Under the pieces are notes generated by a model. It was given only the letters and a program-made list of their open reading frames with translations. It made no database searches and had not been told where the DNA came from. Position numbers and translations under genes: made by a program. Source: Bacteroidota bacterium (GTDB lineage: Bacteria > Bacteroidota > Bacteroidia > Flavobacteriales_D > Crocinitomicaceae). From it: a stretch of 64,000 bases of DNA. Shown piece after piece: positions 1 to 64,000 of this stretch (within the stretch, counting starts at the first letter, position 1; each line of letters opens with the position of its first letter). The stretch spans positions 18,520 through 82,519 of the forward strand of contig JAJRQQ010000079.1 of assembly GCA_024280155.1 (NCBI GenBank), given 5' to 3'.

Positions 1-49
1 GCAGTCTTAAAATTGAAAAAATATATAAACAACATAAAACCAAGGAGAT

Positions 50-340
50 ATGACTAAAGCAGACATCGTTTCAAATATTGTAGAAGAAACTGGGTTAGAA
101 AGAGCAGAGGCATTAAAAGCAGTTGAGTCATTTATGACAACAATTAAAACATCTTTATCGAAAGGGGATAACGTCTATTTGAGAGGGTTTGGGAGCTTTA
201 TTGTTAAAGAAAGAGCTGAAAAAACAGGACGTAATATCTCTAAAAATACAGCGATAATTATTCCTGCACACAACATTCCTTCTTTTAAACCGGCAAAAAC
301 TTTTGTTGAAGACGTGAAAGAAAATGTGAAAGTGAAATAA
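50..340 (+). CDS. HU/IHF-family DNA-binding protein
   Basis: Translation MTKADIVSNIVEETGLERAEALKAVESFMTTIKTSL...LRGFGSFIVKERAEKTGRNISKNTAIIIPAHNIPSFKPAKTF matches the HU fold signature. Confidence 0.95.
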   Translation: MTKADIVSNIVEETGLERAEALKAVESFMTTIKTSLSKGDNVYLRGFGSFIVKERAEKTGRNISKNTAIIIPAHNIPSFKPAKTFVEDVKENVKVK

Positions 341-468
341 AATAATTGATCAAATGGATTGATATTCATTTGGTTTTATTATTTTTGCACTCTTACTTTC
401 TGAAAGTAGGGCATGATTTTTTTTAAATCATGAGATAAAAAGATTTTAACAATATAAAATATAAAGAT

Positions 469-561
469 ATGCCAAGCGGTAAAAAAAGAAAAAGACATAA
501 GATGTCAACTCACAAGCGTAAAAAAAGACTTAGAAAAAATCGTCACAAGAAAAAGAAATAA
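469..561 (+). CDS. 30-aa very basic protein, bS22/mS38-like candidate small ribosomal protein (missed by ORF track)
   Basis: ATG at 469, TAA at 559-561: MPSGKKRKRHKMSTHKRKKRLRKNRHKKKK; lies between HU and rng and is followed by a hairpin terminator. Confidence 0.8.
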   Translation: MPSGKKRKRHKMSTHKRKKRLRKNRHKKKK

Positions 562-586
562 ATTTTTCTTTTACATAGATTTTTTG

Positions 587-620
587 AAAAACTTAGTGGA
601 TTATTCCACTAAGTTTTTCT
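587..620 (+). terminator. Rho-independent terminator hairpin
   Basis: AAAAACTTAGTGGA-TTAT-TCCACTAAGTTTTT. Confidence 0.8.
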
Positions 621-652
621 ATATTTTTAAGTTACACTTTAAATAAAGCTTC

Positions 653-2199
653 GTGGGATTAGAATTAATAGTCGATACCAGAAAAAAAGGTACATGGCTT
701 GCTCTACTCGATGACGGGAAGCTTATTGAGTTGCATCAAGAACAAGGTGGTGATAATGCGTTTTCTGTAGGTGATGTTTACCTCGGGAAAGTACGTAAAG
801 TTGTTCCAAGTTTGAATGCCTCATTTGTAGACGTTGGATATGAAAAGGATGCTTTCTTGCATTACTTAGATTTAGGTCCACAGTATACTTCACTTAATAA
901 GTTTTCTCGTGAAACATTGCGTGGTAAGCAAAATGTACCCGATCTCCAATACTTTAAATTGGAGAAAGATATTCCGAAGGATGGTAAAATTAATGATACC
1001 ATTTCTGCTTCGGCACCTATATTGGTTCAGGTGGCCAAAGAACCAATATCCTCAAAAGGACCTCGTTTAACTGCTGAAATTACTCTTGCAGGACGTTATT
1101 TAGTTTTAGTACCTTTTTCAAATAAAGTTTCTATCTCTCAGAAAATAAAAGATTCTGAAGAAAGAGATCGTTTGAAAGATGTGATGCGTACGATTAAGCC
1201 AAAGAATTTTGGGGTAATCATTCGTACTGTTGCTGTTGGGAAAAAACTTGAACAATTGGATCAAGATTTGAATAACTTGATTGAAAAATGGGGGACAATA
1301 CATGAGAATTTAATCAATGCAAAACCTCCTCGCCGTGTGTTGGGAGAAATTGATAAAACCTCTTCCATTCTTAGAGATTTATTGAATGCTGATTTCACGA
1401 ATATCCATGTGAATGACCAAGATATGTATGACACTCTGAACACTTATGTGGCTGATATTGCACCCGGTAGAGAGGGGATCATAAAGAAATATGATGGTAA
1501 ACTGGATATTTTTGAAAAATTTGGTGTAAGCAAACAGATAAAAGCACTTTTGGAAAGAAAGTTCCTTTGCCGAGTGGAGGATATTTAATTATTGAACATA
1601 CTGAAGCAATGCATGTTGTGGACGTGAATAGCGGTAATCGAAAAGGTGCAGATGGTCAAGAAAATAACGCATTGTCGACAAACCTTGAAGCTGCCAAAGA
1701 AATTGCTAGAGTTCTCCAATTAAGAGATATGGGGGGAATCATTTGTATCGATTTTATAGATATGCATGACCGAGCAAATAATAAAGCTCTTTTCCACACG
1801 ATAAAAGAAGCAATGATTAATGATCGTGCAAAACACAACATTATTCCTCCTTCTAAATTTGGCGTAGTAGAAATTACTCGCCAAAGAGTTCGTCCTCAAA
1901 CAGATATTATCACTGCTGAAACTTGTCCAACTTGTAATGGTGCGGGAGAAGTTCAAGCTTCTATCCTCTTAGCTGAGGAAATTGAAAATAATTTAGACTT
2001 TTTAATTAAAAGAAATGAGAAGAACATTGCTATTCTAGCTCATCCATATTTAGCTGCATACTTTACAAAAGGAATTGTATCTAGACAAGTTAAATGGTTC
2101 TTTAAATACAAGAGATGGATTCCAGTCCGTGGATTGTCTTCACAACATTTACTACAGTATTCTTTTGTAGATCTAAAAAATGATGAGATTACACTCTGA
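653..2199 (+). pseudogene. rng: Ribonuclease E/G family (RNase G), interrupted by an apparent 1-nt deletion near 1558-1560
   Basis: ORFs 653..1588 and 1567..2199 are the two halves of one RNase G; joining in the -1 frame gives ...[37 protein letters not shown]...; total span is 2 mod 3. Confidence 0.9.
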
Positions 2200-2218
2200 C
2201 AATGAAGTCAGAGTGTAA
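2189..2218 (+). promoter_or_regulatory. 12-bp perfect hairpin with the recX ATG in its loop
   Basis: TTACACTCTGAC-AATGAA-GTCAGAGTGTAA; loop 2201-2206 contains ATG 2202-2204; rng stop TGA 2197-2199 lies in the 5' arm. Confidence 0.75.
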
Positions 2219-2681
2219 ATACTCTTTTTTAGAAGCCAAAGCAAAGCTTGAGGCTTTGTGTGCATATCAAGAAAGATGTTCTTTTGAGTTGAATAATAAA
2301 ATGTTCGATTGGGGGGTTGATTCCGAAGATAGAGATCGACTTCTTGCGCATTTAATTTCATATAACTTTCTCAATGAAGAAAGGTTTGCTGAAGCTTTTT
2401 GCTCAGGAAAAGTCAATATAAAAAAATGGGGAAAAATCAAGGTTCGCCAACATCTCAAACAAAAAAGAATTTCTGATTATTCTATCAAGAAAGGTTTAGA
2501 GTCTATAAATGAGGATATTTACCTGAGGAATATCGAAAAATTAGCCCTCCAAAAGATAAATTCTCTTTCTAAAGAGAAGAATTCTTACACGAAGAAAACA
2601 AAAGTGTACCGCTTTCTTTCTTCAAAAGGATATGAGACAGATTTGATTCGCGAAGTGGTTGATGAATTAATGGACAATTAA
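2202..2681 (+). CDS. recX: Regulatory protein RecX
   Basis: AKLEALCAYQERCSFEL...LAHLISYNFLNEERFAEAFCSGKVNIKKWGKIKVRQHLKQKRIS is RecX-like. Confidence 0.9.
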   Translation: MKSECKYSFLEAKAKLEALCAYQERCSFELNNKMFDWGVDSEDRDRLLAHLISYNFLNEERFAEAFCSGKVNIKKWGKIKVRQHLKQKRISDYSIKKGLESINEDIYLRNIEKLALQKINSLSKEKNSYTKKTKVYRFLSSKGYETDLIREVVDELMDN

Positions 2682-4049
2682 CCTTTTACTTTCTCGGATG
2701 ACATCACCAAGATAGTCAGTGTATTCTACTTGTAGAAAATAGATACCTTTTGATACGCAAATTGGGATTGTTCCTGCATCTGAATTTGAGAAAAACTGTT
2801 TATAAACTTCTTTCCCTTTTGTGTCAACTAGTTTTACGTTAAAGGATGTGATTCTTCGTCCGGTTAAGCGAATGTTAAGCGAATTACCAGATTGAATAGG
2901 ATTCGGTGAAATTGAAATTTTTGCATTGGTGGATAAAGAAAATAATTCTCGGTTAAAGTCAAATAAAAACAATCCATTCTGTCTGTCGGAAACTAGGATT
3001 CTACCAGAAGGTAATTCTGAAAAACCTCCCCAAGCCCCATTCAATTTATACGAATGTTCTTGTGGATAGGTGTCGTAATGCGCTATTTCTTTTATGGTTG
3101 GAGAATGTAAATCATACACACGAAATCCTTCATTGTAATAGGCAACAAAAATAAAATTATTTGTAACGATTACGTTATGAGGTACGCTGTTCTCCGTAAT
3201 GTTTGTCCCGAATCGCTGTCGGATAGTAATCAAATGATTTTCATCTACATTGCATTTTTTGAGTCGTTTGCCGTTGGTTTCATCGCTAAAGATATAGGTT
3301 TTCCCATTGGGACTCATCCAGCCCTGGTGATTATAGCCTTGGTCTTGATAGATGTTTAAGTTTTGAAGAAAAACGGGGGTGCTTGGGTTGCTGAAATCAT
3401 AGACGCGGAGACCATCAAATCCACAATTTAAATAGGCAATATTATCTCGGACGTAAGCATCATGAACTTCTGGAATGTCAGTTGGACCAGAAAAAACCAA
3501 AGTAGGTTGTTCCGGATTAGTAATAGAGAAAACTTCCATTGATTTTTGTGAAAGTATAGTTCCGTTAGATTTAGGAGTGATTGAACATGCATACATTAAT
3601 TCATTCTTCTCGTCAATAAATAAATTATGTACACGTGCAAAAGTCGTATCATTCTCCGCTACTAAAACAGCAGAATCAGGGAGGTAACTCAAGTCGATAA
3701 TTTGCAAGCTACTTTCTCCTTCATCACAAACAGTATAAAGGTAATTCTTGTAAACTTTTAGATCTCGATGAATAACAGATGTAGAACTAAACCGTCCGGG
3801 AATAAAATCTAAAAACTTAAATTTATCATCCTCAATTTGAAAAAAATGAACACCTTCTGTTGATCCTAAAAGAGCATATTCTTTTCCGTCTTTTTCATAT
3901 CCCCAGCAGTCACTATATTTTGCTTCTGAAGAATTTGAGATAATCGTGTCAGAGTGCCAATTGTCTAAAAAAGTGATGTTTAGTCGATTTTGACCAATTG
4001 ATAAATTAGAAAAAATCGCTAAAATGGAAATGAGGACTATTTTTTTCAA
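2667..4049 (-). CDS. Choice-of-anchor B / LVIVD-repeat secreted protein with T9SS type A C-terminal domain
   Basis: Signal peptide, repeats such as HNLFIDEKNELMYACS/IAYLNCGFDGLRVYDFSNPSTP, C-terminal ISISPNPIQSGNSLNI...GIYFLQVEY. Confidence 0.8.
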   Translation of the reverse strand: MKKIVLISILAIFSNLSIGQNRLNITFLDNWHSDTIISNSSEAKYSDCWGYEKDGKEYALLGSTEGVHFFQIEDDKFKFLDFIPGRFSSTSVIHRDLKVYKNYLYTVCDEGESSLQIIDLSYLPDSAVLVAENDTTFARVHNLFIDEKNELMYACSITPKSNGTILSQKSMEVFSITNPEQPTLVFSGPTDIPEVHDAYVRDNIAYLNCGFDGLRVYDFSNPSTPVFLQNLNIYQDQGYNHQGWMSPNGKTYIFSDETNGKRLKKCNVDENHLITIRQRFGTNITENSVPHNVIVTNNFIFVAYYNEGFRVYDLHSPTIKEIAHYDTYPQEHSYKLNGAWGGFSELPSGRILVSDRQNGLFLFDFNRELFSLSTNAKISISPNPIQSGNSLNIRLTGRRITSFNVKLVDTKGKEVYKQFFSNSDAGTIPICVSKGIYFLQVEYTDYLGDVIRESKRLIVH

Positions 4050-4164
4050 GAGTGAAATTTTCTATAATTTTTGTTAATGTAAAGATAAAACAATCATTTG
4101 ACATAGTTTCATGAAAGTTATCAGTTCTTTTTTATTATTTTAGCGACACTTTAATAGAATAAAT

Positions 4165-4875
4165 GTGTCAGACTCAATTGTAATCATACCAACTTTTAAT
4201 GAAAAAGAGAACGTAGAGAAGATGATCAGAAAAGTGATGTCTTTGGAGAAAGATTTTCATGTACTCTTTGTGGATGATTCTTCACCAGATGGAACTGCTG
4301 ACATTATTCGCGTTTTGCAAAATGAATTTTCTGGTAGAATTTTTCTTGAAGAAAGGAAAGGGAAACTAGGATTGGGTACAGCATATATTCATGGTTTCAA
4401 ATGGGCGATAGAGAATAATTATGAATTTATATTTGAAATGGATTGTGATTTTTCGCATAATCCAGATGATTTGATACGTTTATATGAAGCTTGCCAAAAA
4501 GGTGCTGATTTAGCAATTGGTTCTCGATATGTGCGAGGTGGAAAAGTGAAAAATTGGCCTTTGAAAAGAATTTTGATGTCCTATTTTGCAAGTGTTTACG
4601 TGAGAATGATTCTCTTTATAGGAATAAAAGACACAACAGCAGGTTTTAAATGTTACAAAAGAAAAGTCCTAGAGACGATTAATCTAGATGGTGTAACGTT
4701 TAAAGGATACGCTTTTCAGATTTGCCTAAAATATGCAGCAAAAAGACATCATTTTAAAATTAAAGAAGTGCCAATTACTTTTATTGATCGAGAATTGGGC
4801 GTTTCTAAAATGAATACAGGAATTTTTAAAGAAGCATTTTTCGGTGTTTGGAAAATGCGTAGCATGGATTTATGA
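4165..4875 (+). CDS. Polyprenol monophosphomannose synthase-like family 2 glycosyltransferase
   Basis: IVIIPTFNEKENVEKMI...VLFVDDSSPDGTADII...MDCDFSHNPDDL; GTG start. Confidence 0.9.
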   Translation: MSDSIVIIPTFNEKENVEKMIRKVMSLEKDFHVLFVDDSSPDGTADIIRVLQNEFSGRIFLEERKGKLGLGTAYIHGFKWAIENNYEFIFEMDCDFSHNPDDLIRLYEACQKGADLAIGSRYVRGGKVKNWPLKRILMSYFASVYVRMILFIGIKDTTAGFKCYKRKVLETINLDGVTFKGYAFQICLKYAAKRHHFKIKEVPITFIDRELGVSKMNTGIFKEAFFGVWKMRSMDL

Positions 4876-6209
4876 GTTATACATTATTAAAGTCAGGAAC
4901 GATTGTCAATGAGGGCAGTCAGAAAGTAGCAGATATCTTAATTAAAAATGGAAGAATCGAGAAGATTGCTTCTTCAATTACGGCTGAAAATCATTACAAT
5001 ATCGTTGATGTGAGTGGAAAATATATTCTTCCAGGAAGTATCGATGATCAAGTTCATTTTCGTGAACCAGGATTGACACATAAAGCAAATTTATATACAG
5101 AATCTCGTGCTGCAGTAGCAGGTGGTATTACTTCATTTATGGAGATGCCGAATACAGTTCCGAATGCTTTAACACAAGAATTGTTGCAAGATAAATATGA
5201 TATTGCGAGTAAATCTTCGATTGCCAACTACTCTTTCTTTATGGGGGCATCGAATGACAATGTTGAAGAAGTTTTAAAAACCAATGAGCGCAATGTTTGT
5301 GGTGTAAAAATATTTATGGGGTCTTCTACCGGTAATATGTTGGTAGACAATGAAAAAACTTTGAATAATTTATTCTCTAAAGTTCCTATGTTGATTGCAA
5401 CGCATTGCGAAGACGAAGAAACAATTGTTGCCAATCTAGCGAAAGCAAAAGCAGAATTTGGAGAAGATGTACCAATGGGTCAGCATCCAATCATTCGGAA
5501 TGAAGAAGCTTGTTATTTGTCATCCTCAATGGCGGTTCGGTTAGCAAAAAATCATGGAACAAGATTACATATCTTACATATTTCAACAGCAAAAGAATTG
5601 GAGCTGTTTGACGCAAATATCCCTTTACTCGAAAAGAAAATCACCGCAGAAGCTTGTGTGCACCATTTATGGTTTTCAGATGCCGATTATGCAGAAAAAG
5701 GAACGTTTATAAAATGGAATCCTGCTGTGAAAACAGCTAGTGACAGAGATGCAATTATGCAAGGGGTCTTGGATAATAAAATTGATGTTATTGCAACTGA
5801 TCACGCGCCACATACACTGGAAGAGAAACAGAATTCTTATTTCAAAGCACCATCTGGAGGTCCTTTGGTTCAACATGCTCTTTTAGCAATGCTAGAGAAA
5901 GTGAAAGAAGGGAAAATTACCATCGAAAGAATGGTAGAGAAAATGGCTCACGCTCCTGCTCAGTTGTTTAGAATTGAGGAAAGAGGGTTTTTGCGTGAAG
6001 GTTATTTTGCCGATATCGTAGTTGTTGATCCAAACGCAAGTTTATTGGTGACCAAAGAATCACTTCTTTACAAATGTGGATGGTCGCCTTTCGAAGGTTA
6101 TGAGTTTAGCAATGCGATTGATTCTACTTATGTGAATGGAGAATTGGTGTATTCGAAAGGTAAGATTATTGAAGCAACAACTGGCTCACGATTACTTTTC
6201 AATTACTAG
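4872..6209 (+). CDS. pyrC: Dihydroorotase
   Basis: GSIDDQVHFREPGLTHKANLYTESRAAVAGGITSFMEMPNT...DVIATDHAPHTLEEK; amidohydrolase signature. Confidence 0.92.
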   Translation: MSYTLLKSGTIVNEGSQKVADILIKNGRIEKIASSITAENHYNIVDVSGKYILPGSIDDQVHFREPGLTHKANLYTESRAAVAGGITSFMEMPNTVPNALTQELLQDKYDIASKSSIANYSFFMGASNDNVEEVLKTNERNVCGVKIFMGSSTGNMLVDNEKTLNNLFSKVPMLIATHCEDEETIVANLAKAKAEFGEDVPMGQHPIIRNEEACYLSSSMAVRLAKNHGTRLHILHISTAKELELFDANIPLLEKKITAEACVHHLWFSDADYAEKGTFIKWNPAVKTASDRDAIMQGVLDNKIDVIATDHAPHTLEEKQNSYFKAPSGGPLVQHALLAMLEKVKEGKITIERMVEKMAHAPAQLFRIEERGFLREGYFADIVVVDPNASLLVTKESLLYKCGWSPFEGYEFSNAIDSTYVNGELVYSKGKIIEATTGSRLLFNY

Positions 6210-6568
6210 TGAAAACATTCTATCTCATACTTTTAATCTTTGCGTTTTCATCTTGTGGAAATGACAATGACGAAATTGTTGAGCGTTTGCCTGAACCAGA
6301 AAATTTTATACCTCGTCAAGAAATGCCTCAAGTTTTACTCGAGATGTATAAATTAGAAGGTCTTGTTCAATCAAGATATGGTTCTGTAGATAAGTACCAT
6401 ATTGTCATGTTAAAATCAGGGGACTCTCTTCTGAAAACGATGGGGATTACACCAAAGCAATATCGAGAATCCCTACTTTATTATGGTTCTCGTCAAAGGT
6501 TGATGCAAGAAATCAATGATGATGTATTAGATGAATTAACACGTGAATTGGGTGAGTTGGAAGAGTAG
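6209..6568 (+). CDS. DUF4296-like lipoprotein
   Basis: Lipobox FSSCG; sequence pattern IPRQEMPQVLLEMYKLEGL...YYGSRQRLMQEINDDV. Confidence 0.75.
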   Translation: MKTFYLILLIFAFSSCGNDNDEIVERLPEPENFIPRQEMPQVLLEMYKLEGLVQSRYGSVDKYHIVMLKSGDSLLKTMGITPKQYRESLLYYGSRQRLMQEINDDVLDELTRELGELEE

Positions 6569-6655
6569 ACTTAGACGGGCTCAGTCTACATCAAGTTCAG
6601 TCTACATTAGGTTCAATCTATCAGACTTAGCCTACATCCAGCCTACATTAACCAT
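6565..6655 (+). repeat. REP-like inverted-repeat left arm plus degenerate tandem copies of (c)agtctacat
   Basis: GTAGACTTAGACGGGCTCAGTCTACATCAAGTTCAGTCTACATTAGGTTCAATCTATCAGACTTAGCCTACATCCAGCCTACATTAACC. Confidence 0.7.
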
Positions 6656-6752
6656 CGGTTTCATCTTATATTTTAAATATTGATTTTGTAGACAAAGGAC
6701 TAATTTCAGTGTAATATCTGTCGAATATCTATTCTGAACTCACTATATACTG

Positions 6753-6786
6753 AGGCCTAATGTAGGCTGAGCTTGTCGAAGTCTAC
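6753..6786 (-). repeat. REP-like inverted-repeat right arm (TTCGACAAGCTCAG motif)
   Basis: Minus strand GTAGACTTCGACAAGCTCAGCCTACATTAGGCC, about 23/27 identical to the left arm. Confidence 0.75.
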
Positions 6787-7337
6787 TTTTTCCTATCCGG
6801 ATTATTCTTTACAAAAGAACTCCAACTACTCGATTTACTCTTGTTGTGTTCCCCGACTCCTTTTGAATAATGATGACAAACTGCAACTGCTAAACCATCG
6901 GTAGCATCCAATAATTTCGGAATTTCTTTGAATTTTAATAATTTTTGCAACATAATCGCTACTTGTTCTTTCGAAGATGCACCCGAACCAGTAATCGCTT
7001 GTTTTATCCTTCTCGGAGAATATTCTTCAAACGGTAAGTTGTGCAAAAGAGAAGCAGCAATCGCAACTCCTTGTGCTCGACCCAATTTCAGCATCGATTG
7101 AACGTTCTTTCCGAAGAAAGGAGCTTCAATGGCCATCTCATCTGGGCGATGTTCTTTGATAAGTGTATCAAGTCGGTCAAAGATGCGTTTTAATTTATCT
7201 GGATGGGTGGCTAACTTGGATAAATGAATCACACCAAAGTTAATCATCGTGATTTTTTTACCTTTCACGTGAATTATTCCATAACCCATTACTGTTGTAC
7301 CGGGGTCAATTCCCAAAATTATCTTATCTTCAACCAT
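6783..7337 (-). CDS. ruvC: Crossover junction endodeoxyribonuclease RuvC
   Basis: ILGIDPGTTVMGYGII...AIEAPFFGKNVQSMLKLGRAQGVAIAA...YSPRRIKQAITGSGASSKEQV. Confidence 0.95.
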   Translation of the reverse strand: MVEDKIILGIDPGTTVMGYGIIHVKGKKITMINFGVIHLSKLATHPDKLKRIFDRLDTLIKEHRPDEMAIEAPFFGKNVQSMLKLGRAQGVAIAASLLHNLPFEEYSPRRIKQAITGSGASSKEQVAIMLQKLLKFKEIPKLLDATDGLAVAVCHHYSKGVGEHNKSKSSSWSSFVKNNPDRKK

Positions 7338-7350
7338 TCAAACGAAAATA

Positions 7351-8277
7351 TTGCTTAAAACTATAAAAAATAACAAGATTCTGTTCACTTTCTTCAAAGT
7401 GATTTTGTTTGGATTGGTTTTATTTATCCTCTACAAGCAGATGTCAAGTATAGATGAGGTGACTTGGAAGGAATTCTCGTTGAAACATCCTTTAGCGTTG
7501 GGGGCGATGATTATTCTAGTTGTACCAAATTTAGGAATCGAATTTTTGAAATGGAAATTGACGTTGAAAACACTTTCTGTACCGAGTGAAAAGTCAGATC
7601 GGGTTCAATCGTTTTTAGCAGGAGTTGTGATGCAAATGGTAACTCCGAATATGTTGGGTAATTTTTTAGGTAGAATTTTTTATTACCAAAGAAGGTATCG
7701 TGTGCAGATCATCCTTTTAACTTTACTTTCAAATTTTGCACAATACATCGCAAGTCTAACCTTCGGTTTTGTATCGGTCTTACTTCTAAGTGGTTTGCTC
7801 ATTCTGGATGACCAATACTTTATTGTTCCTATTATTTCAATTGGTTTAGCGGTTTCATTTCTCATCTTTTTCTTCTTTGAAAAAGTGTTAAACAAAATTA
7901 AGAAACGACAGTATGCTGTTCAGTTGAAGCAAAATTTAAAGCAAAACAAAGATTATCGCTTTAAGTTGCTGTTGTTTAGTTTTACTCGTTTTATCGTTTT
8001 TACCACACAATATGTTTTGTTAATGTATGCTTTTGGCGAAAAGGTGAATGGAGAATTGGTTTTAGCGATTTGGCAACTCTATCTTCTGACTATTATTGCG
8101 CCATCATTGTTTTTAGGAAAGGTTGGGGTGAAGGAGTCCATTGCATTAGTTGTATTGGGCAGTATCGGAGTGAATGAATTTTCTATTTTATTTGCATCGT
8201 TAACGGTTTGGTTAGTGAATAATATTGCTCCTGCAATGTTTGGATTAATCATTACTAAAAATCGAACAAGAAAATGA
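7351..8277 (+). CDS. Flippase-like / LPG synthase TM-domain integral membrane protein
   Basis: Multi-TM protein, QSFLAGVVMQMVTPNMLGNFLGRIFYYQRR; GVKESIALVVLG. Confidence 0.65.
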   Translation: MLKTIKNNKILFTFFKVILFGLVLFILYKQMSSIDEVTWKEFSLKHPLALGAMIILVVPNLGIEFLKWKLTLKTLSVPSEKSDRVQSFLAGVVMQMVTPNMLGNFLGRIFYYQRRYRVQIILLTLLSNFAQYIASLTFGFVSVLLLSGLLILDDQYFIVPIISIGLAVSFLIFFFFEKVLNKIKKRQYAVQLKQNLKQNKDYRFKLLLFSFTRFIVFTTQYVLLMYAFGEKVNGELVLAIWQLYLLTIIAPSLFLGKVGVKESIALVVLGSIGVNEFSILFASLTVWLVNNIAPAMFGLIITKNRTRK

Positions 8278-9386
8278 CTGTTTTTATTCTCATCTTCTTT
8301 ATTCTTTACGGTTCTCTTTTGGGGGCAATCGCTTTTATTGGTTTTTTTAAGCAAAAAAGAAAGGAGAATGAATACCAAAGAGGAGAAAGGATCGATCTCT
8401 GTGAAATTACTGTTCTTATCCCGTTTAGAAATGAAGAACATCGGATTTTAGCTCTACTAGATAGCATTAATACTTCAAATGTATTACCAAAAAATTTCGT
8501 GTTTATCGATGATCATTCTTCAGATAACACTATTGAATTAATTCATCAGCAATTAAAAAATGTCACTTATCAGGTTGTTTCTTTGTCCAAAGAATTAACA
8601 GGGAAGAAAAAAGCATTGCGTTTTGCTATTGAACAAGTTGAAACAGAATACGTTCTGACCATTGATGCAGATGTTTTTTTTGAATCAAATTATTTTGAAT
8701 CAATTTCGAAGTTAGAAAAATCGGAGATGTATATTTTGCCTGCAATAATGGTGGCAAAAAAACCTTTCGAATATTTATATGAAGTTGATTTAATTTTAGT
8801 CAATGCTTTGAATGCTGGATTAGCAGGAATTCTTCGACCGATTATTTGTAGTGGGGCAAATTTGTTGTACAAAAAAGAAACTTTTGATGAAGTCGATGAT
8901 TTTAGTTCGCACGGACATATGGCAAGTGGAGATGATACTTATTTGTTGCGTGATTTTAGAGAGAATGGGAAAGAAGTCCGATTGATTTCAGATGCTAAAT
9001 TTGCGATTAAAACAGAGACACCTCAATCTTTTCGTGAATTTATTGACCAACGCTTGCGTTGGATTGGTAAGACGGGTGATTTGAAAGACAACCTAAGTTC
9101 TAGTCTTGCTGTTTTACAAACTATTCTGACCTTCACTTTCTTTTTAGCATTAATTTATACTGCATCAAAATCAGATTGGAGAAACTTAGCCATTCTTTTA
9201 GGTGTAAAAACGGTTATTGATATGTTTATTTTTTCGCCCTATTTCTTTCGGATTAAAAGAAAAATTACTTGGGCTGTTATCCCAATTTATGAATTGCTTT
9301 TTCCGATTTATTCGTTATTGATTCTTTTGTTGGTTTTTGTTTATAAACCGACGTGGAAGGGAAGGCAAATTTATGCAAGAAAATAG
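8274..9386 (+). CDS. Family 2 glycosyltransferase with C-terminal TM helices
   Basis: EITVLIPFRNEEHRILALLDSI...VFIDDHSSDNT...LTIDADVFF...RLRWIGKTGD. Confidence 0.85.
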   Translation: MTVFILIFFILYGSLLGAIAFIGFFKQKRKENEYQRGERIDLCEITVLIPFRNEEHRILALLDSINTSNVLPKNFVFIDDHSSDNTIELIHQQLKNVTYQVVSLSKELTGKKKALRFAIEQVETEYVLTIDADVFFESNYFESISKLEKSEMYILPAIMVAKKPFEYLYEVDLILVNALNAGLAGILRPIICSGANLLYKKETFDEVDDFSSHGHMASGDDTYLLRDFRENGKEVRLISDAKFAIKTETPQSFREFIDQRLRWIGKTGDLKDNLSSSLAVLQTILTFTFFLALIYTASKSDWRNLAILLGVKTVIDMFIFSPYFFRIKRKITWAVIPIYELLFPIYSLLILLLVFVYKPTWKGRQIYARK

Positions 9387-9418
9387 TACGGGCAGGTCGC
9401 GACCTGCCCGTACTATTT
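9381..9418. repeat. Perfect 38-bp palindrome (REP-like element or bidirectional terminator)
   Basis: AAATAGTACGGGCAGGTCG|CGACCTGCCCGTACTATTT, each half the exact reverse complement of the other. Confidence 0.9.
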
Positions 9419-9432
9419 TATGGGTGACTATT

Positions 9433-9819
9433 TTAGAATGGTAAGTCGTCGTCTTCAGCAGGTTCTGTACTAGCAGTTGGAGCTGCGGCCGGTGTACTTT
9501 CCATATTCATTGCTGACGGTCCACCTTGGGGCATACCTTGAGCATCTTTTTCAATTCTCCAAGCATCTAATGTGTTGAAGTATCTCACTTCTCCTTGAGG
9601 GCTTGTCCACTCACGTCCACGTAAGTTGAAAGATACAGTTACTTGGTCATTTTCATTGAATGCATCGAGCATCGCACATTTATCTTGTGCTGCTTGAAAC
9701 ATAATATCTTGCGGATACATTCCTGTTCCTTCTGTTACTACGAATTCACGTACTGAAAATTTATCAGAAACCTTTCTCGTTTCTTTAATGATTTTGATTG
9801 TTCCTTTTAATTGGTACAT
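9433..9819 (-). CDS. DUF3127-like OB-fold protein with SSB-like acidic tip (DDDLPF)
   Basis: MYQLKGTIKIIKETRKVSDKFSVREFVVTEGTGMYPQDIMFQAAQDKC...REWTSPQGEVRYFNTLDAWRIEK...AEDDDLPF. Confidence 0.8.
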   Translation of the reverse strand: MYQLKGTIKIIKETRKVSDKFSVREFVVTEGTGMYPQDIMFQAAQDKCAMLDAFNENDQVTVSFNLRGREWTSPQGEVRYFNTLDAWRIEKDAQGMPQGGPSAMNMESTPAAAPTASTEPAEDDDLPF

Positions 9820-9844
9820 TTTTATTCTTCTTTTATTTGTTTAT

Positions 9845-10195
9845 TTAAAATGGTACGCCACCATCTTCTGTGTTTTCTGTTTCCATTGGTGAAGGACCAC
9901 CTTGAGGCATTCCTTGACCATCTTTTTCAATTCTCCATGCATCTAAAGTGTTAAAATATTTCACTTCTCCCTGAGGACTTGTCCATTCACGACCACGTAA
10001 GTTGAAAGAAACGATTACTTGATCGTTTTCATTGACAGCATCTAACATCGCACATTTATCTTGCGCTGCTTGAAACATAATATCTTGAGGATACATTCCT
10101 GTACCTTCAGTTACAACGAATTCACGGACTGAAAATTTATCTGACACTTTTCTCGTTTCTTTAATGAGTTTTATGGTCCCTTTTAATTGATACAT
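9845..10195 (-). CDS. DUF3127-like OB-fold protein, tandem paralogue
   Basis: About 5 substitutions over the first 100 aa versus 9433..9819; tail EDGGVPF. Confidence 0.8.
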   Translation of the reverse strand: MYQLKGTIKLIKETRKVSDKFSVREFVVTEGTGMYPQDIMFQAAQDKCAMLDAVNENDQVIVSFNLRGREWTSPQGEVKYFNTLDAWRIEKDGQGMPQGGPSPMETENTEDGGVPF

Positions 10196-10215
10196 AGATT
10201 TTAGGTTAATTTATT

Positions 10216-11112
10216 TTATCCGTTATTGAAAGAAAGCAATGTCATCCACGCTTCTTCAACTTTATTTTCTGTTAATAATTCTTTTGCTCTTTGGTGCAAT
10301 TCCTTTTCCAATTGAATTGCATTTTCTTCTAAAGTAACAAAAAGTTCGCTCAATTCTATGAGTTTATATTCGTTTACATCCGTTTCGTTTGGAATTTCTT
10401 CAATATTTCCCAGTTGACCAAGGTCATTCCCTGTGAGAATTTCACTGTTTTTAATGTCTTCAGGAATTGTATCGAACCCTACTCCGATTGTTGTGATTGG
10501 TTTCTCAATTTCAAACATAGAATTTTTATCTGCTCTACAATACCAATTGCCACCCATTCTTGCAACAAGATCAATTTTATGTTGGTCAATTGCACCATCA
10601 GAATTAAGAATAGACTCGTCAATGTGAATTTTTTGAACCTCACAAATGATAAGATTTCCAGCGCCACCTTCAGTACCTAATTCTTTTACTTCAATTACTT
10701 TACATTCAAACTGAACAGGCGATTCTTTTACTCTTTTCGGTTGAATTGTTTCCGAATCGATAGGAGTAAAACCTGTTTTAGTGAATTCATCAACGTCAGG
10801 AGCAAAAGGCGAACTTGCCAAACTCATTTGGTGCACCATTTCATGAGTGACTACATTGATTACAACTTCAGGAACAATTTTTACATTGTTGTAAGTGTCT
10901 TTGGTTGTGTTCGTTCTGCCACTTCTAGCTGGAGAAAAAATCAATACCGGTGGATTTGCACTAAAAACATTGAAAAAAGAAAAAGGAGCAAGATTATCAT
11001 TCCCTTCAGCATCTACAGTAGAAGCAAAAGCAATTGGTCTTGGTCCAATTGCCCCGAGTAAATAATGGTGCAATTTAGGGATAGGAATTTCTTTAGGATC
11101 AATGGTTAACAT
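10216..11112 (-). CDS. Flavin reductase family protein
   Basis: HHYLLGAIGPRPIAFASTVDAEGNDNLAPFSFFNVFSANPPVLIFSPARSGRTNTTKDTYNNV. Confidence 0.88.
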   Translation of the reverse strand: MLTIDPKEIPIPKLHHYLLGAIGPRPIAFASTVDAEGNDNLAPFSFFNVFSANPPVLIFSPARSGRTNTTKDTYNNVKIVPEVVINVVTHEMVHQMSLASSPFAPDVDEFTKTGFTPIDSETIQPKRVKESPVQFECKVIEVKELGTEGGAGNLIICEVQKIHIDESILNSDGAIDQHKIDLVARMGGNWYCRADKNSMFEIEKPITTIGVGFDTIPEDIKNSEILTGNDLGQLGNIEEIPNETDVNEYKLIELSELFVTLEENAIQLEKELHQRAKELLTENKVEEAWMTLLSFNNG

Positions 11113-11200
11113 AATTCAATCTTTTTGTAGCGACAAAGTTACGTTGTTTTTTACGGAATTTGACAAATACTTAGAATAGTTTTTCAACATTTTACACACA

Positions 11201-11230
11201 AAAAAAGCCAACTGTAAAAGTTGGCTTTTT
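11201..11230 (-). terminator. Rho-independent terminator
   Basis: AAAAAGCCAACT...AGTTGGCTTTTT stem. Confidence 0.8.
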
Positions 11231-11246
11231 GAAAGGGTTATCCTTA

Positions 11247-11783
11247 TTAAAGAGCGTCTTTTGCTTCGTGAAAGTCAGACAAAGCAGCGCCAAAAGCATC
11301 TTGCTTTTCGTATATTTTATCTTCAATTGGTAAAATTGTTTTTTCAAATTGTTTATCTTCAGCATCAGTCCAATCAGATTTTATCAACAAATCAGCATTT
11401 TCTTTTGCGATATTGCAATAATCAATGATTGCTTGAAAATATTCAATGGCTGCAGTTTTTGTTATGTTTGCTGGTTCTTCAAGTTTCTCAGCATTAGTGC
11501 CAGTGATTTGATGAGCGTTTACTTCTGCAATCATATCATTTATTTCTGCAGTGACTTCATCTATTTTATTTGAAAATCCGTTCGCATCAAGATCTGTTTC
11601 TTCTGCTTCAATGATGCTTTCAAATTTTTCATTGGCATTTTCTGTATGTGAAATCATGATGTCATACCATTCCTCACTTGAAACTTCGATAGGTTCTCTT
11701 TCTTCAATGGAAGAGTTAGAGTCTCCGCAAGAAGAAAATATGAACAAAGAAGTTGTAAGCAGGATAAATAATAAATTTTTCAT
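11247..11783 (-). CDS. Hypothetical lipoprotein
   Basis: Signal peptide with FSSCGD lipobox; helical, acidic remainder. Confidence 0.7.
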   Translation of the reverse strand: MKNLLFILLTTSLFIFSSCGDSNSSIEEREPIEVSSEEWYDIMISHTENANEKFESIIEAEETDLDANGFSNKIDEVTAEINDMIAEVNAHQITGTNAEKLEEPANITKTAAIEYFQAIIDYCNIAKENADLLIKSDWTDAEDKQFEKTILPIEDKIYEKQDAFGAALSDFHEAKDAL

Positions 11784-11888
11784 GGAGTTTGTTTTATATT
11801 TTTTTGTACAAATATATGTTATTGTTCTTTAATTGATAATTAAAATGAAAAAAAATATTCAAATGTTTTACAATCTAAAATAAATCAA

Positions 11889-11896
11889 TATCTTTG
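11889..11896 (+). promoter_or_regulatory. Bacteroidota -7 element TATCTTTG upstream of tRNA-Leu
   Basis: TATCTTTGCACTCC upstream of tRNA; consensus TAnnTTTG. Confidence 0.65.
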
Positions 11897-11931
11897 CACT
11901 CCATTTTAAAAGGAATGGAATTTGAAATATT

Positions 11932-12013
11932 GCGGATGTGGTGAAATTGGTAGACACGCTAGACTTAGGATCTAGTGCCGCGAGGTGTGTGGGTTCGAGT
12001 CCCTCCATCCGCA
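11932..12013 (+). tRNA. tRNA-Leu (anticodon TAG)
   Basis: GCGGATG...CTAGA-CTTAGGA-TCTAG...GGTTCGAGTCC...CATCCGCA; long variable arm. Confidence 0.95.
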
Positions 12014-12022
12014 CTGAATAGG

Positions 12023-12055
12023 ATGGTATAAGATAGACTTATACCATTTTTTTTT
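12023..12055 (+). terminator. Rho-independent terminator
   Basis: ATGGTATAAG-ATAGA-CTTATACCAT then T-run. Confidence 0.75.
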
Positions 12056-12082
12056 AATAAAGAATTAGTAAATAAAAAAAGT

Positions 12083-13435
12083 ATGAATATTGTTCGTGAA
12101 GACATCGATGCATTAAATGCAACTTTAACTGTTAAGGTTGCTCCTGAAGATTACCAAGGTAAAGTAGATGAAGTTATACAAAAATACCGTAAAACTGCTA
12201 AAATTCCTGGTTTTAGAGATGGTAAGATCCCAATGGGTATGATCAAGAAGCAATATGGAACAACTGTTTTATCGGATGAGCTTAATAAAGTTGTGAATGA
12301 ATCACTTCAAAAATTCATCACTGATAACAAAATTGAAATTCTTGGAAACCCCATTCCTTCTGAGGAAAAAGGGTTTGATGGCGATTTTAAAAACCCAGGA
12401 GAATTCACTTTTACATACGATTTAGGTTTAGCTCCTGAAATTAAAATTTCTCTTTCAGTAAAAAATAAATTCGATTACAATAAAGTGAGAATTGACAAGA
12501 AATTAATCGACAAACAAGTTGATGATTTACGTCGTCGTTACGGGAAATTAATTTCACTTGAAGAGGTCGGAGAAAAAGACATGATTTTAGCTCAGTTTGT
12601 TGAATTAAATGATGATGATTCAATCAAAGAAAGCGGTATTCTTCATTCTTCTACAATTTCAATGGAATTTGTTGAAGATAAAAAAACAAGCAAAGAATTA
12701 ATAGGGAAGAAAGTTGGTGATAAAGTAATTGTTGACCCTGCTAAAGTTTCTAAAGGTGGAAAAGATACAGCGGCAATGCTTGGTGTTTCTGAAGAGGAAT
12801 TAGCGAATGTTTCTGAGAAGTTTCAAATGACAATCACTGAGATTAAAGGAATGGAGTTGGCTGAGTTGAATACAGAATTGTATGACAAGCTTTTTGGACC
12901 TGATACTATAAAAGACGAGAAAGAATTAAGGGCTAGAGTAAAGAAAGATTTAGAGGAAATGTTTGTCAATGATTCTGATAAGCTGTTAACTCGTGCAGTA
13001 TATGACAACTTAATCGAGAAAACGAAAGTTGAATTGCCAGATGCTTGTATGAAACGTTGGATTAAATTGTCAAACGAAAAAAACATTTCTGATGAGCAAA
13101 TTGAAGCAGAGTACGGTGGATATGCGAAAGGTTTGAAATGGCAATTGATTCAAGGGAAGATTTTTAAAGATAACGATATCAAAGTAGACCACGCAGAGGT
13201 TGTTGAGTTCACAAAAGGTCTTTTGGTAAGCAACTACGCTCAATACGGTATGCCAGCACCAGAAGACAAAGAGTTAACTGCTTCGGCTATGCAAGTGTTG
13301 CAAAACCAAGAAGAGGCAAATCGTATCTATGATATGTTAGGTGAGCAAAAGTTGACTAAATTCTTCAAAGGGACTGTTAAATTAAATGAAAAAGAGATTT
13401 CTTACGACAAATTTGTAGAATTGGCCTCAAAATAA
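12083..13435 (+). CDS. tig: Trigger factor
   Basis: VAPEDYQGKVDEVIQKYRKTAKIPGFRDGKIPMGMIKKQYG trigger-factor N-terminal signature. Confidence 0.95.
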   Translation: MNIVREDIDALNATLTVKVAPEDYQGKVDEVIQKYRKTAKIPGFRDGKIPMGMIKKQYGTTVLSDELNKVVNESLQKFITDNKIEILGNPIPSEEKGFDGDFKNPGEFTFTYDLGLAPEIKISLSVKNKFDYNKVRIDKKLIDKQVDDLRRRYGKLISLEEVGEKDMILAQFVELNDDDSIKESGILHSSTISMEFVEDKKTSKELIGKKVGDKVIVDPAKVSKGGKDTAAMLGVSEEELANVSEKFQMTITEIKGMELAELNTELYDKLFGPDTIKDEKELRARVKKDLEEMFVNDSDKLLTRAVYDNLIEKTKVELPDACMKRWIKLSNEKNISDEQIEAEYGGYAKGLKWQLIQGKIFKDNDIKVDHAEVVEFTKGLLVSNYAQYGMPAPEDKELTASAMQVLQNQEEANRIYDMLGEQKLTKFFKGTVKLNEKEISYDKFVELASK

Positions 13436-13456
13436 TTGATTCAAATAGAATATGAG

Positions 13457-13487
13457 AAAGGTGAAGTGAAAGCTTCACCTTTTTTTT
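13457..13487 (+). terminator. Rho-independent terminator
   Basis: AAAGGTGAAG-TGAAAG-CTTCACCTTTTTTT. Confidence 0.85.
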
Positions 13488-13631
13488 GAATTTTTTTGAA
13501 TTCATTGAAGGTAAATAAAACTACTTCTAAAATTGATATTCTCTTAAGAGTTGACTAAATTTGTTTCTCTAATAATTTACATACTCGTCAACATTTCTAC
13601 ATTCTTATAGAAGGACGATAAAAAACATAAA

Positions 13632-15854
13632 ATGGCAAAAATCATTTACACTAAAACAGACGAAGCGCCAGCATTAGCGACGCAATCTTTTTTACCGATT
13701 ATCGAAGCTTTTTCTAAATCATCAGGTATTGATTTCGAAATTAGTGATATTTCCCTCGCTGGAAGAATCGTTGCTAAATTTGGATCTTATTTGAATGAAG
13801 ACCAACGACAAGAAGATGCGCTGGATTTATTAGGTGAATTGGTTTTAAAAGATGGAACAAATATTATAAAACTTCCAAACATTAGCGCGTCGACACCTCA
13901 ACTGAAATCGGCAATTAAAGAATTGCAAGACAAAGGATATGCTATTCCTGATTTTCCTGATAGTCCTTCGAATGATAAAGAAAAAGAAATAAGAGCTGTT
14001 TATGATAAGTTAAAAGGTTCTGCGGTAAACCCTGTTTTGAGAGAGGGTAATTCTGACCGTCGTGCTCCAAAGCCAGTGAAAGAATATGCAAGAAAGAATC
14101 CTCATTCAATGGGAGAATGGTCTTCGGGTTCTAAAACTCATGTTTCACATATGCCTGATGGAGATTTTGTTTCAAATGAGAAATCAGTTACTTTTGAAAA
14201 AGCAGGAAATGTTACGATTGAGTTAACATCAAATAATGGTGTGAAAACAATTCTTAAGCAAAACACAGCTGTTCTTGAAAACGAAATTATTGATGCATCA
14301 GTTTTAAGTAAAAATAAATTGGTTGCTTTTTTGGAAGAACAAATGAATGACGCGCAAGAAAAAGGTGTCTTATTCTCTGTTCATATGAAAGCAACCATGA
14401 TGAAAGTTTCTGATCCAATTATTTTTGGACACGTTGTTAAGGTTTATTTCAAAGAATTATTCGAAAAACATGGTTCAACTTTTGATGAACTTGGAATAAA
14501 TGTAAACAATGGTTTTGGGAATTTGTTGAGCAACATTGAGCAACTTCCTGAAGATAAAAGAAAAGAAATTGAAGCAGATATCGCTAAATGTTATGCAAGT
14601 CGCCCTGATTTAGCCATGGTGAATTCTGATAAAGGAATCACAAATCTAAATGTGCCAAGTGATGTAATTATCGATGCTTCCATGCCTGCAATGATTCGTA
14701 CTTCTGGTCAGATGTGGAATAAAGAAGGTCAACAACAAGATACGAAAGCAGTTATTCCAGATAACAGTTATGCTCAATTGTATCGAGTTACAATTGATTT
14801 TTGCAAGAAAAATGGTGCTTTTGATCCAACGACGATGGGAACTGTTCCAAATGTTGGTTTAATGGCTCAAAAAGCAGAAGAATATGGTTCGCATGATAAA
14901 ACATTTGAGATTTCTACTAGTGGAGTTGTTCGCGTTATAGATGATAATGGTACGACTTTAATGGAACACAATGTTGAAGAAGGTGATATTTGGAGAATGT
15001 GTCAAGTAAAAGATGCACCAATTAGAGATTGGGTAAAATTGGCAGTATCTCGTGCAAAATCAACCAATTGGCCGACAATATTTTGGCTGAATGAAACAAG
15101 AGCTCATGATGCTGAAATTATCAAGAAAGTAAACACTTATTTGGCAGAATTAGAAACTGAAGGACTAGATATTCGTATCATGTCTCAAGTTGATGCTTGC
15201 GAGTTTACTTTAGAAAGAACAGCGAGAGGAGAAAATACAATTTCTGTAACTGGAAACGTTCTGCGTGATTATTTAACGGACCTTTTCCCGATTCTTGAAT
15301 TAGGTACAAGTGCAAAAATGCTTTCCATCGTTCCGTTAATGAATGGAGGAGGTCTTTTTGAAACGGGAGCAGGTGGTTCAGCTCCGAAACACGTCGAACA
15401 ATTCACAAAAGAAGGACATTTACGTTGGGATTCTCTTGGAGAGTTTTTAGCACTAGCAATGTCCTTTGAATACCTTTCGGAGAAAGAAAACAATGACAAA
15501 GCAAAAATTCTTGGAGAAACGTTAGATGCTGCGACTTCTCGTTTTTTGAACAATGACAAATCACCATCTCGTAAAGTTGGGGAATTAGACAATAGAGGCT
15601 CTCATTTCTACTTAGCAATGTATTGGGCAGATGAATTAGCGAAGCAAAAAGAGGATGAAGATCTTCGTAAACAGTTCAAACACATTGCCGAAGAATTGGC
15701 AACGAACGAAGCTACAATCGTTAATGAATTGAATAAAGCTCAAGGGACACCAGTTAATCTAAATGGATATTATTTTGGGGATGATAATTTGATCGCTGAA
15801 GCAATGAGACCAAGTAAAACATTGAATACAATTATTGAGGAAATAAATAAATAA
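13632..15854 (+). CDS. icd: NADP-dependent isocitrate dehydrogenase, monomeric type
   Basis: [24 protein letters not shown]...[20 protein letters not shown]; 740 aa. Confidence 0.95.
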
Positions 15855-15866
15855 CTTGTTTTTTTG

Positions 15867-15910
15867 AAAATGAGAAAGGCTTTGATTGATTTCAAAGCCT
15901 TTCTCATTTT
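15867..15910. terminator. Bidirectional terminator hairpin
   Basis: AAAATGAGAAAGGCTTTGA...TCAAAGCCTTTCTCATTTT, 19-bp stem. Confidence 0.85.
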
Positions 15911-15925
15911 AAGGAATGAATAATT

Positions 15926-17107
15926 TTATTGTTTCACCAACTTGTATGAATTCCCTTTGTATCGAATAATGTAAATTCCATCTGAATACTTACTCAAATC
16001 GATATGTTGTGATTGACTACTAAGTATAGTTTCTCCCATGAGATTCATTATTTTATATTCTTCCTCAAAAATTGTAGAAGTAAAAAATTGCCCATCGTTA
16101 GAAGGGTTCGGGTAGAATAAAATAAAATTAATATTGCTTTCATCTAAGCCAACTTGAGATAATTGAATGGTTAGTGTCTGCGTAGAATGAACGACTTGTG
16201 TGTTTAAATCAAAATATTCAACTTGCACTAGATAATTTGCATCCGTTCCCGTTTTAATCATTGTTCCATAACGCTCGCCAGGTAGAACTTCTACTGTGTC
16301 CCCAATTTGTTGTTGAGGCAAAGGTCTTCCGTCACTAGAAATTGTTCTTGCATTTAATGAACTTGGGAAAATATAACGTACACCGTAATAACCAATGTTA
16401 ACGAGTCTTGTATAAACATCTTCATTCGGTAAAGCGTAATTATAATTTGCAGGGTCTGCTAACTGAGAATCTGATTTACCATTGATGAGGAAGTATTGTG
16501 GAGCATAAACATCGGGTACAGCAACTGGTTGAGGGGTTGCTGCATCATACAGATGGTTTAAGACAGAGTTTTTATGCCAAAAAGTATCAATTTCAGAAGC
16601 ATTCCAAACAAAATCTCGACCGTATTGTTCACCACCAGCCCATGTTAAATAACTGTTCTCTTGAGGGTGAACGACAATGACTCCATACATACCCGCTTGA
16701 ACATGTAGTGTGGATACAACGTGACAATGGTAAATGTATGTTCCCGCATGAGGAGCTTTGAAACGATAGAAGCCATGTTCGGCATGGTTTACTTGGAATG
16801 ATAAACTCGGAACCCCATCATTTTCTTGATCAACATCCAACCCATGTAAATGAATTGTATGAGGGGCACCTTGTGACATATTCAAGAAATCAATGAGAAC
16901 ACTATCACCTTCGATCATGTGTAAAATGGGACCTGGTATTTCTATAATATCAGAAGTGTTGTTAGCAAATCCAAATATTCGCGGAAACGCACCATCATGT
17001 AGCAGAATATTACCAGTACTTCTTCCTACAATTAATTGAGTGTAATCAATTTGAGAAAAGCTCGAAATAGAATTGGCTATAATTATTAATATGAATATAA
17101 TTCTCAT
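15926..17107 (-). CDS. Multicopper oxidase/cupredoxin domain protein (type 1 Cu motif) with T9SS C-terminal domain
   Basis: HTIHLHGLD, YIYHCHVVSTLHVQAGM, C-terminal LFYPNPSNDGQFF...YSDGIYIIRYKG. Confidence 0.85.
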   Translation of the reverse strand: MRIIFILIIIANSISSFSQIDYTQLIVGRSTGNILLHDGAFPRIFGFANNTSDIIEIPGPILHMIEGDSVLIDFLNMSQGAPHTIHLHGLDVDQENDGVPSLSFQVNHAEHGFYRFKAPHAGTYIYHCHVVSTLHVQAGMYGVIVVHPQENSYLTWAGGEQYGRDFVWNASEIDTFWHKNSVLNHLYDAATPQPVAVPDVYAPQYFLINGKSDSQLADPANYNYALPNEDVYTRLVNIGYYGVRYIFPSSLNARTISSDGRPLPQQQIGDTVEVLPGERYGTMIKTGTDANYLVQVEYFDLNTQVVHSTQTLTIQLSQVGLDESNINFILFYPNPSNDGQFFTSTIFEEEYKIMNLMGETILSSQSQHIDLSKYSDGIYIIRYKGNSYKLVKQ

Positions 17108-17967
17108 GGTGCAATATTTAAAGTTAAAAACATTCCTGTTGCATAAACTTGTCCTGACGATACTGCAGCGAGATTGTGATCATGGACAGGGTATTCTCCT
17201 GGTTTATCAGGTGTGCAAGAAAGTACAAGGTATTCTGAAGGGTAAATTGGAAAAGTGTCTTTGGAACGACCAATGTTGATAGCCTTCTTTGAATCGTCTT
17301 CAATGGTTAAATGATAGCCGTGAAAATGCATGGAATGTATACTAAGACCATTGTTAAGAATAACGATTTTAAATTCTTGTCCCACATTCCCAACTGGGCG
17401 AGCTATTGGGTCACCATTTACGTTTGGATGACTTTTTCCATTCACAGTAAAGTAATCGGGTTCATAGTCTGTTAAAGTCGGTTGAGCAGAATTAGAGATG
17501 ATTTCAGCATTCCAAACTGAATCAATTTCACGTAAATCCCAATAGAAATAGGTTGAATTGTCTGTTAGTTCTTTGATGTGAATTAGTCCAGATAAACCCA
17601 CGTATTCATTGTAGGGTTGGTTAGAATTATCATAATATCTAAAAACTCCAGCCGTTGTCAGTTGAATGTTTTGCTCAATAGAATCACCTGCAGGTATGTT
17701 ACCGAAATCTATATATCCATCTATTTTAAAAGAATGGGCATCTGTGTCAAGGTTAACGACTTTTAAATTAACATCATCCCCTTTGCTCCAAATAAAAGTA
17801 TCACTATTTTCAGAAAATGAAGTTGACGTAGAAAAGGTTTTTGCTAAAACTTGAGTTCCATCCACAAGTGTTCTTGTTCCATTTTGTATGATTAAGCGTA
17901 CATCAATGGTTGCAGAAAAAGAGCTTGTTGCTTTCAATAGTACAAAAAATATAAAAAGTTTATTCAT
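17104..17967 (-). CDS. Cupredoxin/multicopper-oxidase-like secreted protein, translationally coupled to the next gene
   Basis: HSMHFHGYH and VHDHNLAAVSSGQVYATGM; ATGA overlap with 15926..17107. Confidence 0.8.
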   Translation of the reverse strand: MNKLFIFFVLLKATSSFSATIDVRLIIQNGTRTLVDGTQVLAKTFSTSTSFSENSDTFIWSKGDDVNLKVVNLDTDAHSFKIDGYIDFGNIPAGDSIEQNIQLTTAGVFRYYDNSNQPYNEYVGLSGLIHIKELTDNSTYFYWDLREIDSVWNAEIISNSAQPTLTDYEPDYFTVNGKSHPNVNGDPIARPVGNVGQEFKIVILNNGLSIHSMHFHGYHLTIEDDSKKAINIGRSKDTFPIYPSEYLVLSCTPDKPGEYPVHDHNLAAVSSGQVYATGMFLTLNIAP

Positions 17968-18046
17968 TATTTAATTTTTGGTAATAATAATAATTAATAG
18001 AATTTGTCGAGCAGAAAAACAAAATGAATTGTATTCCTAAAATGAA

Positions 18047-18997
18047 TTACAAAACCAAAATCTCCACTCGTCTATTCGCTTGTTCTTCGTAGGAGAATTT
18101 TGGATCAGGAAAGATAGGGTTCATATTTCCGTATCCTTTCGTAGTGAGGCGGTCTTTATTGATGCCATTTTCGACGAGGTATTTTTTTACTCGTTTTGCT
18201 CGTGCTTCTGATATCTTCTGTCCTGCGTTTGAATTGTCACCTCGAGCATCAACATGTCCTTGGATTTCAATTTTTAAATGAGAATTCAATAAAAGAAAAT
18301 CTCTCAATCTTTTTAATTTGGGTATTGAACTTTCTGTAATAATACTCGTTCCTGGTTTAAACTCAATGTCTTCAATACTGATACTGTGCCCACTTTCAAT
18401 TCGATTTAGGTAGATTACTACTTCTTGATTGTCAAAAGAAGTGGCTGAAAAGATAGTGTCAGTGAAGAAGTAACCTTCAATATCTGTTTTAATATTCAGT
18501 TTACATTTTCGCTCAATATTGAAATAAAGTTCAGAAGCACGATATGTACCATTGACTTGTCTAGACCCGTCAATGGTAATAGTCGCTAAAACCGGTTTTC
18601 TGTTTGCTTTATCCTTTACTACAATAGAGAATGTTGGGGCAAAATCGTCAAAACGTTTATCAATGATTTTTTCTTCCGTTTGGATAATAATATCAGGTTT
18701 GAAATGCCAGACTAAATTCATTTTGTGTTTTTTTCCTTTTGCAGTAGCAAAGAGGATATTTATTTTTTGTTCCTCTTTCAGCTTGATCGTGTATAAAAAA
18801 CCGCCCCCTGTTTTCTGATTAATTCCAATTGATTTTTTATCTTTTTTTATATAGAGTCGATTAATTTCGGCAACACCCGTTTTTATTTCAGAACAAATGT
18901 CTCTTTTTAATTGGTCAAAGACAACCATCTGAACGAAACCATCTTCTATGTTAGCAGTAAAAGTCAATTCACCATTTGATGGAGCGATAAACGACAC
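18047..18997 (-). CDS. OmpA-family protein (C-terminal OmpA domain); 5' end likely at 19219 with an in-frame TAA at 19199-19201
   Basis: KIEIQGHVDARGDNSNAGQKISEARAKRVKKYLVENGINKDRLTTKGYGNMNPI; in-frame upstream coding to 19219. Confidence 0.85.
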   Translation of the reverse strand: MSFIAPSNGELTFTANIEDGFVQMVVFDQLKRDICSEIKTGVAEINRLYIKKDKKSIGINQKTGGGFLYTIKLKEEQKINILFATAKGKKHKMNLVWHFKPDIIIQTEEKIIDKRFDDFAPTFSIVVKDKANRKPVLATITIDGSRQVNGTYRASELYFNIERKCKLNIKTDIEGYFFTDTIFSATSFDNQEVVIYLNRIESGHSISIEDIEFKPGTSIITESSIPKLKRLRDFLLLNSHLKIEIQGHVDARGDNSNAGQKISEARAKRVKKYLVENGINKDRLTTKGYGNMNPIFPDPKFSYEEQANRRVEILVL

Positions 18998-19281
18998 CCA
19001 AATTTGATTCTCGACTTCTACCGTCGCGAGAGATTTATACCTTAAAAGACTATTGATATTCTTTTTTCCGGTAAATTGTAGTGTATATTCTCCGTTGTTA
19101 AAGATATTTGCTGCACCAAAGCATGTATTTACTGATCCATCAATATTTAATGAAGGTTTTTGTGCTAGAATCCCGAAAGGAAGAGCAAAAAAGGTGAGTT
19201 AAATGAGTATCTTTGTCATGTTGATTTGATATGGAAATATATTGAAAAATATTATACATTTATTATTCCAAAAATATTTTT

Positions 19282-19647
19282 ATGAAAACACTATACGATG
19301 AAATTGGGCAAGAAAGATTATTTCAAATGATTGATCGTTTTTATGACACTTTATTTACGACATCAAGTATTAAAAATTTATTTGATGAAGCACAACATGA
19401 AAGTATTCGAACGAAGCAAAAGATGTTCCTTTCCCAATTTTTAGGTGGACCTGATTTATATTCTCAAGAATATGGTCATCCTAAAATGAAATTGAGACAC
19501 ATGCCACATAAAATAACCAATGAAGCCAAAGATGAATGGTTGAGGTGTATGAAGTTAGCGATTGACTCTATGGAGTTCGAGAATAATCTAGGGGAGGCGC
19601 TCTATAACTGTTTTCCTCAGGTTGCCAGTCACATGGTGAATAGTTAG
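19282..19647 (+). CDS. Group II truncated hemoglobin-like
   Basis: LYDEIGQERLFQMIDRFYDTLF...QKMFLSQFLGGPDLYSQEYGHPKMKLRHMPHKI. Confidence 0.88.
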   Translation: MKTLYDEIGQERLFQMIDRFYDTLFTTSSIKNLFDEAQHESIRTKQKMFLSQFLGGPDLYSQEYGHPKMKLRHMPHKITNEAKDEWLRCMKLAIDSMEFENNLGEALYNCFPQVASHMVNS

Positions 19648-19684
19648 TTTTTTGTATTTTAGTTGAAAATTTAAAATAAAAGAA

Positions 19685-19906
19685 ATGAAAAAAGGATTGA
19701 TTTTAGCAGGTTTTGCATTGTTATTATTTACTTCATGTAAAAAAGATTATACGTGTGAATGCTATGTGTCTGGATCTTCAATTGTTTTGGAAACGTATCA
19801 GTTGAAAAACATGAAAGAGAAAGATGCGGAAGCAAAATGTGACTCATATGATGGTACAGTTAATTTAGCAGGGCAAATTGTATCTAAAGATTGTGTCTTA
19901 GAATGA
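19685..19906 (+). CDS. Small Cys-containing lipoprotein, hypothetical
   Basis: MKKGLILAGFALLLFTSCKKDYTCECYV lipobox. Confidence 0.65.
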   Translation: MKKGLILAGFALLLFTSCKKDYTCECYVSGSSIVLETYQLKNMKEKDAEAKCDSYDGTVNLAGQIVSKDCVLE

Positions 19907-19929
19907 CTTTTTAACTTATTTTTAATTAT

Positions 19930-20541
19930 ATGAATGTTTTTGAAAGTTTATTTTTGAATGCGAATTTTTCTTGGACATGGAGTAAAATCATTCCTTATTT
20001 ACTCACTTTCTTACTTGGATTGTTTGCTGTTTTTTTGTTAAAGAAAAGACTTTCCAATTTTGGAGTTGTACTTCGATTGTTTTTCAAAATTTTTACTTTT
20101 TGTTTTTTCTTTTTACTCTATTTTTCATTTTATCCGATTTATGAAGGAGATTTTACAAATTCTTCCACTCAAATTGAGCGAACTCAAGAAAATAATGAAC
20201 TTTCTGGAAAAAAAATAGTCGTACTTTCTATCCCTGGCTGTCCTTTTTGCTATGAGTCAATTGGGAGAATGAAGGGGTTGATTAAGCGAAATCCTTTCTT
20301 GAAAGTAGAATATCTTGTTTGTAGTGAGGATGAATCTACACTTGATTGGTACAAAGAAGAGTCGGGAGATCTAATAAACGTTTCTTTGGCAAAGAATGCT
20401 AAAGAAATGGTTGAATTAGCGAAAGGTTCTTTTCCTACTTTCGTTCTTGTAAATGGAGAGAATGAACTAAAAGTCTGGTCGAATAATTCATTTGGTGTTC
20501 TAGCGATGGATGAAATCGAAGAAGTGCTAGGGACTCATTAA
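19930..20541 (+). CDS. Membrane-anchored thioredoxin-like protein with CPFC motif
   Basis: N-terminal TM segments, then KKIVVLSIPGCPFCYESIGRMKGL...GSFPTFVLVNGENELKVW. Confidence 0.65.
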   Translation: MNVFESLFLNANFSWTWSKIIPYLLTFLLGLFAVFLLKKRLSNFGVVLRLFFKIFTFCFFFLLYFSFYPIYEGDFTNSSTQIERTQENNELSGKKIVVLSIPGCPFCYESIGRMKGLIKRNPFLKVEYLVCSEDESTLDWYKEESGDLINVSLAKNAKEMVELAKGSFPTFVLVNGENELKVWSNNSFGVLAMDEIEEVLGTH

Positions 20542-20864
20542 GTTGACTGCAAAAAGAAAGAGCAAACTCGGGAGAGCTGCTCTTTCATAACCTAACCTAA
20601 CCACTATTCACTGAAAAAGATTATAATCTGATATGAAATCAAGATTATTTTCAATCTTTACAGAACAAATATAGTTATACTTTTCCGATTCAAAAACCTT
20701 TTTTTATCAAAAAAAGCACACTTTAAACGCTTGTATTTACAATGAATTAATGAATTTAATTTTCAAAGAACAAAAAATCAGTTTAATAGTTTAAAAAAGG
20801 TATTTCATAGAAAGTAAATGAAATAACTCTTGGATTCCTAACTTTGTTTTTGCAGGAATAATTT

Positions 20865-23800
20865 TTAAATATTACTTTTTAATTCCCAGTTAAAAACTTT
20901 ATAGATCCATGCTTTTAATTGAAACATTAGTAGATATAATGAAGGAATGATGATTAACGTTAGAAATGTTGCAAAGGTTAATCCGTATATAATCGCCCAT
21001 GACATTGGTGCAAAGAATGCGTTATTGTCTCCACCAAAATATATTTTAGCATCGTAGGTTGTGAAGAAACTAAAAAAGTCAATATTGAAACCAATGGCTA
21101 ACGGAATCAATCCTAAAATGGTAGTAATAGCAGTCAGTAATACGGGTCTCAGCCTTGTCTTTCCACCTTCAATAGCAGCTTTTACAATTTCTTCATACGG
21201 TAGTATTTCATCGTCACTTAAACCGAATTCTTCTCTTTTTCTTTTCCGAATTAGGTTCGTGTAATCAATGAGAACAATAGCATTATTAACGACTACTCCA
21301 GCCAAAGAAATAATTCCAATCATTGTCATCATAATTACAAAATTTTGACGTGAAATTAAAAGACCGAGTAGAACTCCAATCAATGATAAAACGACCGTAA
21401 GCATAATCACTGCGGGCATTGAATATGAGTTAAATTGAGCAACAATAATCAACAGAATCAAGAATACAGCAATCAATAAAGCTTTGCTCAAGAATGCCAT
21501 CTCCTTAGCTTGTTCCTCATTTTGCCCTGAGAATGTATACTCTACACCAGTTTTAATGTTTCCTTCTTTCTCATATTTAGTCATGATTGTTTTTAATTGC
21601 TGAACAATTTCATTGGCATTTTCTCCTTCTGTTACATTAGATGTAATCATTACTAATGGTACTTGGTCTTTTCGAACTACACCAGTATAAGAAGAAACTT
21701 CCTCGGGAGCATGTATCACAGAACGAATAGGGATGTTTAATAATTTCCCCTTATTGTTTCTGAAAATCAAACGCTGATCCAATAGTGCATCTAAGCTTTC
21801 TCTATTTTTCTTGTTAAATTTTACGACTAAGTCGTAAGATTCTTCATCCAATGTGTAGGTAGAAATGTCTTCACCTAAAAGAGCTTTTCTGATTGCCATT
21901 CCAACTTGAAAAGTCGATGCGTTCAACTTCCGAATCTGATCACGGTCCACATGAATTGGGATCTCAGGACGATTTAATTCTACATTTAATTTTAGTTTCT
22001 CAATTCCTTTGACATTTTTATGATCCAAAAATATTTTAATTTTATTGGCTTCGATTATTAAATCTTTGTAATCACCTCTTCCTGTAATATTTAAACTAAC
22101 AGGGGCACCTTGTGGCGGACCTTCTTTGTTTTTCGTCGCAGATATTTCAATTTCAGCTGTAAATTTATTCTTTAAGTCGGCTTGAATTTTTTTCAAAACA
22201 TCAGAAGTTAATATCCCACGTCTGAATTGAGATTCTGCAAAGTTAATCGTCACCCGACCTTTGTGTGGTGTGTTTCCCATAGCTACTCCTTGCGATGGGT
22301 CACTTGTACCTTCTCCAACCTGTGCGATAATAGATTGTATCAATTGTTCATCTTTTGGAATACCGGTAGTGTCATCTGCGTCCATGTATTCTGCCAAAAC
22401 ATTATTCAATCTTTGTTCAACCTCGAGTGTAGTTTCATTGGTCACCTTAATATCCGTCCCAATCGGATGAGAGATAAATACGTTTACATATTTCGGTTGA
22501 TTATCAGGGAAGAAATCAACTTTCGGTGGGAAGAATTTCATTAAAACAACCGAAAGTACCAATAGGATAACAGTTCCAAGAAAGAATTTTCCCGGTTTTT
22601 TTCCGCTCAATGCATAAGATAGAAACTCCCCGTATTTATTCTCAAGTCTTGGCAAGAATCCATTTTGGAATTTTTTAGTTCCAGGTGCAAGTATAAAGTA
22701 GTTAAGTAGAACAATCAATCCTAAGAATACAAATACATTTCCAATTCCATAGGATTTAAAAAGAATAAAAATAACTCCTAAAACAATGAGTACGATTGCA
22801 TTAATCATTACTTTTTTAAACTTTAATTCTGGGTCCCCAACTTTCATATATACAACAGCAAGGACAGGATTTATGACTAAGGCAACAAACAAAGAGGAGC
22901 CCAAAACAATCATCAAAGTGATGGGTAAATATTTCATAAATTCTCCCATAATCCCAGGCCACAATGCTAATGGTAAAAATGCCGCTAATGTTGTGGCTGT
23001 AGATGCAATTATGGGCATGGCAACTTCTCCAACGCCTAGAATTACTGACTCTTTTGCTTTCTTTCCCTCATCCATATGGCGGTATATGTTTTCTACAATC
23101 ACGATACCATTATCAACGAGCATTCCTAATGCTAAAACGAGTGAGAACAGAACCATTACGTTCATTGTTACGCCCATTACATCAAGAATTAAAAAGGACA
23201 AAAACAGAGATAAAGGAATGGCTACTCCAACAAAAAGGGCATTTCTCAATCCTAAGAAGAACAATAGAACGAGAACAACGAGCATAATTCCGAGTAGAAT
23301 GGAATTGACTAAGTTAGAAACCATATCACGCGTATTGTTTGATTGGTCATTGGTTTTTGAGATAATAACGCTTTTCGGAATAGTTCCGTTTTGTTTTGCC
23401 TCAATCAATATCTGTTCAATTTTATCAGATGCATCCAGTAAGTTTTTACCGGCTTGTTTTCGAACGTCGAGCATAACAACAGGTTCTCCAAATTCTCTTG
23501 CATACGAAGTTGTATCGCCATTGCCAAAGTATACGTAGGCAATATCAGATAAGTGAACAGGAAGAAAATCGTCTTGCTTTACAATCAGTTGTCCTAATTC
23601 TTCAGCATCTTTAAATTCACCTTCAATACGGATCGTTTTTCGAACTCCATCGGAAAGTAATTCTCCACCAGGAATGGTTTGATGCTCCGCTCTAACGGCA
23701 TTTTGAATGTCTTCGATGGTAACATTAACGGATTGTGCCTTAATTGGATCAACTTCTATTGTCAATTCTTGGTCTTGTACACCACGAATGTCAACTTCAC

Positions 23801-24332
23801 TTATTTCAGGTAATTCTTCAATCAAATCTTCTAAATCTTCTGCTACATCTTTCAGAATTGCTGCACTTGACCCCCTCAAGTTTATATTCATAATCGGCAT
23901 TTTGGAAGGGTCCATTTCGAAAATGTTTGGTTCAATCGGTAGTTCTGGAAAATCTGGTTTTGTACGAGCATCATCGACGGCATCTTTGACTTTTTGTAAA
24001 GCTTTGTCGACTGTCATCTCAAAGTCAAATTTCACTCGAATAGTAACATACCCATTAACGGCATTGGAGTTTATTTCGTCTACAAGTTTAATTCCACCGA
24101 CTTCTTTTTCAATCGTCTTAGCAATTTTTTCGGCCATGTATTTTGGTGAAGAACCCGGCTTTGCAATCCCAATATAAATCTCTGGAATTTGTATTTCTGG
24201 AAAGTTTTCTTTCGGCATCGATTGGTAGGAAAATAAACCTCCAAAGAAAATAATGATGAGAATGAGGAATACTGTTTTTCGATTGTTGACCGCAAGGGTA
24301 GATAAACCGAATCCTTTGTTTTCTTTTGACAT
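20865..24332 (-). CDS. Efflux RND transporter permease
   Basis: 1155 aa, YQSMPKENFPEI...GVVVNNAIVLIDY...RLRPVLLTAITTILGLIPLA. Confidence 0.93.
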   Translation of the reverse strand: MSKENKGFGLSTLAVNNRKTVFLILIIIFFGGLFSYQSMPKENFPEIQIPEIYIGIAKPGSSPKYMAEKIAKTIEKEVGGIKLVDEINSNAVNGYVTIRVKFDFEMTVDKALQKVKDAVDDARTKPDFPELPIEPNIFEMDPSKMPIMNINLRGSSAAILKDVAEDLEDLIEELPEISEVDIRGVQDQELTIEVDPIKAQSVNVTIEDIQNAVRAEHQTIPGGELLSDGVRKTIRIEGEFKDAEELGQLIVKQDDFLPVHLSDIAYVYFGNGDTTSYAREFGEPVVMLDVRKQAGKNLLDASDKIEQILIEAKQNGTIPKSVIISKTNDQSNNTRDMVSNLVNSILLGIMLVVLVLLFFLGLRNALFVGVAIPLSLFLSFLILDVMGVTMNVMVLFSLVLALGMLVDNGIVIVENIYRHMDEGKKAKESVILGVGEVAMPIIASTATTLAAFLPLALWPGIMGEFMKYLPITLMIVLGSSLFVALVINPVLAVVYMKVGDPELKFKKVMINAIVLIVLGVIFILFKSYGIGNVFVFLGLIVLLNYFILAPGTKKFQNGFLPRLENKYGEFLSYALSGKKPGKFFLGTVILLVLSVVLMKFFPPKVDFFPDNQPKYVNVFISHPIGTDIKVTNETTLEVEQRLNNVLAEYMDADDTTGIPKDEQLIQSIIAQVGEGTSDPSQGVAMGNTPHKGRVTINFAESQFRRGILTSDVLKKIQADLKNKFTAEIEISATKNKEGPPQGAPVSLNITGRGDYKDLIIEANKIKIFLDHKNVKGIEKLKLNVELNRPEIPIHVDRDQIRKLNASTFQVGMAIRKALLGEDISTYTLDEESYDLVVKFNKKNRESLDALLDQRLIFRNNKGKLLNIPIRSVIHAPEEVSSYTGVVRKDQVPLVMITSNVTEGENANEIVQQLKTIMTKYEKEGNIKTGVEYTFSGQNEEQAKEMAFLSKALLIAVFLILLIIVAQFNSYSMPAVIMLTVVLSLIGVLLGLLISRQNFVIMMTMIGIISLAGVVVNNAIVLIDYTNLIRKRKREEFGLSDDEILPYEEIVKAAIEGGKTRLRPVLLTAITTILGLIPLAIGFNIDFFSFFTTYDAKIYFGGDNNAFFAPMSWAIIYGLTFATFLTLIIIPSLYLLMFQLKAWIYKVFNWELKSNI

Positions 24333-24353
24333 ATTGCTTTCTTTTTGAATCGA

Positions 24354-25397
24354 TTATTTACTTCTTACTTTGTCCTTGTTCGAAATTCCTCGGGCTCCTT
24401 CAGTTACTACAAGCTGACCTTCTTTTAATTCACTTTTAATCAAAGTTTCGCCATCGTATTTTTGAATAACCGTAACATTTATTTTTTGAACAACATATTC
24501 TTCTCCAGCTTTCTTTGCTGCGAAAACATAGTCATTATTGTCTTGATCTTTCAAAATACTTTTAGAAGGGATAACGAAACCATTCTCTACTTTATAATCG
24601 GTGATTGCAACTTCCGCCAACATATTTGGGATAAGAAATGTGTTATTATTAATGGTAGAACGTACGTAGAAAGTCCGGTTGGTTGGATTGATGTAATTGC
24701 CAATACTTGTTACATAAAGTTGGACACTTGTGTCCGAGTAGTTCGGGAAAGTTACAGTCATCATTGTGCCCACTTTTACACGAGTGATGTGTTTTTCGGA
24801 TAAAGAAGCAATCAAATTTACTGTAGAATTATTTACCAATCGAACAATAGGTGTTTGTGGACCAGCCATTTGCCCTTTTTTAGCAAACACATCATCTATA
24901 ATCCCAGAGAATGGAGCAGTAATTGTTGCTTTTCTTCTTTGAGAATTGAGTGATTTCTTTTTCGCCTTTAATGAATTTACCTGGTTTTGTGCCGTTCTGA
25001 GTTCAAACTCTGAGCCAACACCTCTTTTTGATAATTCTTCCTGCTTTGAAAGCATGTATTCAGCATAACTGAGCTGAGGCTCAATTTCTTCCGCATTGGC
25101 ATTTAGTATCTCACGATCGATGGTTGCAATAACTTGTCCTTTTCGTACAGTTTGACCTTCCTTTACTTTTATAGAAGTAACTAAACCTCCCATTTCAGCG
25201 GTTAAAAGTACATCTTGGTCAGTTTCAATATTCCCTTGAACTCTAATTTTGTGAATAAATGTTTTCTTTAAAACAGGTGACAAATGAACAAGAGGAGCCA
25301 ATTGTGTTACTTCTTTTTTATTTTCCTCTTCCTCTTTGCAAGATGGTAGCAAAAGAATACTTGAAATAGCGATGAGTATTATTGTTTTTAAATTCAT
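24354..25397 (-). CDS. Efflux RND periplasmic adaptor subunit (MFP)
   Basis: Lipoprotein; GLVTSIKVKEGQTVRKGQVIATID...ATITAPFSGIIDDVFAKKGQM. Confidence 0.92.
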   Translation of the reverse strand: MNLKTIILIAISSILLLPSCKEEEENKKEVTQLAPLVHLSPVLKKTFIHKIRVQGNIETDQDVLLTAEMGGLVTSIKVKEGQTVRKGQVIATIDREILNANAEEIEPQLSYAEYMLSKQEELSKRGVGSEFELRTAQNQVNSLKAKKKSLNSQRRKATITAPFSGIIDDVFAKKGQMAGPQTPIVRLVNNSTVNLIASLSEKHITRVKVGTMMTVTFPNYSDTSVQLYVTSIGNYINPTNRTFYVRSTINNNTFLIPNMLAEVAITDYKVENGFVIPSKSILKDQDNNDYVFAAKKAGEEYVVQKINVTVIQKYDGETLIKSELKEGQLVVTEGARGISNKDKVRSK

Positions 25398-25401
25398 TTT
25401 A

Positions 25402-26724
25402 TTATTGTTTTGACAAGATGTTGTTGTATAATTTTTCGATGGTTAATTTTGCGTTGAATAAATCAATCATAGAACCAATGTATTGTGCTTGAGCAATCAT
25501 TAACTGATTATGTTTTTGTGTAACTTGAATACTATTTCCCTTTCCAATCTTTTCTTTCGTAATGGCATTATTGTAAATAGAATAAGCTAAAGCAACATTT
25601 TCTTCCTGTAAATCGTATTTACTTTGCGCTCCTCTTAAGTTGTTTTTTAGTTGAAGTTCCTGAAATTGCAAACTTTGTTCTAGTTGTGTCAACTGGTTTT
25701 CAGTGTTCATGAGTCGAACTTTTGCTTGAGAAGTTCTTGCATATCTCGACATTCCTGAGAAAATGGGTATGTTCAATTGCAGTCCCCAAAGTGTTTGTTG
25801 ATACCATTTTTCATTGGCGAAAAAATTAAATTCATTGCGGAAAGCATTGTAACTCTGTTGGAAAAATGCATTTAAAGTAGGAAGATTAGCAAACTTATTA
25901 TTCTTAACATCGAGAGAAGTCAATTTAACTTGTTTCTCAAGAATTGAATAGGAAATGTTGCTATGAATGTCACCATTCGAAATTGATTTTTTTTCAAGTA
26001 ATTCGTCGAGTGAATTGGATATTGAAATAGAATCACTCATTGGATAACCCATTGCCAATTTTAGCATGTTTAGGGCATTTAAATGATTAATTTCAGCAGA
26101 GGTTTTAACAGACTTTGCATTAATTAGAGAATAATTTAACTGATCCATGTCTTCCTGAGTCATTAAACCTAGTTCTAAATAATTCTGCTGTTTTTCGATG
26201 AGTTTCTCTGTCGTAATGACCAATGAGTCAGCAAAAACTAAGTTTTGTTTAACAACAGCAACCAATTCATAGGCTTGAATTACTTTGAAAATAACATCTT
26301 CTTTCGATTTAAAAGTTACATCTTTCTGAAATTCTTCAAAAAATTTAGAAGCTTGTAAACCTACGATGTATGATCCATTGAAAATCAATTGATTTACTTG
26401 TAATTTTCCCGTAGAAGTATATTCTGTACCAGCCTGGAATGCAACCACAGAACCCTCGGGGGCATTAGGGTTAAAGAATTTTGCATCTAGCACAGAAACA
26501 GGACGATTGATAAAGTTGTTAAATGAACCATCAATGCTAATTTGAGGTAACCCCATTCCTCTTGTTTCAATAATTTTTAGCCTTGCGATTTCGATAGCAT
26601 TATTTGCTTCTGAAACACTTAAATTATTTTCCAAAGCATAAGCTTTAGCATCTTCTAATGAGAATTTTTGTCCGTGAGCTATCGCTGCGAAAAGAGCAAA
26701 GGCGATTATAATAATGTTCTTCAT
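25402..26724 (-). CDS. TolC-family outer membrane efflux protein
   Basis: FSLEDAKAYALENNLSVSEANNAIEIARLKI...RGMGLPQISIDGSFNN; operon position. Confidence 0.9.
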   Translation of the reverse strand: MKNIIIIAFALFAAIAHGQKFSLEDAKAYALENNLSVSEANNAIEIARLKIIETRGMGLPQISIDGSFNNFINRPVSVLDAKFFNPNAPEGSVVAFQAGTEYTSTGKLQVNQLIFNGSYIVGLQASKFFEEFQKDVTFKSKEDVIFKVIQAYELVAVVKQNLVFADSLVITTEKLIEKQQNYLELGLMTQEDMDQLNYSLINAKSVKTSAEINHLNALNMLKLAMGYPMSDSISISNSLDELLEKKSISNGDIHSNISYSILEKQVKLTSLDVKNNKFANLPTLNAFFQQSYNAFRNEFNFFANEKWYQQTLWGLQLNIPIFSGMSRYARTSQAKVRLMNTENQLTQLEQSLQFQELQLKNNLRGAQSKYDLQEENVALAYSIYNNAITKEKIGKGNSIQVTQKHNQLMIAQAQYIGSMIDLFNAKLTIEKLYNNILSKQ

Positions 26725-27320
26725 AAAGCTTTATTTAATATTAAACGACCTTTTTCGTTAGCCATTCCGTTCAATTGAAAACGCGTGATTTCACTAAATA
26801 AACTGTCAATTTTAAATGTTGGCCATGGGAAAATATCAGGGTTCATTATCATATCTGTTGAAACGACATATTGACGTCCGATAATCTCATGATTCAAATC
26901 AGTTCTATAAATACCTTCATTAATTCCTCTTTTTATATTTTCAATCATCATATCTAAAACAAAGTTCCATTTATGGTCATCGATTATTTTCCAGGCGTCT
27001 ATGTGATATTTCTGTAAATCATAAAACACAGAAGGATTAATTTGTCCTATATTTTCCACCACAGATTTATTAACTGCAATCATTTCCTCAATAGCATTGT
27101 CGGATAAATCCCGACAGTTTTGACACATTTCTTTTTCAAATGAAATTTTACTTGCAATAATGGAACGAACCAAATGATTTTTATCCTCGAAATATTTATA
27201 AATTGTTTTCTTCGAAATTCCCAATTCTCGTGCAAGGTCTTCCATCGTAACGCTTTTTATTCCATTGCGCATGTAGACGGAGGTTGCACGTTCAATAATT
27301 TCTAATTTTTTATCTTCCAT
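26721..27320 (-). CDS. TetR/AcrR-family regulator (start adjusted to ATG at 27320)
   Basis: IIERATSVYMRNGIKSVTMEDLARELGISKKTIYKYFEDKNHLV HTH; upstream TTG extension overlaps a -7 box. Confidence 0.9.
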   Translation of the reverse strand: MEDKKLEIIERATSVYMRNGIKSVTMEDLARELGISKKTIYKYFEDKNHLVRSIIASKISFEKEMCQNCRDLSDNAIEEMIAVNKSVVENIGQINPSVFYDLQKYHIDAWKIIDDHKWNFVLDMMIENIKRGINEGIYRTDLNHEIIGRQYVVSTDMIMNPDIFPWPTFKIDSLFSEITRFQLNGMANEKGRLILNKAL

Positions 27321-27324
27321 TTTG

Positions 27325-27332
27325 CAAATATA
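27325..27332 (-). promoter_or_regulatory. -7 element TATATTTG for tetR, 4 nt from the ATG (leaderless candidate)
   Basis: Minus strand TATATTTGcaaaATGGAAGAT. Confidence 0.55.
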
Positions 27333-27341
27333 AGTCAAAAT

Positions 27342-27385
27342 AACACAACGGAAACTATTTTGCTTAAAAAAGTTTCCGCTGTGTT
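27342..27385. promoter_or_regulatory. Candidate TetR-family operator, inverted repeat with 15-bp arms
   Basis: AACACAACGGAAACT-N14-AGTTTCCGCTGTGTT, 14/15 arm match, between divergent tetR and rnhA. Confidence 0.7.
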
Positions 27386-27410
27386 ACTGTTATTTTTAAT
27401 ATCTTCGTGT

Positions 27411-27902
27411 ATGGTTCAAAATTTAGTAGAGATTTTCACCGATGGTTCTGCCAAGGGGAATCCAGGAAGAGGTGGGTATGGAATAGTGATGCGCTTTAAA
27501 GGTAAAGAGATTGAAATTGCTCAAGGTTACAGAATGACCACGAATAATCGAATGGAACTAATGGCTGTGATTGTGGCTTTAGAAACTTTAAAAACGAATA
27601 AATATCCAGTAAAAATTTATTCTGACTCTAAATATGTGATTGATGCCATTGAAAAAGGTTGGGTATTTAATTGGCAGAAAAAAGGGTTTAAAGGGAAGAA
27701 AAATGAAGACCTTTGGAAAAGGTATTTAAAACTTCATCCTAAATTTGATATTTCCTTTGAGTGGGTAAGGGGGCATAATGGTCATCCAGAGAATGAACGT
27801 TGTGATGTTTTAGCTTTTAATGTTGCAGATAGTGGGAATTATCTGGTGGATGAATTCTTTGAAGAATATCAAAGAAAAGAAAAAGGTCCTTTGTTTGGTT
27901 AA
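27411..27902 (+). CDS. rnhA: Ribonuclease HI (start adjusted to ATG at 27411)
   Basis: VEIFTDGSAKGNPGRGGYGIVMRFKG...TTNNRMELMAVIVALETLK...WVRGHNGHPENERCD. Confidence 0.93.
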   Translation: MVQNLVEIFTDGSAKGNPGRGGYGIVMRFKGKEIEIAQGYRMTTNNRMELMAVIVALETLKTNKYPVKIYSDSKYVIDAIEKGWVFNWQKKGFKGKKNEDLWKRYLKLHPKFDISFEWVRGHNGHPENERCDVLAFNVADSGNYLVDEFFEEYQRKEKGPLFG

Positions 27903-28588
27903 CCGACCTTGTCGAGTTCGATTTGACACGCTTTAAAGAAGGTGTAAAATAAAGGATGAGGCAGTTCTCTTGTACTTGATATTTGAGGACTGAATCCTGT
28001 CGCTACAAAAAACGGGTGACTCTTTAAACTGATTATTTCAGCGTCTTCAAATTGATTGTAGGCTTCTATGTCTGCAACATCTTCTGTCGAAGAATGTACT
28101 AACTGAGGGTACATACTAAATCTAGAGCTTGTTAATTCTATTGTTGAGTAATTTTGATAAAGCATTCGGAAAGATTCAGAATGAGGAGAAATATTAATTT
28201 TCTCAAAATGTTGCCCCTCTACTAGATTATCAGAGATTAATTTCTCTTGTTGAGAACTCAGTCGATACATATTAATGAGCACGTCGAGTAGAATTGAAAA
28301 AGGTTCCCCATTCACAAGAACAGGTGTTTGAATTTTGATTAATTCTTTTAGTATTCCGTGAAGGAAAAAAGGATTTAAAATTGGACCTGGAGCAACGATG
28401 TAGCCATCATATTCTTGGTATTGCTGTCGCTTAAACTTAACAACTTCATTTAGTTTTATCCAATAATAATTAATTTCGATGTCTAAAAAATGAGCAGAAT
28501 GGTCAATGGCTAAATTTGTTGCATGGTGAGAGTTATAACTAAAGTTAAAATCTCCAATGATTGCTATTTTTAGGCTTTGCCCCATCAA
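27899..28588 (-). CDS. CTP-synthase C-terminal-region-related, class I glutamine amidotransferase-like protein without the nucleophile Cys
   Basis: LKIAIIGDFNFSYNSHHATNLAI...YDGYIVAPGPI...TPVLVNGEPFSILLDV...HPFFVATGFSPQISSTRELPHPLF. Confidence 0.65.
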   Translation of the reverse strand: MMGQSLKIAIIGDFNFSYNSHHATNLAIDHSAHFLDIEINYYWIKLNEVVKFKRQQYQEYDGYIVAPGPILNPFFLHGILKELIKIQTPVLVNGEPFSILLDVLINMYRLSSQQEKLISDNLVEGQHFEKINISPHSESFRMLYQNYSTIELTSSRFSMYPQLVHSSTEDVADIEAYNQFEDAEIISLKSHPFFVATGFSPQISSTRELPHPLFYTFFKACQIELDKVG

Positions 28589-28603
28589 CGTTAAAATTAA
28601 ATT

Positions 28604-29275
28604 TTAACGCTTAAACCATCCTCTATAAATCGCATTCTCTACTTGGATTGAAGCTAAAGAGTCTCTCATCGTAGGAGGTGAAGTCTGAGGAACTACAGTG
28701 ATATCAACAACTGAGTAAGTGTGATATACTGTACAATTAAAGTCACATTTGAATTTTGAATAATCACCGGATTTATCCGATTCTTGAATAATTGAAGTTG
28801 GGTCAAATGTCACATCCATTAAGAATGTAGAAGTATCCTTTGAAACCCAAGTATCGTTGAATGCATCTCTGTATTGAACTTCAAATCCATTGAGTGCACT
28901 GTTTTTGTAAGCAGGTAAATCATTGGCTAAGAAGAAAGAATTGAATAAATTTAAAGCAGGAGTTGTTGTTCCTGTTGCTGTCGTCCAACTGATACTACCT
29001 AATCCGATTTTAATGGATTGAGTGTAGCTTGGTGATACCATAGAGAAATGATATTGAGCATCTACATTTCCTCCAGTCGATTGAGCGACCAATTGTGAGA
29101 AGCCATAGTATCCATCTACATTTTCAGTATATGTAACAAATTGCCCACCTATATTCCCTTCAAATGAAGCAAATAAATCAACTTTAGGTTCAGGAGCAGG
29201 GATAACTTCGTGCTTGTCACATGATGTTGCTATAAATCCTAATACAATAAATGAAAATAACGCCTTTTTATACAT
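28604..29275 (-). CDS. Hypothetical lipoprotein
   Basis: MYKKALFSFIVLGFIATSCDKHE lipobox. Confidence 0.65.
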   Translation of the reverse strand: MYKKALFSFIVLGFIATSCDKHEVIPAPEPKVDLFASFEGNIGGQFVTYTENVDGYYGFSQLVAQSTGGNVDAQYHFSMVSPSYTQSIKIGLGSISWTTATGTTTPALNLFNSFFLANDLPAYKNSALNGFEVQYRDAFNDTWVSKDTSTFLMDVTFDPTSIIQESDKSGDYSKFKCDFNCTVYHTYSVVDITVVPQTSPPTMRDSLASIQVENAIYRGWFKR

Positions 29276-29378
29276 AATCTAGTAGATTTTAAAATTGTTT
29301 AAGCTTCTCAAAAAAGAGAATTGTTTTACTAAATTACGTAAAAAACCTTAAAATGGTTGGCTTTTTGAGTAAGTTTTT

Positions 29379-29699
29379 TCAAGCTCTTATTTGTACAAAA
29401 GTTTTAGGTGCTAATAATTCGTTCAAATAAAAAGAAGACTCAAGGGTGTTCGATAGGTCTGAAGTGTACATCGTTTCATTGTTAAACATGGTTTCTACTG
29501 TTAAAGTGTCTGAAAAATTAAAAGCTGAATTTTTCTTTTTTAACTGATTTACAATTATATTTAATTGAGTTTGTGAAATTATTATATCTGTTGAGTATCT
29601 CATTGTGCCTTGTGTAATGTTTCCTTTCACTAAAACTTCTGGCTCATTTGATTCAAATTGGATGCTCTTGATTTCGATAATTTTGTTTATTTTTCTCAT
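29379..29699 (-). CDS. Hypothetical protein
   Basis: 106-aa ORF divergent from pepP-like gene. Confidence 0.5.
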   Translation of the reverse strand: MRKINKIIEIKSIQFESNEPEVLVKGNITQGTMRYSTDIIISQTQLNIIVNQLKKKNSAFNFSDTLTVETMFNNETMYTSDLSNTLESSFYLNELLAPKTFVQIRA

Positions 29700-29735
29700 A
29701 TCTTTTTTGTTTATACATTACAAATATCCAACATA

Positions 29736-29758
29736 ACAACGTATTCTATTTACGTTGT
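29736..29758. promoter_or_regulatory. Inverted repeat in divergent promoter region
   Basis: ACAACGTA-N7-TACGTTGT, perfect 8-bp arms. Confidence 0.5.
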
Positions 29759-29836
29759 GTTTTTTTCTTTTTTTTCTCTTGATTTAAAGATTAAACATTG
29801 GAAAATTTGTAACTTCACATTCAAGATTTATACAAT

Positions 29837-31129
29837 ATGAAATACGAGAAAATAAATAGTAAACTTTTTATTGATAATAGAAAGGCTTTTGTTGCCCAAA
29901 TGGATGCGCATTCTTTGGCTGTTTTTAATTCGAACGATACTTTCCCTATTAGTGCTGATAGTACAATGCCGTTTAAACAACATAGGGACATCTTTTATTT
30001 ATCAGGAGTTGATCAGGAAGAAAGTATTCTAGTGATTTCACCATTCTCAACCAATAAAGAGCATAGGGAAGTTTTATTTTTGAAAGAAACGAATGATCAC
30101 ATTGCAGTTTGGGAAGGAGAGAAGTTGGACAAAGAACAAGCTTTTGAGACTTCAGGTATTAAGACTGTTTATTGGTTGGATCAATTTGATACCGTTTTCA
30201 AACAAATGATGGCTGAGGTAGATGAAATTTATTTGAATACAAATGAGCATTTAAGAGCAAATACAATCGTACAGACTCGCGAAGATCGTTTCATTGAAAA
30301 GGTAAAGCGTGACTTCCCTGTTCATCAAATGCGGAAATCTGCGCCAATTATGCACCGTATTCGATCACTGAAAAGTGATATTGAAATTGATTTAATGCAG
30401 CAGGCTTGTAATATTACAAAACTAGGGGTGGAGCGAATTTTAAAGTTCATTCAACCAGGTGTGATGGAGTATGAAATTGAGGCAGAATTTATGCATGAAT
30501 TCTTGCGTAATAAATCGCAAGGTTTTGCTTATACGCCAATTATTGCTTCAGGAGCATCTGCTTGTGTGTTACATTACATTCAAAACAATAAAGAATGTAA
30601 AGATGGGGATGTTATTCTTTTAGATGTTGGAGCTGAATATGCAAATTATGCTTCAGATTTAACTCGTTCTCTTCCTGTTAATGGTCGTTTCTCTGACCGA
30701 CAAAAGGCAGTTTACAATTCTGTTTTAAACGTCAAGAAACAAGCTGAAAAATTATTAGTACCTGGAACACTGATTCCTGAATATCACAAAGAAGTTGGTC
30801 TTTTGATGCAAGAAGAATTATTGAAATTGAAATTAATCGACAAAACGGACATTAAAAACCAAGATCCAAATTGGCCGGCTTATAAAAGATATTTCATGCA
30901 TGGGACTTCACATTTTATAGGGTTAGACACACATGATTTAGGTTTATACAATGAGCCGATAGAAGAAGGTATGGCATTTACTTGTGAACCGGGTATTTAT
31001 ATTCCCGAAGAAAATTTAGGAATTCGAATTGAAGATGATTTAATCGTTCAAAAAACAGGAGATCCTTTTAATTTAATGAGGGACATTCCAATTGAAGTTG
31101 AGGATATCGAAGATTGGATGAATGACTGA
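29837..31129 (+). CDS. pepP: Aminopeptidase P family protein (Xaa-Pro aminopeptidase)
   Basis: DVILLDVGAEYANYASDLTRSLPVNGRFSDRQ...FMHGTSHFIGLDTHDLG...EPGIYIPEENLGIRIEDD. Confidence 0.93.
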   Translation: MKYEKINSKLFIDNRKAFVAQMDAHSLAVFNSNDTFPISADSTMPFKQHRDIFYLSGVDQEESILVISPFSTNKEHREVLFLKETNDHIAVWEGEKLDKEQAFETSGIKTVYWLDQFDTVFKQMMAEVDEIYLNTNEHLRANTIVQTREDRFIEKVKRDFPVHQMRKSAPIMHRIRSLKSDIEIDLMQQACNITKLGVERILKFIQPGVMEYEIEAEFMHEFLRNKSQGFAYTPIIASGASACVLHYIQNNKECKDGDVILLDVGAEYANYASDLTRSLPVNGRFSDRQKAVYNSVLNVKKQAEKLLVPGTLIPEYHKEVGLLMQEELLKLKLIDKTDIKNQDPNWPAYKRYFMHGTSHFIGLDTHDLGLYNEPIEEGMAFTCEPGIYIPEENLGIRIEDDLIVQKTGDPFNLMRDIPIEVEDIEDWMND

Positions 31130-31889
31130 TTTGAAAGAATATAAATTGAGTTACAGGGTGTCCGGAAATGGATACCCTGTCGTTTTTCTACATGGTTTTT
31201 TGGAGTCAAAATCAATGTGGGATTCTCTCGGGTTTTCGAAATTCACAAAAAGTATAACATTTGATTTACCTGGACACGGGGATTCTATCGCTCCTATTTC
31301 CGGAGAAGTAACAATGCTTGGAATTGCAAAGCTTGTCAAGCAAGAATTAGATGCTATTGGTATCGATAAATATACGTTAATAGGACATTCTTTGGGTGGG
31401 TATATTGGCGTAGAATTGATGAAAATGGATGAAAGTTGTGAAAATCTTATTTTTTTAAATTCAAATTTCTGGGAAGATAGTACGCAGAAGAAAATTGATC
31501 GTAAAAGGATTGCTGAAATTGTGAAATACAATAAGACAAGTTTTATTTATGAAGCAATTCCTCATTTGTTTTTGAATCCGGAGAAATATCATGTTGAGGT
31601 TGTTTCATTGATTAATGAGGCAAAAGTCATCTCTGCTAAAACGATTGCTGATTATTCTATTGCAATGAGTAAAAGGGAGGATAACATTTCATTTGTTCGA
31701 GAAAATGCAACCAAAATAATGATCATTCAGGGTGAAGATGATGCAATTGTATCGGTGGATAAAATGGATTCTTTTTTTACAGAAATAGGTTTCAATTACA
31801 AGCGATTATCGCAATGTGGGCACATGTCTCATGTTGAAAAGAAAGAGGAGGTTATAGAGATTGTCCTCCAGTTGTTGAATTTAAATTAA
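31122..31889 (+). CDS. Alpha/beta hydrolase
   Basis: PVVFLHGFLESKSMWDSL...YTLIGHSLGGYIGVEL...CGHMSHVEKKEEV. Confidence 0.88.
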   Translation: MTDLKEYKLSYRVSGNGYPVVFLHGFLESKSMWDSLGFSKFTKSITFDLPGHGDSIAPISGEVTMLGIAKLVKQELDAIGIDKYTLIGHSLGGYIGVELMKMDESCENLIFLNSNFWEDSTQKKIDRKRIAEIVKYNKTSFIYEAIPHLFLNPEKYHVEVVSLINEAKVISAKTIADYSIAMSKREDNISFVRENATKIMIIQGEDDAIVSVDKMDSFFTEIGFNYKRLSQCGHMSHVEKKEEVIEIVLQLLNLN

Positions 31890-33196
31890 GGTTTTAATCC
31901 TTTAATTGTTTCTGTAATATCCCTGCCTGAAGGTTGTTCAAATATAACTAAATCAAAGTAAGAAGTTGCCGCAAATAAATGGTCGAATAGGTCAGACATA
32001 ATACTTTCGTAGATTACCCAATCTTTTTGTTTTGAGAAACAATAAATTTCGAGAGGAACTCCCATTGCTGTAGGAGGAAGTTGCCGAACCATTGTCGTCA
32101 TATCAGGATTGATATTTGTGTTGCTTCTAAGGTAAGCTAAGATGTATTGGCGATACAAACCAATATTCGTTTGGTGCCTACCGTTCAATAGGAAATCATC
32201 TTTATTGAGATTATTTTTGGTATTATAATCATTAATTTCTTTCTCCTTTCCATCGATATAGTCGGAAATTAAGGTGATTTTTTGTAATTCATTTAGCATT
32301 TCGGGGGTACAGAATTTGATTGAACTCATTTCGATATTGATGGAGCGTTTGATTCTCCTTCCTTCTGACAGTTCCATTCCCCTCCAGTTTTTAAAAGAGT
32401 CTGAAATGAAAGCATAGGTTGGAATTGTCGTGATGGTCTTGTCAAAATTCTGAACTTTAACCGTGTTTAATGTGATTTCTGTCACGTCACCATCTGCACC
32501 ATATTTTTCCATTGTTACCCAGTCGCCAATTCGAACCATGTCATTTGCGGCCAGTTGAATACTGCCAACAAAGCCAAGAATAGTGTCTTTAAATATCAAC
32601 AAGATGATGGCTGTAGCAGCACCTAGTGAAGTCAAGAAATAAACAGGAGATTGTCCTGTTGAGATGGAAAGACCAAGAATGATCATAAACCCACTGACTA
32701 GGATTTTTATCAATTGAAAATAAGATTGAATGGGTTTGTCTTTTAGTTTCGGTTTCTCTGATAATATCTTTTCAAATGCTGAGAGAAAACGGAGAATCGC
32801 CACTAAAAGGATTGCTACAAATAAGACATTTATAGCTTGAAGTAGGAATTTTAAAATGATGGGGTAATCGAAGAAAATAATCTTCACAAAAAAATCCATA
32901 AAGAAAAGAGGGGCGATATGTGCAACTGCTGCAAAAAATCGTTTTTCAACAAGGTAATCATCCCATTTTGTTTTGGATCGAATAATGAATTGATGCAAAG
33001 TTGTTATCATTATTTTTCGTGATAACCACCAAACGAACATACTAAATAGAACAGTAATGATTAGTATAGATGCTGAACGTGCTATAATTAGTGATTCGCC
33101 ACTTAAACCAAGGTTTTCGAGGAGAGTTGTACTTTCGTTTACGATAAATTTATGGATTGAGTTTACTTCTTCTAGTATAGGAGTTTCTATTTGCAT
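31886..33196 (-). CDS. Mechanosensitive ion channel (MscS family)
   Basis: TSLGAATAIILLIFKDTILGFVGSIQLAANDMVRIGDWVTMEKYGADGDVTEITLNTVKVQNFDKTITTIPTY. Confidence 0.9.
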   Translation of the reverse strand: MQIETPILEEVNSIHKFIVNESTTLLENLGLSGESLIIARSASILIITVLFSMFVWWLSRKIMITTLHQFIIRSKTKWDDYLVEKRFFAAVAHIAPLFFMDFFVKIIFFDYPIILKFLLQAINVLFVAILLVAILRFLSAFEKILSEKPKLKDKPIQSYFQLIKILVSGFMIILGLSISTGQSPVYFLTSLGAATAIILLIFKDTILGFVGSIQLAANDMVRIGDWVTMEKYGADGDVTEITLNTVKVQNFDKTITTIPTYAFISDSFKNWRGMELSEGRRIKRSINIEMSSIKFCTPEMLNELQKITLISDYIDGKEKEINDYNTKNNLNKDDFLLNGRHQTNIGLYRQYILAYLRSNTNINPDMTTMVRQLPPTAMGVPLEIYCFSKQKDWVIYESIMSDLFDHLFAATSYFDLVIFEQPSGRDITETIKGLKP

Positions 33197-33213
33197 TTAA
33201 TTTCTGATGAGGA

Positions 33214-33624
33214 TTATTTGTACTTTTTTAAGTTGCTTAGTGGTTGAGGGAATAATCCGTCACGAGATATCTTCCGTCCTCGTTTATAAACCATAATTCT
33301 TTCTGTTGCCAATTGATTTTCCATTTTACAGTCCAATAGATAATAGGATTGAGCTTTAAACATTACTTCGTAAGTGCCATGATTTTTGTTGTTGCCTATG
33401 GTAATCCAAATTTCATTTCTCCCTATTTCAATGTAGATTGCAGTAGAACTTACTTTCATTATTTTTTCTCCTGTATCAATATTGTATGAAGAAATTTCTC
33501 CTTTGTACTTTCCCAAATATTTACGTTTCAATGTCAATTCTTTCTGTACAGAGAAGATGAGTGGTAGAAGTAAAATGATAAAAGAAACTTTACTCATTCG
33601 AACTGATGTAAATACTTTATTCAT
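33214..33624 (-). CDS. Hypothetical protein
   Basis: 136-aa ORF with N-terminal hydrophobic segment. Confidence 0.5.
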   Translation of the reverse strand: MNKVFTSVRMSKVSFIILLLPLIFSVQKELTLKRKYLGKYKGEISSYNIDTGEKIMKVSSTAIYIEIGRNEIWITIGNNKNHGTYEVMFKAQSYYLLDCKMENQLATERIMVYKRGRKISRDGLFPQPLSNLKKYK

Positions 33625-33822
33625 GATGCTAAGTTACGAAAAAAAGAACATAGAGTACTTGCTCGAAGAATAAAATTCACACGTGTTTTTTCATTAAATA
33701 AACGTTCTTGGTTCTTATAATCATCTGAAGTTTTCAACAATTCAAGCAATTACGAACATTCGCTTTTATATTACAATGAATTGGTGTAAATTCGAAGTTG
33801 CAACAAAAAAACCTATTTTTAG

Positions 33823-34616
33823 ATGAAACAATACCAAGATTTGCTTAAACATATTATTGATAAAGGATCTCAAAAAGGAGATCGAACGGGGACAGGGACG
33901 AAGTCTGTTTTTGGTTATCAAATGCGTTTTGATTTAAACGAAGGGTTCCCGATGGTAACAACAAAAAAATACACCTTCGTTCGATTATTATAGAATTGTT
34001 GTGGTTTTTAAATGGAGATACCAACGTAAAATATTTGCAAGATAATAAAGTGAAAATATGGGATGAATGGGCAGATGAAAATGGAGATTTAGGCCCTGTT
34101 TATGGTCATCAATGGAGACATTGGCCTGATGGTAAAGGAGGGACAATTGATCAGATAACAAATTTAATTGAGTCGATTAAAAATAATCCGGATTCAAGAA
34201 GACATTTGGTTTCTGCTTGGAATGTTGCAGATGTTGAGGATATGGCATTACCGCCTTGTCACACAATGTTTCAATTTTATGTTGCAGACAATAAGTTGAG
34301 TTGTCAATTGTACCAACGCTCCGCAGACACATTCTTAGGTGTACCTTTTAACATTGCTTCGTATGCTTTATTAACTATGATGATTGCTCAAGTTTGCGAC
34401 CTAGAGTTGGGTGATTTTGTGCACACTTTTGGAGATGCGCATATTTACTCAAATCACATGGAACAAGTAGAATTACAACTTTCTCGTGAGACAAGAGCTT
34501 TGCCAACAATGAAAATTAATCCAAATGTTAAGGACATATTCTCCTTCAAATTTGAGGACTTTGAACTGTTAAATTACAATCCGCATCCTCACATTAAAGG
34601 TGTTGTAGCTGTTTAA
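33823..34616 (+). pseudogene. thyA: Thymidylate synthase, apparent 1-nt deletion at the A7 run 33963-33969
   Basis: Frame 1 [49 protein letters not shown]; -1 frame continues [19 protein letters not shown]...; corrected length 264 aa. Confidence 0.92.
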
Positions 34617-34629
34617 TTATAAGAAGATT

Positions 34630-35136
34630 ATGAAAATCTCGTTAATTGTTGCCATGGACATAAATCGTGGTATAGGAAAAGACAATGATCTGATGTGGCA
34701 TCTTCCTGCGGACATGAAGTTCTTTAAGGAAACCACGTCAGGGCATATTGTTGTGATGGGGAGAAAGAATTTTGAATCTATACCCGAGAAGTATAGACCT
34801 TTGCCAAATCGAGAGAATATTGTTTTAACCAGAAATACTTCTTTCAAAGCGGAAGGATGTAAAGTCGTTCATTCTCTAGAGGAATGTTTGAGTTTATTTC
34901 CAGAGAATGAAGAAAGAACAATGTTTATTATTGGTGGTGGCGAAATCTATAGACAAGCAATAGAGCAGAATATCATAAAGGAAATGATCATCACTCATGT
35001 GAATAAAAGTTATAATGCAGATACATTCTTCGTTGATTTTGATCTTAAAAGCTGGTCTGTCGAAACCATTCTGACCAAAGAAAAAGATGAACGTAATGAA
35101 GCTAGTTTTTCCGTTGTAAAATACACCAAGAAATAA
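34630..35136 (+). CDS. folA: Dihydrofolate reductase
   Basis: ISLIVAMDINRGIGKDNDLMWHLPADMKFFKETTSGHIVVMGRKNFESIP. Confidence 0.95.
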   Translation: MKISLIVAMDINRGIGKDNDLMWHLPADMKFFKETTSGHIVVMGRKNFESIPEKYRPLPNRENIVLTRNTSFKAEGCKVVHSLEECLSLFPENEERTMFIIGGGEIYRQAIEQNIIKEMIITHVNKSYNADTFFVDFDLKSWSVETILTKEKDERNEASFSVVKYTKK

Positions 35137-35147
35137 GATTCAATTCT

Positions 35148-37256
35148 ATGACAGTTTGTATTGCCGAAAAACCAAGTGTAGCCAAAGATATTGCCGAAAT
35201 TCTCGGAGCGAAGCAACGTCACGATGGTTATTATGAAGGGAATGGTTACCAAATTACATGGACTTTTGGGCATTTGTGTACACTCAAAGAGCCGCACGAT
35301 TACAATGAGAATTGGAAATATTGGAAATTAGAAGATTTGCCAATTGTCCCCTCTAATTTTGGGATTAAACTTATTTCAAATCAAGGGGTTGAACGACAAT
35401 TTAATACCATTGCTCGACTGGTTCAAAATTGCGATGAAGTTATTAATTGCGGGGATGCTGGGCAAGAAGGGGAATTGATTCAACGATGGGTTTTACTTAA
35501 AGCAAAATGTAAAGTTCCTGTAAAAAGATTGTGGATTTCCTCCTTGACCGAAGAGGCTATTAAAGAAGGGTTTGAGAATCTTCAGGATGCTAGTAAGTAT
35601 GATAATCTTTATGCAGCAGGAAGTGCTCGAGCAATTGGCGATTGGATGTTGGGGATAAATGGAACACGTTTGTTTACCAAAAAGTTCGGTCAAGGAAAGG
35701 CTACTTTATCAATTGGTAGAGTGCAAACTCCTACTTTAGCCATGATTGTTCAACGGCAAAAAGAAATTGATGCTTTTGTTGTGTATGAATATTGGGAATT
35801 GAAAACTAAATATAAAAGTCAGGAGTTTTCTTGTCAAATTGATCGATTAAAAACACAAGATAAAGCGAATCAAGGTTTGGCTTATTTGAAAGATAAAGAA
35901 TTTGAAATTACTTCTTTTGAACAAAAAGAGGGCAAGGAAGGAAATCCAAGATTGTATGATTTAACCTCATTGCAAGTGGATGCCAATAAAAAGTTTGGAT
36001 TCTCCGCTGACGATACGTTGAAGTTGATTCAAGGGTTGTATGAGAAAAAATTAACCACTTATCCAAGAGTTGATACGACATACTTAACGGATGATTTACA
36101 CCCTAAAATCCCAAATATTCTCCGTGGGATGAAATATTATTCTCGTTTTACAGAGAAATTATTAGCAGCACCAATTCCAAAGAATAAAACGGTGTTTAAT
36201 GATAAGAAAGTTACCGATCACCACGCAATTATTCCTACAGGAGTACCTGTTTCTGGAGTTTCTCAGAATGAACAAAAGATTTATGACCTGATAGCGAAAC
36301 GTTTCATTGCTGTTTTCTATCCACCGTGCATTGTTTCAAATACAACCGTTTTAGGAAAGGTCGATAAGCTAGAGTTTAAAGCAACGGGAAAACAAATCCT
36401 GAAATTGGGTTGGCGAGAATTATATTCTTCTGAAAAAAAAGAAACGAAGTCAAAAGACGATGAGTCTATTATGCCTCATTTTGAAAAAGGAGAGAAAGGG
36501 CCGCATGAACCGATTATTCATAAAGGAAAAACTTCTCCACCCAAATATTATACGGAAGCTACACTTTTGAGAGGAATGGAAACTGCTGGTAGAGATGTGG
36601 AAGACGAGGAGATGAGAGAAATGATGAAGGACAATGGTATCGGACGACCTTCAACACGTGCCAATATCATTGAAACACTTTTTCGTAGAAAATATATTGA
36701 AAAGAAAAGAAAAAATCTAGTAGCAACCCCGACTGGTATAGCATTGATTGATACGATACAAAGTGAGGTGTTAAAAAGTGCGGAGTTAACAGGAGATTGG
36801 GAGAGGAAATTACGTTTGATTGAGAAAGGAGAGTATAAATTAGAAGTTTTTAAGCAAGAATTGACTACAATGGTTCGTGGATTAACTGATGAGGTGATTT
36901 TTAACACACCAATTAATGTCCAGTTCTTTAATGAAAAGCCAATCGAAGTTAAAAAAATACGAAAAAAAAGAGAAAAAGTAACATTCTCATTTGAAGAAAT
37001 TGAATGTCCGAAATGCAAAATAGCAAAATTGATGAAAGGAAAAACGGCGGTTGGATGTTCTGAATACAAAACTTGTGGTTTCAAAATTCCATTTATTTTA
37101 ATGGGGAAAAAAATAACGGATAATCAATTGAAGGATATTATAGAGAAAGGAAAATCAAAAACAATAAAAGGACTCACTAATCCGAGTGATCAATCCAAAA
37201 TGGAAGGAAAATTTATTTTGGATGGTACGTTTAATGTTGGTTTTGAGAAAGGGTAG
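35148..37256 (+). CDS. topB: DNA topoisomerase III
   Basis: MTVCIAEKPSVAKDIAEILGA...CGDAGQEGELI...IGRVQTPTLAMIVQRQ. Confidence 0.93.
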   Translation: MTVCIAEKPSVAKDIAEILGAKQRHDGYYEGNGYQITWTFGHLCTLKEPHDYNENWKYWKLEDLPIVPSNFGIKLISNQGVERQFNTIARLVQNCDEVINCGDAGQEGELIQRWVLLKAKCKVPVKRLWISSLTEEAIKEGFENLQDASKYDNLYAAGSARAIGDWMLGINGTRLFTKKFGQGKATLSIGRVQTPTLAMIVQRQKEIDAFVVYEYWELKTKYKSQEFSCQIDRLKTQDKANQGLAYLKDKEFEITSFEQKEGKEGNPRLYDLTSLQVDANKKFGFSADDTLKLIQGLYEKKLTTYPRVDTTYLTDDLHPKIPNILRGMKYYSRFTEKLLAAPIPKNKTVFNDKKVTDHHAIIPTGVPVSGVSQNEQKIYDLIAKRFIAVFYPPCIVSNTTVLGKVDKLEFKATGKQILKLGWRELYSSEKKETKSKDDESIMPHFEKGEKGPHEPIIHKGKTSPPKYYTEATLLRGMETAGRDVEDEEMREMMKDNGIGRPSTRANIIETLFRRKYIEKKRKNLVATPTGIALIDTIQSEVLKSAELTGDWERKLRLIEKGEYKLEVFKQELTTMVRGLTDEVIFNTPINVQFFNEKPIEVKKIRKKREKVTFSFEEIECPKCKIAKLMKGKTAVGCSEYKTCGFKIPFILMGKKITDNQLKDIIEKGKSKTIKGLTNPSDQSKMEGKFILDGTFNVGFEKG

Positions 37257-37329
37257 AGCTGTTTTTAGAGACAGTATCTCTTATAGTGTGTAAGTTCTTT
37301 TTTTAGTTATACCAACTTTGTTACATAAA

Positions 37330-37360
37330 AAAAGCACTTCACGAAAAGTAAAGTGCTTCT
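37330..37360 (-). terminator. Rho-independent terminator downstream of frr
   Basis: Minus strand AGAAGCACTTTACTTTTCGTGAAGTGCTTTTTTT. Confidence 0.75.
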
Positions 37361-37378
37361 AATTACTTAGACAATCTA

Positions 37379-37942
37379 TTAAATTGTCATTATGTCTCTT
37401 TCCTTCGTCACAAGAATCTCCTCTACTTTTTTTGTGTAAGTATTGGTTACTTCCTGAATATAATTTTCACCATCTTTCATCATATCTTCAGAGAGACCAT
37501 CTTCTTTGAGTGATTTCAGCATGTCGAGCGCATCTTTTCGATTGTTTCTAAAACCAATTTTTGCGTTCTCCATCTCTCCCTTCGCTTGTTTCACTAAGTC
37601 ACGTCTACGTTCTTCAGTCAACGGTGGTACAGAAATTAGAACACCTTCACCATTGCTTTGAGGTGCGAAACCGAGGTTGGCATTAATAATTCCTCTCATA
37701 ATTTCATCCAACATCGATTTTTCCCATGGTTGAACTGTAATCGTTCGGGCATCCATTGTGTTTACATTAGCTACTTGAGAAAGTGGCGTAGGTGACCCAT
37801 AATAATCGACCATTACAGATTGTAACATCGAAGGATTCGCTTTACCTGCTCTGATTTTCATTAGTGCAGTTTCATAATGTTCAACCGTTTTATTATTGGC
37901 AGCTTTTACTTCATCGTAAACCATATTCAATTCTTCCGTCAT
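37379..37942 (-). CDS. frr: Ribosome recycling factor
   Basis: ALMKIRAGKANPSMLQSVMVDYYGSPTPLSQVANVNTMDARTITVQPWEKSML. Confidence 0.96.
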   Translation of the reverse strand: MTEELNMVYDEVKAANNKTVEHYETALMKIRAGKANPSMLQSVMVDYYGSPTPLSQVANVNTMDARTITVQPWEKSMLDEIMRGIINANLGFAPQSNGEGVLISVPPLTEERRRDLVKQAKGEMENAKIGFRNNRKDALDMLKSLKEDGLSEDMMKDGENYIQEVTNTYTKKVEEILVTKERDIMTI

Positions 37943-37953
37943 ATCTTTTCTAA

Positions 37954-38661
37954 TTAATTGCGAACGATTGTTCCTACTTGTTCGCCATTCAAAACTTTTT
38001 GTAAATTACCTGGTGTATCCATATCAAAAACGATGATGGGTAGATTGTTCTCTTTACACAGTGTAAAAGCAGTCATATCCATAATTGATAAGTCCTTTTT
38101 ATAAACATCGTCGAAAGAAATTACATCATACTTTGTTGCATTCGGATCTTTTTCAGGATCTGCCGAATAAATGCCATCGACACGTGTTCCTTTCAAGATA
38201 ACATCAGCATTTAATTCTATTGCTCTTAATGAGGCAGCCGAGTCTGTTGTGAAGAAAGGGTTTCCTGTTCCTGCGCCAAAAATCACAACTCTACCTTTCT
38301 CAAGATGGCGAAGTGCTTTTCTTTTGATAAAAGGTTCGCAAATTGCTTTCATCTCAATGGCTGATTGTAGTCTTGTTTCAACTCCAGCAGATTCTAAAGC
38401 CGCTTGAAGTGCCATCGAATTAATCATTGTAGCTAACATCCCCATGTAGTCACCGTGTGAGCGATCCATTCCGCCTTCTTCAGCTTGAACTCCTCGGAAT
38501 ATGTTTCCTCCACCGATTACAATAGCAATTTCAACACCATTCTCATGGATTTTTTTGATTTGTTGAGCGTATAAGCTGAGTCGATTATTGTCGATTCCAA
38601 ATGCTTTATCTCCCATGAGAGATTCACCGCTTAACTTTAGTAAAATTCTTTTGTATTTCAT
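37954..38661 (-). CDS. pyrH: UMP kinase
   Basis: [21 protein letters not shown]...[11 protein letters not shown]...[16 protein letters not shown]. Confidence 0.96.
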
Positions 38662-38735
38662 CTTGAAATTTTCTGTTGCACAAATATACAGAATTCAAAG
38701 AATGAAAATGAAAACTTTTAAAATGAATTCAAAAA

Positions 38736-38767
38736 AAAACCATCCACCTTAAAAAGATGGATGGTTT
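38736..38767 (-). terminator. Rho-independent terminator downstream of tsf
   Basis: AAACCATCCA...TGGATGGTTT with A-run on plus strand (T-run on minus). Confidence 0.8.
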
Positions 38768-38786
38768 TAAAATATGGTTTTTTGTC

Positions 38787-39617
38787 TTAAGACAAAGCAA
38801 CTCTTTTAAAATCAACAACTGTTAAACCGTCTTCAGCAGCTTTCAACATTTGTTCGATAGATTGTTTATTGTCTCTCACGTTCATTTGACTCAATAAAGT
38901 ATTTTCTTTAAAGAATTTATTCAAACGACCTTGAGCGATTTTCTCAGCCATTTCAGCAGGTTTCCCTTCTTGAATTGCTAAATCTTTACCAACCTCTAAT
39001 TCACGAGCAATTGTATCTGCGTCGATACCGTTTTTATCTAGAGCTAAAGGATTCATTGCTGCAACTTGCATCGCAACTAATTTCCCTGCTTCAACAGCAG
39101 CTTCAGAATCTTTATTTAACGCAACTAGAGTCGCTAACTGATTTCCTGGATGATTGTAAGCGACAATTTTATCCGCTGAAATAATTTCAACATTTGATAA
39201 ATCTAATTTTTCACCAACAACACCAACTTGTTCAATGATTTTCTCAGCAACAGTCAATCTCTCATCATACGCCTCGTTCATCATTTCTTCTTTAGAAGAA
39301 GGTCTTTTGTTGATAGCAATATCAACCAAAGATTGTACGAAGTCCATATAGTCACTATTTTTTGCAACGAAATCAGTTTCACAGTTCAAAGAAAGAACAA
39401 CACCTGTTTTTCCATCTCCAGTAACTTGTGCTAAAACTAAACCTTCTTTCGCTTCATTGTCACCTCTTTTAGCAGCAACTTTTTGTCCTTTTTTACGAAG
39501 TACGTCGATAGCAGCTTCAAAATCACCGTCTGTTTCAACAAGTGCTTTTTTACAATCCATCATACCAGCACCAGTGTGCTTTCTTAATTTATTTACCTCT
39601 GCAGCTGTAATTGCCAT
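38787..39617 (-). CDS. tsf: Translation elongation factor Ts
   Basis: VNKLRKHTGAGMMDCKKALVETDGDFEAAIDVLRKKG. Confidence 0.96.
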   Translation of the reverse strand: MAITAAEVNKLRKHTGAGMMDCKKALVETDGDFEAAIDVLRKKGQKVAAKRGDNEAKEGLVLAQVTGDGKTGVVLSLNCETDFVAKNSDYMDFVQSLVDIAINKRPSSKEEMMNEAYDERLTVAEKIIEQVGVVGEKLDLSNVEIISADKIVAYNHPGNQLATLVALNKDSEAAVEAGKLVAMQVAAMNPLALDKNGIDADTIARELEVGKDLAIQEGKPAEMAEKIAQGRLNKFFKENTLLSQMNVRDNKQSIEQMLKAAEDGLTVVDFKRVALS

Positions 39618-39644
39618 GGCTTTTAAATTTTAAATATTTGTAAA

Positions 39645-40496
39645 TTATTTTGTTTCTTCTGTTTTATTTTCTTCCGCTTTTGGAGCTTCAGTAACAGTTT
39701 CTACAGGAGCTTCTTCTTTTTTAGCTTCAACAGGCTTTGTTTCTGTTTTAGCGGCAGCTTTAGCCTCTTTTTTTGCTTTTGCATCTTTCGCAGCAGCATC
39801 TTTCGCATTCTTACGCTCTTCTAAACCATCTTTAACAGCAGCACAAACAGTGTCAAGAATTAAAGTAATAGATTTAGTAGCATCATCATTTGCTGGGATT
39901 GGGAAATCAACTAATTTAGGATTTGAATTCGTATCTACCATTGCAAATACAGGAATATTCAAACGCTTCGCTTCTTTCAATGCAATGTGTTCCTTGATGA
40001 TATCAACAATGAAAATTGCAGCTGGTTGACGAGTCATATCAGCAATAGAACCGAAATTTTTTTGTAATTTCTCACGCTGACGTGTTTTGAACAAACGCTC
40101 TCTTTTATTTAATGTTTTCCAAGTTCCGTCTGTTTGCATTTTATCAATAGCAGACATTTTACGGATTGATTTACGCGTTGTAGCAAAGTTAGTTAACATA
40201 CCACCTGACCAACGTTCAGTAACATAAGGCATATTAATTTCTTTTACTCTTTCTGAAATAATATCTTTAGCTTGTTTCTTTGTTGCAACGAAAAGAATTT
40301 TTTTCCCCGATTTCGCAATTTGCTTTAAAGCAGCGCTCGCAGTATCTAAATGAGCAATTGTCTTATTTAAATCGATAATGTGGATACCTTTTTTTTCCTC
40401 AAAGATATACGGCGCCATTGCCGGGTTCCATTTTCTTTTCAAGTGTCCAAAATGTACACCTGCATTTAATAAATCTTCAAATTTTAATTTTGACAT
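39645..40496 (-). CDS. rpsB: 30S ribosomal protein S2 (uS2) with Ala/Lys/Glu-rich C-terminal extension
   Basis: LLNAGVHFGHLKRKWNPAMAPYIFEEKKGIHIIDLNKT. Confidence 0.96.
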   Translation of the reverse strand: MSKLKFEDLLNAGVHFGHLKRKWNPAMAPYIFEEKKGIHIIDLNKTIAHLDTASAALKQIAKSGKKILFVATKKQAKDIISERVKEINMPYVTERWSGGMLTNFATTRKSIRKMSAIDKMQTDGTWKTLNKRERLFKTRQREKLQKNFGSIADMTRQPAAIFIVDIIKEHIALKEAKRLNIPVFAMVDTNSNPKLVDFPIPANDDATKSITLILDTVCAAVKDGLEERKNAKDAAAKDAKAKKEAKAAAKTETKPVEAKKEEAPVETVTEAPKAEENKTEETK

Positions 40497-40523
40497 TTTT
40501 TTTAATTTAATTGTTCACGTTCC

Positions 40524-40581
40524 TTTAGTAGTCAGTTTCAAGAGGGACATTTCTGCGATACTCAAGAACTTGGATACTAAA
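40524..40581 (-). promoter_or_regulatory. Candidate structured 5' leader of rpsB
   Basis: Perfect 7-bp outer stem TTTAGTA...TACTAAA enclosing about 44 nt in the rpsI-rpsB gap. Confidence 0.35.
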
Positions 40582-40599
40582 CAACTTGCAAAATATTTT

Positions 40600-40986
40600 C
40601 TAACGTTTCGAGAATTGGAATTTCTTACGTGCTTTTGGTTGACCTGGTTTCTTACGTTCAACCATTCTTGGATCACGAGTCATTAAACCTTCTTCTTTCA
40701 ATAAAGGCTTATTTTCTTCGCTAATCTTAACCAAAGCTCTAGAGATACCTAAACGAATTGCTTCAACTTGACCATTGATGCCTCCACCTGAAACATTAAC
40801 TGTGATGTCATATTTACCTACAGTATCTGTTAATTCAAATGGTTGGTGAATCTTTGATTGAAGAACTCCCGTTGGGAAAAATTCTTTGTAATCTCTTTTA
40901 TTAATTGTAAAACTACCTTTACCCTCTGTCATATAGACACGAGCAACTGCTGTTTTTCTTCTTCCGAGTGTGTTTATTACTTCCAT
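40600..40986 (-). CDS. rpsI: 30S ribosomal protein S9 (uS9)
   Basis: NTLGRRKTAVARVYMTEGKGSFTINKR...RDPRMVERKKPGQPKARKKFQFSKR. Confidence 0.96.
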   Translation of the reverse strand: MEVINTLGRRKTAVARVYMTEGKGSFTINKRDYKEFFPTGVLQSKIHQPFELTDTVGKYDITVNVSGGGINGQVEAIRLGISRALVKISEENKPLLKEEGLMTRDPRMVERKKPGQPKARKKFQFSKR

Positions 40987-40989
40987 AAT

Positions 40990-41445
40990 TTATTTAAATG
41001 TATCTAAATTTAGTACTTCTGGTTTTTGAGCTTGTAAATTATGCTCTGGTCCAACAAATACTTTTAGGTTTCTAAATAATTGGCGACCAAGTGTGTTTTT
41101 AGGAAGCATTCCTTTAACAGCTTTCTCAACCAAACGTCCTGGCGTTTTTGCCAACATTTGTTCAGCTGTAGCTTGACGTTGACCACCTGGGTAACCCGTG
41201 TGACGAACGTAAGACTTGTTCACTAATTTAGTACCTGAAAAAGATACTTTTTCTGCATTCAAGACAATAACGTTGTCTCCGCAGTCTGCATGAGGTGTGT
41301 AATTCGCTTTGTGTTTCCCACGAATTAATTTCGCCACCTTGCTCGCTAAACGACCTAAAGTTTGGCCTTCAGCATCCACCACAATCCACTTCTTTTCAGC
41401 AGTTTCTTTGTTGGCGGAAACGGTTTTGTAACTTAATGTATCCAC
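40990..41445 (-). CDS. rplM: 50S ribosomal protein L13 (uL13), GTG start
   Basis: VDTLSYKTVSANKETAEKKWIVVDAEGQTLGRLASKVAKLIRGKHKANYTPHADCGD; start trimmed from 41472. Confidence 0.94.
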   Translation of the reverse strand: MDTLSYKTVSANKETAEKKWIVVDAEGQTLGRLASKVAKLIRGKHKANYTPHADCGDNVIVLNAEKVSFSGTKLVNKSYVRHTGYPGGQRQATAEQMLAKTPGRLVEKAVKGMLPKNTLGRQLFRNLKVFVGPEHNLQAQKPEVLNLDTFK

Positions 41446-41492
41446 AATTTTTATTTTAATTAAATAAGACAATTTCCCCTAAATTGGGGCTG

Positions 41493-41523
41493 CAAAGATA
41501 TGACTTCTAGGTTTATTAACAAA
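41493..41523 (-). promoter_or_regulatory. Bacteroidota-type promoter of rplM: TTTG-N19-TATCTTTG
   Basis: Minus strand TTTGTTAATAAACCTAGAAGTCATATCTTTG. Confidence 0.75.
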
Positions 41524-41611
41524 CCTTATTTGAAAATATTTTCAATAAAAAGAAACATTTCTCCAAGATTCTTTTTGAAATCAAGGGGGGACATGACGAA
41601 ATAAGGTCTTT

Positions 41612-42385
41612 TTATTTCTTTTTAAACTTGTTAATTGCATTCGCCGTGAATTCAGAAAGGACTAATTGCCCACTTAACTCTGCTCGATCCATTAATAATT
41701 CATCCCAGTGGTCAGTTCCTTCCCAGAAGACATTTTTTAATAAAATCATTGCTTCTGGATTTGATTTTGAAAGCGTAGTGCACAATTCTTCAATTTTTGC
41801 ATCCATTTCATCGACAGTTTCAAAAACTTCGGCATACAAGCCTTGTTCTTTTGCCCAAGAGGCTGTTCGCCATTCTGTTGCATTAATTGCTAACTGACTC
41901 ATTGCAGAAACACCTATCTTACGCTCAACCGCTGGTCCAACAACAAAAGGGCCTATTCCAACTGCAAGTTCTGAGAGTTTAACTGATGCTTGCTTTGTTG
42001 CAAAGCAATAATCAACTGCAGACGCTACTCCAACACCACCGCCAACTGCCTTTCCTTGCACTCTGCCGATAATAAGTTTCGAACTTTTTCGACAAGCATT
42101 TATCACATTTGCAAATCCAGAAAAGAATTTCTTCCCGGTTTCAAAATCATTGATTGAAATTAACTCATCAAAACTAGCACCTGCACAGAAAGCTCTTTCT
42201 CCTGCAGACTTCAAAAGAACCACTTTTACTTCGTCATTCATTCCTAGTTCAGTAATTGTATTAGCAAGTTTCTCGAGAATTTTACCCGGCAATGAATTGC
42301 TTAAAGGGTGACCGAATTCTACTGTTGCAATTCCTTTTTCGTTAATGGACACATCTACATGGCCTTGATTTATTACGCTTGACAT
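41612..42385 (-). CDS. Enoyl-CoA hydratase/isomerase family protein
   Basis: VVLLKSAGERAFCAGASFDEL...GRVQGKAVGGGVGVASAVDYCFA. Confidence 0.9.
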   Translation of the reverse strand: MSSVINQGHVDVSINEKGIATVEFGHPLSNSLPGKILEKLANTITELGMNDEVKVVLLKSAGERAFCAGASFDELISINDFETGKKFFSGFANVINACRKSSKLIIGRVQGKAVGGGVGVASAVDYCFATKQASVKLSELAVGIGPFVVGPAVERKIGVSAMSQLAINATEWRTASWAKEQGLYAEVFETVDEMDAKIEELCTTLSKSNPEAMILLKNVFWEGTDHWDELLMDRAELSGQLVLSEFTANAINKFKKK

Positions 42386-42671
42386 TGTGTTTTTGAAGTG
42401 AAGTGAAGTTATTTTTTCTTTCTATTTTCTTTGATGATGCAATCTTAACATCCAATTTACGCCCATTGATTTCCATGCCGTTTAATGCGTTGATTGCATT
42501 GATTGCTTCTTCAGGTGTGTCCATCTCAACATATCCAAAACCTTTGGATCGTTTTGTATCTTTCTCATAAACTACATGAGCGTAAGTAACTTTTCCAAAG
42601 GTTGAAAAAGTAGACTGTAAATCTTCAGAAGTTATACTCCAATCTAAATTCGCGATAAAAATATTAACCAT
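42342..42671 (-). CDS. RRM-type RNA-binding protein (3' end possibly misplaced by an A-run indel)
   Basis: MVNIFIANLDWSITSEDLQSTFSTFGKVTYAHVVYEKDTKRSKGFGYVEM. Confidence 0.9.
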   Translation of the reverse strand: MVNIFIANLDWSITSEDLQSTFSTFGKVTYAHVVYEKDTKRSKGFGYVEMDTPEEAINAINALNGMEINGRKLDVKIASSKKIERKNNFTSLQKHNVKRNKSRPCRCVH

Positions 42672-42677
42672 TCTTTG

Positions 42678-43634
42678 TTATTTTAATGTAAAACTATCGG
42701 TTCCGACCAATTGACCTTGACAAAACACCTTAACTTTATAATTCCCTTTAGATGCCGATTGTCCATTCAACTTGTAATAAATAGCCATGTCAACACGTTG
42801 ATTTTGATAATCAATTGCTTTATAATCTGAGAATGCAACTTGTCCATTCTCCGTATCAATCACATTTCCAGAACTAGATTGAAGAATTTTCCCTTCAGGG
42901 TCAGTAATTTGAAGATAAACCATCTTTTTACCTGGGCTCGCGATTGGATTCTCCGAAAGTGTAAAAGCAACTTTAATTTGCTCCGTATTCCTTGCTCTAG
43001 AGGTTGTCCCCATCGTACTGTTCATCTTCATCTTCAATCCTTCCGAACTAAAATTGTACGCATTCAATTTAGAACCTTTCTTCACTTGTGCTGCATTTTG
43101 CGCTGCATCGTCTTTATAACGATCTCTTTCTTCAGAAGTTTGAGATAATTCAGATTTTGTTGTTTCCAGATTATTCGAAAGGTTTAAGTTTAATGTTTTG
43201 AGTGAATCAATTTCCACGATATAACCTCGCATTATTCTACGCATCCCTTCCATTTCTTTTCGAGCCTTGAACAATTGATAAGCATTCATCTTGCCCTTTT
43301 CAACCTGCTCTTGAAGATCCATGATTTTATCCTTCTGCGCCATTAAAGAATCGGATTTCGATTGATCTTCCTCAATTAATGCATCATAAGTTTCCAACAT
43401 GGTCGTAAAATCAGTCTTCATATCATTGGTCATCGTGCCCAAATAACTCGACATCATTTCATTCATTCCTTTCATATCAGAATCCAAAGCATTGTTTTCA
43501 ATAATACAGGAGTTTAGTTCTTTATTCTTAGAAGACCAAAAATAAGCCATTGCCGCTAAACCTAGTAGCAATAAAATGATAATAGCCACGTAAGCACCGT
43601 TACCTTTCTTCTGTTCGTCCTTAAATTCTTCCAT
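42678..43634 (-). CDS. Hypothetical membrane-anchored coiled-coil protein
   Basis: N-terminal TM segment and Lys/Glu-rich heptad-like region. Confidence 0.6.
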   Translation of the reverse strand: MEEFKDEQKKGNGAYVAIIILLLLGLAAMAYFWSSKNKELNSCIIENNALDSDMKGMNEMMSSYLGTMTNDMKTDFTTMLETYDALIEEDQSKSDSLMAQKDKIMDLQEQVEKGKMNAYQLFKARKEMEGMRRIMRGYIVEIDSLKTLNLNLSNNLETTKSELSQTSEERDRYKDDAAQNAAQVKKGSKLNAYNFSSEGLKMKMNSTMGTTSRARNTEQIKVAFTLSENPIASPGKKMVYLQITDPEGKILQSSSGNVIDTENGQVAFSDYKAIDYQNQRVDMAIYYKLNGQSASKGNYKVKVFCQGQLVGTDSFTLK

Positions 43635-43787
43635 AATAAAAAAAGTTTAATTGTTTTTACACGATGAATGTATCGAAAATTATTCAATCAACAATGCTGT
43701 ACAAATATTTTACATACTAATATACCCACATAAACGTATGCGCTATTCTATTAGTGTATTAAAAAACAAAAAAAGTTACAAAAGAAT

Positions 43788-44042
43788 TTAAGCGACCTCT
43801 TCAATAGAAAAGACGTAGCTCTCCATAATTTGATTGGCCAACAACTTTTTGCAAGCATTTTCAACCATTTGATTTGCTTCCACTTCATTTGAAGCATCAA
43901 CAAATAAACGAACATGTCTACCGACACGTACGCCAGTAATAGCTTTCAAACCAATGTTTTTCATGCTGCTTGTTACAGCTTTTCCTTGAGGGTCAAGTAA
44001 TGCATCCAGTGGCATTACGTCGATTTCTGCTTTAAATTTCAT
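43788..44042 (-). CDS. purS: Phosphoribosylformylglycinamidine synthase subunit PurS
   Basis: FKAEIDVMPLDALLDPQGKAVTSSMKNIGLKAITGVRVGRHVRL. Confidence 0.92.
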   Translation of the reverse strand: MKFKAEIDVMPLDALLDPQGKAVTSSMKNIGLKAITGVRVGRHVRLFVDASNEVEANQMVENACKKLLANQIMESYVFSIEEVA

Positions 44043-44043
44043 T

Positions 44044-44808
44044 TTAATTCTTATTAAAAAAAGTATTTTCTACTATTGATAAAACTAGATACAAAAGTAC
44101 AATTAATGCGATTGCCCACACATTGAAAACAAGAATAAATATCAAACTTATTAACAAAAATATAAACCGAATCTCATTTCCTTTAATTTTAAAGTGTTTG
44201 ACCTTTAATGAAAACAAAGGGATTTCAGACACCATCATCAGACTAAGAACGACAAGTAACGTAACAATTAAGAGAGGGTTAAAAAAGAAAGAATTCACAT
44301 CTTCTCCTCGAAAAACAATCACCAAAGGAAATGTTGTAAAGAATAATGTGTTCGCTGGTGTAGGAAGACCAATAAAAGAAGTTGTTGGGCGGGTGTCTAA
44401 ATTAAATTTCGCTAAACGAAATAAAGAAAAGAAAGGGATGATTAACGCTAAAAATGGCAAAAAATTAAGCTCCCCTTGAAGAAAAGCATCAAACCAATGA
44501 AAAAAACCTGAACGAACTCCTTCTACAGTAAAAGAAGTAAAAGATTCTAAATCAATTGTCAAAACAACCATCATCAATACCCCAGGTGCAACACCGAAGG
44601 TTACCATATCAGCTAAAGAATCAAGTTGCTTCCCTAATTCTCCCATCGTGTTCATTGCTCGAGCAATAAAACCATCTAAAAAGTCGAAAATAGCTCCCGC
44701 AAAAATTGCAAACACAGCAAAGTCGAGATATCCCAACACAGCAAAAAGAATTGACAGTATCCCTGAAGAAAGATTTAAGGCCGTTACAATATTCGCTAAA
44801 TTAAACAT
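44044..44808 (-). CDS. pssA: CDP-diacylglycerol--serine O-phosphatidyltransferase
   Basis: AIFDFLDGFIARAMNTMGELGKQLDSLADMVTFGVAPG (CDP-alcohol phosphotransferase motif). Confidence 0.93.
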   Translation of the reverse strand: MFNLANIVTALNLSSGILSILFAVLGYLDFAVFAIFAGAIFDFLDGFIARAMNTMGELGKQLDSLADMVTFGVAPGVLMMVVLTIDLESFTSFTVEGVRSGFFHWFDAFLQGELNFLPFLALIIPFFSLFRLAKFNLDTRPTTSFIGLPTPANTLFFTTFPLVIVFRGEDVNSFFFNPLLIVTLLVVLSLMMVSEIPLFSLKVKHFKIKGNEIRFIFLLISLIFILVFNVWAIALIVLLYLVLSIVENTFFNKN

Positions 44809-44915
44809 GCTTAAAATTATTTTCTTCTAAAATCAACTTTATCTTTTATCTTTACGTCTTTATAAAGAAAAGAATTAACTGCAAAGAACACAATTTTTTA
44901 ATAATTAAACTGTTA

Positions 44916-46064
44916 ATGGAATATAAAAATCTATTTTCTATGAAAAATAACTGGGTGACTACTTTATCCTTTTTGTTGATTTCAACAGTGTGTTCTTTTG
45001 CTCAAACAACCGATCCTACATCAACTGTAGCTCCGAAATACTCCAATGAATTTCTTCAAATTGGCGTAGGAGCAGATGCTTTAGGTTTGGGAAACTCTGT
45101 CGTTGCTCAAACAGACAACGTAACTTCAGCCTATTGGAATCCTGCTGGATTAGTACAAGTTGACAAATGGTTAGAAGTCTCACTTATGCATTCAGAATAC
45201 TTTGCGGGTATTGCTAAATATGATTATCTCGGACTTGCTCATTCTATCGATGAAAACAGTTCTCTTGCTTTTACTTTTATTCGATTTGCTGTAGATGACA
45301 TCCCGAATACAACACAGCTAATTGACAATAACGGAAACATAGACTACGATCGTATTACCACTTTTACTGCAGCAGATTATGCTTTTATGCTTTCTTATGC
45401 TCGGAAAACGAAGATTGAAGGACTGACAATGGGCGGAACTTTTAAAGTTATTTATCGAAAAGTGGGTGATTTTGCAAAATCTTGGGGGTTTGGTTTAGAC
45501 GCTGGGCTTCAATACAAAACGAAGAATAAATTCCAATTCGGACTAGTTGCGCGTGATTTAACTTCGACTTTTAATGCGTGGATTTTTACGTTAGACCAAG
45601 AAACGAAAGAAGTTTTTCTTGCTACTGGTAATGCTCTTCCTGAGAATGGATTAGAGTTGACATTGCCTCGACTTATTTTTGCTGCATACAAAAAGTTTGA
45701 CCTCGGTAAAAAAGGATTTTACACTTCTGCTGAAATTGATTTAGACTTAACTACTGACGGAAGAAGAAATACATTGTTGAGATCCAATGTTTTTTCTTTA
45801 GACCCACACATGGGGGTTCAAGTAGGATTCAAAAACTTCGTTTCAATTCGCGGTGGAATTTCAAACATTCAATACGTTCAAGATTTTGATGACAGTAAAT
45901 CACTAAATATTCAACCGAATATCGGAATAGGATTAAATTTTAAAAACTTTTATTTAGATTATGCATTTACAGACATTGGTGATGCTTCTGTTGCATTGTA
46001 TTCACATGTCATTTCTTTACGGATAAAATTAAACAAACCTAAAAACATGGTTCCGAGTGAGTAA
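44916..46064 (+). CDS. PorV/PorQ family T9SS outer membrane protein
   Basis: FLQIGVGADALGLGNSVVAQTDNVTSAYWNPAGLVQV; adjacent to PorU-like gene. Confidence 0.85.
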   Translation: MEYKNLFSMKNNWVTTLSFLLISTVCSFAQTTDPTSTVAPKYSNEFLQIGVGADALGLGNSVVAQTDNVTSAYWNPAGLVQVDKWLEVSLMHSEYFAGIAKYDYLGLAHSIDENSSLAFTFIRFAVDDIPNTTQLIDNNGNIDYDRITTFTAADYAFMLSYARKTKIEGLTMGGTFKVIYRKVGDFAKSWGFGLDAGLQYKTKNKFQFGLVARDLTSTFNAWIFTLDQETKEVFLATGNALPENGLELTLPRLIFAAYKKFDLGKKGFYTSAEIDLDLTTDGRRNTLLRSNVFSLDPHMGVQVGFKNFVSIRGGISNIQYVQDFDDSKSLNIQPNIGIGLNFKNFYLDYAFTDIGDASVALYSHVISLRIKLNKPKNMVPSE

Positions 46065-49000
46065 AAGGATTACATATCTCTTTCTAACGTCCATTTTGTT
46101 TTGGACATCTTTTTCCCATTCTCAAACCTACGGAAACGAATGGATTCAATACAACCAATCTTATTATTCTTTTAAAGTTGTCCCAGGAAATACTATTCCT
46201 ACCTCTTTTAATGACCAAACAGGTATAGAATCTGGAATTTATATGATTGATTATTCTACTTTAATCAATTCAGGAATCCCGGTGAGTTCATTCTCCAGTG
46301 ACAACATTCAACTATTTGGGAAAGAAAAGGAGATTCCTTTATATATTAACGATGGTGGGGATAATTCTTTTGATGCTGGAGATTACATCCTTTTTTATAC
46401 AGAAAGAAACGATGGCTGGCTAGATTCTTCCATTTATGAGTCACCCAATGGAATTGGTAATCCTCGTTATAGTATTGCAAATGATACTATAGAATATTTT
46501 TTCACATGGAATAATTCTACCAATAACCTACGTTTTATTGAGGAGGATAATTCGAATTTTGCGAGTTTCACACCTGCTGAATATATTTTGTATACAAAAT
46601 GGTATGCATATCGAAATCAATATCAAGAAGGAAAAAGGTTATCGCAAGGTTCGAGTTCTTTTTATACCATTGGCGAAGGCTGGTCTTCTAATAAAGTAAA
46701 CGGTGTAAACGGTTATAATTGGAACTTAGGAAATACTTCCATTCTATATCCTTTTCAAGGTAGTAATGCACCTGATGTTACTTTTAGAGCGATGACAGTA
46801 GGTTCCTCCAATGCAACTTATACAAACCTTGGCAACCATCACTGTCAATGGACTATCGGAGCCACAAATTACTCACTAGCAGATTCCATTTGGATAGGAT
46901 ATACAGGAGTAAACCTCACAAAACAATTTCCAGTTTCAATTCTTCCTGCAACGGGAAGTTCTAACTTAAAGGCAAAAATTATTGGAGACCAGGGGGCAGT
47001 AACAGATTACCAATCTATTTCTCATTGGTCATTCAAATATCCTAGAATTCCACAGTTCAACGGTGAGAATAAAGTTGAATTTAATGTCGTAAATTCTTTG
47101 ACAGAATCTAAAATACGACTAGACATTTCTAATATTTCCTACAATAACCCAATTGTTTTTGTCCTTGGTGATACTCCGAAGAAAGTAAAAGTTTCTCCGA
47201 ATGGTTCAATGTACACAACCTTGATTTCAAATTCTACAAACGGTGCAGAACAACACGTCGTTTATCAAGACAGTGCAACTATTGCAAACGTCACCACTTT
47301 AACTCCAGTAAACGGAACAGGAACATTTACAAATTTCGGGGCAATTGCTAATAAAGAGAATGCATTGTTAATGATTACGCATCCAAAATTAAAAACGGTA
47401 TCAGACGAATACATTGCCTATCGTCAATCGATGGCAGGTGGGAATTATAATGTAATTGAAGGGAATGTTTTAGAGCTCTATCAGCAATTTGGAGGAGGAG
47501 TAAATAGTCACATCAATGGAATTCGCCGTTTTGCTCATTTTATGTACAATAATTCTACAGAAAAACCAGTTGGCCTATTCTTGGTTGGAAAAGGGATTAA
47601 AAAAGCAACTGTCGGAAACCTCGTAGGAACAAGAAATAATCCAACTTATTTTGCAGAATCATTAATTCCAGCTTTCGGTGAACCACCTTCTGATATTTGT
47701 ATCACTGCAAATCTTGAAGGCAGTTCTAAATGGTCTCCACTTATTCCAACGGGACGAATTTCAGCAAGAACCAATACAGAATTGAGAGATTATCTTGACA
47801 AAGTATTGTTATTTGATGTCGCCCAAGACTCAACAAGTGTTTACAATACACCATTCAAAGATTGGCAAAAACAAATATTGCATTTTGTTGGAGGTTCGAC
47901 TACTTCTCAACAAAGTCAATTTCAATTTTACATGAACACAATGAGAGACGTTATCTCTGACAGTTTATTTGGAGCAAATGTAAATAGCGTTTACAAAACA
48001 AATAGTAACCCACTAGATCCGACCATTCTTACTGACATTACAGAACGTATTTCAGAAGGGGTAAGTTTAATGACTTATTTTGGTCACGCATCTGGAAATA
48101 ATAGTGGATTTGAAATCAACTTAGATGAACCTGGAAGTTGGAATAATTTAGGAAGATACCCTATTATGTTGGTGAACGCATGTTACAATGGAAATATTTA
48201 CCAATATTCTAATTCTTATTCTGAAATTTTCGTACAAGAACCTTTGTATGGTGCTATCGGCTATATTGCATCTGTGAATGTTGGTTATGATATCTATCTC
48301 AATCAATATTCGAATCGTTTATATCAGCAATTCACGAAATACAGTTATGGTAAGACGGTAGGGGAGAGTATGAAAAAGAATATTGAGAGTATTGAAACTC
48401 CTTCAAATGTTGATAATCTCTATTTAGAAACTACTTGCACACAAATGCTTTTTCATGGCGATCCAATGTTACGCTTAAATTGGCATACGAAACCTGAAAT
48501 TGAGTTGCTCGCCGAGAATGTTTGGTTCACTCCAGAAAACCCTGACTTAACGGTTGATAGTATTGAGGTTCATATTGATTTGAAAAACTTAGGTCGTTCT
48601 GTTACTGATACTTTTTCACTAGAAATTATTCGTGATTTCCCTGGCAGTGAAATTGATTCTATCTACCATTTTAATCTTCCAAGGTTAGATTACACGAAAG
48701 AATTTATATTTAGAGTTCCTTTACAACCAAATATTAGTTTAGGATTAAATACTTTTAACATCTCTGTTGATTTGCCTTCGGTGATTGAAGAGGTTTACGA
48801 TGAGATTAACAACAATCAAATTACAAAAACTCTCTTCTTAGACATTGATGGAATTATTCCTGTAATTCCACATAAATTTGCAGTAGTACCAGATGACAGT
48901 GTGACGGTAAGAGCATCAACCAATAACCCTATCGCAGATTTTAACACCTATCGTTTTGAACTTGATACCATTGATTTTGTTGGAACGCCAAGTCCAGCCC

Positions 49001-51273
49001 ACCGATATGCAATTGTCTCAGGTTTTGGTGGTGTAAAAGAAGTGAACCCTTCAGAATGGATGCTAACATCCTCTCCCACTTCTGATGGTACTTTAGTTTG
49101 CGAAGATAGTGTTGTTTATTTTTGGCGCGTTTCTATTGTTGGTGATACAACTTGGAAAGAAAGTTCATTTCAATACATAAACGGTAAATCGGGCTGGGGA
49201 CAAGATCATTTCTTTCAGTTTAAAGAAAATAACTTTAGCAGTGTTGACTATAATCGAATCAATAGAATCAAAGAATTTTCACCTAAAGTAAGTGAACTCT
49301 CATGTACAGTTACACATATAATTCCTGCTTACGATTCTCAGTATAGCCTAAATCTAATTCAACAAGAATATGGAATTTGTTCAACAGCTCCAACGATTCA
49401 TGTAGCAGTAATTGACCCTGTTACTCATGAGGCTTGGGGAACAAAATGGACAGATGGAAACGGTGTGGTACATAATCCTACTCATGATTTTGGTAACGTG
49501 AACAATGGTCCATCTTGTAGAAACCGTGTGGAGAAATATTTCTTATTCAGAGAGGGTGACGCAACACAGTTAGCTGCATTTCAAAACATGGTCAATAATG
49601 TAGTGCCAGACGGTCATTATCTTTTAATTTATTCTCCCGTTTATACATATTATAATTATTGGGACGCTCTGGATTCCGTAAATATGTACAATACATTTGC
49701 AAACCTTGGATCAGACAGTATTATTCCAGGTAGACCAAATCTTCCTTTTGCATTCTTTGTTAGAAAAGGAGACCCTTCTTCAGTTGTTGAGAAAGTTTCT
49801 CAATTTGTGGGAGATGATTTTACAATTACTGCAAATTTAATAGGTCCATTAAATGCAGGTGTAGAAAGTTCACCTTTGATTGGACCAACAACAGAATGGG
49901 GATCACTTCATTGGAAACAAAATCCTTTAGAATCAAGTTCTCATGATTCAACTGTTCTTTCTATAAAAACATACAATTCTTCGGGAGTTTTTCAGAGTCA
50001 GGTTGATACAGTTTTTTCAAGCAATGATTCTATCATCAATCTAAATTCTTTAGTGGACGCAAGTCAATACCCTTTCATCCGTCTTGAGGCAAGTTACTCA
50101 GACACAACTACATTAACCCCTGCACAAATTGATCGATGGCATGTTTTATATACTCCGATTCCTGAAGCAGCTATTGACGGTTCAACTGGTTACACTTGGA
50201 CTGCATTAGGAGATTCTGTCATGGAAGGTGCTCCTATATACTTTGCCGTAGATGTAAAGAATATATTCTCAGTTGATATGGATTCTTTATTAATCAATTA
50301 TTGGATTGAAGATGCAAACCATATTTTACATCCTATTTCATACCCTCGTCAAGATTCATTATTGGTAAATGAAACACTTAGAGATACAGTTTTAATCCCA
50401 ACATTAGGTTTGGGTGGCCCAAATATTCTATGGATGGAAGTTAACCCATATATCAACGGAAGTAATGTCATCACAGACCAGCCTGAACAAGAGCACTTTA
50501 ACAACCTATTACAATTCCCTTTCAGTGTTAGAGCAGATGATGAGAATCCACTTTTAGATGTCACTTTTAATGGGAATCATATTTTGAATGGAGATATCAT
50601 TGATCCAAATAGTGAGATATTCATTACTTTAAAAGACGACAATGATTTTCTTATTATGGATAATGTCTCTGATACAGCTAATTTTGGTGTTTATTTGACG
50701 GATCCTTTGGGGGGGCAGGTGAGGATTCCATTTGTTGATCAAACAGGGGAAACGATTATGCAGTGGACACCAGCAAATGCTCAAAATAAGCGTTTCAAAA
50801 TTGTTTGGCCTAACACTTTTGAAATGGATGGAAAATATTCTTTATTTGTTCAAGGTACGGACAGAAGTGGGAACGTTTCTGGTGACATTGAATATCGAGT
50901 TACTTTTGAGGTTGTTCATGAATCGACAATTACAAACATGATGAATTACCCGAATCCTTTCAGTACAAGTACGAGGTTTGTATTCACATTAACAGGTTCA
51001 GAAGCACCTGATGACATCATGATTCAGATAATGACTGTGTCGGGTCGTGTTGTGCGGACAATCACTGAGAATGAGTTAGGACCAATTCAGATCGGTCGAA
51101 ACATCACTGAATTTGCTTGGGACGGAACGGATGAATTTGGAGATCCTTTAGCAAATGGAGTTTACCTCTATACGATCAAAGTCAGTTTAAATGGGGAGGA
51201 AATTAAGCATAGGGACTCTGGTGCAGATAAATATTTCAAAAAAGAATTTGGAAAAATGTATTTATTAAGGTAA
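46057..51273 (+). CDS. Type IX secretion sortase PorU2-like, C25 peptidase family
   Basis: 1738 aa; YFGHASGNNSGFEI and PIMLVNACYNGN catalytic His/Cys; C-terminal NYPNPFSTSTRFVFTL...GVYLYTIKV. Confidence 0.85.
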   Translation: MSKRITYLFLTSILFWTSFSHSQTYGNEWIQYNQSYYSFKVVPGNTIPTSFNDQTGIESGIYMIDYSTLINSGIPVSSFSSDNIQLFGKEKEIPLYINDGGDNSFDAGDYILFYTERNDGWLDSSIYESPNGIGNPRYSIANDTIEYFFTWNNSTNNLRFIEEDNSNFASFTPAEYILYTKWYAYRNQYQEGKRLSQGSSSFYTIGEGWSSNKVNGVNGYNWNLGNTSILYPFQGSNAPDVTFRAMTVGSSNATYTNLGNHHCQWTIGATNYSLADSIWIGYTGVNLTKQFPVSILPATGSSNLKAKIIGDQGAVTDYQSISHWSFKYPRIPQFNGENKVEFNVVNSLTESKIRLDISNISYNNPIVFVLGDTPKKVKVSPNGSMYTTLISNSTNGAEQHVVYQDSATIANVTTLTPVNGTGTFTNFGAIANKENALLMITHPKLKTVSDEYIAYRQSMAGGNYNVIEGNVLELYQQFGGGVNSHINGIRRFAHFMYNNSTEKPVGLFLVGKGIKKATVGNLVGTRNNPTYFAESLIPAFGEPPSDICITANLEGSSKWSPLIPTGRISARTNTELRDYLDKVLLFDVAQDSTSVYNTPFKDWQKQILHFVGGSTTSQQSQFQFYMNTMRDVISDSLFGANVNSVYKTNSNPLDPTILTDITERISEGVSLMTYFGHASGNNSGFEINLDEPGSWNNLGRYPIMLVNACYNGNIYQYSNSYSEIFVQEPLYGAIGYIASVNVGYDIYLNQYSNRLYQQFTKYSYGKTVGESMKKNIESIETPSNVDNLYLETTCTQMLFHGDPMLRLNWHTKPEIELLAENVWFTPENPDLTVDSIEVHIDLKNLGRSVTDTFSLEIIRDFPGSEIDSIYHFNLPRLDYTKEFIFRVPLQPNISLGLNTFNISVDLPSVIEEVYDEINNNQITKTLFLDIDGIIPVIPHKFAVVPDDSVTVRASTNNPIADFNTYRFELDTIDFVGTPSPAHRYAIVSGFGGVKEVNPSEWMLTSSPTSDGTLVCEDSVVYFWRVSIVGDTTWKESSFQYINGKSGWGQDHFFQFKENNFSSVDYNRINRIKEFSPKVSELSCTVTHIIPAYDSQYSLNLIQQEYGICSTAPTIHVAVIDPVTHEAWGTKWTDGNGVVHNPTHDFGNVNNGPSCRNRVEKYFLFREGDATQLAAFQNMVNNVVPDGHYLLIYSPVYTYYNYWDALDSVNMYNTFANLGSDSIIPGRPNLPFAFFVRKGDPSSVVEKVSQFVGDDFTITANLIGPLNAGVESSPLIGPTTEWGSLHWKQNPLESSSHDSTVLSIKTYNSSGVFQSQVDTVFSSNDSIINLNSLVDASQYPFIRLEASYSDTTTLTPAQIDRWHVLYTPIPEAAIDGSTGYTWTALGDSVMEGAPIYFAVDVKNIFSVDMDSLLINYWIEDANHILHPISYPRQDSLLVNETLRDTVLIPTLGLGGPNILWMEVNPYINGSNVITDQPEQEHFNNLLQFPFSVRADDENPLLDVTFNGNHILNGDIIDPNSEIFITLKDDNDFLIMDNVSDTANFGVYLTDPLGGQVRIPFVDQTGETIMQWTPANAQNKRFKIVWPNTFEMDGKYSLFVQGTDRSGNVSGDIEYRVTFEVVHESTITNMMNYPNPFSTSTRFVFTLTGSEAPDDIMIQIMTVSGRVVRTITENELGPIQIGRNITEFAWDGTDEFGDPLANGVYLYTIKVSLNGEEIKHRDSGADKYFKKEFGKMYLLR

Positions 51274-51396
51274 TGAGATTTGTTGAACAGAAAGAGCTTA
51301 ACTCCTCATTTTAACCACAATACATCACACTTTTTAACTAACCCCACCCGAGATTCTTTTTCTAAGGATATATTTTCATGTTATTTTTACTTTTTG

Positions 51397-51428
51397 TTTG
51401 CAAAAAACAAAAAAGCGTTGTATCTTTG
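51397..51428 (+). promoter_or_regulatory. Bacteroidota-type promoter of tRNA-Met: TTTG-N20-TATCTTTG
   Basis: TTTGcaaaaaacaaaaaagcgttgTATCTTTG. Confidence 0.7.
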
Positions 51429-51471
51429 CACTCGCTATACGACATGTGCCAACAGACAGTATAGATTATAT

Positions 51472-51544
<73 letters not shown>

Positions 51545-51547
51545 CTA

Positions 51548-51579
51548 AAAAAAGGTTGTCTTTATGGCAACCTTTTTTT
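51548..51579 (+). terminator. Rho-independent terminator after tRNA-Met
   Basis: AAAAAGGTTG-TCTTTATGG-CAACCTTTTTTT. Confidence 0.8.
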
Positions 51580-51927
51580 AACTTACTTCTACATCCTAAG
51601 TTCACAATTCATTAACTCTATAATTATTAATAAAAGAACGAAAGAGTGGAACGAAATTCGGAAAATTGAGCGCTAGACTTTTACATCGACTTCCTTTAGA
51701 TTAGCAAAGTATAAATTTGCGATTTTTTTTGGTAATGAAAACCGAGTTTACGAGCTCATGAAGTCAAATGATAATAAATTAAAATTTCACTGAATAAAAA
51801 GTGGAATCTAAAGCGAGATAAAATTTATGCCTAGCCCCAACAATTAGTCTTGATCCGTTATATTTTTGTTTGCAGAAGATAGTTGTAAAAAAAAGGACAC
51901 AAAAATTAATTTGTATCCTTTATATGG

Positions 51928-52002
51928 TGGGGAATACTGGATTCGAACCAGTGACCCCCTGCTTGTAAGGCAGGTGCTCTAAACCAACTGAGCTAATCCC
52001 CC
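51928..52002 (-). tRNA. tRNA-Val (anticodon TAC)
   Basis: Minus strand GGGGGATTAGCTCAGTTGGTTTAGAGCACCTGCCTTACAAGCAGGGGGTCACTGGTTCGAATCCAGTATTCCCCA. Confidence 0.95.
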
Positions 52003-52096
52003 GTATTTTCAATATTGCTTTTTTGATTCGTTTACCAAATTGCGTGTGCAAATATACGTACGATTTTCTTAATATCAAGTGTTTTTTTTGAAAAAA

Positions 52097-53328
52097 TTAA
52101 AAAAAAGTTGAAATAAGAAAAAAACTTCCAAAAACAAGCACCAAATCATCATCTTCTGATTGCTCAATGGCTGAATTTAAAGCGTTTTGAGGTGAGTTAA
52201 AATATGATTTCCTAGTGCAAATAAAGTCTTTGGTAACCTCTTTTATTTCAGTGATTTGCATGGCTCTCTCGTTCTCAAATTGTGTGAAATAATAATGAGA
52301 TTCTTCAGGGAAAAGTTTAATTATCGAGTGAAGGTCTTTATCATTACTTGTACCGTAAACAATACGTAAGTTTTTTTTGCTTTTTTTAGAATTGTATCTA
52401 AAGTGACTTTGATTCCATCTAAATTATGCGAAACATCAAATATTAAGGTTGGGTTTTTAGATATAACTTGTAATCGTCCGATAAAACCAGTGTTTTTTTG
52501 AAGTTGATTTAAACCAACTTGTGTAGAATGGTCGGTTATCGTAAATTCTTTTTTCTTCAATTGCGTTATAATTTCCAATACAATTCCAAAGTTGACTTTT
52601 TGATAATCTCCAAGAAGAGGTAAATCAAATGATTTTGATTTGTTCGTGTCACTGATAAACAAACCGCTGTTTTTTTGCTTACAAACTTCCTGAAAAATTT
52701 TAGTTAAAGGAACACTCATCGGACCAATTATGGTTGGAGTATTTCTCTTTATAATCCCACCTTTTTCACGAGCGATTTCTCCCACCGTATCCCCTAAAAT
52801 CGCTGTATGTTCTAGGCTGATGTTTGTGATAACTGATAAAATAGGAGAAATTATATTTGTAGCGTCTAATCTTCCTCCTAAACCTGTTTCAATTACACAA
52901 ATATCACATTTTTGTTCATTGAAATGATACAGTGCCATCGCAAAAGTTACCTCGAAGAATGACGGGGAAAAATTAAACGATTCATTCTTTATTCTTTGAA
53001 TGAATTCGATAACCTTATTCTCAGAAATACAATCTCCATTTATGCGTATTCTTTCACTAAAATCTTTAATATGGGGTGATGTAAATAAGCCAACTTTATA
53101 TCCGGACTCCGTAAGAATGGATGCAAGCATAGAGCAAGTTGAACCTTTCCCGTTACTACCGGCAACATGTATTAATTTTAACGCTTTTTCAGGATGTTCA
53201 ATTCTTCTACATATTTCTTGAATATTCTCTAAAGTCGGCTTATATGCTTTTGAACCTATCTTTTGATAAGATGGAAACTGTTGAAACAACCAATTAGTTT
53301 CGTATAAGTATTCTTTACTCTGCATCAA
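52097..53328 (-). pseudogene. folC: Bifunctional folylpolyglutamate/dihydrofolate synthase, apparent 1-nt deletion at the A8 run 52371-52378
   Basis: HVAGSNGKGSTCSMLASILTESGYKVGLFTSPH...; -1 frame continues KKNLRIVYGTSNDKDLHSIIKLFPEESHYYFTQFENERAMQI...LVFGSFFLISTFF*. Confidence 0.9.
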
Positions 53329-54046
53329 CTTTAACAGTCATGAAAACTTTCGCCACAGGAGCGCCCTCGTCTTTGTTGTATTTAACTTGCTTTTTGACGT
53401 GATAAATCACTTTGTTAATCAAGATTTGATTGGATGTCGTTGTTTGAGCTTTGATATTACTTGCCGAAACAACATTACCCTGTGCATCTATGGTAAGTTT
53501 GAGGTAAATATATGCGTTTACATTAGACTTTAAATCAGTTAGAATTGGGTCGTTTTTTCGAATTCTCCCTTTGCCGGAACCACTTCCACCACCATCCCCC
53601 TCTGTTCCTGTTCCATCTGAACCAAATGTATTTCCAGATCCTCCATTCTCTCCATTACTATTTCCTCCAGAAGCAAAAGGGTCGTTTGAAGTTTGTGTAG
53701 TTGAATTGGTATTGTCAGAACTTGCAGTCGTCGTGTGGTTTGATTGCCCAGTATTTTCTTCTGTTTCTGATTCTTCGGTAGTTATTCCTTGTTGAGTTTG
53801 TGGCTTTGGTTGTTCAACAGGAGCTTCTGAAGGAGAGCCAGATGAAGAACCGCCATCAACAGTTAAATTCTTTAAATAAATTTCATCAATATGTGTTTCC
53901 ACTTCAACTAAAACGGGTTGAGGCGGTGGGTCGGCAATTTGAAAAGAAATCAATCCGACATAAACAGCCATAGCAAGCATAAAAAGTAAAGCTGCAATAG
54001 CTCCTTTTCGTTTGTCTATTTTATTTGCTATGGGGATTTTACTCAT
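53315..54046 (-). CDS. TonB-like energy transducer with long Gly/Ser/Thr/Asn-rich linker
   Basis: Single N-terminal TM, low-complexity linker, C-terminal YIYLKLTIDAQGNVVSASNIK...; follows exbB-exbD. Confidence 0.75.
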   Translation of the reverse strand: MSKIPIANKIDKRKGAIAALLFMLAMAVYVGLISFQIADPPPQPVLVEVETHIDEIYLKNLTVDGGSSSGSPSEAPVEQPKPQTQQGITTEESETEENTGQSNHTTTASSDNTNSTTQTSNDPFASGGNSNGENGGSGNTFGSDGTGTEGDGGGSGSGKGRIRKNDPILTDLKSNVNAYIYLKLTIDAQGNVVSASNIKAQTTTSNQILINKVIYHVKKQVKYNKDEGAPVAKVFMTVKVDAE

Positions 54047-54049
54047 ATT

Positions 54050-54460
54050 TTATCTATCGTATGCTAAAACAGGATCCCAACCATTTGCTTGAGATAAAGC
54101 TAGTACATTAAAAACTGCTTCATAATCTGCGTTACGATGTCCTGCAATTTTTAGTTTTGATTTGCCTGAACTTTCTACAACAGAAGCTGTAATTTCTTTG
54201 ATATCTTCAAATTCCATTGGAGAATCAATATCACCACCAGGTAGAACAACATAAAGATTATCTTCAGTTATTATAACTGTTGGCGTAACAGGATATGTTA
54301 CAGGAGCTAATTTTTCGTTTGGTTTAGGTAAATCAATAGGTGTTTGATCTTGGCTCATCAAACTCATGATGATAAAGAAAAGCAACAATAGAAAGACCAA
54401 GTCTGTCATGGAAGCCATTCCTCCCTCAATCTTTACTTTATTTCTCGTTCCTAAATCCAT
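54050..54460 (-). CDS. exbD: Biopolymer transporter ExbD/TolR
   Basis: EGGMASMTDLVFLLLLFFIIMSLMSQDQTPIDLPK. Confidence 0.92.
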   Translation of the reverse strand: MDLGTRNKVKIEGGMASMTDLVFLLLLFFIIMSLMSQDQTPIDLPKPNEKLAPVTYPVTPTVIITEDNLYVVLPGGDIDSPMEFEDIKEITASVVESSGKSKLKIAGHRNADYEAVFNVLALSQANGWDPVLAYDR

Positions 54461-54466
54461 TGTGTC

Positions 54467-55180
54467 TTATTTACCAGGTTGTTGTAGAATGTCCATAAAT
54501 TCTAATGCGTCATTTTCCATTTGGTACACAACGTTACCAATTCGAGCAACTAAAAAGTTATATCCAACATAAGCTACAATACCAACAACTAGTCCCGCAA
54601 CGGTTGTAATCATTGCAGTCATTATTCCTGGAGCAATTACATCAATATCTAAACTAGCTGCATTTTGCAGGTCGATAAATACGCCAACCATTCCAACTGT
54701 TGTTCCAAGGAAACCAATCATTGGAGCAGCACCAGCAGCAGTTGCTAAGAAACTTAAACGTTGCTCTAGTCGGAGAATTTCTAATTTGGCAGCATTTTCA
54801 ATAGAAGCAGAAATTGTTTCGATTGGTCTTCCTAATCGAGCAATGCCTCTCTCTATCATTCTTGCAGAAGGTGCAGATGAGCGAGCACAATAATCTTTTG
54901 CAGAATCAATTTTTCCTTCCACGATGTATTCGCGAATTTTATTGATAAAACCTTTCTCTTCTTTATTGGCTTTCCTAAGAGCTAAATAACGTTCAACAAA
55001 AGTAAATACTGCATAACCTAGCATGAGAGAAAGAATTATAATTATTCCCCAACCACTCCAGCCGATTCCTTCGTTTCCAAACTCCTCAGAACCTTTTAAG
55101 ATTTCCCACAAACTGATGTTTGCAACACCTTCAGATTCTTCTATAACTTGGTCTATTTGTAATAAAAAAGATAAATTCAT
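54467..55180 (-). CDS. exbB: MotA/TolQ/ExbB proton channel protein
   Basis: LRLEQRLSFLATAAGAAPMIGFLGTTVGMVGVFIDLQ...VIAPGIMTAMITTVAGLVVGIVAYVGYN. Confidence 0.92.
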   Translation of the reverse strand: MNLSFLLQIDQVIEESEGVANISLWEILKGSEEFGNEGIGWSGWGIIIILSLMLGYAVFTFVERYLALRKANKEEKGFINKIREYIVEGKIDSAKDYCARSSAPSARMIERGIARLGRPIETISASIENAAKLEILRLEQRLSFLATAAGAAPMIGFLGTTVGMVGVFIDLQNAASLDIDVIAPGIMTAMITTVAGLVVGIVAYVGYNFLVARIGNVVYQMENDALEFMDILQQPGK

Positions 55181-55207
55181 ATTGTATTTAACGTTTAAAT
55201 AGTTTTT

Positions 55208-56578
55208 TTAGTATAAAAATTGTTGTTCAAGAACAAAAACTGCAGCGCCTGCAAGGAATCCGACAACTGCTAATAGTGTAATGTTTTTTACATACCAGAA
55301 GAATGAAATTTTCTCCATCCCCATTGCTACAACACCTGCGGCAGAACCGATAATCAACATACTACCACCTGTACCAGCAGAATAAGCGATGAAATGCCAA
55401 ATTGGATCATTCATTTCTTGGTGGAACATTCCTAAACTTGCTGCAACCAAAGGTACATTGTCAATTACTGCTGAACCGACACCGAGTAATAAAACAACAA
55501 TATCCGTATTTGGAATAGCTGCATTCATAGAATCTGCAAAATTGAATAATATCCCGAGACTTTCCAGGGATGCGACGGCCATTAATATCCCGAAAAAGAA
55601 AAGCACACTTGGCATCTCAATTTTTGAAAGAGATTTGTGTACAGGACTGTGATGACCTGAATCTTTAGAGTGATCACCTAGAGTTGTTAATTTAAATTGT
55701 CTAGAACTAAATATTTCTGCAAAAGTAGCAACAACTCCTAAAGACAACATCATTCCAACATAAGGAGGGAGATGTGTAACTGTTTTAAAAACTGGAACAA
55801 AAAGAATCATTCCTAACCCTAGATATAGCATTATTGCACTATAAGTTGTATCATGAATTGCTTCAGGTTTTACGTCAATTTCCTTCACTAAATCTCCTTT
55901 AAAAGGAGTCATAAAAGAAGCTATAAATGTTGGAATTATCATACAAACAAGTGAAGGTATGAGTAAGTGAGTAATTAACGCATCAGTTGTTACCTTTTTA
56001 CCGATCCAGAGCATTGTCGTGGTAACATCTCCGATTGGAGACCATGCACCACCAGCATTTGCTGCAATAATAATGAGACCTGCAAACCACATTCTGGTGT
56101 TCTTATCCTTGATGATTTTTTGTAAGATGGTAATTAATACAATTGTAGCGGTTAAATTATCGATGATTGCAGAAAGAATAAACGCGAGTATGGTAAAAGT
56201 CCATAATAATTTCTTCTTGGTTCTTGTTTTAATGTAGCGTTTAAAAGTTGAAAATCCGTCGAAGTGGTCAATGATTTCAACAATAGTCATTGCACCAAGC
56301 AGGAAGAAAAGAATTTCAGCTGTTTTACCTAAGTGGTGTAAAAGTGTTTCTTCTACAAGGTGAGTTTTTGATTCATGATCTAAGGATGAAAAACCTTCAA
56401 CAAGTGCATGTTCACCAGAATCAAACCAATTTTGGAATCCGTCAATTCCAAAAGAAATTAATGCCCAAGTGATAGCCATCATAACTAATGCAGGAATTAA
56501 CTTATCTAATTTAAGACTGTGCTCTAAAGTGATTGCTAGATAACCAAGGATAAAAATAATAACGATAATAGTTTCCAT
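55208..56578 (-). CDS. nhaD: Sodium:proton antiporter NhaD
   Basis: LSAIIDNLTATIVLITILQKII...AANAGGAWSPIGDVTTTMLWIGKKVTT. Confidence 0.92.
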   Translation of the reverse strand: METIIVIIFILGYLAITLEHSLKLDKLIPALVMMAITWALISFGIDGFQNWFDSGEHALVEGFSSLDHESKTHLVEETLLHHLGKTAEILFFLLGAMTIVEIIDHFDGFSTFKRYIKTRTKKKLLWTFTILAFILSAIIDNLTATIVLITILQKIIKDKNTRMWFAGLIIIAANAGGAWSPIGDVTTTMLWIGKKVTTDALITHLLIPSLVCMIIPTFIASFMTPFKGDLVKEIDVKPEAIHDTTYSAIMLYLGLGMILFVPVFKTVTHLPPYVGMMLSLGVVATFAEIFSSRQFKLTTLGDHSKDSGHHSPVHKSLSKIEMPSVLFFFGILMAVASLESLGILFNFADSMNAAIPNTDIVVLLLGVGSAVIDNVPLVAASLGMFHQEMNDPIWHFIAYSAGTGGSMLIIGSAAGVVAMGMEKISFFWYVKNITLLAVVGFLAGAAVFVLEQQFLY

Positions 56579-56606
56579 AATGTTCTTTTGATATATTTAT
56601 TTTAAA

Positions 56607-57836
56607 TTAAACCAATTGTTTTAGGGCGATTTCAAATGCGGCTTTCGCAATCCCTGTCTTGCTTGGGTTAATTTTATGGGTATTTTTTAAAGCGTTGTAG
56701 ATGGTTTTACTTGTGTCTGAGAAAATCCCTTCATCTGTGAGTTCTTTTAAGTCATTACTCATTAAGTAAGCAAAAACTCTAGCCATTCCACAGTTGGAGA
56801 TGAAATCAGGAATGATAGAAATATTATTATCTGCATGGTCTGCAATTTCTCCAAAGAATATTTCCGGATCTGCAAAAGGAACATTTGCTCCCGCAGAAAT
56901 AACTTCAACTCCTGCAGCAATCATTCTCTCCAATTGATCTTTCGTGATCATGCGAGAACCAGCGCAAGGAATAAAAACATCTGCTGATAAATCCCAAATC
57001 TTAGCATTCATTTCTTCGTATGAGAGCATGTTCGGGTGATTTAATTCATTCCCATTTTTATTTAAGAATAATTCACGAATTTCTTCGTAAGATATACCTT
57101 CGTTATTGATTAGTCCACCCACACGGTCAATTATTCCAACAATTTTAGCACCCTCTTGTGATAGATAGAATGCTGCGGCAGAGCCAACATTCCCCCAACC
57201 TTGAACGATTACTTTTTTGCCTTTTAAATTACCGCCCCAGATAGAGTAGTAGTGTTTGATCGATTCAGCAACACCATAACCTGTAATCATGTCTGCAACC
57301 ACATATTTTCGGTTAACGTCAGGAGAGAACGAAGTATCTTCGATTGCTTTTAATACACCTCGTCTCAATTGACCGATACGATTGATTTTTTGTGCTTCTC
57401 TTGGTTGAAAATGACCATTAAAAACACCTTCTTGTGGATGCCAAACACCACAGTCTTCCGTCATAGGGATAACTTCATGGATTTCATCGACATTTAAATC
57501 TCCACCAGTACCGTAGTAATGTTTTAATAATGGAGTTACTGCAGCGTACCATCTTCTCAAAACGCCTTCTTTACGAGGGTCTTTTGGATCGAAATTGATT
57601 CCTGATTTTGCTCCGCCAATTGCTGGTCCAGCAACAGTGAACTTAACTTCCATTGTTTTTGCCAATGACTCAACTTCGCGTTTGTCAAGACCTTTTCTCA
57701 TTCGAGTACCACCTCCAGCTGCTCCACCTCTTAAGGAGTTAATAACTACCCATCCTTCTGCTTCTGTTTCTGAATCTTTCCATTCAAATACGATTTCAGG
57801 ACGTTTATTCTCGAATTTATCTAATAAGGTTTTCAT
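56607..57836 (-). CDS. Glu/Leu/Phe/Val dehydrogenase family protein
   Basis: LRGGAAGGGTRMRKGLDKREVESLAKTMEVKFTVAGPAIGGAKSGINFDPKDPRK...VIVQGWGNVGSAAAF. Confidence 0.92.
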   Translation of the reverse strand: MKTLLDKFENKRPEIVFEWKDSETEAEGWVVINSLRGGAAGGGTRMRKGLDKREVESLAKTMEVKFTVAGPAIGGAKSGINFDPKDPRKEGVLRRWYAAVTPLLKHYYGTGGDLNVDEIHEVIPMTEDCGVWHPQEGVFNGHFQPREAQKINRIGQLRRGVLKAIEDTSFSPDVNRKYVVADMITGYGVAESIKHYYSIWGGNLKGKKVIVQGWGNVGSAAAFYLSQEGAKIVGIIDRVGGLINNEGISYEEIRELFLNKNGNELNHPNMLSYEEMNAKIWDLSADVFIPCAGSRMITKDQLERMIAAGVEVISAGANVPFADPEIFFGEIADHADNNISIIPDFISNCGMARVFAYLMSNDLKELTDEGIFSDTSKTIYNALKNTHKINPSKTGIAKAAFEIALKQLV

Positions 57837-57947
57837 AACGTTGAATCAATTAATTTTTCGGACACAAAGTTAAAAAAGTATTTAGACCTTAAAGCTTATT
57901 TTGCTGGATATAATCCTTGATTTTTCAACAAATTAAAGATGAAAACA

Positions 57948-59018
57948 TTAAGGAATGTGGAGAACGCCTCCTGTTGAGTCTTTTATTGCACCAGTCACAC
58001 TTGCTAGAGTGTTTTTCTTCTTCGCTAAATAAAGTGCACCAAGGAAGCCAAAAATTATTGCCTCTTTGTAATCAATTAATTCTATAGACGGGATTATTAA
58101 CTCTGTAGAAGTGTTATGCTTTATTCGTTCAATTAGATATTTGTTTTTTGTCCCACCTCCGGTAACGTATGTTCTTGGTGGTTCTATTTCATTCAAAGTA
58201 TTGCCGATTTGAACAGCAATATGCTCTGTGATGGTTGCTAATTGGTCTTCTAATGAGGGAAATATTGATAGTAATGGAGAGAAAGTTGCATCCAACCATT
58301 CTGTTCCCAAAGATTTCGGTGCTTTTTCTTTGTAGAATGTAATGTTGTTTAATTCTCTCAAGTTATCCTTATCAACGTTGCCTTTTCTTGCCAATTGCCC
58401 GTCTTTATCAAATTCTAAACCGATTCGCTGTGTAATTCTATTTAAAGGAAGGTTGGCAGGGCAGATGTCAAACGCAATGGTTTTACCGAGGTGAGAATAA
58501 CTGCAATTAGCAAATCCACCTATGTTCAAAAATGCATCCGCATCATTGTGAAATAATAATTGATCACCAATGGGTACTAAAGGAGCGCCTTGTCCACCAG
58601 CAACTACGTCCTTTTGTCTAAAATCATTAATGACTGTTAGTTTTGTATGGTAAGCTATTGTGTCTCCGCATCCAATCTGGTAGGTGTACCCTAATTCTGG
58701 TTGGTGAAAAATGGTATGACCGTGAGAAGCAATGGCGTTGATTTTTTCTTTTGAGATACTTTTATCCTCAATGAATTGATTAACGGATTTAGCGAAAAAC
58801 AACCCCAATTCTTTGTCTAACTGAAGTAATTTTCTTGCTGAAAAATCGGGAGATTGTTTTAATTTTGTTTTCAGTGCGTTAGAGTAAGGAATTGAATCAG
58901 AACTATGAATTGAAAATTTCCATTCATTATTCTTGAAAATATATGAGCAATCTACAATGTCTAAACCATCTAAAGATGTGCCTGACATTAAACCGAGCAT
59001 TCTGTATTCTTTTTTCAC
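57948..59018 (-). CDS. anmK: Anhydro-N-acetylmuramic acid kinase
   Basis: GLMSGTSLDGLDIVDCSY...ASHGHTIFHQPELGYTYQIGCGDTIAY...FLNIGGFANCSY. Confidence 0.94.
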   Translation of the reverse strand: MKKEYRMLGLMSGTSLDGLDIVDCSYIFKNNEWKFSIHSSDSIPYSNALKTKLKQSPDFSARKLLQLDKELGLFFAKSVNQFIEDKSISKEKINAIASHGHTIFHQPELGYTYQIGCGDTIAYHTKLTVINDFRQKDVVAGGQGAPLVPIGDQLLFHNDADAFLNIGGFANCSYSHLGKTIAFDICPANLPLNRITQRIGLEFDKDGQLARKGNVDKDNLRELNNITFYKEKAPKSLGTEWLDATFSPLLSIFPSLEDQLATITEHIAVQIGNTLNEIEPPRTYVTGGGTKNKYLIERIKHNTSTELIIPSIELIDYKEAIIFGFLGALYLAKKKNTLASVTGAIKDSTGGVLHIP

Positions 59019-59148
59019 AACGTTAAAGGTAATTATTTTTAAGGATATTAGGAACGGTTTATTTTTAAAAAATACTGATTTTACTCGTTAAAATAAGCTT
59101 AAAATCGTACTTTTGTGAACGCAAGAATTTAATAAAACAGATATAGAC

Positions 59149-60291
59149 ATGAATTTTGATTTAACCGAAGAGCATAAAGCGGTAAGAGATGCAGCGAGAG
59201 ATTTCGCTCAAAATGTATTAAAACCAGGAGTAATTGACCGTGATGAAGAGCAACGTTTTCCTGTTGAAGAAATTAAGCAACTTGGAGAATTAGGTTTCAT
59301 GGGAATGATGGTTGATCCAAAGTATGGAGGTTCAGGAATGGATACATTGTCTTATGCATTGGCTATTGAGGAGATTTCAAAAGTAGATGCTTCTACTTCT
59401 GTTTGTTTGTCTGTGAACAATTCTTTGGTTTGCTGGGGGTTAGAAAAGTATGGAAATGAAGCCCAAAAAGAAAAATTCTTAGTACCCTTAGCAAAAGGAG
59501 AGAAAATTGGTGCATTTTGTTTATCCGAACCAGAGGCAGGTTCAGATGCGACTTCACAAAGTACAACTGCAATAGATAATGGAGATCATTATGTTTTGAA
59601 TGGAACGAAAAATTGGATTACAAACGGTTCTTCAGCTTCTACTTATATAGTGATTGCTCAAACAGATGTAGCTGCAGGTCATCGCGGAATTAATGCTTTT
59701 ATCATCGAAAGAGGAATGGAAGGTTTTATTGTTGGTGCGAAAGAAAATAAATTAGGAATTAGAGGTTCAGATACACATACATTATTATTTAATGATGTGA
59801 AAGTGCCGAAAGAAAATAGAATTGGTGAAGATGGATTTGGTTTTAAATTCGCTATGAAAGTTTTATCCGGTGGTCGAATTGGGATTGCTGCACAAGCTTT
59901 AGGTATTGCTGGAGGCGCTCTTGAATTGGCTTTGGCTTATTCGAAAGAAAGAAAAGCATTTGGAACTGAAATTAGCAATCACCAAGCAATTGCATTTAAG
60001 TTGGCAGATATGGCAACTGATATTGATGCAGCTAAAATGATGGTTTACCGTTCTGCTATTGATAAAGATATGGGTAGAAATTACGATCAGTCTAGTGCTA
60101 TGGCGAAATTGTTTGCATCTCGTGTTGCTATGGAGCACACAGTAGAGGCTGTGCAAATTCACGGTGGATATGGATTCGTTAAAGAATATCATGTCGAGCG
60201 TCTAATGCGTGATGCAAAGATTACTCAAATTTATGAAGGAACTTCTGAAATTCAAAAAATTGTAATTTCAAGAAATATTTTGAAAGATTAA
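59149..60291 (+). CDS. Acyl-CoA dehydrogenase
   Basis: GAFCLSEPEAGSDATSQSTTA...NGTKNWITNGSSASTYIVIAQT...QIYEGTSEIQKIVISRNIL. Confidence 0.95.
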   Translation: MNFDLTEEHKAVRDAARDFAQNVLKPGVIDRDEEQRFPVEEIKQLGELGFMGMMVDPKYGGSGMDTLSYALAIEEISKVDASTSVCLSVNNSLVCWGLEKYGNEAQKEKFLVPLAKGEKIGAFCLSEPEAGSDATSQSTTAIDNGDHYVLNGTKNWITNGSSASTYIVIAQTDVAAGHRGINAFIIERGMEGFIVGAKENKLGIRGSDTHTLLFNDVKVPKENRIGEDGFGFKFAMKVLSGGRIGIAAQALGIAGGALELALAYSKERKAFGTEISNHQAIAFKLADMATDIDAAKMMVYRSAIDKDMGRNYDQSSAMAKLFASRVAMEHTVEAVQIHGGYGFVKEYHVERLMRDAKITQIYEGTSEIQKIVISRNILKD

Positions 60292-60311
60292 TTTTTAATT
60301 AACTTTCTGAG

Positions 60312-60341
60312 AAAGGCTACCTGAGAGGGTGGCCTTTTTTT
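60312..60341 (+). terminator. Rho-independent terminator
   Basis: AAAGGCTACC-TGAGAG-GGTGGCCTTTTTTT. Confidence 0.8.
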
Positions 60342-60357
60342 ATGGTAAGAATAGATA

Positions 60358-61644
60358 TTATAGTAGATCTTCAAGCTTTTCCAATTGTATTCCTCTAGAT
60401 CCTTTTAATAGTATTAACTTATTTTCAATAGGGAAACTTGAGATGAATTCGTGTAATTCTTTAACAGTTTTGAATTTTTGAAGAATATTGCATGATTTAG
60501 TTTTGAAGAATTCTTCTCCCACAAGGAATGCTTGTAAATTTAATTCTTCAATTTGCTCAATGATTTTATCGTGTTCTTCGCTCGATTCTATACCTAATTC
60601 ACGCATATCACCAAGGATGCAAATTTTCTGATTGTTATCAATCATAGCAAAACTGTCCAATGCCGATTTCATACTTGTTGGATTGGCGTTATAACAGTCG
60701 AGAATTAAAGTGTTTTTTGCTGTTTTCTTTACTTGTGAACGACTGTTTGAAGGAATGTATTCTATTAATGCTTTTGAAATATCATTTGGCTTGACATTGA
60801 ATAGAACACCAAATGAAATTGCTGCTAAATAATTGTAGAAATTGTATTCGCCCACCATGCCTAATTTTAGGATGTCCGAATTATATTCATCTGAATTCCA
60901 TTTCATTTCAACAAAAGGGGAGAGGCGAACCAATTCTCCAGAAATTTCAGCATCTATTTTTCCGTAGGAATGGTTATTTGTATCTTTAGGTAGAACAGAT
61001 TTAAGAATTGAATCATCAGCATTGTAGATCAGAACACCTTTGTTTTTTTCTACAGATTCATATAATTCTTTTTTTGTTTTTATCACTCCTTTGAGGTCAA
61101 TCAAACCTTCTAGATGTGCTTTTCCAATATTTGTAATGATTCCGTGCGTGGGTTCTGCAATATTGCACAATTCTTCAATATCTTTGAACTTATTTGCTCC
61201 CATTTCGATGATAGCGATTTCGTGCTCTTTCGTAAGTCGAAGAAGAGTGAAAGGGACACCAAGATGATTGTTTAAATTTCCAATGGTTGCAAGGACGTTA
61301 TATTTTTTAGAGAGAACTTTATGAATTAACTCTTTGGTTGTAGTTTTACCATTACTACCTGTTATGCCTATTACAGGAATGTTGAATTTTTCCCGATGAT
61401 AATTCGCTAGTTTTTGTAGGTAAACAACGCTGTCTTCGACGAGAACCATTTTACTTGAACCATCATAGTACTTTTCATTGTCCACAATTGCAAATTTCGC
61501 ACCTTGTTCAAGTGCTTTTCCTGCAAAGCTGTTACCGTCAAAATTTTCACCTTGGATACAAATAAATAAGCAGTCTTTCGTTATTTTTCTTGTATCTGTA
61601 CAGATGCCAGTACTTGAATAGAAATAATTGAAAAGTTCTTCCAT
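60358..61644 (-). CDS. murF: UDP-N-acetylmuramoyl-tripeptide--D-alanyl-D-alanine ligase
   Basis: VIGITGSNGKTTTKELIHKVLSKKYNVLATIGNLNNHLGVPFTLL. Confidence 0.94.
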   Translation of the reverse strand: MEELFNYFYSSTGICTDTRKITKDCLFICIQGENFDGNSFAGKALEQGAKFAIVDNEKYYDGSSKMVLVEDSVVYLQKLANYHREKFNIPVIGITGSNGKTTTKELIHKVLSKKYNVLATIGNLNNHLGVPFTLLRLTKEHEIAIIEMGANKFKDIEELCNIAEPTHGIITNIGKAHLEGLIDLKGVIKTKKELYESVEKNKGVLIYNADDSILKSVLPKDTNNHSYGKIDAEISGELVRLSPFVEMKWNSDEYNSDILKLGMVGEYNFYNYLAAISFGVLFNVKPNDISKALIEYIPSNSRSQVKKTAKNTLILDCYNANPTSMKSALDSFAMIDNNQKICILGDMRELGIESSEEHDKIIEQIEELNLQAFLVGEEFFKTKSCNILQKFKTVKELHEFISSFPIENKLILLKGSRGIQLEKLEDLL

Positions 61645-61722
61645 TCTACAAAAATATCAAAGTTGTCTACTTTAGATGGTCAAAAGTTATATTTTTATTA
61701 ACGTATAAATGTTTAGTGCAAA

Positions 61723-61752
61723 AAAAAGCAGAGATTTTACACTCTGCTTTTT
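61723..61752 (-). terminator. Terminator hairpin between murF and gldJ
   Basis: AAAAAGCAGAG...CTCTGCTTTTT. Confidence 0.7.
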
Positions 61753-61771
61753 AATAAATATTTATTAAATA

Positions 61772-63808
61772 TTATTTCTTTTTCTTTTTTCTTCCGTAGT
61801 TGAAACCTGTCGGTGAACCAACTCTGTCCATTGCACAACGGAAACCAATTGCATCAGTAGATTTATCTTCATCTAAGAATCTTCTGTTACTTGCAACTAA
61901 CCAGTACGCTCTGTCTTTCCACGAACCACCTTTGTAAACCCTTGACTTGTCAGAAACGAGAGTTGTTGGCCATGAAGTTCTGTCCTCTCCACCTGGTTTC
62001 AATTTACTGCCATCTAAAGCAAACTCCTCATGCTTACTTTGGTACATTACTAGACCAGGATCACGTGTCGCTTGATTGATGTCATTTTTATATTCATCAT
62101 TTGCATAATGAATAGAACTTTCAATATCACCATCTATGTAGTCCGTGTAATCATCTTTTCTATAGTTCAAACGACCGATATTTTCTTCTTCAGTTACGTT
62201 TCTATATTTTAATTTACCAGGTGTGTCAACTATGAATTCATTAAAACCATCACGTAACATAGAGATAATTTCAAAAGCATATTCTTCACCTTCAGGTCCT
62301 TCTCTCATTTCGTCAGCAAAAATACCATCGAAAAGTTGGTCTTGAATTAAAGCAGAAGCCTCAGTATCATATTTCTCATTCTGGTACTCAATTGCTTGAT
62401 CAATCACTGCATTAATTTCTCTAAGAAGTTCGAGTTCAATAGAGTCTTTTACATTTCCATGAGAAACATAGAATGGATCTGGAGCATAACCTCTTCTCGA
62501 AGGGTTTCTTGATTGAATATTTGCTTGAAGTCCTTGATGAATAACTGTGTCATTAGGGTCGTGCTGTTGGGCAGTAACTCTTTGGAAGCGAATTCTCTCA
62601 AATTCATTCAAATATTCTTTCATTCCATGGACATCGTACATGATTTGAGCATTTTTCAAATCAATTGCACCTTCGTTGTTCAATAATTTAGTTTTAAAAA
62701 CATTTCCTCTAAAAGGACGGAACTCATCGTAATCTTCAGAAGTTAATGGGCGATAAACATCCATAACCCACTCAGATACATTTCCTGCCATGTGGTATAA
62801 GCCATAATCATTTGGCCAATAAGATTCAACAGGCGCAGTAACGTCTGCTCCATCATTCAAGTGACCTGCAACCCCCATGTAATCTCCACGACCTCTTACG
62901 AAGTTTGCGCGAATTTGACCTGTGAATTGTGCTTCATCTTGACGAACCCAATGACCATTCCAAGGGTACAATCTTCTTTCGTTAATGTTTTCAGTACCTT
63001 CCTGTAAGTTTCCAATCAAACCAGTTGCAGCAAATTCCCATTCAGCTTCAGTTGGTAGTCGGTAGCGTGGTAAAAGAATTCCATCTCCCATTCTTACAAT
63101 TCTTTCGCCTAATTTTTTACCGTTAATGTTAGAAGGGTCTAAATCTTGTACATTTTTTACTAATCCTTCTTCGTACTGACCTGCGAAGTAAGCATCTGTG
63201 TTAAATGTATTTTCATCTCTTTGGTCAACATTGAAAGATAAAACTCCTTCACGAATTAGAATGTATTCATTTACACGGTCTGTTCTCCATTTACAGAAAT
63301 CATTTGCTTGCAACCAAGAAACACCAACAACTGGATAATCTCTATAAGCAGGATGACGTAAGTAATAATCTACATATTTCTCATTGAATCCTAATTTAGA
63401 TCTCCAAACCAAAGTGTCTGGCAATGCATTTTTAAGAACCATTGGATACGTTTCATTGTATGCACGAGAAACCCAATACAAGTATTCTAGCCACTGAAAA
63501 TTTGTTACTTCAGTTTGATCCATGTAAAATGATGAGATGGTAACCCGCGCTGGACGATTGTTCCATTCAAACATTACATCTTGTTCAGCACGCCCCATCG
63601 TGAAAGTACCTCCTTCAATTAGGAGCAATCCTGGTCCAGTTTCTTGATCTACAAAAGGGACTTTTTGAAAACCTCCTTGGTTTGGATTGTTGTAATCCCA
63701 ACCTGTTGTGTTCGATGCTTCATTGTGACATGAAGTAAGGATAAAAGCACCTGCTACTACAACTGCTATAAATTTGAAAAATCGCATATTATATATTTTC
63801 GTTTTCAT
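61772..63808 (-). CDS. gldJ: Gliding motility/T9SS lipoprotein GldJ-like (FGE-sulfatase fold)
   Basis: ETGPGLLLIEGGTFTMGRAEQDVMFEWNNRPARVTISSFYMDQTEVTNFQWLEYLYWV...LRHPAYRDYPVVGVSWLQANDFCKWRTDRVNE. Confidence 0.9.
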   Translation of the reverse strand: MKTKIYNMRFFKFIAVVVAGAFILTSCHNEASNTTGWDYNNPNQGGFQKVPFVDQETGPGLLLIEGGTFTMGRAEQDVMFEWNNRPARVTISSFYMDQTEVTNFQWLEYLYWVSRAYNETYPMVLKNALPDTLVWRSKLGFNEKYVDYYLRHPAYRDYPVVGVSWLQANDFCKWRTDRVNEYILIREGVLSFNVDQRDENTFNTDAYFAGQYEEGLVKNVQDLDPSNINGKKLGERIVRMGDGILLPRYRLPTEAEWEFAATGLIGNLQEGTENINERRLYPWNGHWVRQDEAQFTGQIRANFVRGRGDYMGVAGHLNDGADVTAPVESYWPNDYGLYHMAGNVSEWVMDVYRPLTSEDYDEFRPFRGNVFKTKLLNNEGAIDLKNAQIMYDVHGMKEYLNEFERIRFQRVTAQQHDPNDTVIHQGLQANIQSRNPSRRGYAPDPFYVSHGNVKDSIELELLREINAVIDQAIEYQNEKYDTEASALIQDQLFDGIFADEMREGPEGEEYAFEIISMLRDGFNEFIVDTPGKLKYRNVTEEENIGRLNYRKDDYTDYIDGDIESSIHYANDEYKNDINQATRDPGLVMYQSKHEEFALDGSKLKPGGEDRTSWPTTLVSDKSRVYKGGSWKDRAYWLVASNRRFLDEDKSTDAIGFRCAMDRVGSPTGFNYGRKKKKK

Positions 63809-63861
63809 TCTTTTATCAAAATCTTACTATACAACGTTGTACAATAATTTAGTTACACTTT

Positions 63862-64000
63862 TTAAAATGATGGACAAGATATTGTTCTAAACGACGCTGG
63901 TTTCTTCTTGCAATTCAAGTTTAAACCAAGCGACACTTCGTGAGAACCTCCTGAAACACCATTGTTTAATTTTGATACGGTTACATCATAACTGTATCCT
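63862..64000 (-). CDS. PorP/SprF family T9SS membrane protein, C-terminal fragment (runs off the window)
   Basis: Minus strand ...GYSYDVTVSKLNNGVSGGSHEVSLGLNLNCKKKPASFRTISCPSF*. Confidence 0.85.
   Translation of the reverse strand, partial: GYSYDVTVSKLNNGVSGGSHEVSLGLNLNCKKKPASFRTISCPSF

Follow-up and report, generated by a model that had tools for sequence, protein, structure and literature searches.

Can a single multicopper oxidase be assembled from two genes, neither of which encodes the full set of its copper ligands? The question is raised by two overlapping genes, here called A and B, on the minus strand of contig JAJRQQ010000079.1 from a Bacteroidota bacterium of the family Crocinitomicaceae (assembly GCA_024280155.1), within a stretch of 64,000 nucleotides (contig positions 18,520 to 82,519) that was analyzed as a whole and is called the window below. 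Two-domain multicopper oxidases provide the natural frame of reference: they form trimers in which the trinuclear copper cluster is coordinated by residues of two protomers, in the type B enzyme studied, domain 1 of one monomer and domain 2 of its neighbour supply these residues, and the defining feature of type C is that domain 1 holds a type 1 copper (PMC13151041). The original prediction for this locus was that A and B form a heteromeric oxidase with its trinuclear site between two different subunits. Our analysis supports that model, through obligate pairing of the genes, an invariant four-plus-four division of the cluster ligands, kinship with type C enzymes, and a confident, ring-like structural model. 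We consider it highly probable that A and B are obligate subunits of one secreted multicopper oxidase with the trinuclear cluster at their interface, a reading in which copper binding, catalysis, and joint export are inferred.

Gene A (17104..17967, minus strand) encodes a predicted exported protein of 287 aa with two cupredoxin domains and half of the trinuclear-cluster ligands. Gene B (15926..17107, minus strand) encodes a protein of 393 aa, likewise predicted to be exported, in which two cupredoxin domains are joined to a type IX sorting domain; judged from the sequences of 94 distinct homologues, its contribution is the type 1 copper site and the second half of the cluster ligands. The stop codon of A and the start codon of B overlap in an ATGA (17104..17107, minus strand), from which translational coupling of the two genes may be inferred, and both proteins begin, as read by eye, with hydrophobic N-termini typical of Sec signal peptides. 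On re-reading, the open reading frames, their coordinates and motifs, the overlap, and a signal-peptide-like N-terminus on each protein were all as first described. The one exception concerns A, which had been said to contain no cysteine: it has a single one, C251, which lies off the copper positions and is unconserved (Cys in 6 of 94 homologues).

Each chain combines an intact half-site with a degenerate domain. In A, the half-site is domain 2 (17107..17457, minus strand; Pfam Cu-oxidase_2, E=3.1e-13), which bears the motifs H211-x-x-H214-x-H216 (HSMHFHG, residues 211-217; 17320..17337, minus strand) and H262-D-H264 (VHDHN, residues 261-265; 17176..17184, minus strand); H214, H216, H262, and H264 are present in all 94 distinct A homologues, and PF07731 was found in 23 of 23. 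Domain 1 of A (17563..17910, minus strand, limits approximate) is a degenerate cupredoxin that has lost the HxH and HCH positions, although its first histidine, H78, is kept in 84 of 94 homologues; position 113, where the ancestral Cys stood, is Asp in 81 of 94, and the protein has no type 1 site in either of its two domains. In B, the intact half-site is domain 1 (16658..16990, minus strand; Pfam Cu-oxidase_3, E=6.9e-17), where HTIHLHG (residues 83-89; 16844..16861, minus strand) provides H83 to the type 1 site and H86 and H88 to the trinuclear cluster, and YHCHVVSTLHVQAGM (residues 126-140; 16688..16729, minus strand) provides the type 3 ligands H127 and H129 together with C128, H135, and M140 of the type 1 site. 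Each of these residues is found in 94 of 94 homologues, and the type 1 set originally described as complete (H83, C128, H135, M140) is indeed so. Domain 2 of B (16160..16495, minus strand, limits approximate) is again a degenerate cupredoxin, from which all four trinuclear histidines are lost and in which no column rich in His or Cys occurs among the 94 distinct homologues. It is followed by a profile match to the type IX secretion C-terminal sorting domain (PF18962 / TIGR04183; 15929..16114, minus strand). With PF07732 and PF07731 both found in 22 of 22 homologues, and with a type 1 site in the first of two cupredoxin domains only, B has the layout of a type C enzyme.

The complementarity of these losses becomes clear on alignment with L026, a single-gene two-domain relative of 434 aa that carries all motifs. 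Measured against this reference, B retains every domain 1 ligand and none of domain 2, and A retains all trinuclear ligands of domain 2, its domain 1 set being gone except for H78. The eight trinuclear ligands are divided four and four over the two genes, and the type 1 site is complete on B, adjacent to the half of the cluster that B provides. None of the 12 ligand positions (eight trinuclear His and four of the type 1 site) varies among 94 distinct A and 94 distinct B sequences, whereas the equivalent positions in the degenerate domains, domain 1 of A and domain 2 of B, are scrambled or variable. All 94 pairs jointly possess the four HxH motifs and the type 1 Cys, and neither chain does so alone; the pair thus departs from type C, which would be recognized by all four motifs on one polypeptide, because two of them are found in A domain 2 and the other two in B domain 1. 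The partition proposed from the window alone, with no chain carrying all four motifs, extends in this way to all 94 pairs, and the pattern is far beyond chance. An additional histidine of A, H219 (HGYH), follows the HxxHxH motif; it is invariant in all A proteins, is replaced by Asp in L026, and is possibly a second-sphere or additional metal ligand.

The same alignments bear on whether A and B share merely an operon rather than an active site, in which case B would be a NirK-like or type 1 copper protein acting on its own, with A as an independent copper-binding accessory protein or chaperone. B does match the copper nitrite reductase model TIGR02376 (E=5e-19) as well as many NirK structures, and copper-handling genes lie near A-B in some loci; the match to the model, however, is worth 68.7 bits where the curated cut-off stands at 296. 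NirK carries HxxDxH, with the catalytic Asp, in domain 1 and a type 2 His in domain 2, whereas B has HxxHxH in 94 of 94 homologues and a second domain without any conserved His that could be the NirK ligand. The motif and domain 2 together argue against both NirK and a plain type 1 copper protein as identities for B, and both were rejected. Nor would a purely chaperone-like A be expected to keep invariant exactly those four domain 2 ligands that B has lost, and we regard this account as very improbable.

A shared active site also accords with a strict pairing of the genes, which a synteny survey has borne out. Among 60 relatives surveyed first, no B homologue recovered as a locus lacked an A homologue immediately upstream. 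When GTDB species genomes were scanned with the B alignment, 80 loci emerged; independently, the A alignment identified 16 carriers among 395 Bacteroidia genomes, representing 12 of 197 genera and including the genome of the window. When merged, the two sets comprise about 95 non-redundant loci, all with A followed by B on the same strand and none with an orphan A or B; incomplete genes are confined to contig ends and a decayed pair. Spacing is tight: the genes overlap by 4 or 1 nt in 53 of 93 loci, and no more than 30 nt separate them in 87 of 93. Because the two-gene layout recurs in about 95 loci, a frame error or assembly artefact can be ruled out, as the original prediction had held. The family is common in Flavobacteriales, has a cultured carrier in Lishizhenia tianjinensis (locus L050), and was also seen in MAGs labelled Cytophagales, Saprospirales, and Sphingobacteriaceae; in a phylum-wide draw of 396 genomes, the genome of the window was the sole carrier, indicating that the family is sparse elsewhere in the phylum. 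The correlation of A and B distances (r=0.79) is expected from linkage alone.

Several individual loci deserve mention in their own right. In L027, on a contig of genome G049, stop codons interrupt A as well as B, an instance of joint pseudogenisation that speaks for a single functional unit. A 692-aa frame in L053/L119 (L053:4122-6200) appeared at first sight to be a natural A-B fusion and was discarded as fusion evidence because a frameshift in a G run produces it: A has its true C-terminus (..GVYPNGMFTTMLIR) in another frame, and the signal peptide of B is still there. The frameshift in L053 may be either a sequencing error or phase variation. In one further lineage (L107:2451-5732), a 1093-aa open frame begins with an unidentified N-terminal extension and ends in A.

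Where did such a pair come from? The family profiles of A and B align with an hhalign probability of 99.6% over 258 columns, so the two are paralogues along nearly their whole length, and in sequence-profile ranking against the PDB both families place type C two-domain laccases (2zwn / 3g5w) first. A full-length match to a single-gene family active on its own would have refuted the heteromeric model. Both chains do align full length with type C two-domain enzymes, yet each lacks half of the ligands, and the refuting case does not apply. The resemblance extends to the details: type C oxidases, such as the metagenome laccase 2zwn and the blue copper oxidase of Nitrosomonas europaea (3g5w), have the same two cupredoxin domains per chain, the type 1 site in domain 1, HxxHxH and HCH in domain 1, and HxH and HDH in domain 2. 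They differ in that the members known so far are homo-oligomers with the four motifs together on a single chain, whereas here the motifs are spread over two paralogous chains with one dead domain each. Most likely, a type C two-domain oxidase was duplicated and its copies, now A and B, then lost ligands in complementary fashion, a scenario that rests on profile similarity and not on a tree.

Structure prediction was facilitated by five loci in which A and B lie in the same frame, with one TAA between them. For one such lineage (L095), the stop codon was read as glycine to give a single A-B chain; this was a modelling device that implies no readthrough, and a linker was thereby imposed. A mixed alignment with equal A-only and B-only rows had put B onto A, and the input became block-correct once the row numbers were changed. 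The resulting AlphaFold2 model of 602 residues has a mean pLDDT of 90.8 and a pTM of 0.91, on which grounds the relative placement of A and B can be considered confident. High pTM is not automatic in such models, given that the two-domain neighbour protein C, predicted in the same manner, reached only 0.64 despite a pLDDT of 93.5. The best fold matches listed for the A-B model are ring-type oxidases and their kin, namely prothrombinase factor V, ceruloplasmin, factor VIII, and MnxG (TMq 0.57-0.67), and the prediction is one of a ceruloplasmin-like ring arrangement, a statement about a confident model that does not extend to His-His distances. Within the modelled ring, the contact between A domain 2 and B domain 1 corresponds to that between domains 2 and 3 of six-domain oxidases. 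One A-B pair fills two of the three ring positions; the stoichiometry is therefore unresolved, and alternating A and B cannot fill the ring evenly.

This geometry invites a different genealogy, in which A-B is a split and truncated relative of single-chain six-domain oxidases of the MnxG type and owes nothing to duplication of a two-domain enzyme. Bacterial six-domain oxidases have their trinuclear site between domains 2 and 3 (PMC3600357), as the four consecutive domains of A-B would have theirs between positions 2 and 3, and MnxG has the highest TMq (0.67) among the matches listed. Mnx is, moreover, also a multi-protein complex, of which MnxG is the multicopper-oxidase chain and whose partners MnxE/F bear no resemblance to any characterized protein (PMC5622069). 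In the six-domain family, however, the mononuclear site is reported in domain 2 (PMC3600357), and here it lies in B domain 1, the equivalent of domain 3, and in the sequence profiles type C laccases rank first and MnxG is absent among the matches listed. We judge a six-domain origin to be very unlikely. Ceruloplasmin, hephaestin, and factors V and VIII are also rings of cupredoxin pairs with at most one interface bearing a trinuclear site, but they are single chains of six domains in which the site, if present, lies between domains 1 and 6.

If A and B indeed constitute one oxidase of two-domain descent, its catalytic cycle can be sketched from the ligand positions. The type 1 copper in B domain 1 (H83, C128, H135, M140) would take single electrons from the substrate, and the Cys-His bridge in B, from C128 to H127 and H129, would pass them to the trinuclear cluster. 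This cluster would be held at the interface by H86, H88, H127, and H129 of B domain 1 and H214, H216, H262, and H264 of A domain 2, and would reduce O2 to water; neither A nor B could be expected to form it alone.

To our knowledge, a multicopper oxidase with an active centre built from two different proteins has not been described. The heterodimeric fungal laccases of the Pleurotus POXA3 type resemble A-B in consisting of two different polypeptides, but their small subunit is not known to contribute any copper ligand, all sites being on the large subunit. Among open-access publications on heteromeric, split, or heterotrimeric laccases, these fungal enzymes were the only precedent found. We conclude that A-B represents a novel, heteromeric form of two-domain multicopper oxidase, its two-subunit interpretation being well supported by computation. 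If this is correct, the pair would illustrate clearly how reciprocal degeneration can convert a homo-oligomeric redox enzyme into an obligate hetero-oligomer, and such a conversion is related to the route that has been proposed to lead from two-domain oxidases to rings of the ceruloplasmin kind. Two questions also become accessible to experiment: how two unlike chains jointly assemble a trinuclear cluster, and how a chain is exported without a type IX signal of its own.

The latter problem arises from a marked asymmetry that the original prediction did not mention, in that the type IX C-terminal sorting domain is found in 20 of 22 B homologues and in 0 of 23 A homologues. Since B has a type IX signal and A none, A is probably either exported in complex with B or periplasmic and joined by B there, on the assumption that the two proteins co-localize. 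The more specific proposition, taken as one joint claim, of a widespread oxidase family with a two-gene cluster whose A subunit crosses the outer membrane pre-assembled with B remains finely poised and, in our estimate, slightly more doubtful than not.

Neighbouring genes, a conserved cluster likewise absent from the original prediction, offer hints to function. A third gene for a secreted protein of about 230 aa lies upstream of A in 68 of 80 loci, mostly directly (e.g., L096:3398-4090, plus strand); its product has an Ig-like fold, an invariant CxxxxC, a type IX tail, and no assigned function, and a fold search with protein C returned only Ig-like beta-sandwich matches that reveal no function. 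An MbnH-family di-haem enzyme and an MbnP-family protein, some versions of the latter with a type IX tail, are encoded near A-B in about 25 of 80 loci (e.g., L032:6138-8117, minus strand, and L003-L005). MbnH/MbnP is a conserved pair for which a copper role is suggested yet unproven (PMC3621798), and CorA of methanotrophs, a surface Cu(I) protein (PMC3912023), is analogous; MbnH/MbnP and A-B possibly form a surface copper module. Because of these copper-related neighbours, Cu(I) is favoured as the substrate, and a Cu(I) or other metal oxidase is the likeliest function, albeit a tentative assignment inferred from gene context that may well prove wrong.

The same context could be taken to mean that A and B associate without reducing O2 and bind or store copper at the surface, as an inactive relative in the manner of factor V. 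MbnH/MbnP stand beside roughly a quarter of the loci, and degenerate domains are frequent in the superfamily (PMC3600357), but a storage protein would need neither a complete type 1 site nor a Cys-His bridge, and the 12 catalytic ligands, type 1 Cys and axial Met included, are invariant in 94 pairs. Such a role is barely credible beside that of an active heteromeric oxidase. Both the Ig-like gene and MbnH/MbnP are missing beside the pair in the window and are present beside its closest relatives (L003-L005). Elsewhere in the genome of the window, on contig C15 and unlinked to A-B, an MbnP/MbnH-like pair with lipoprotein-like N-termini is encoded (L132:5607-7417).
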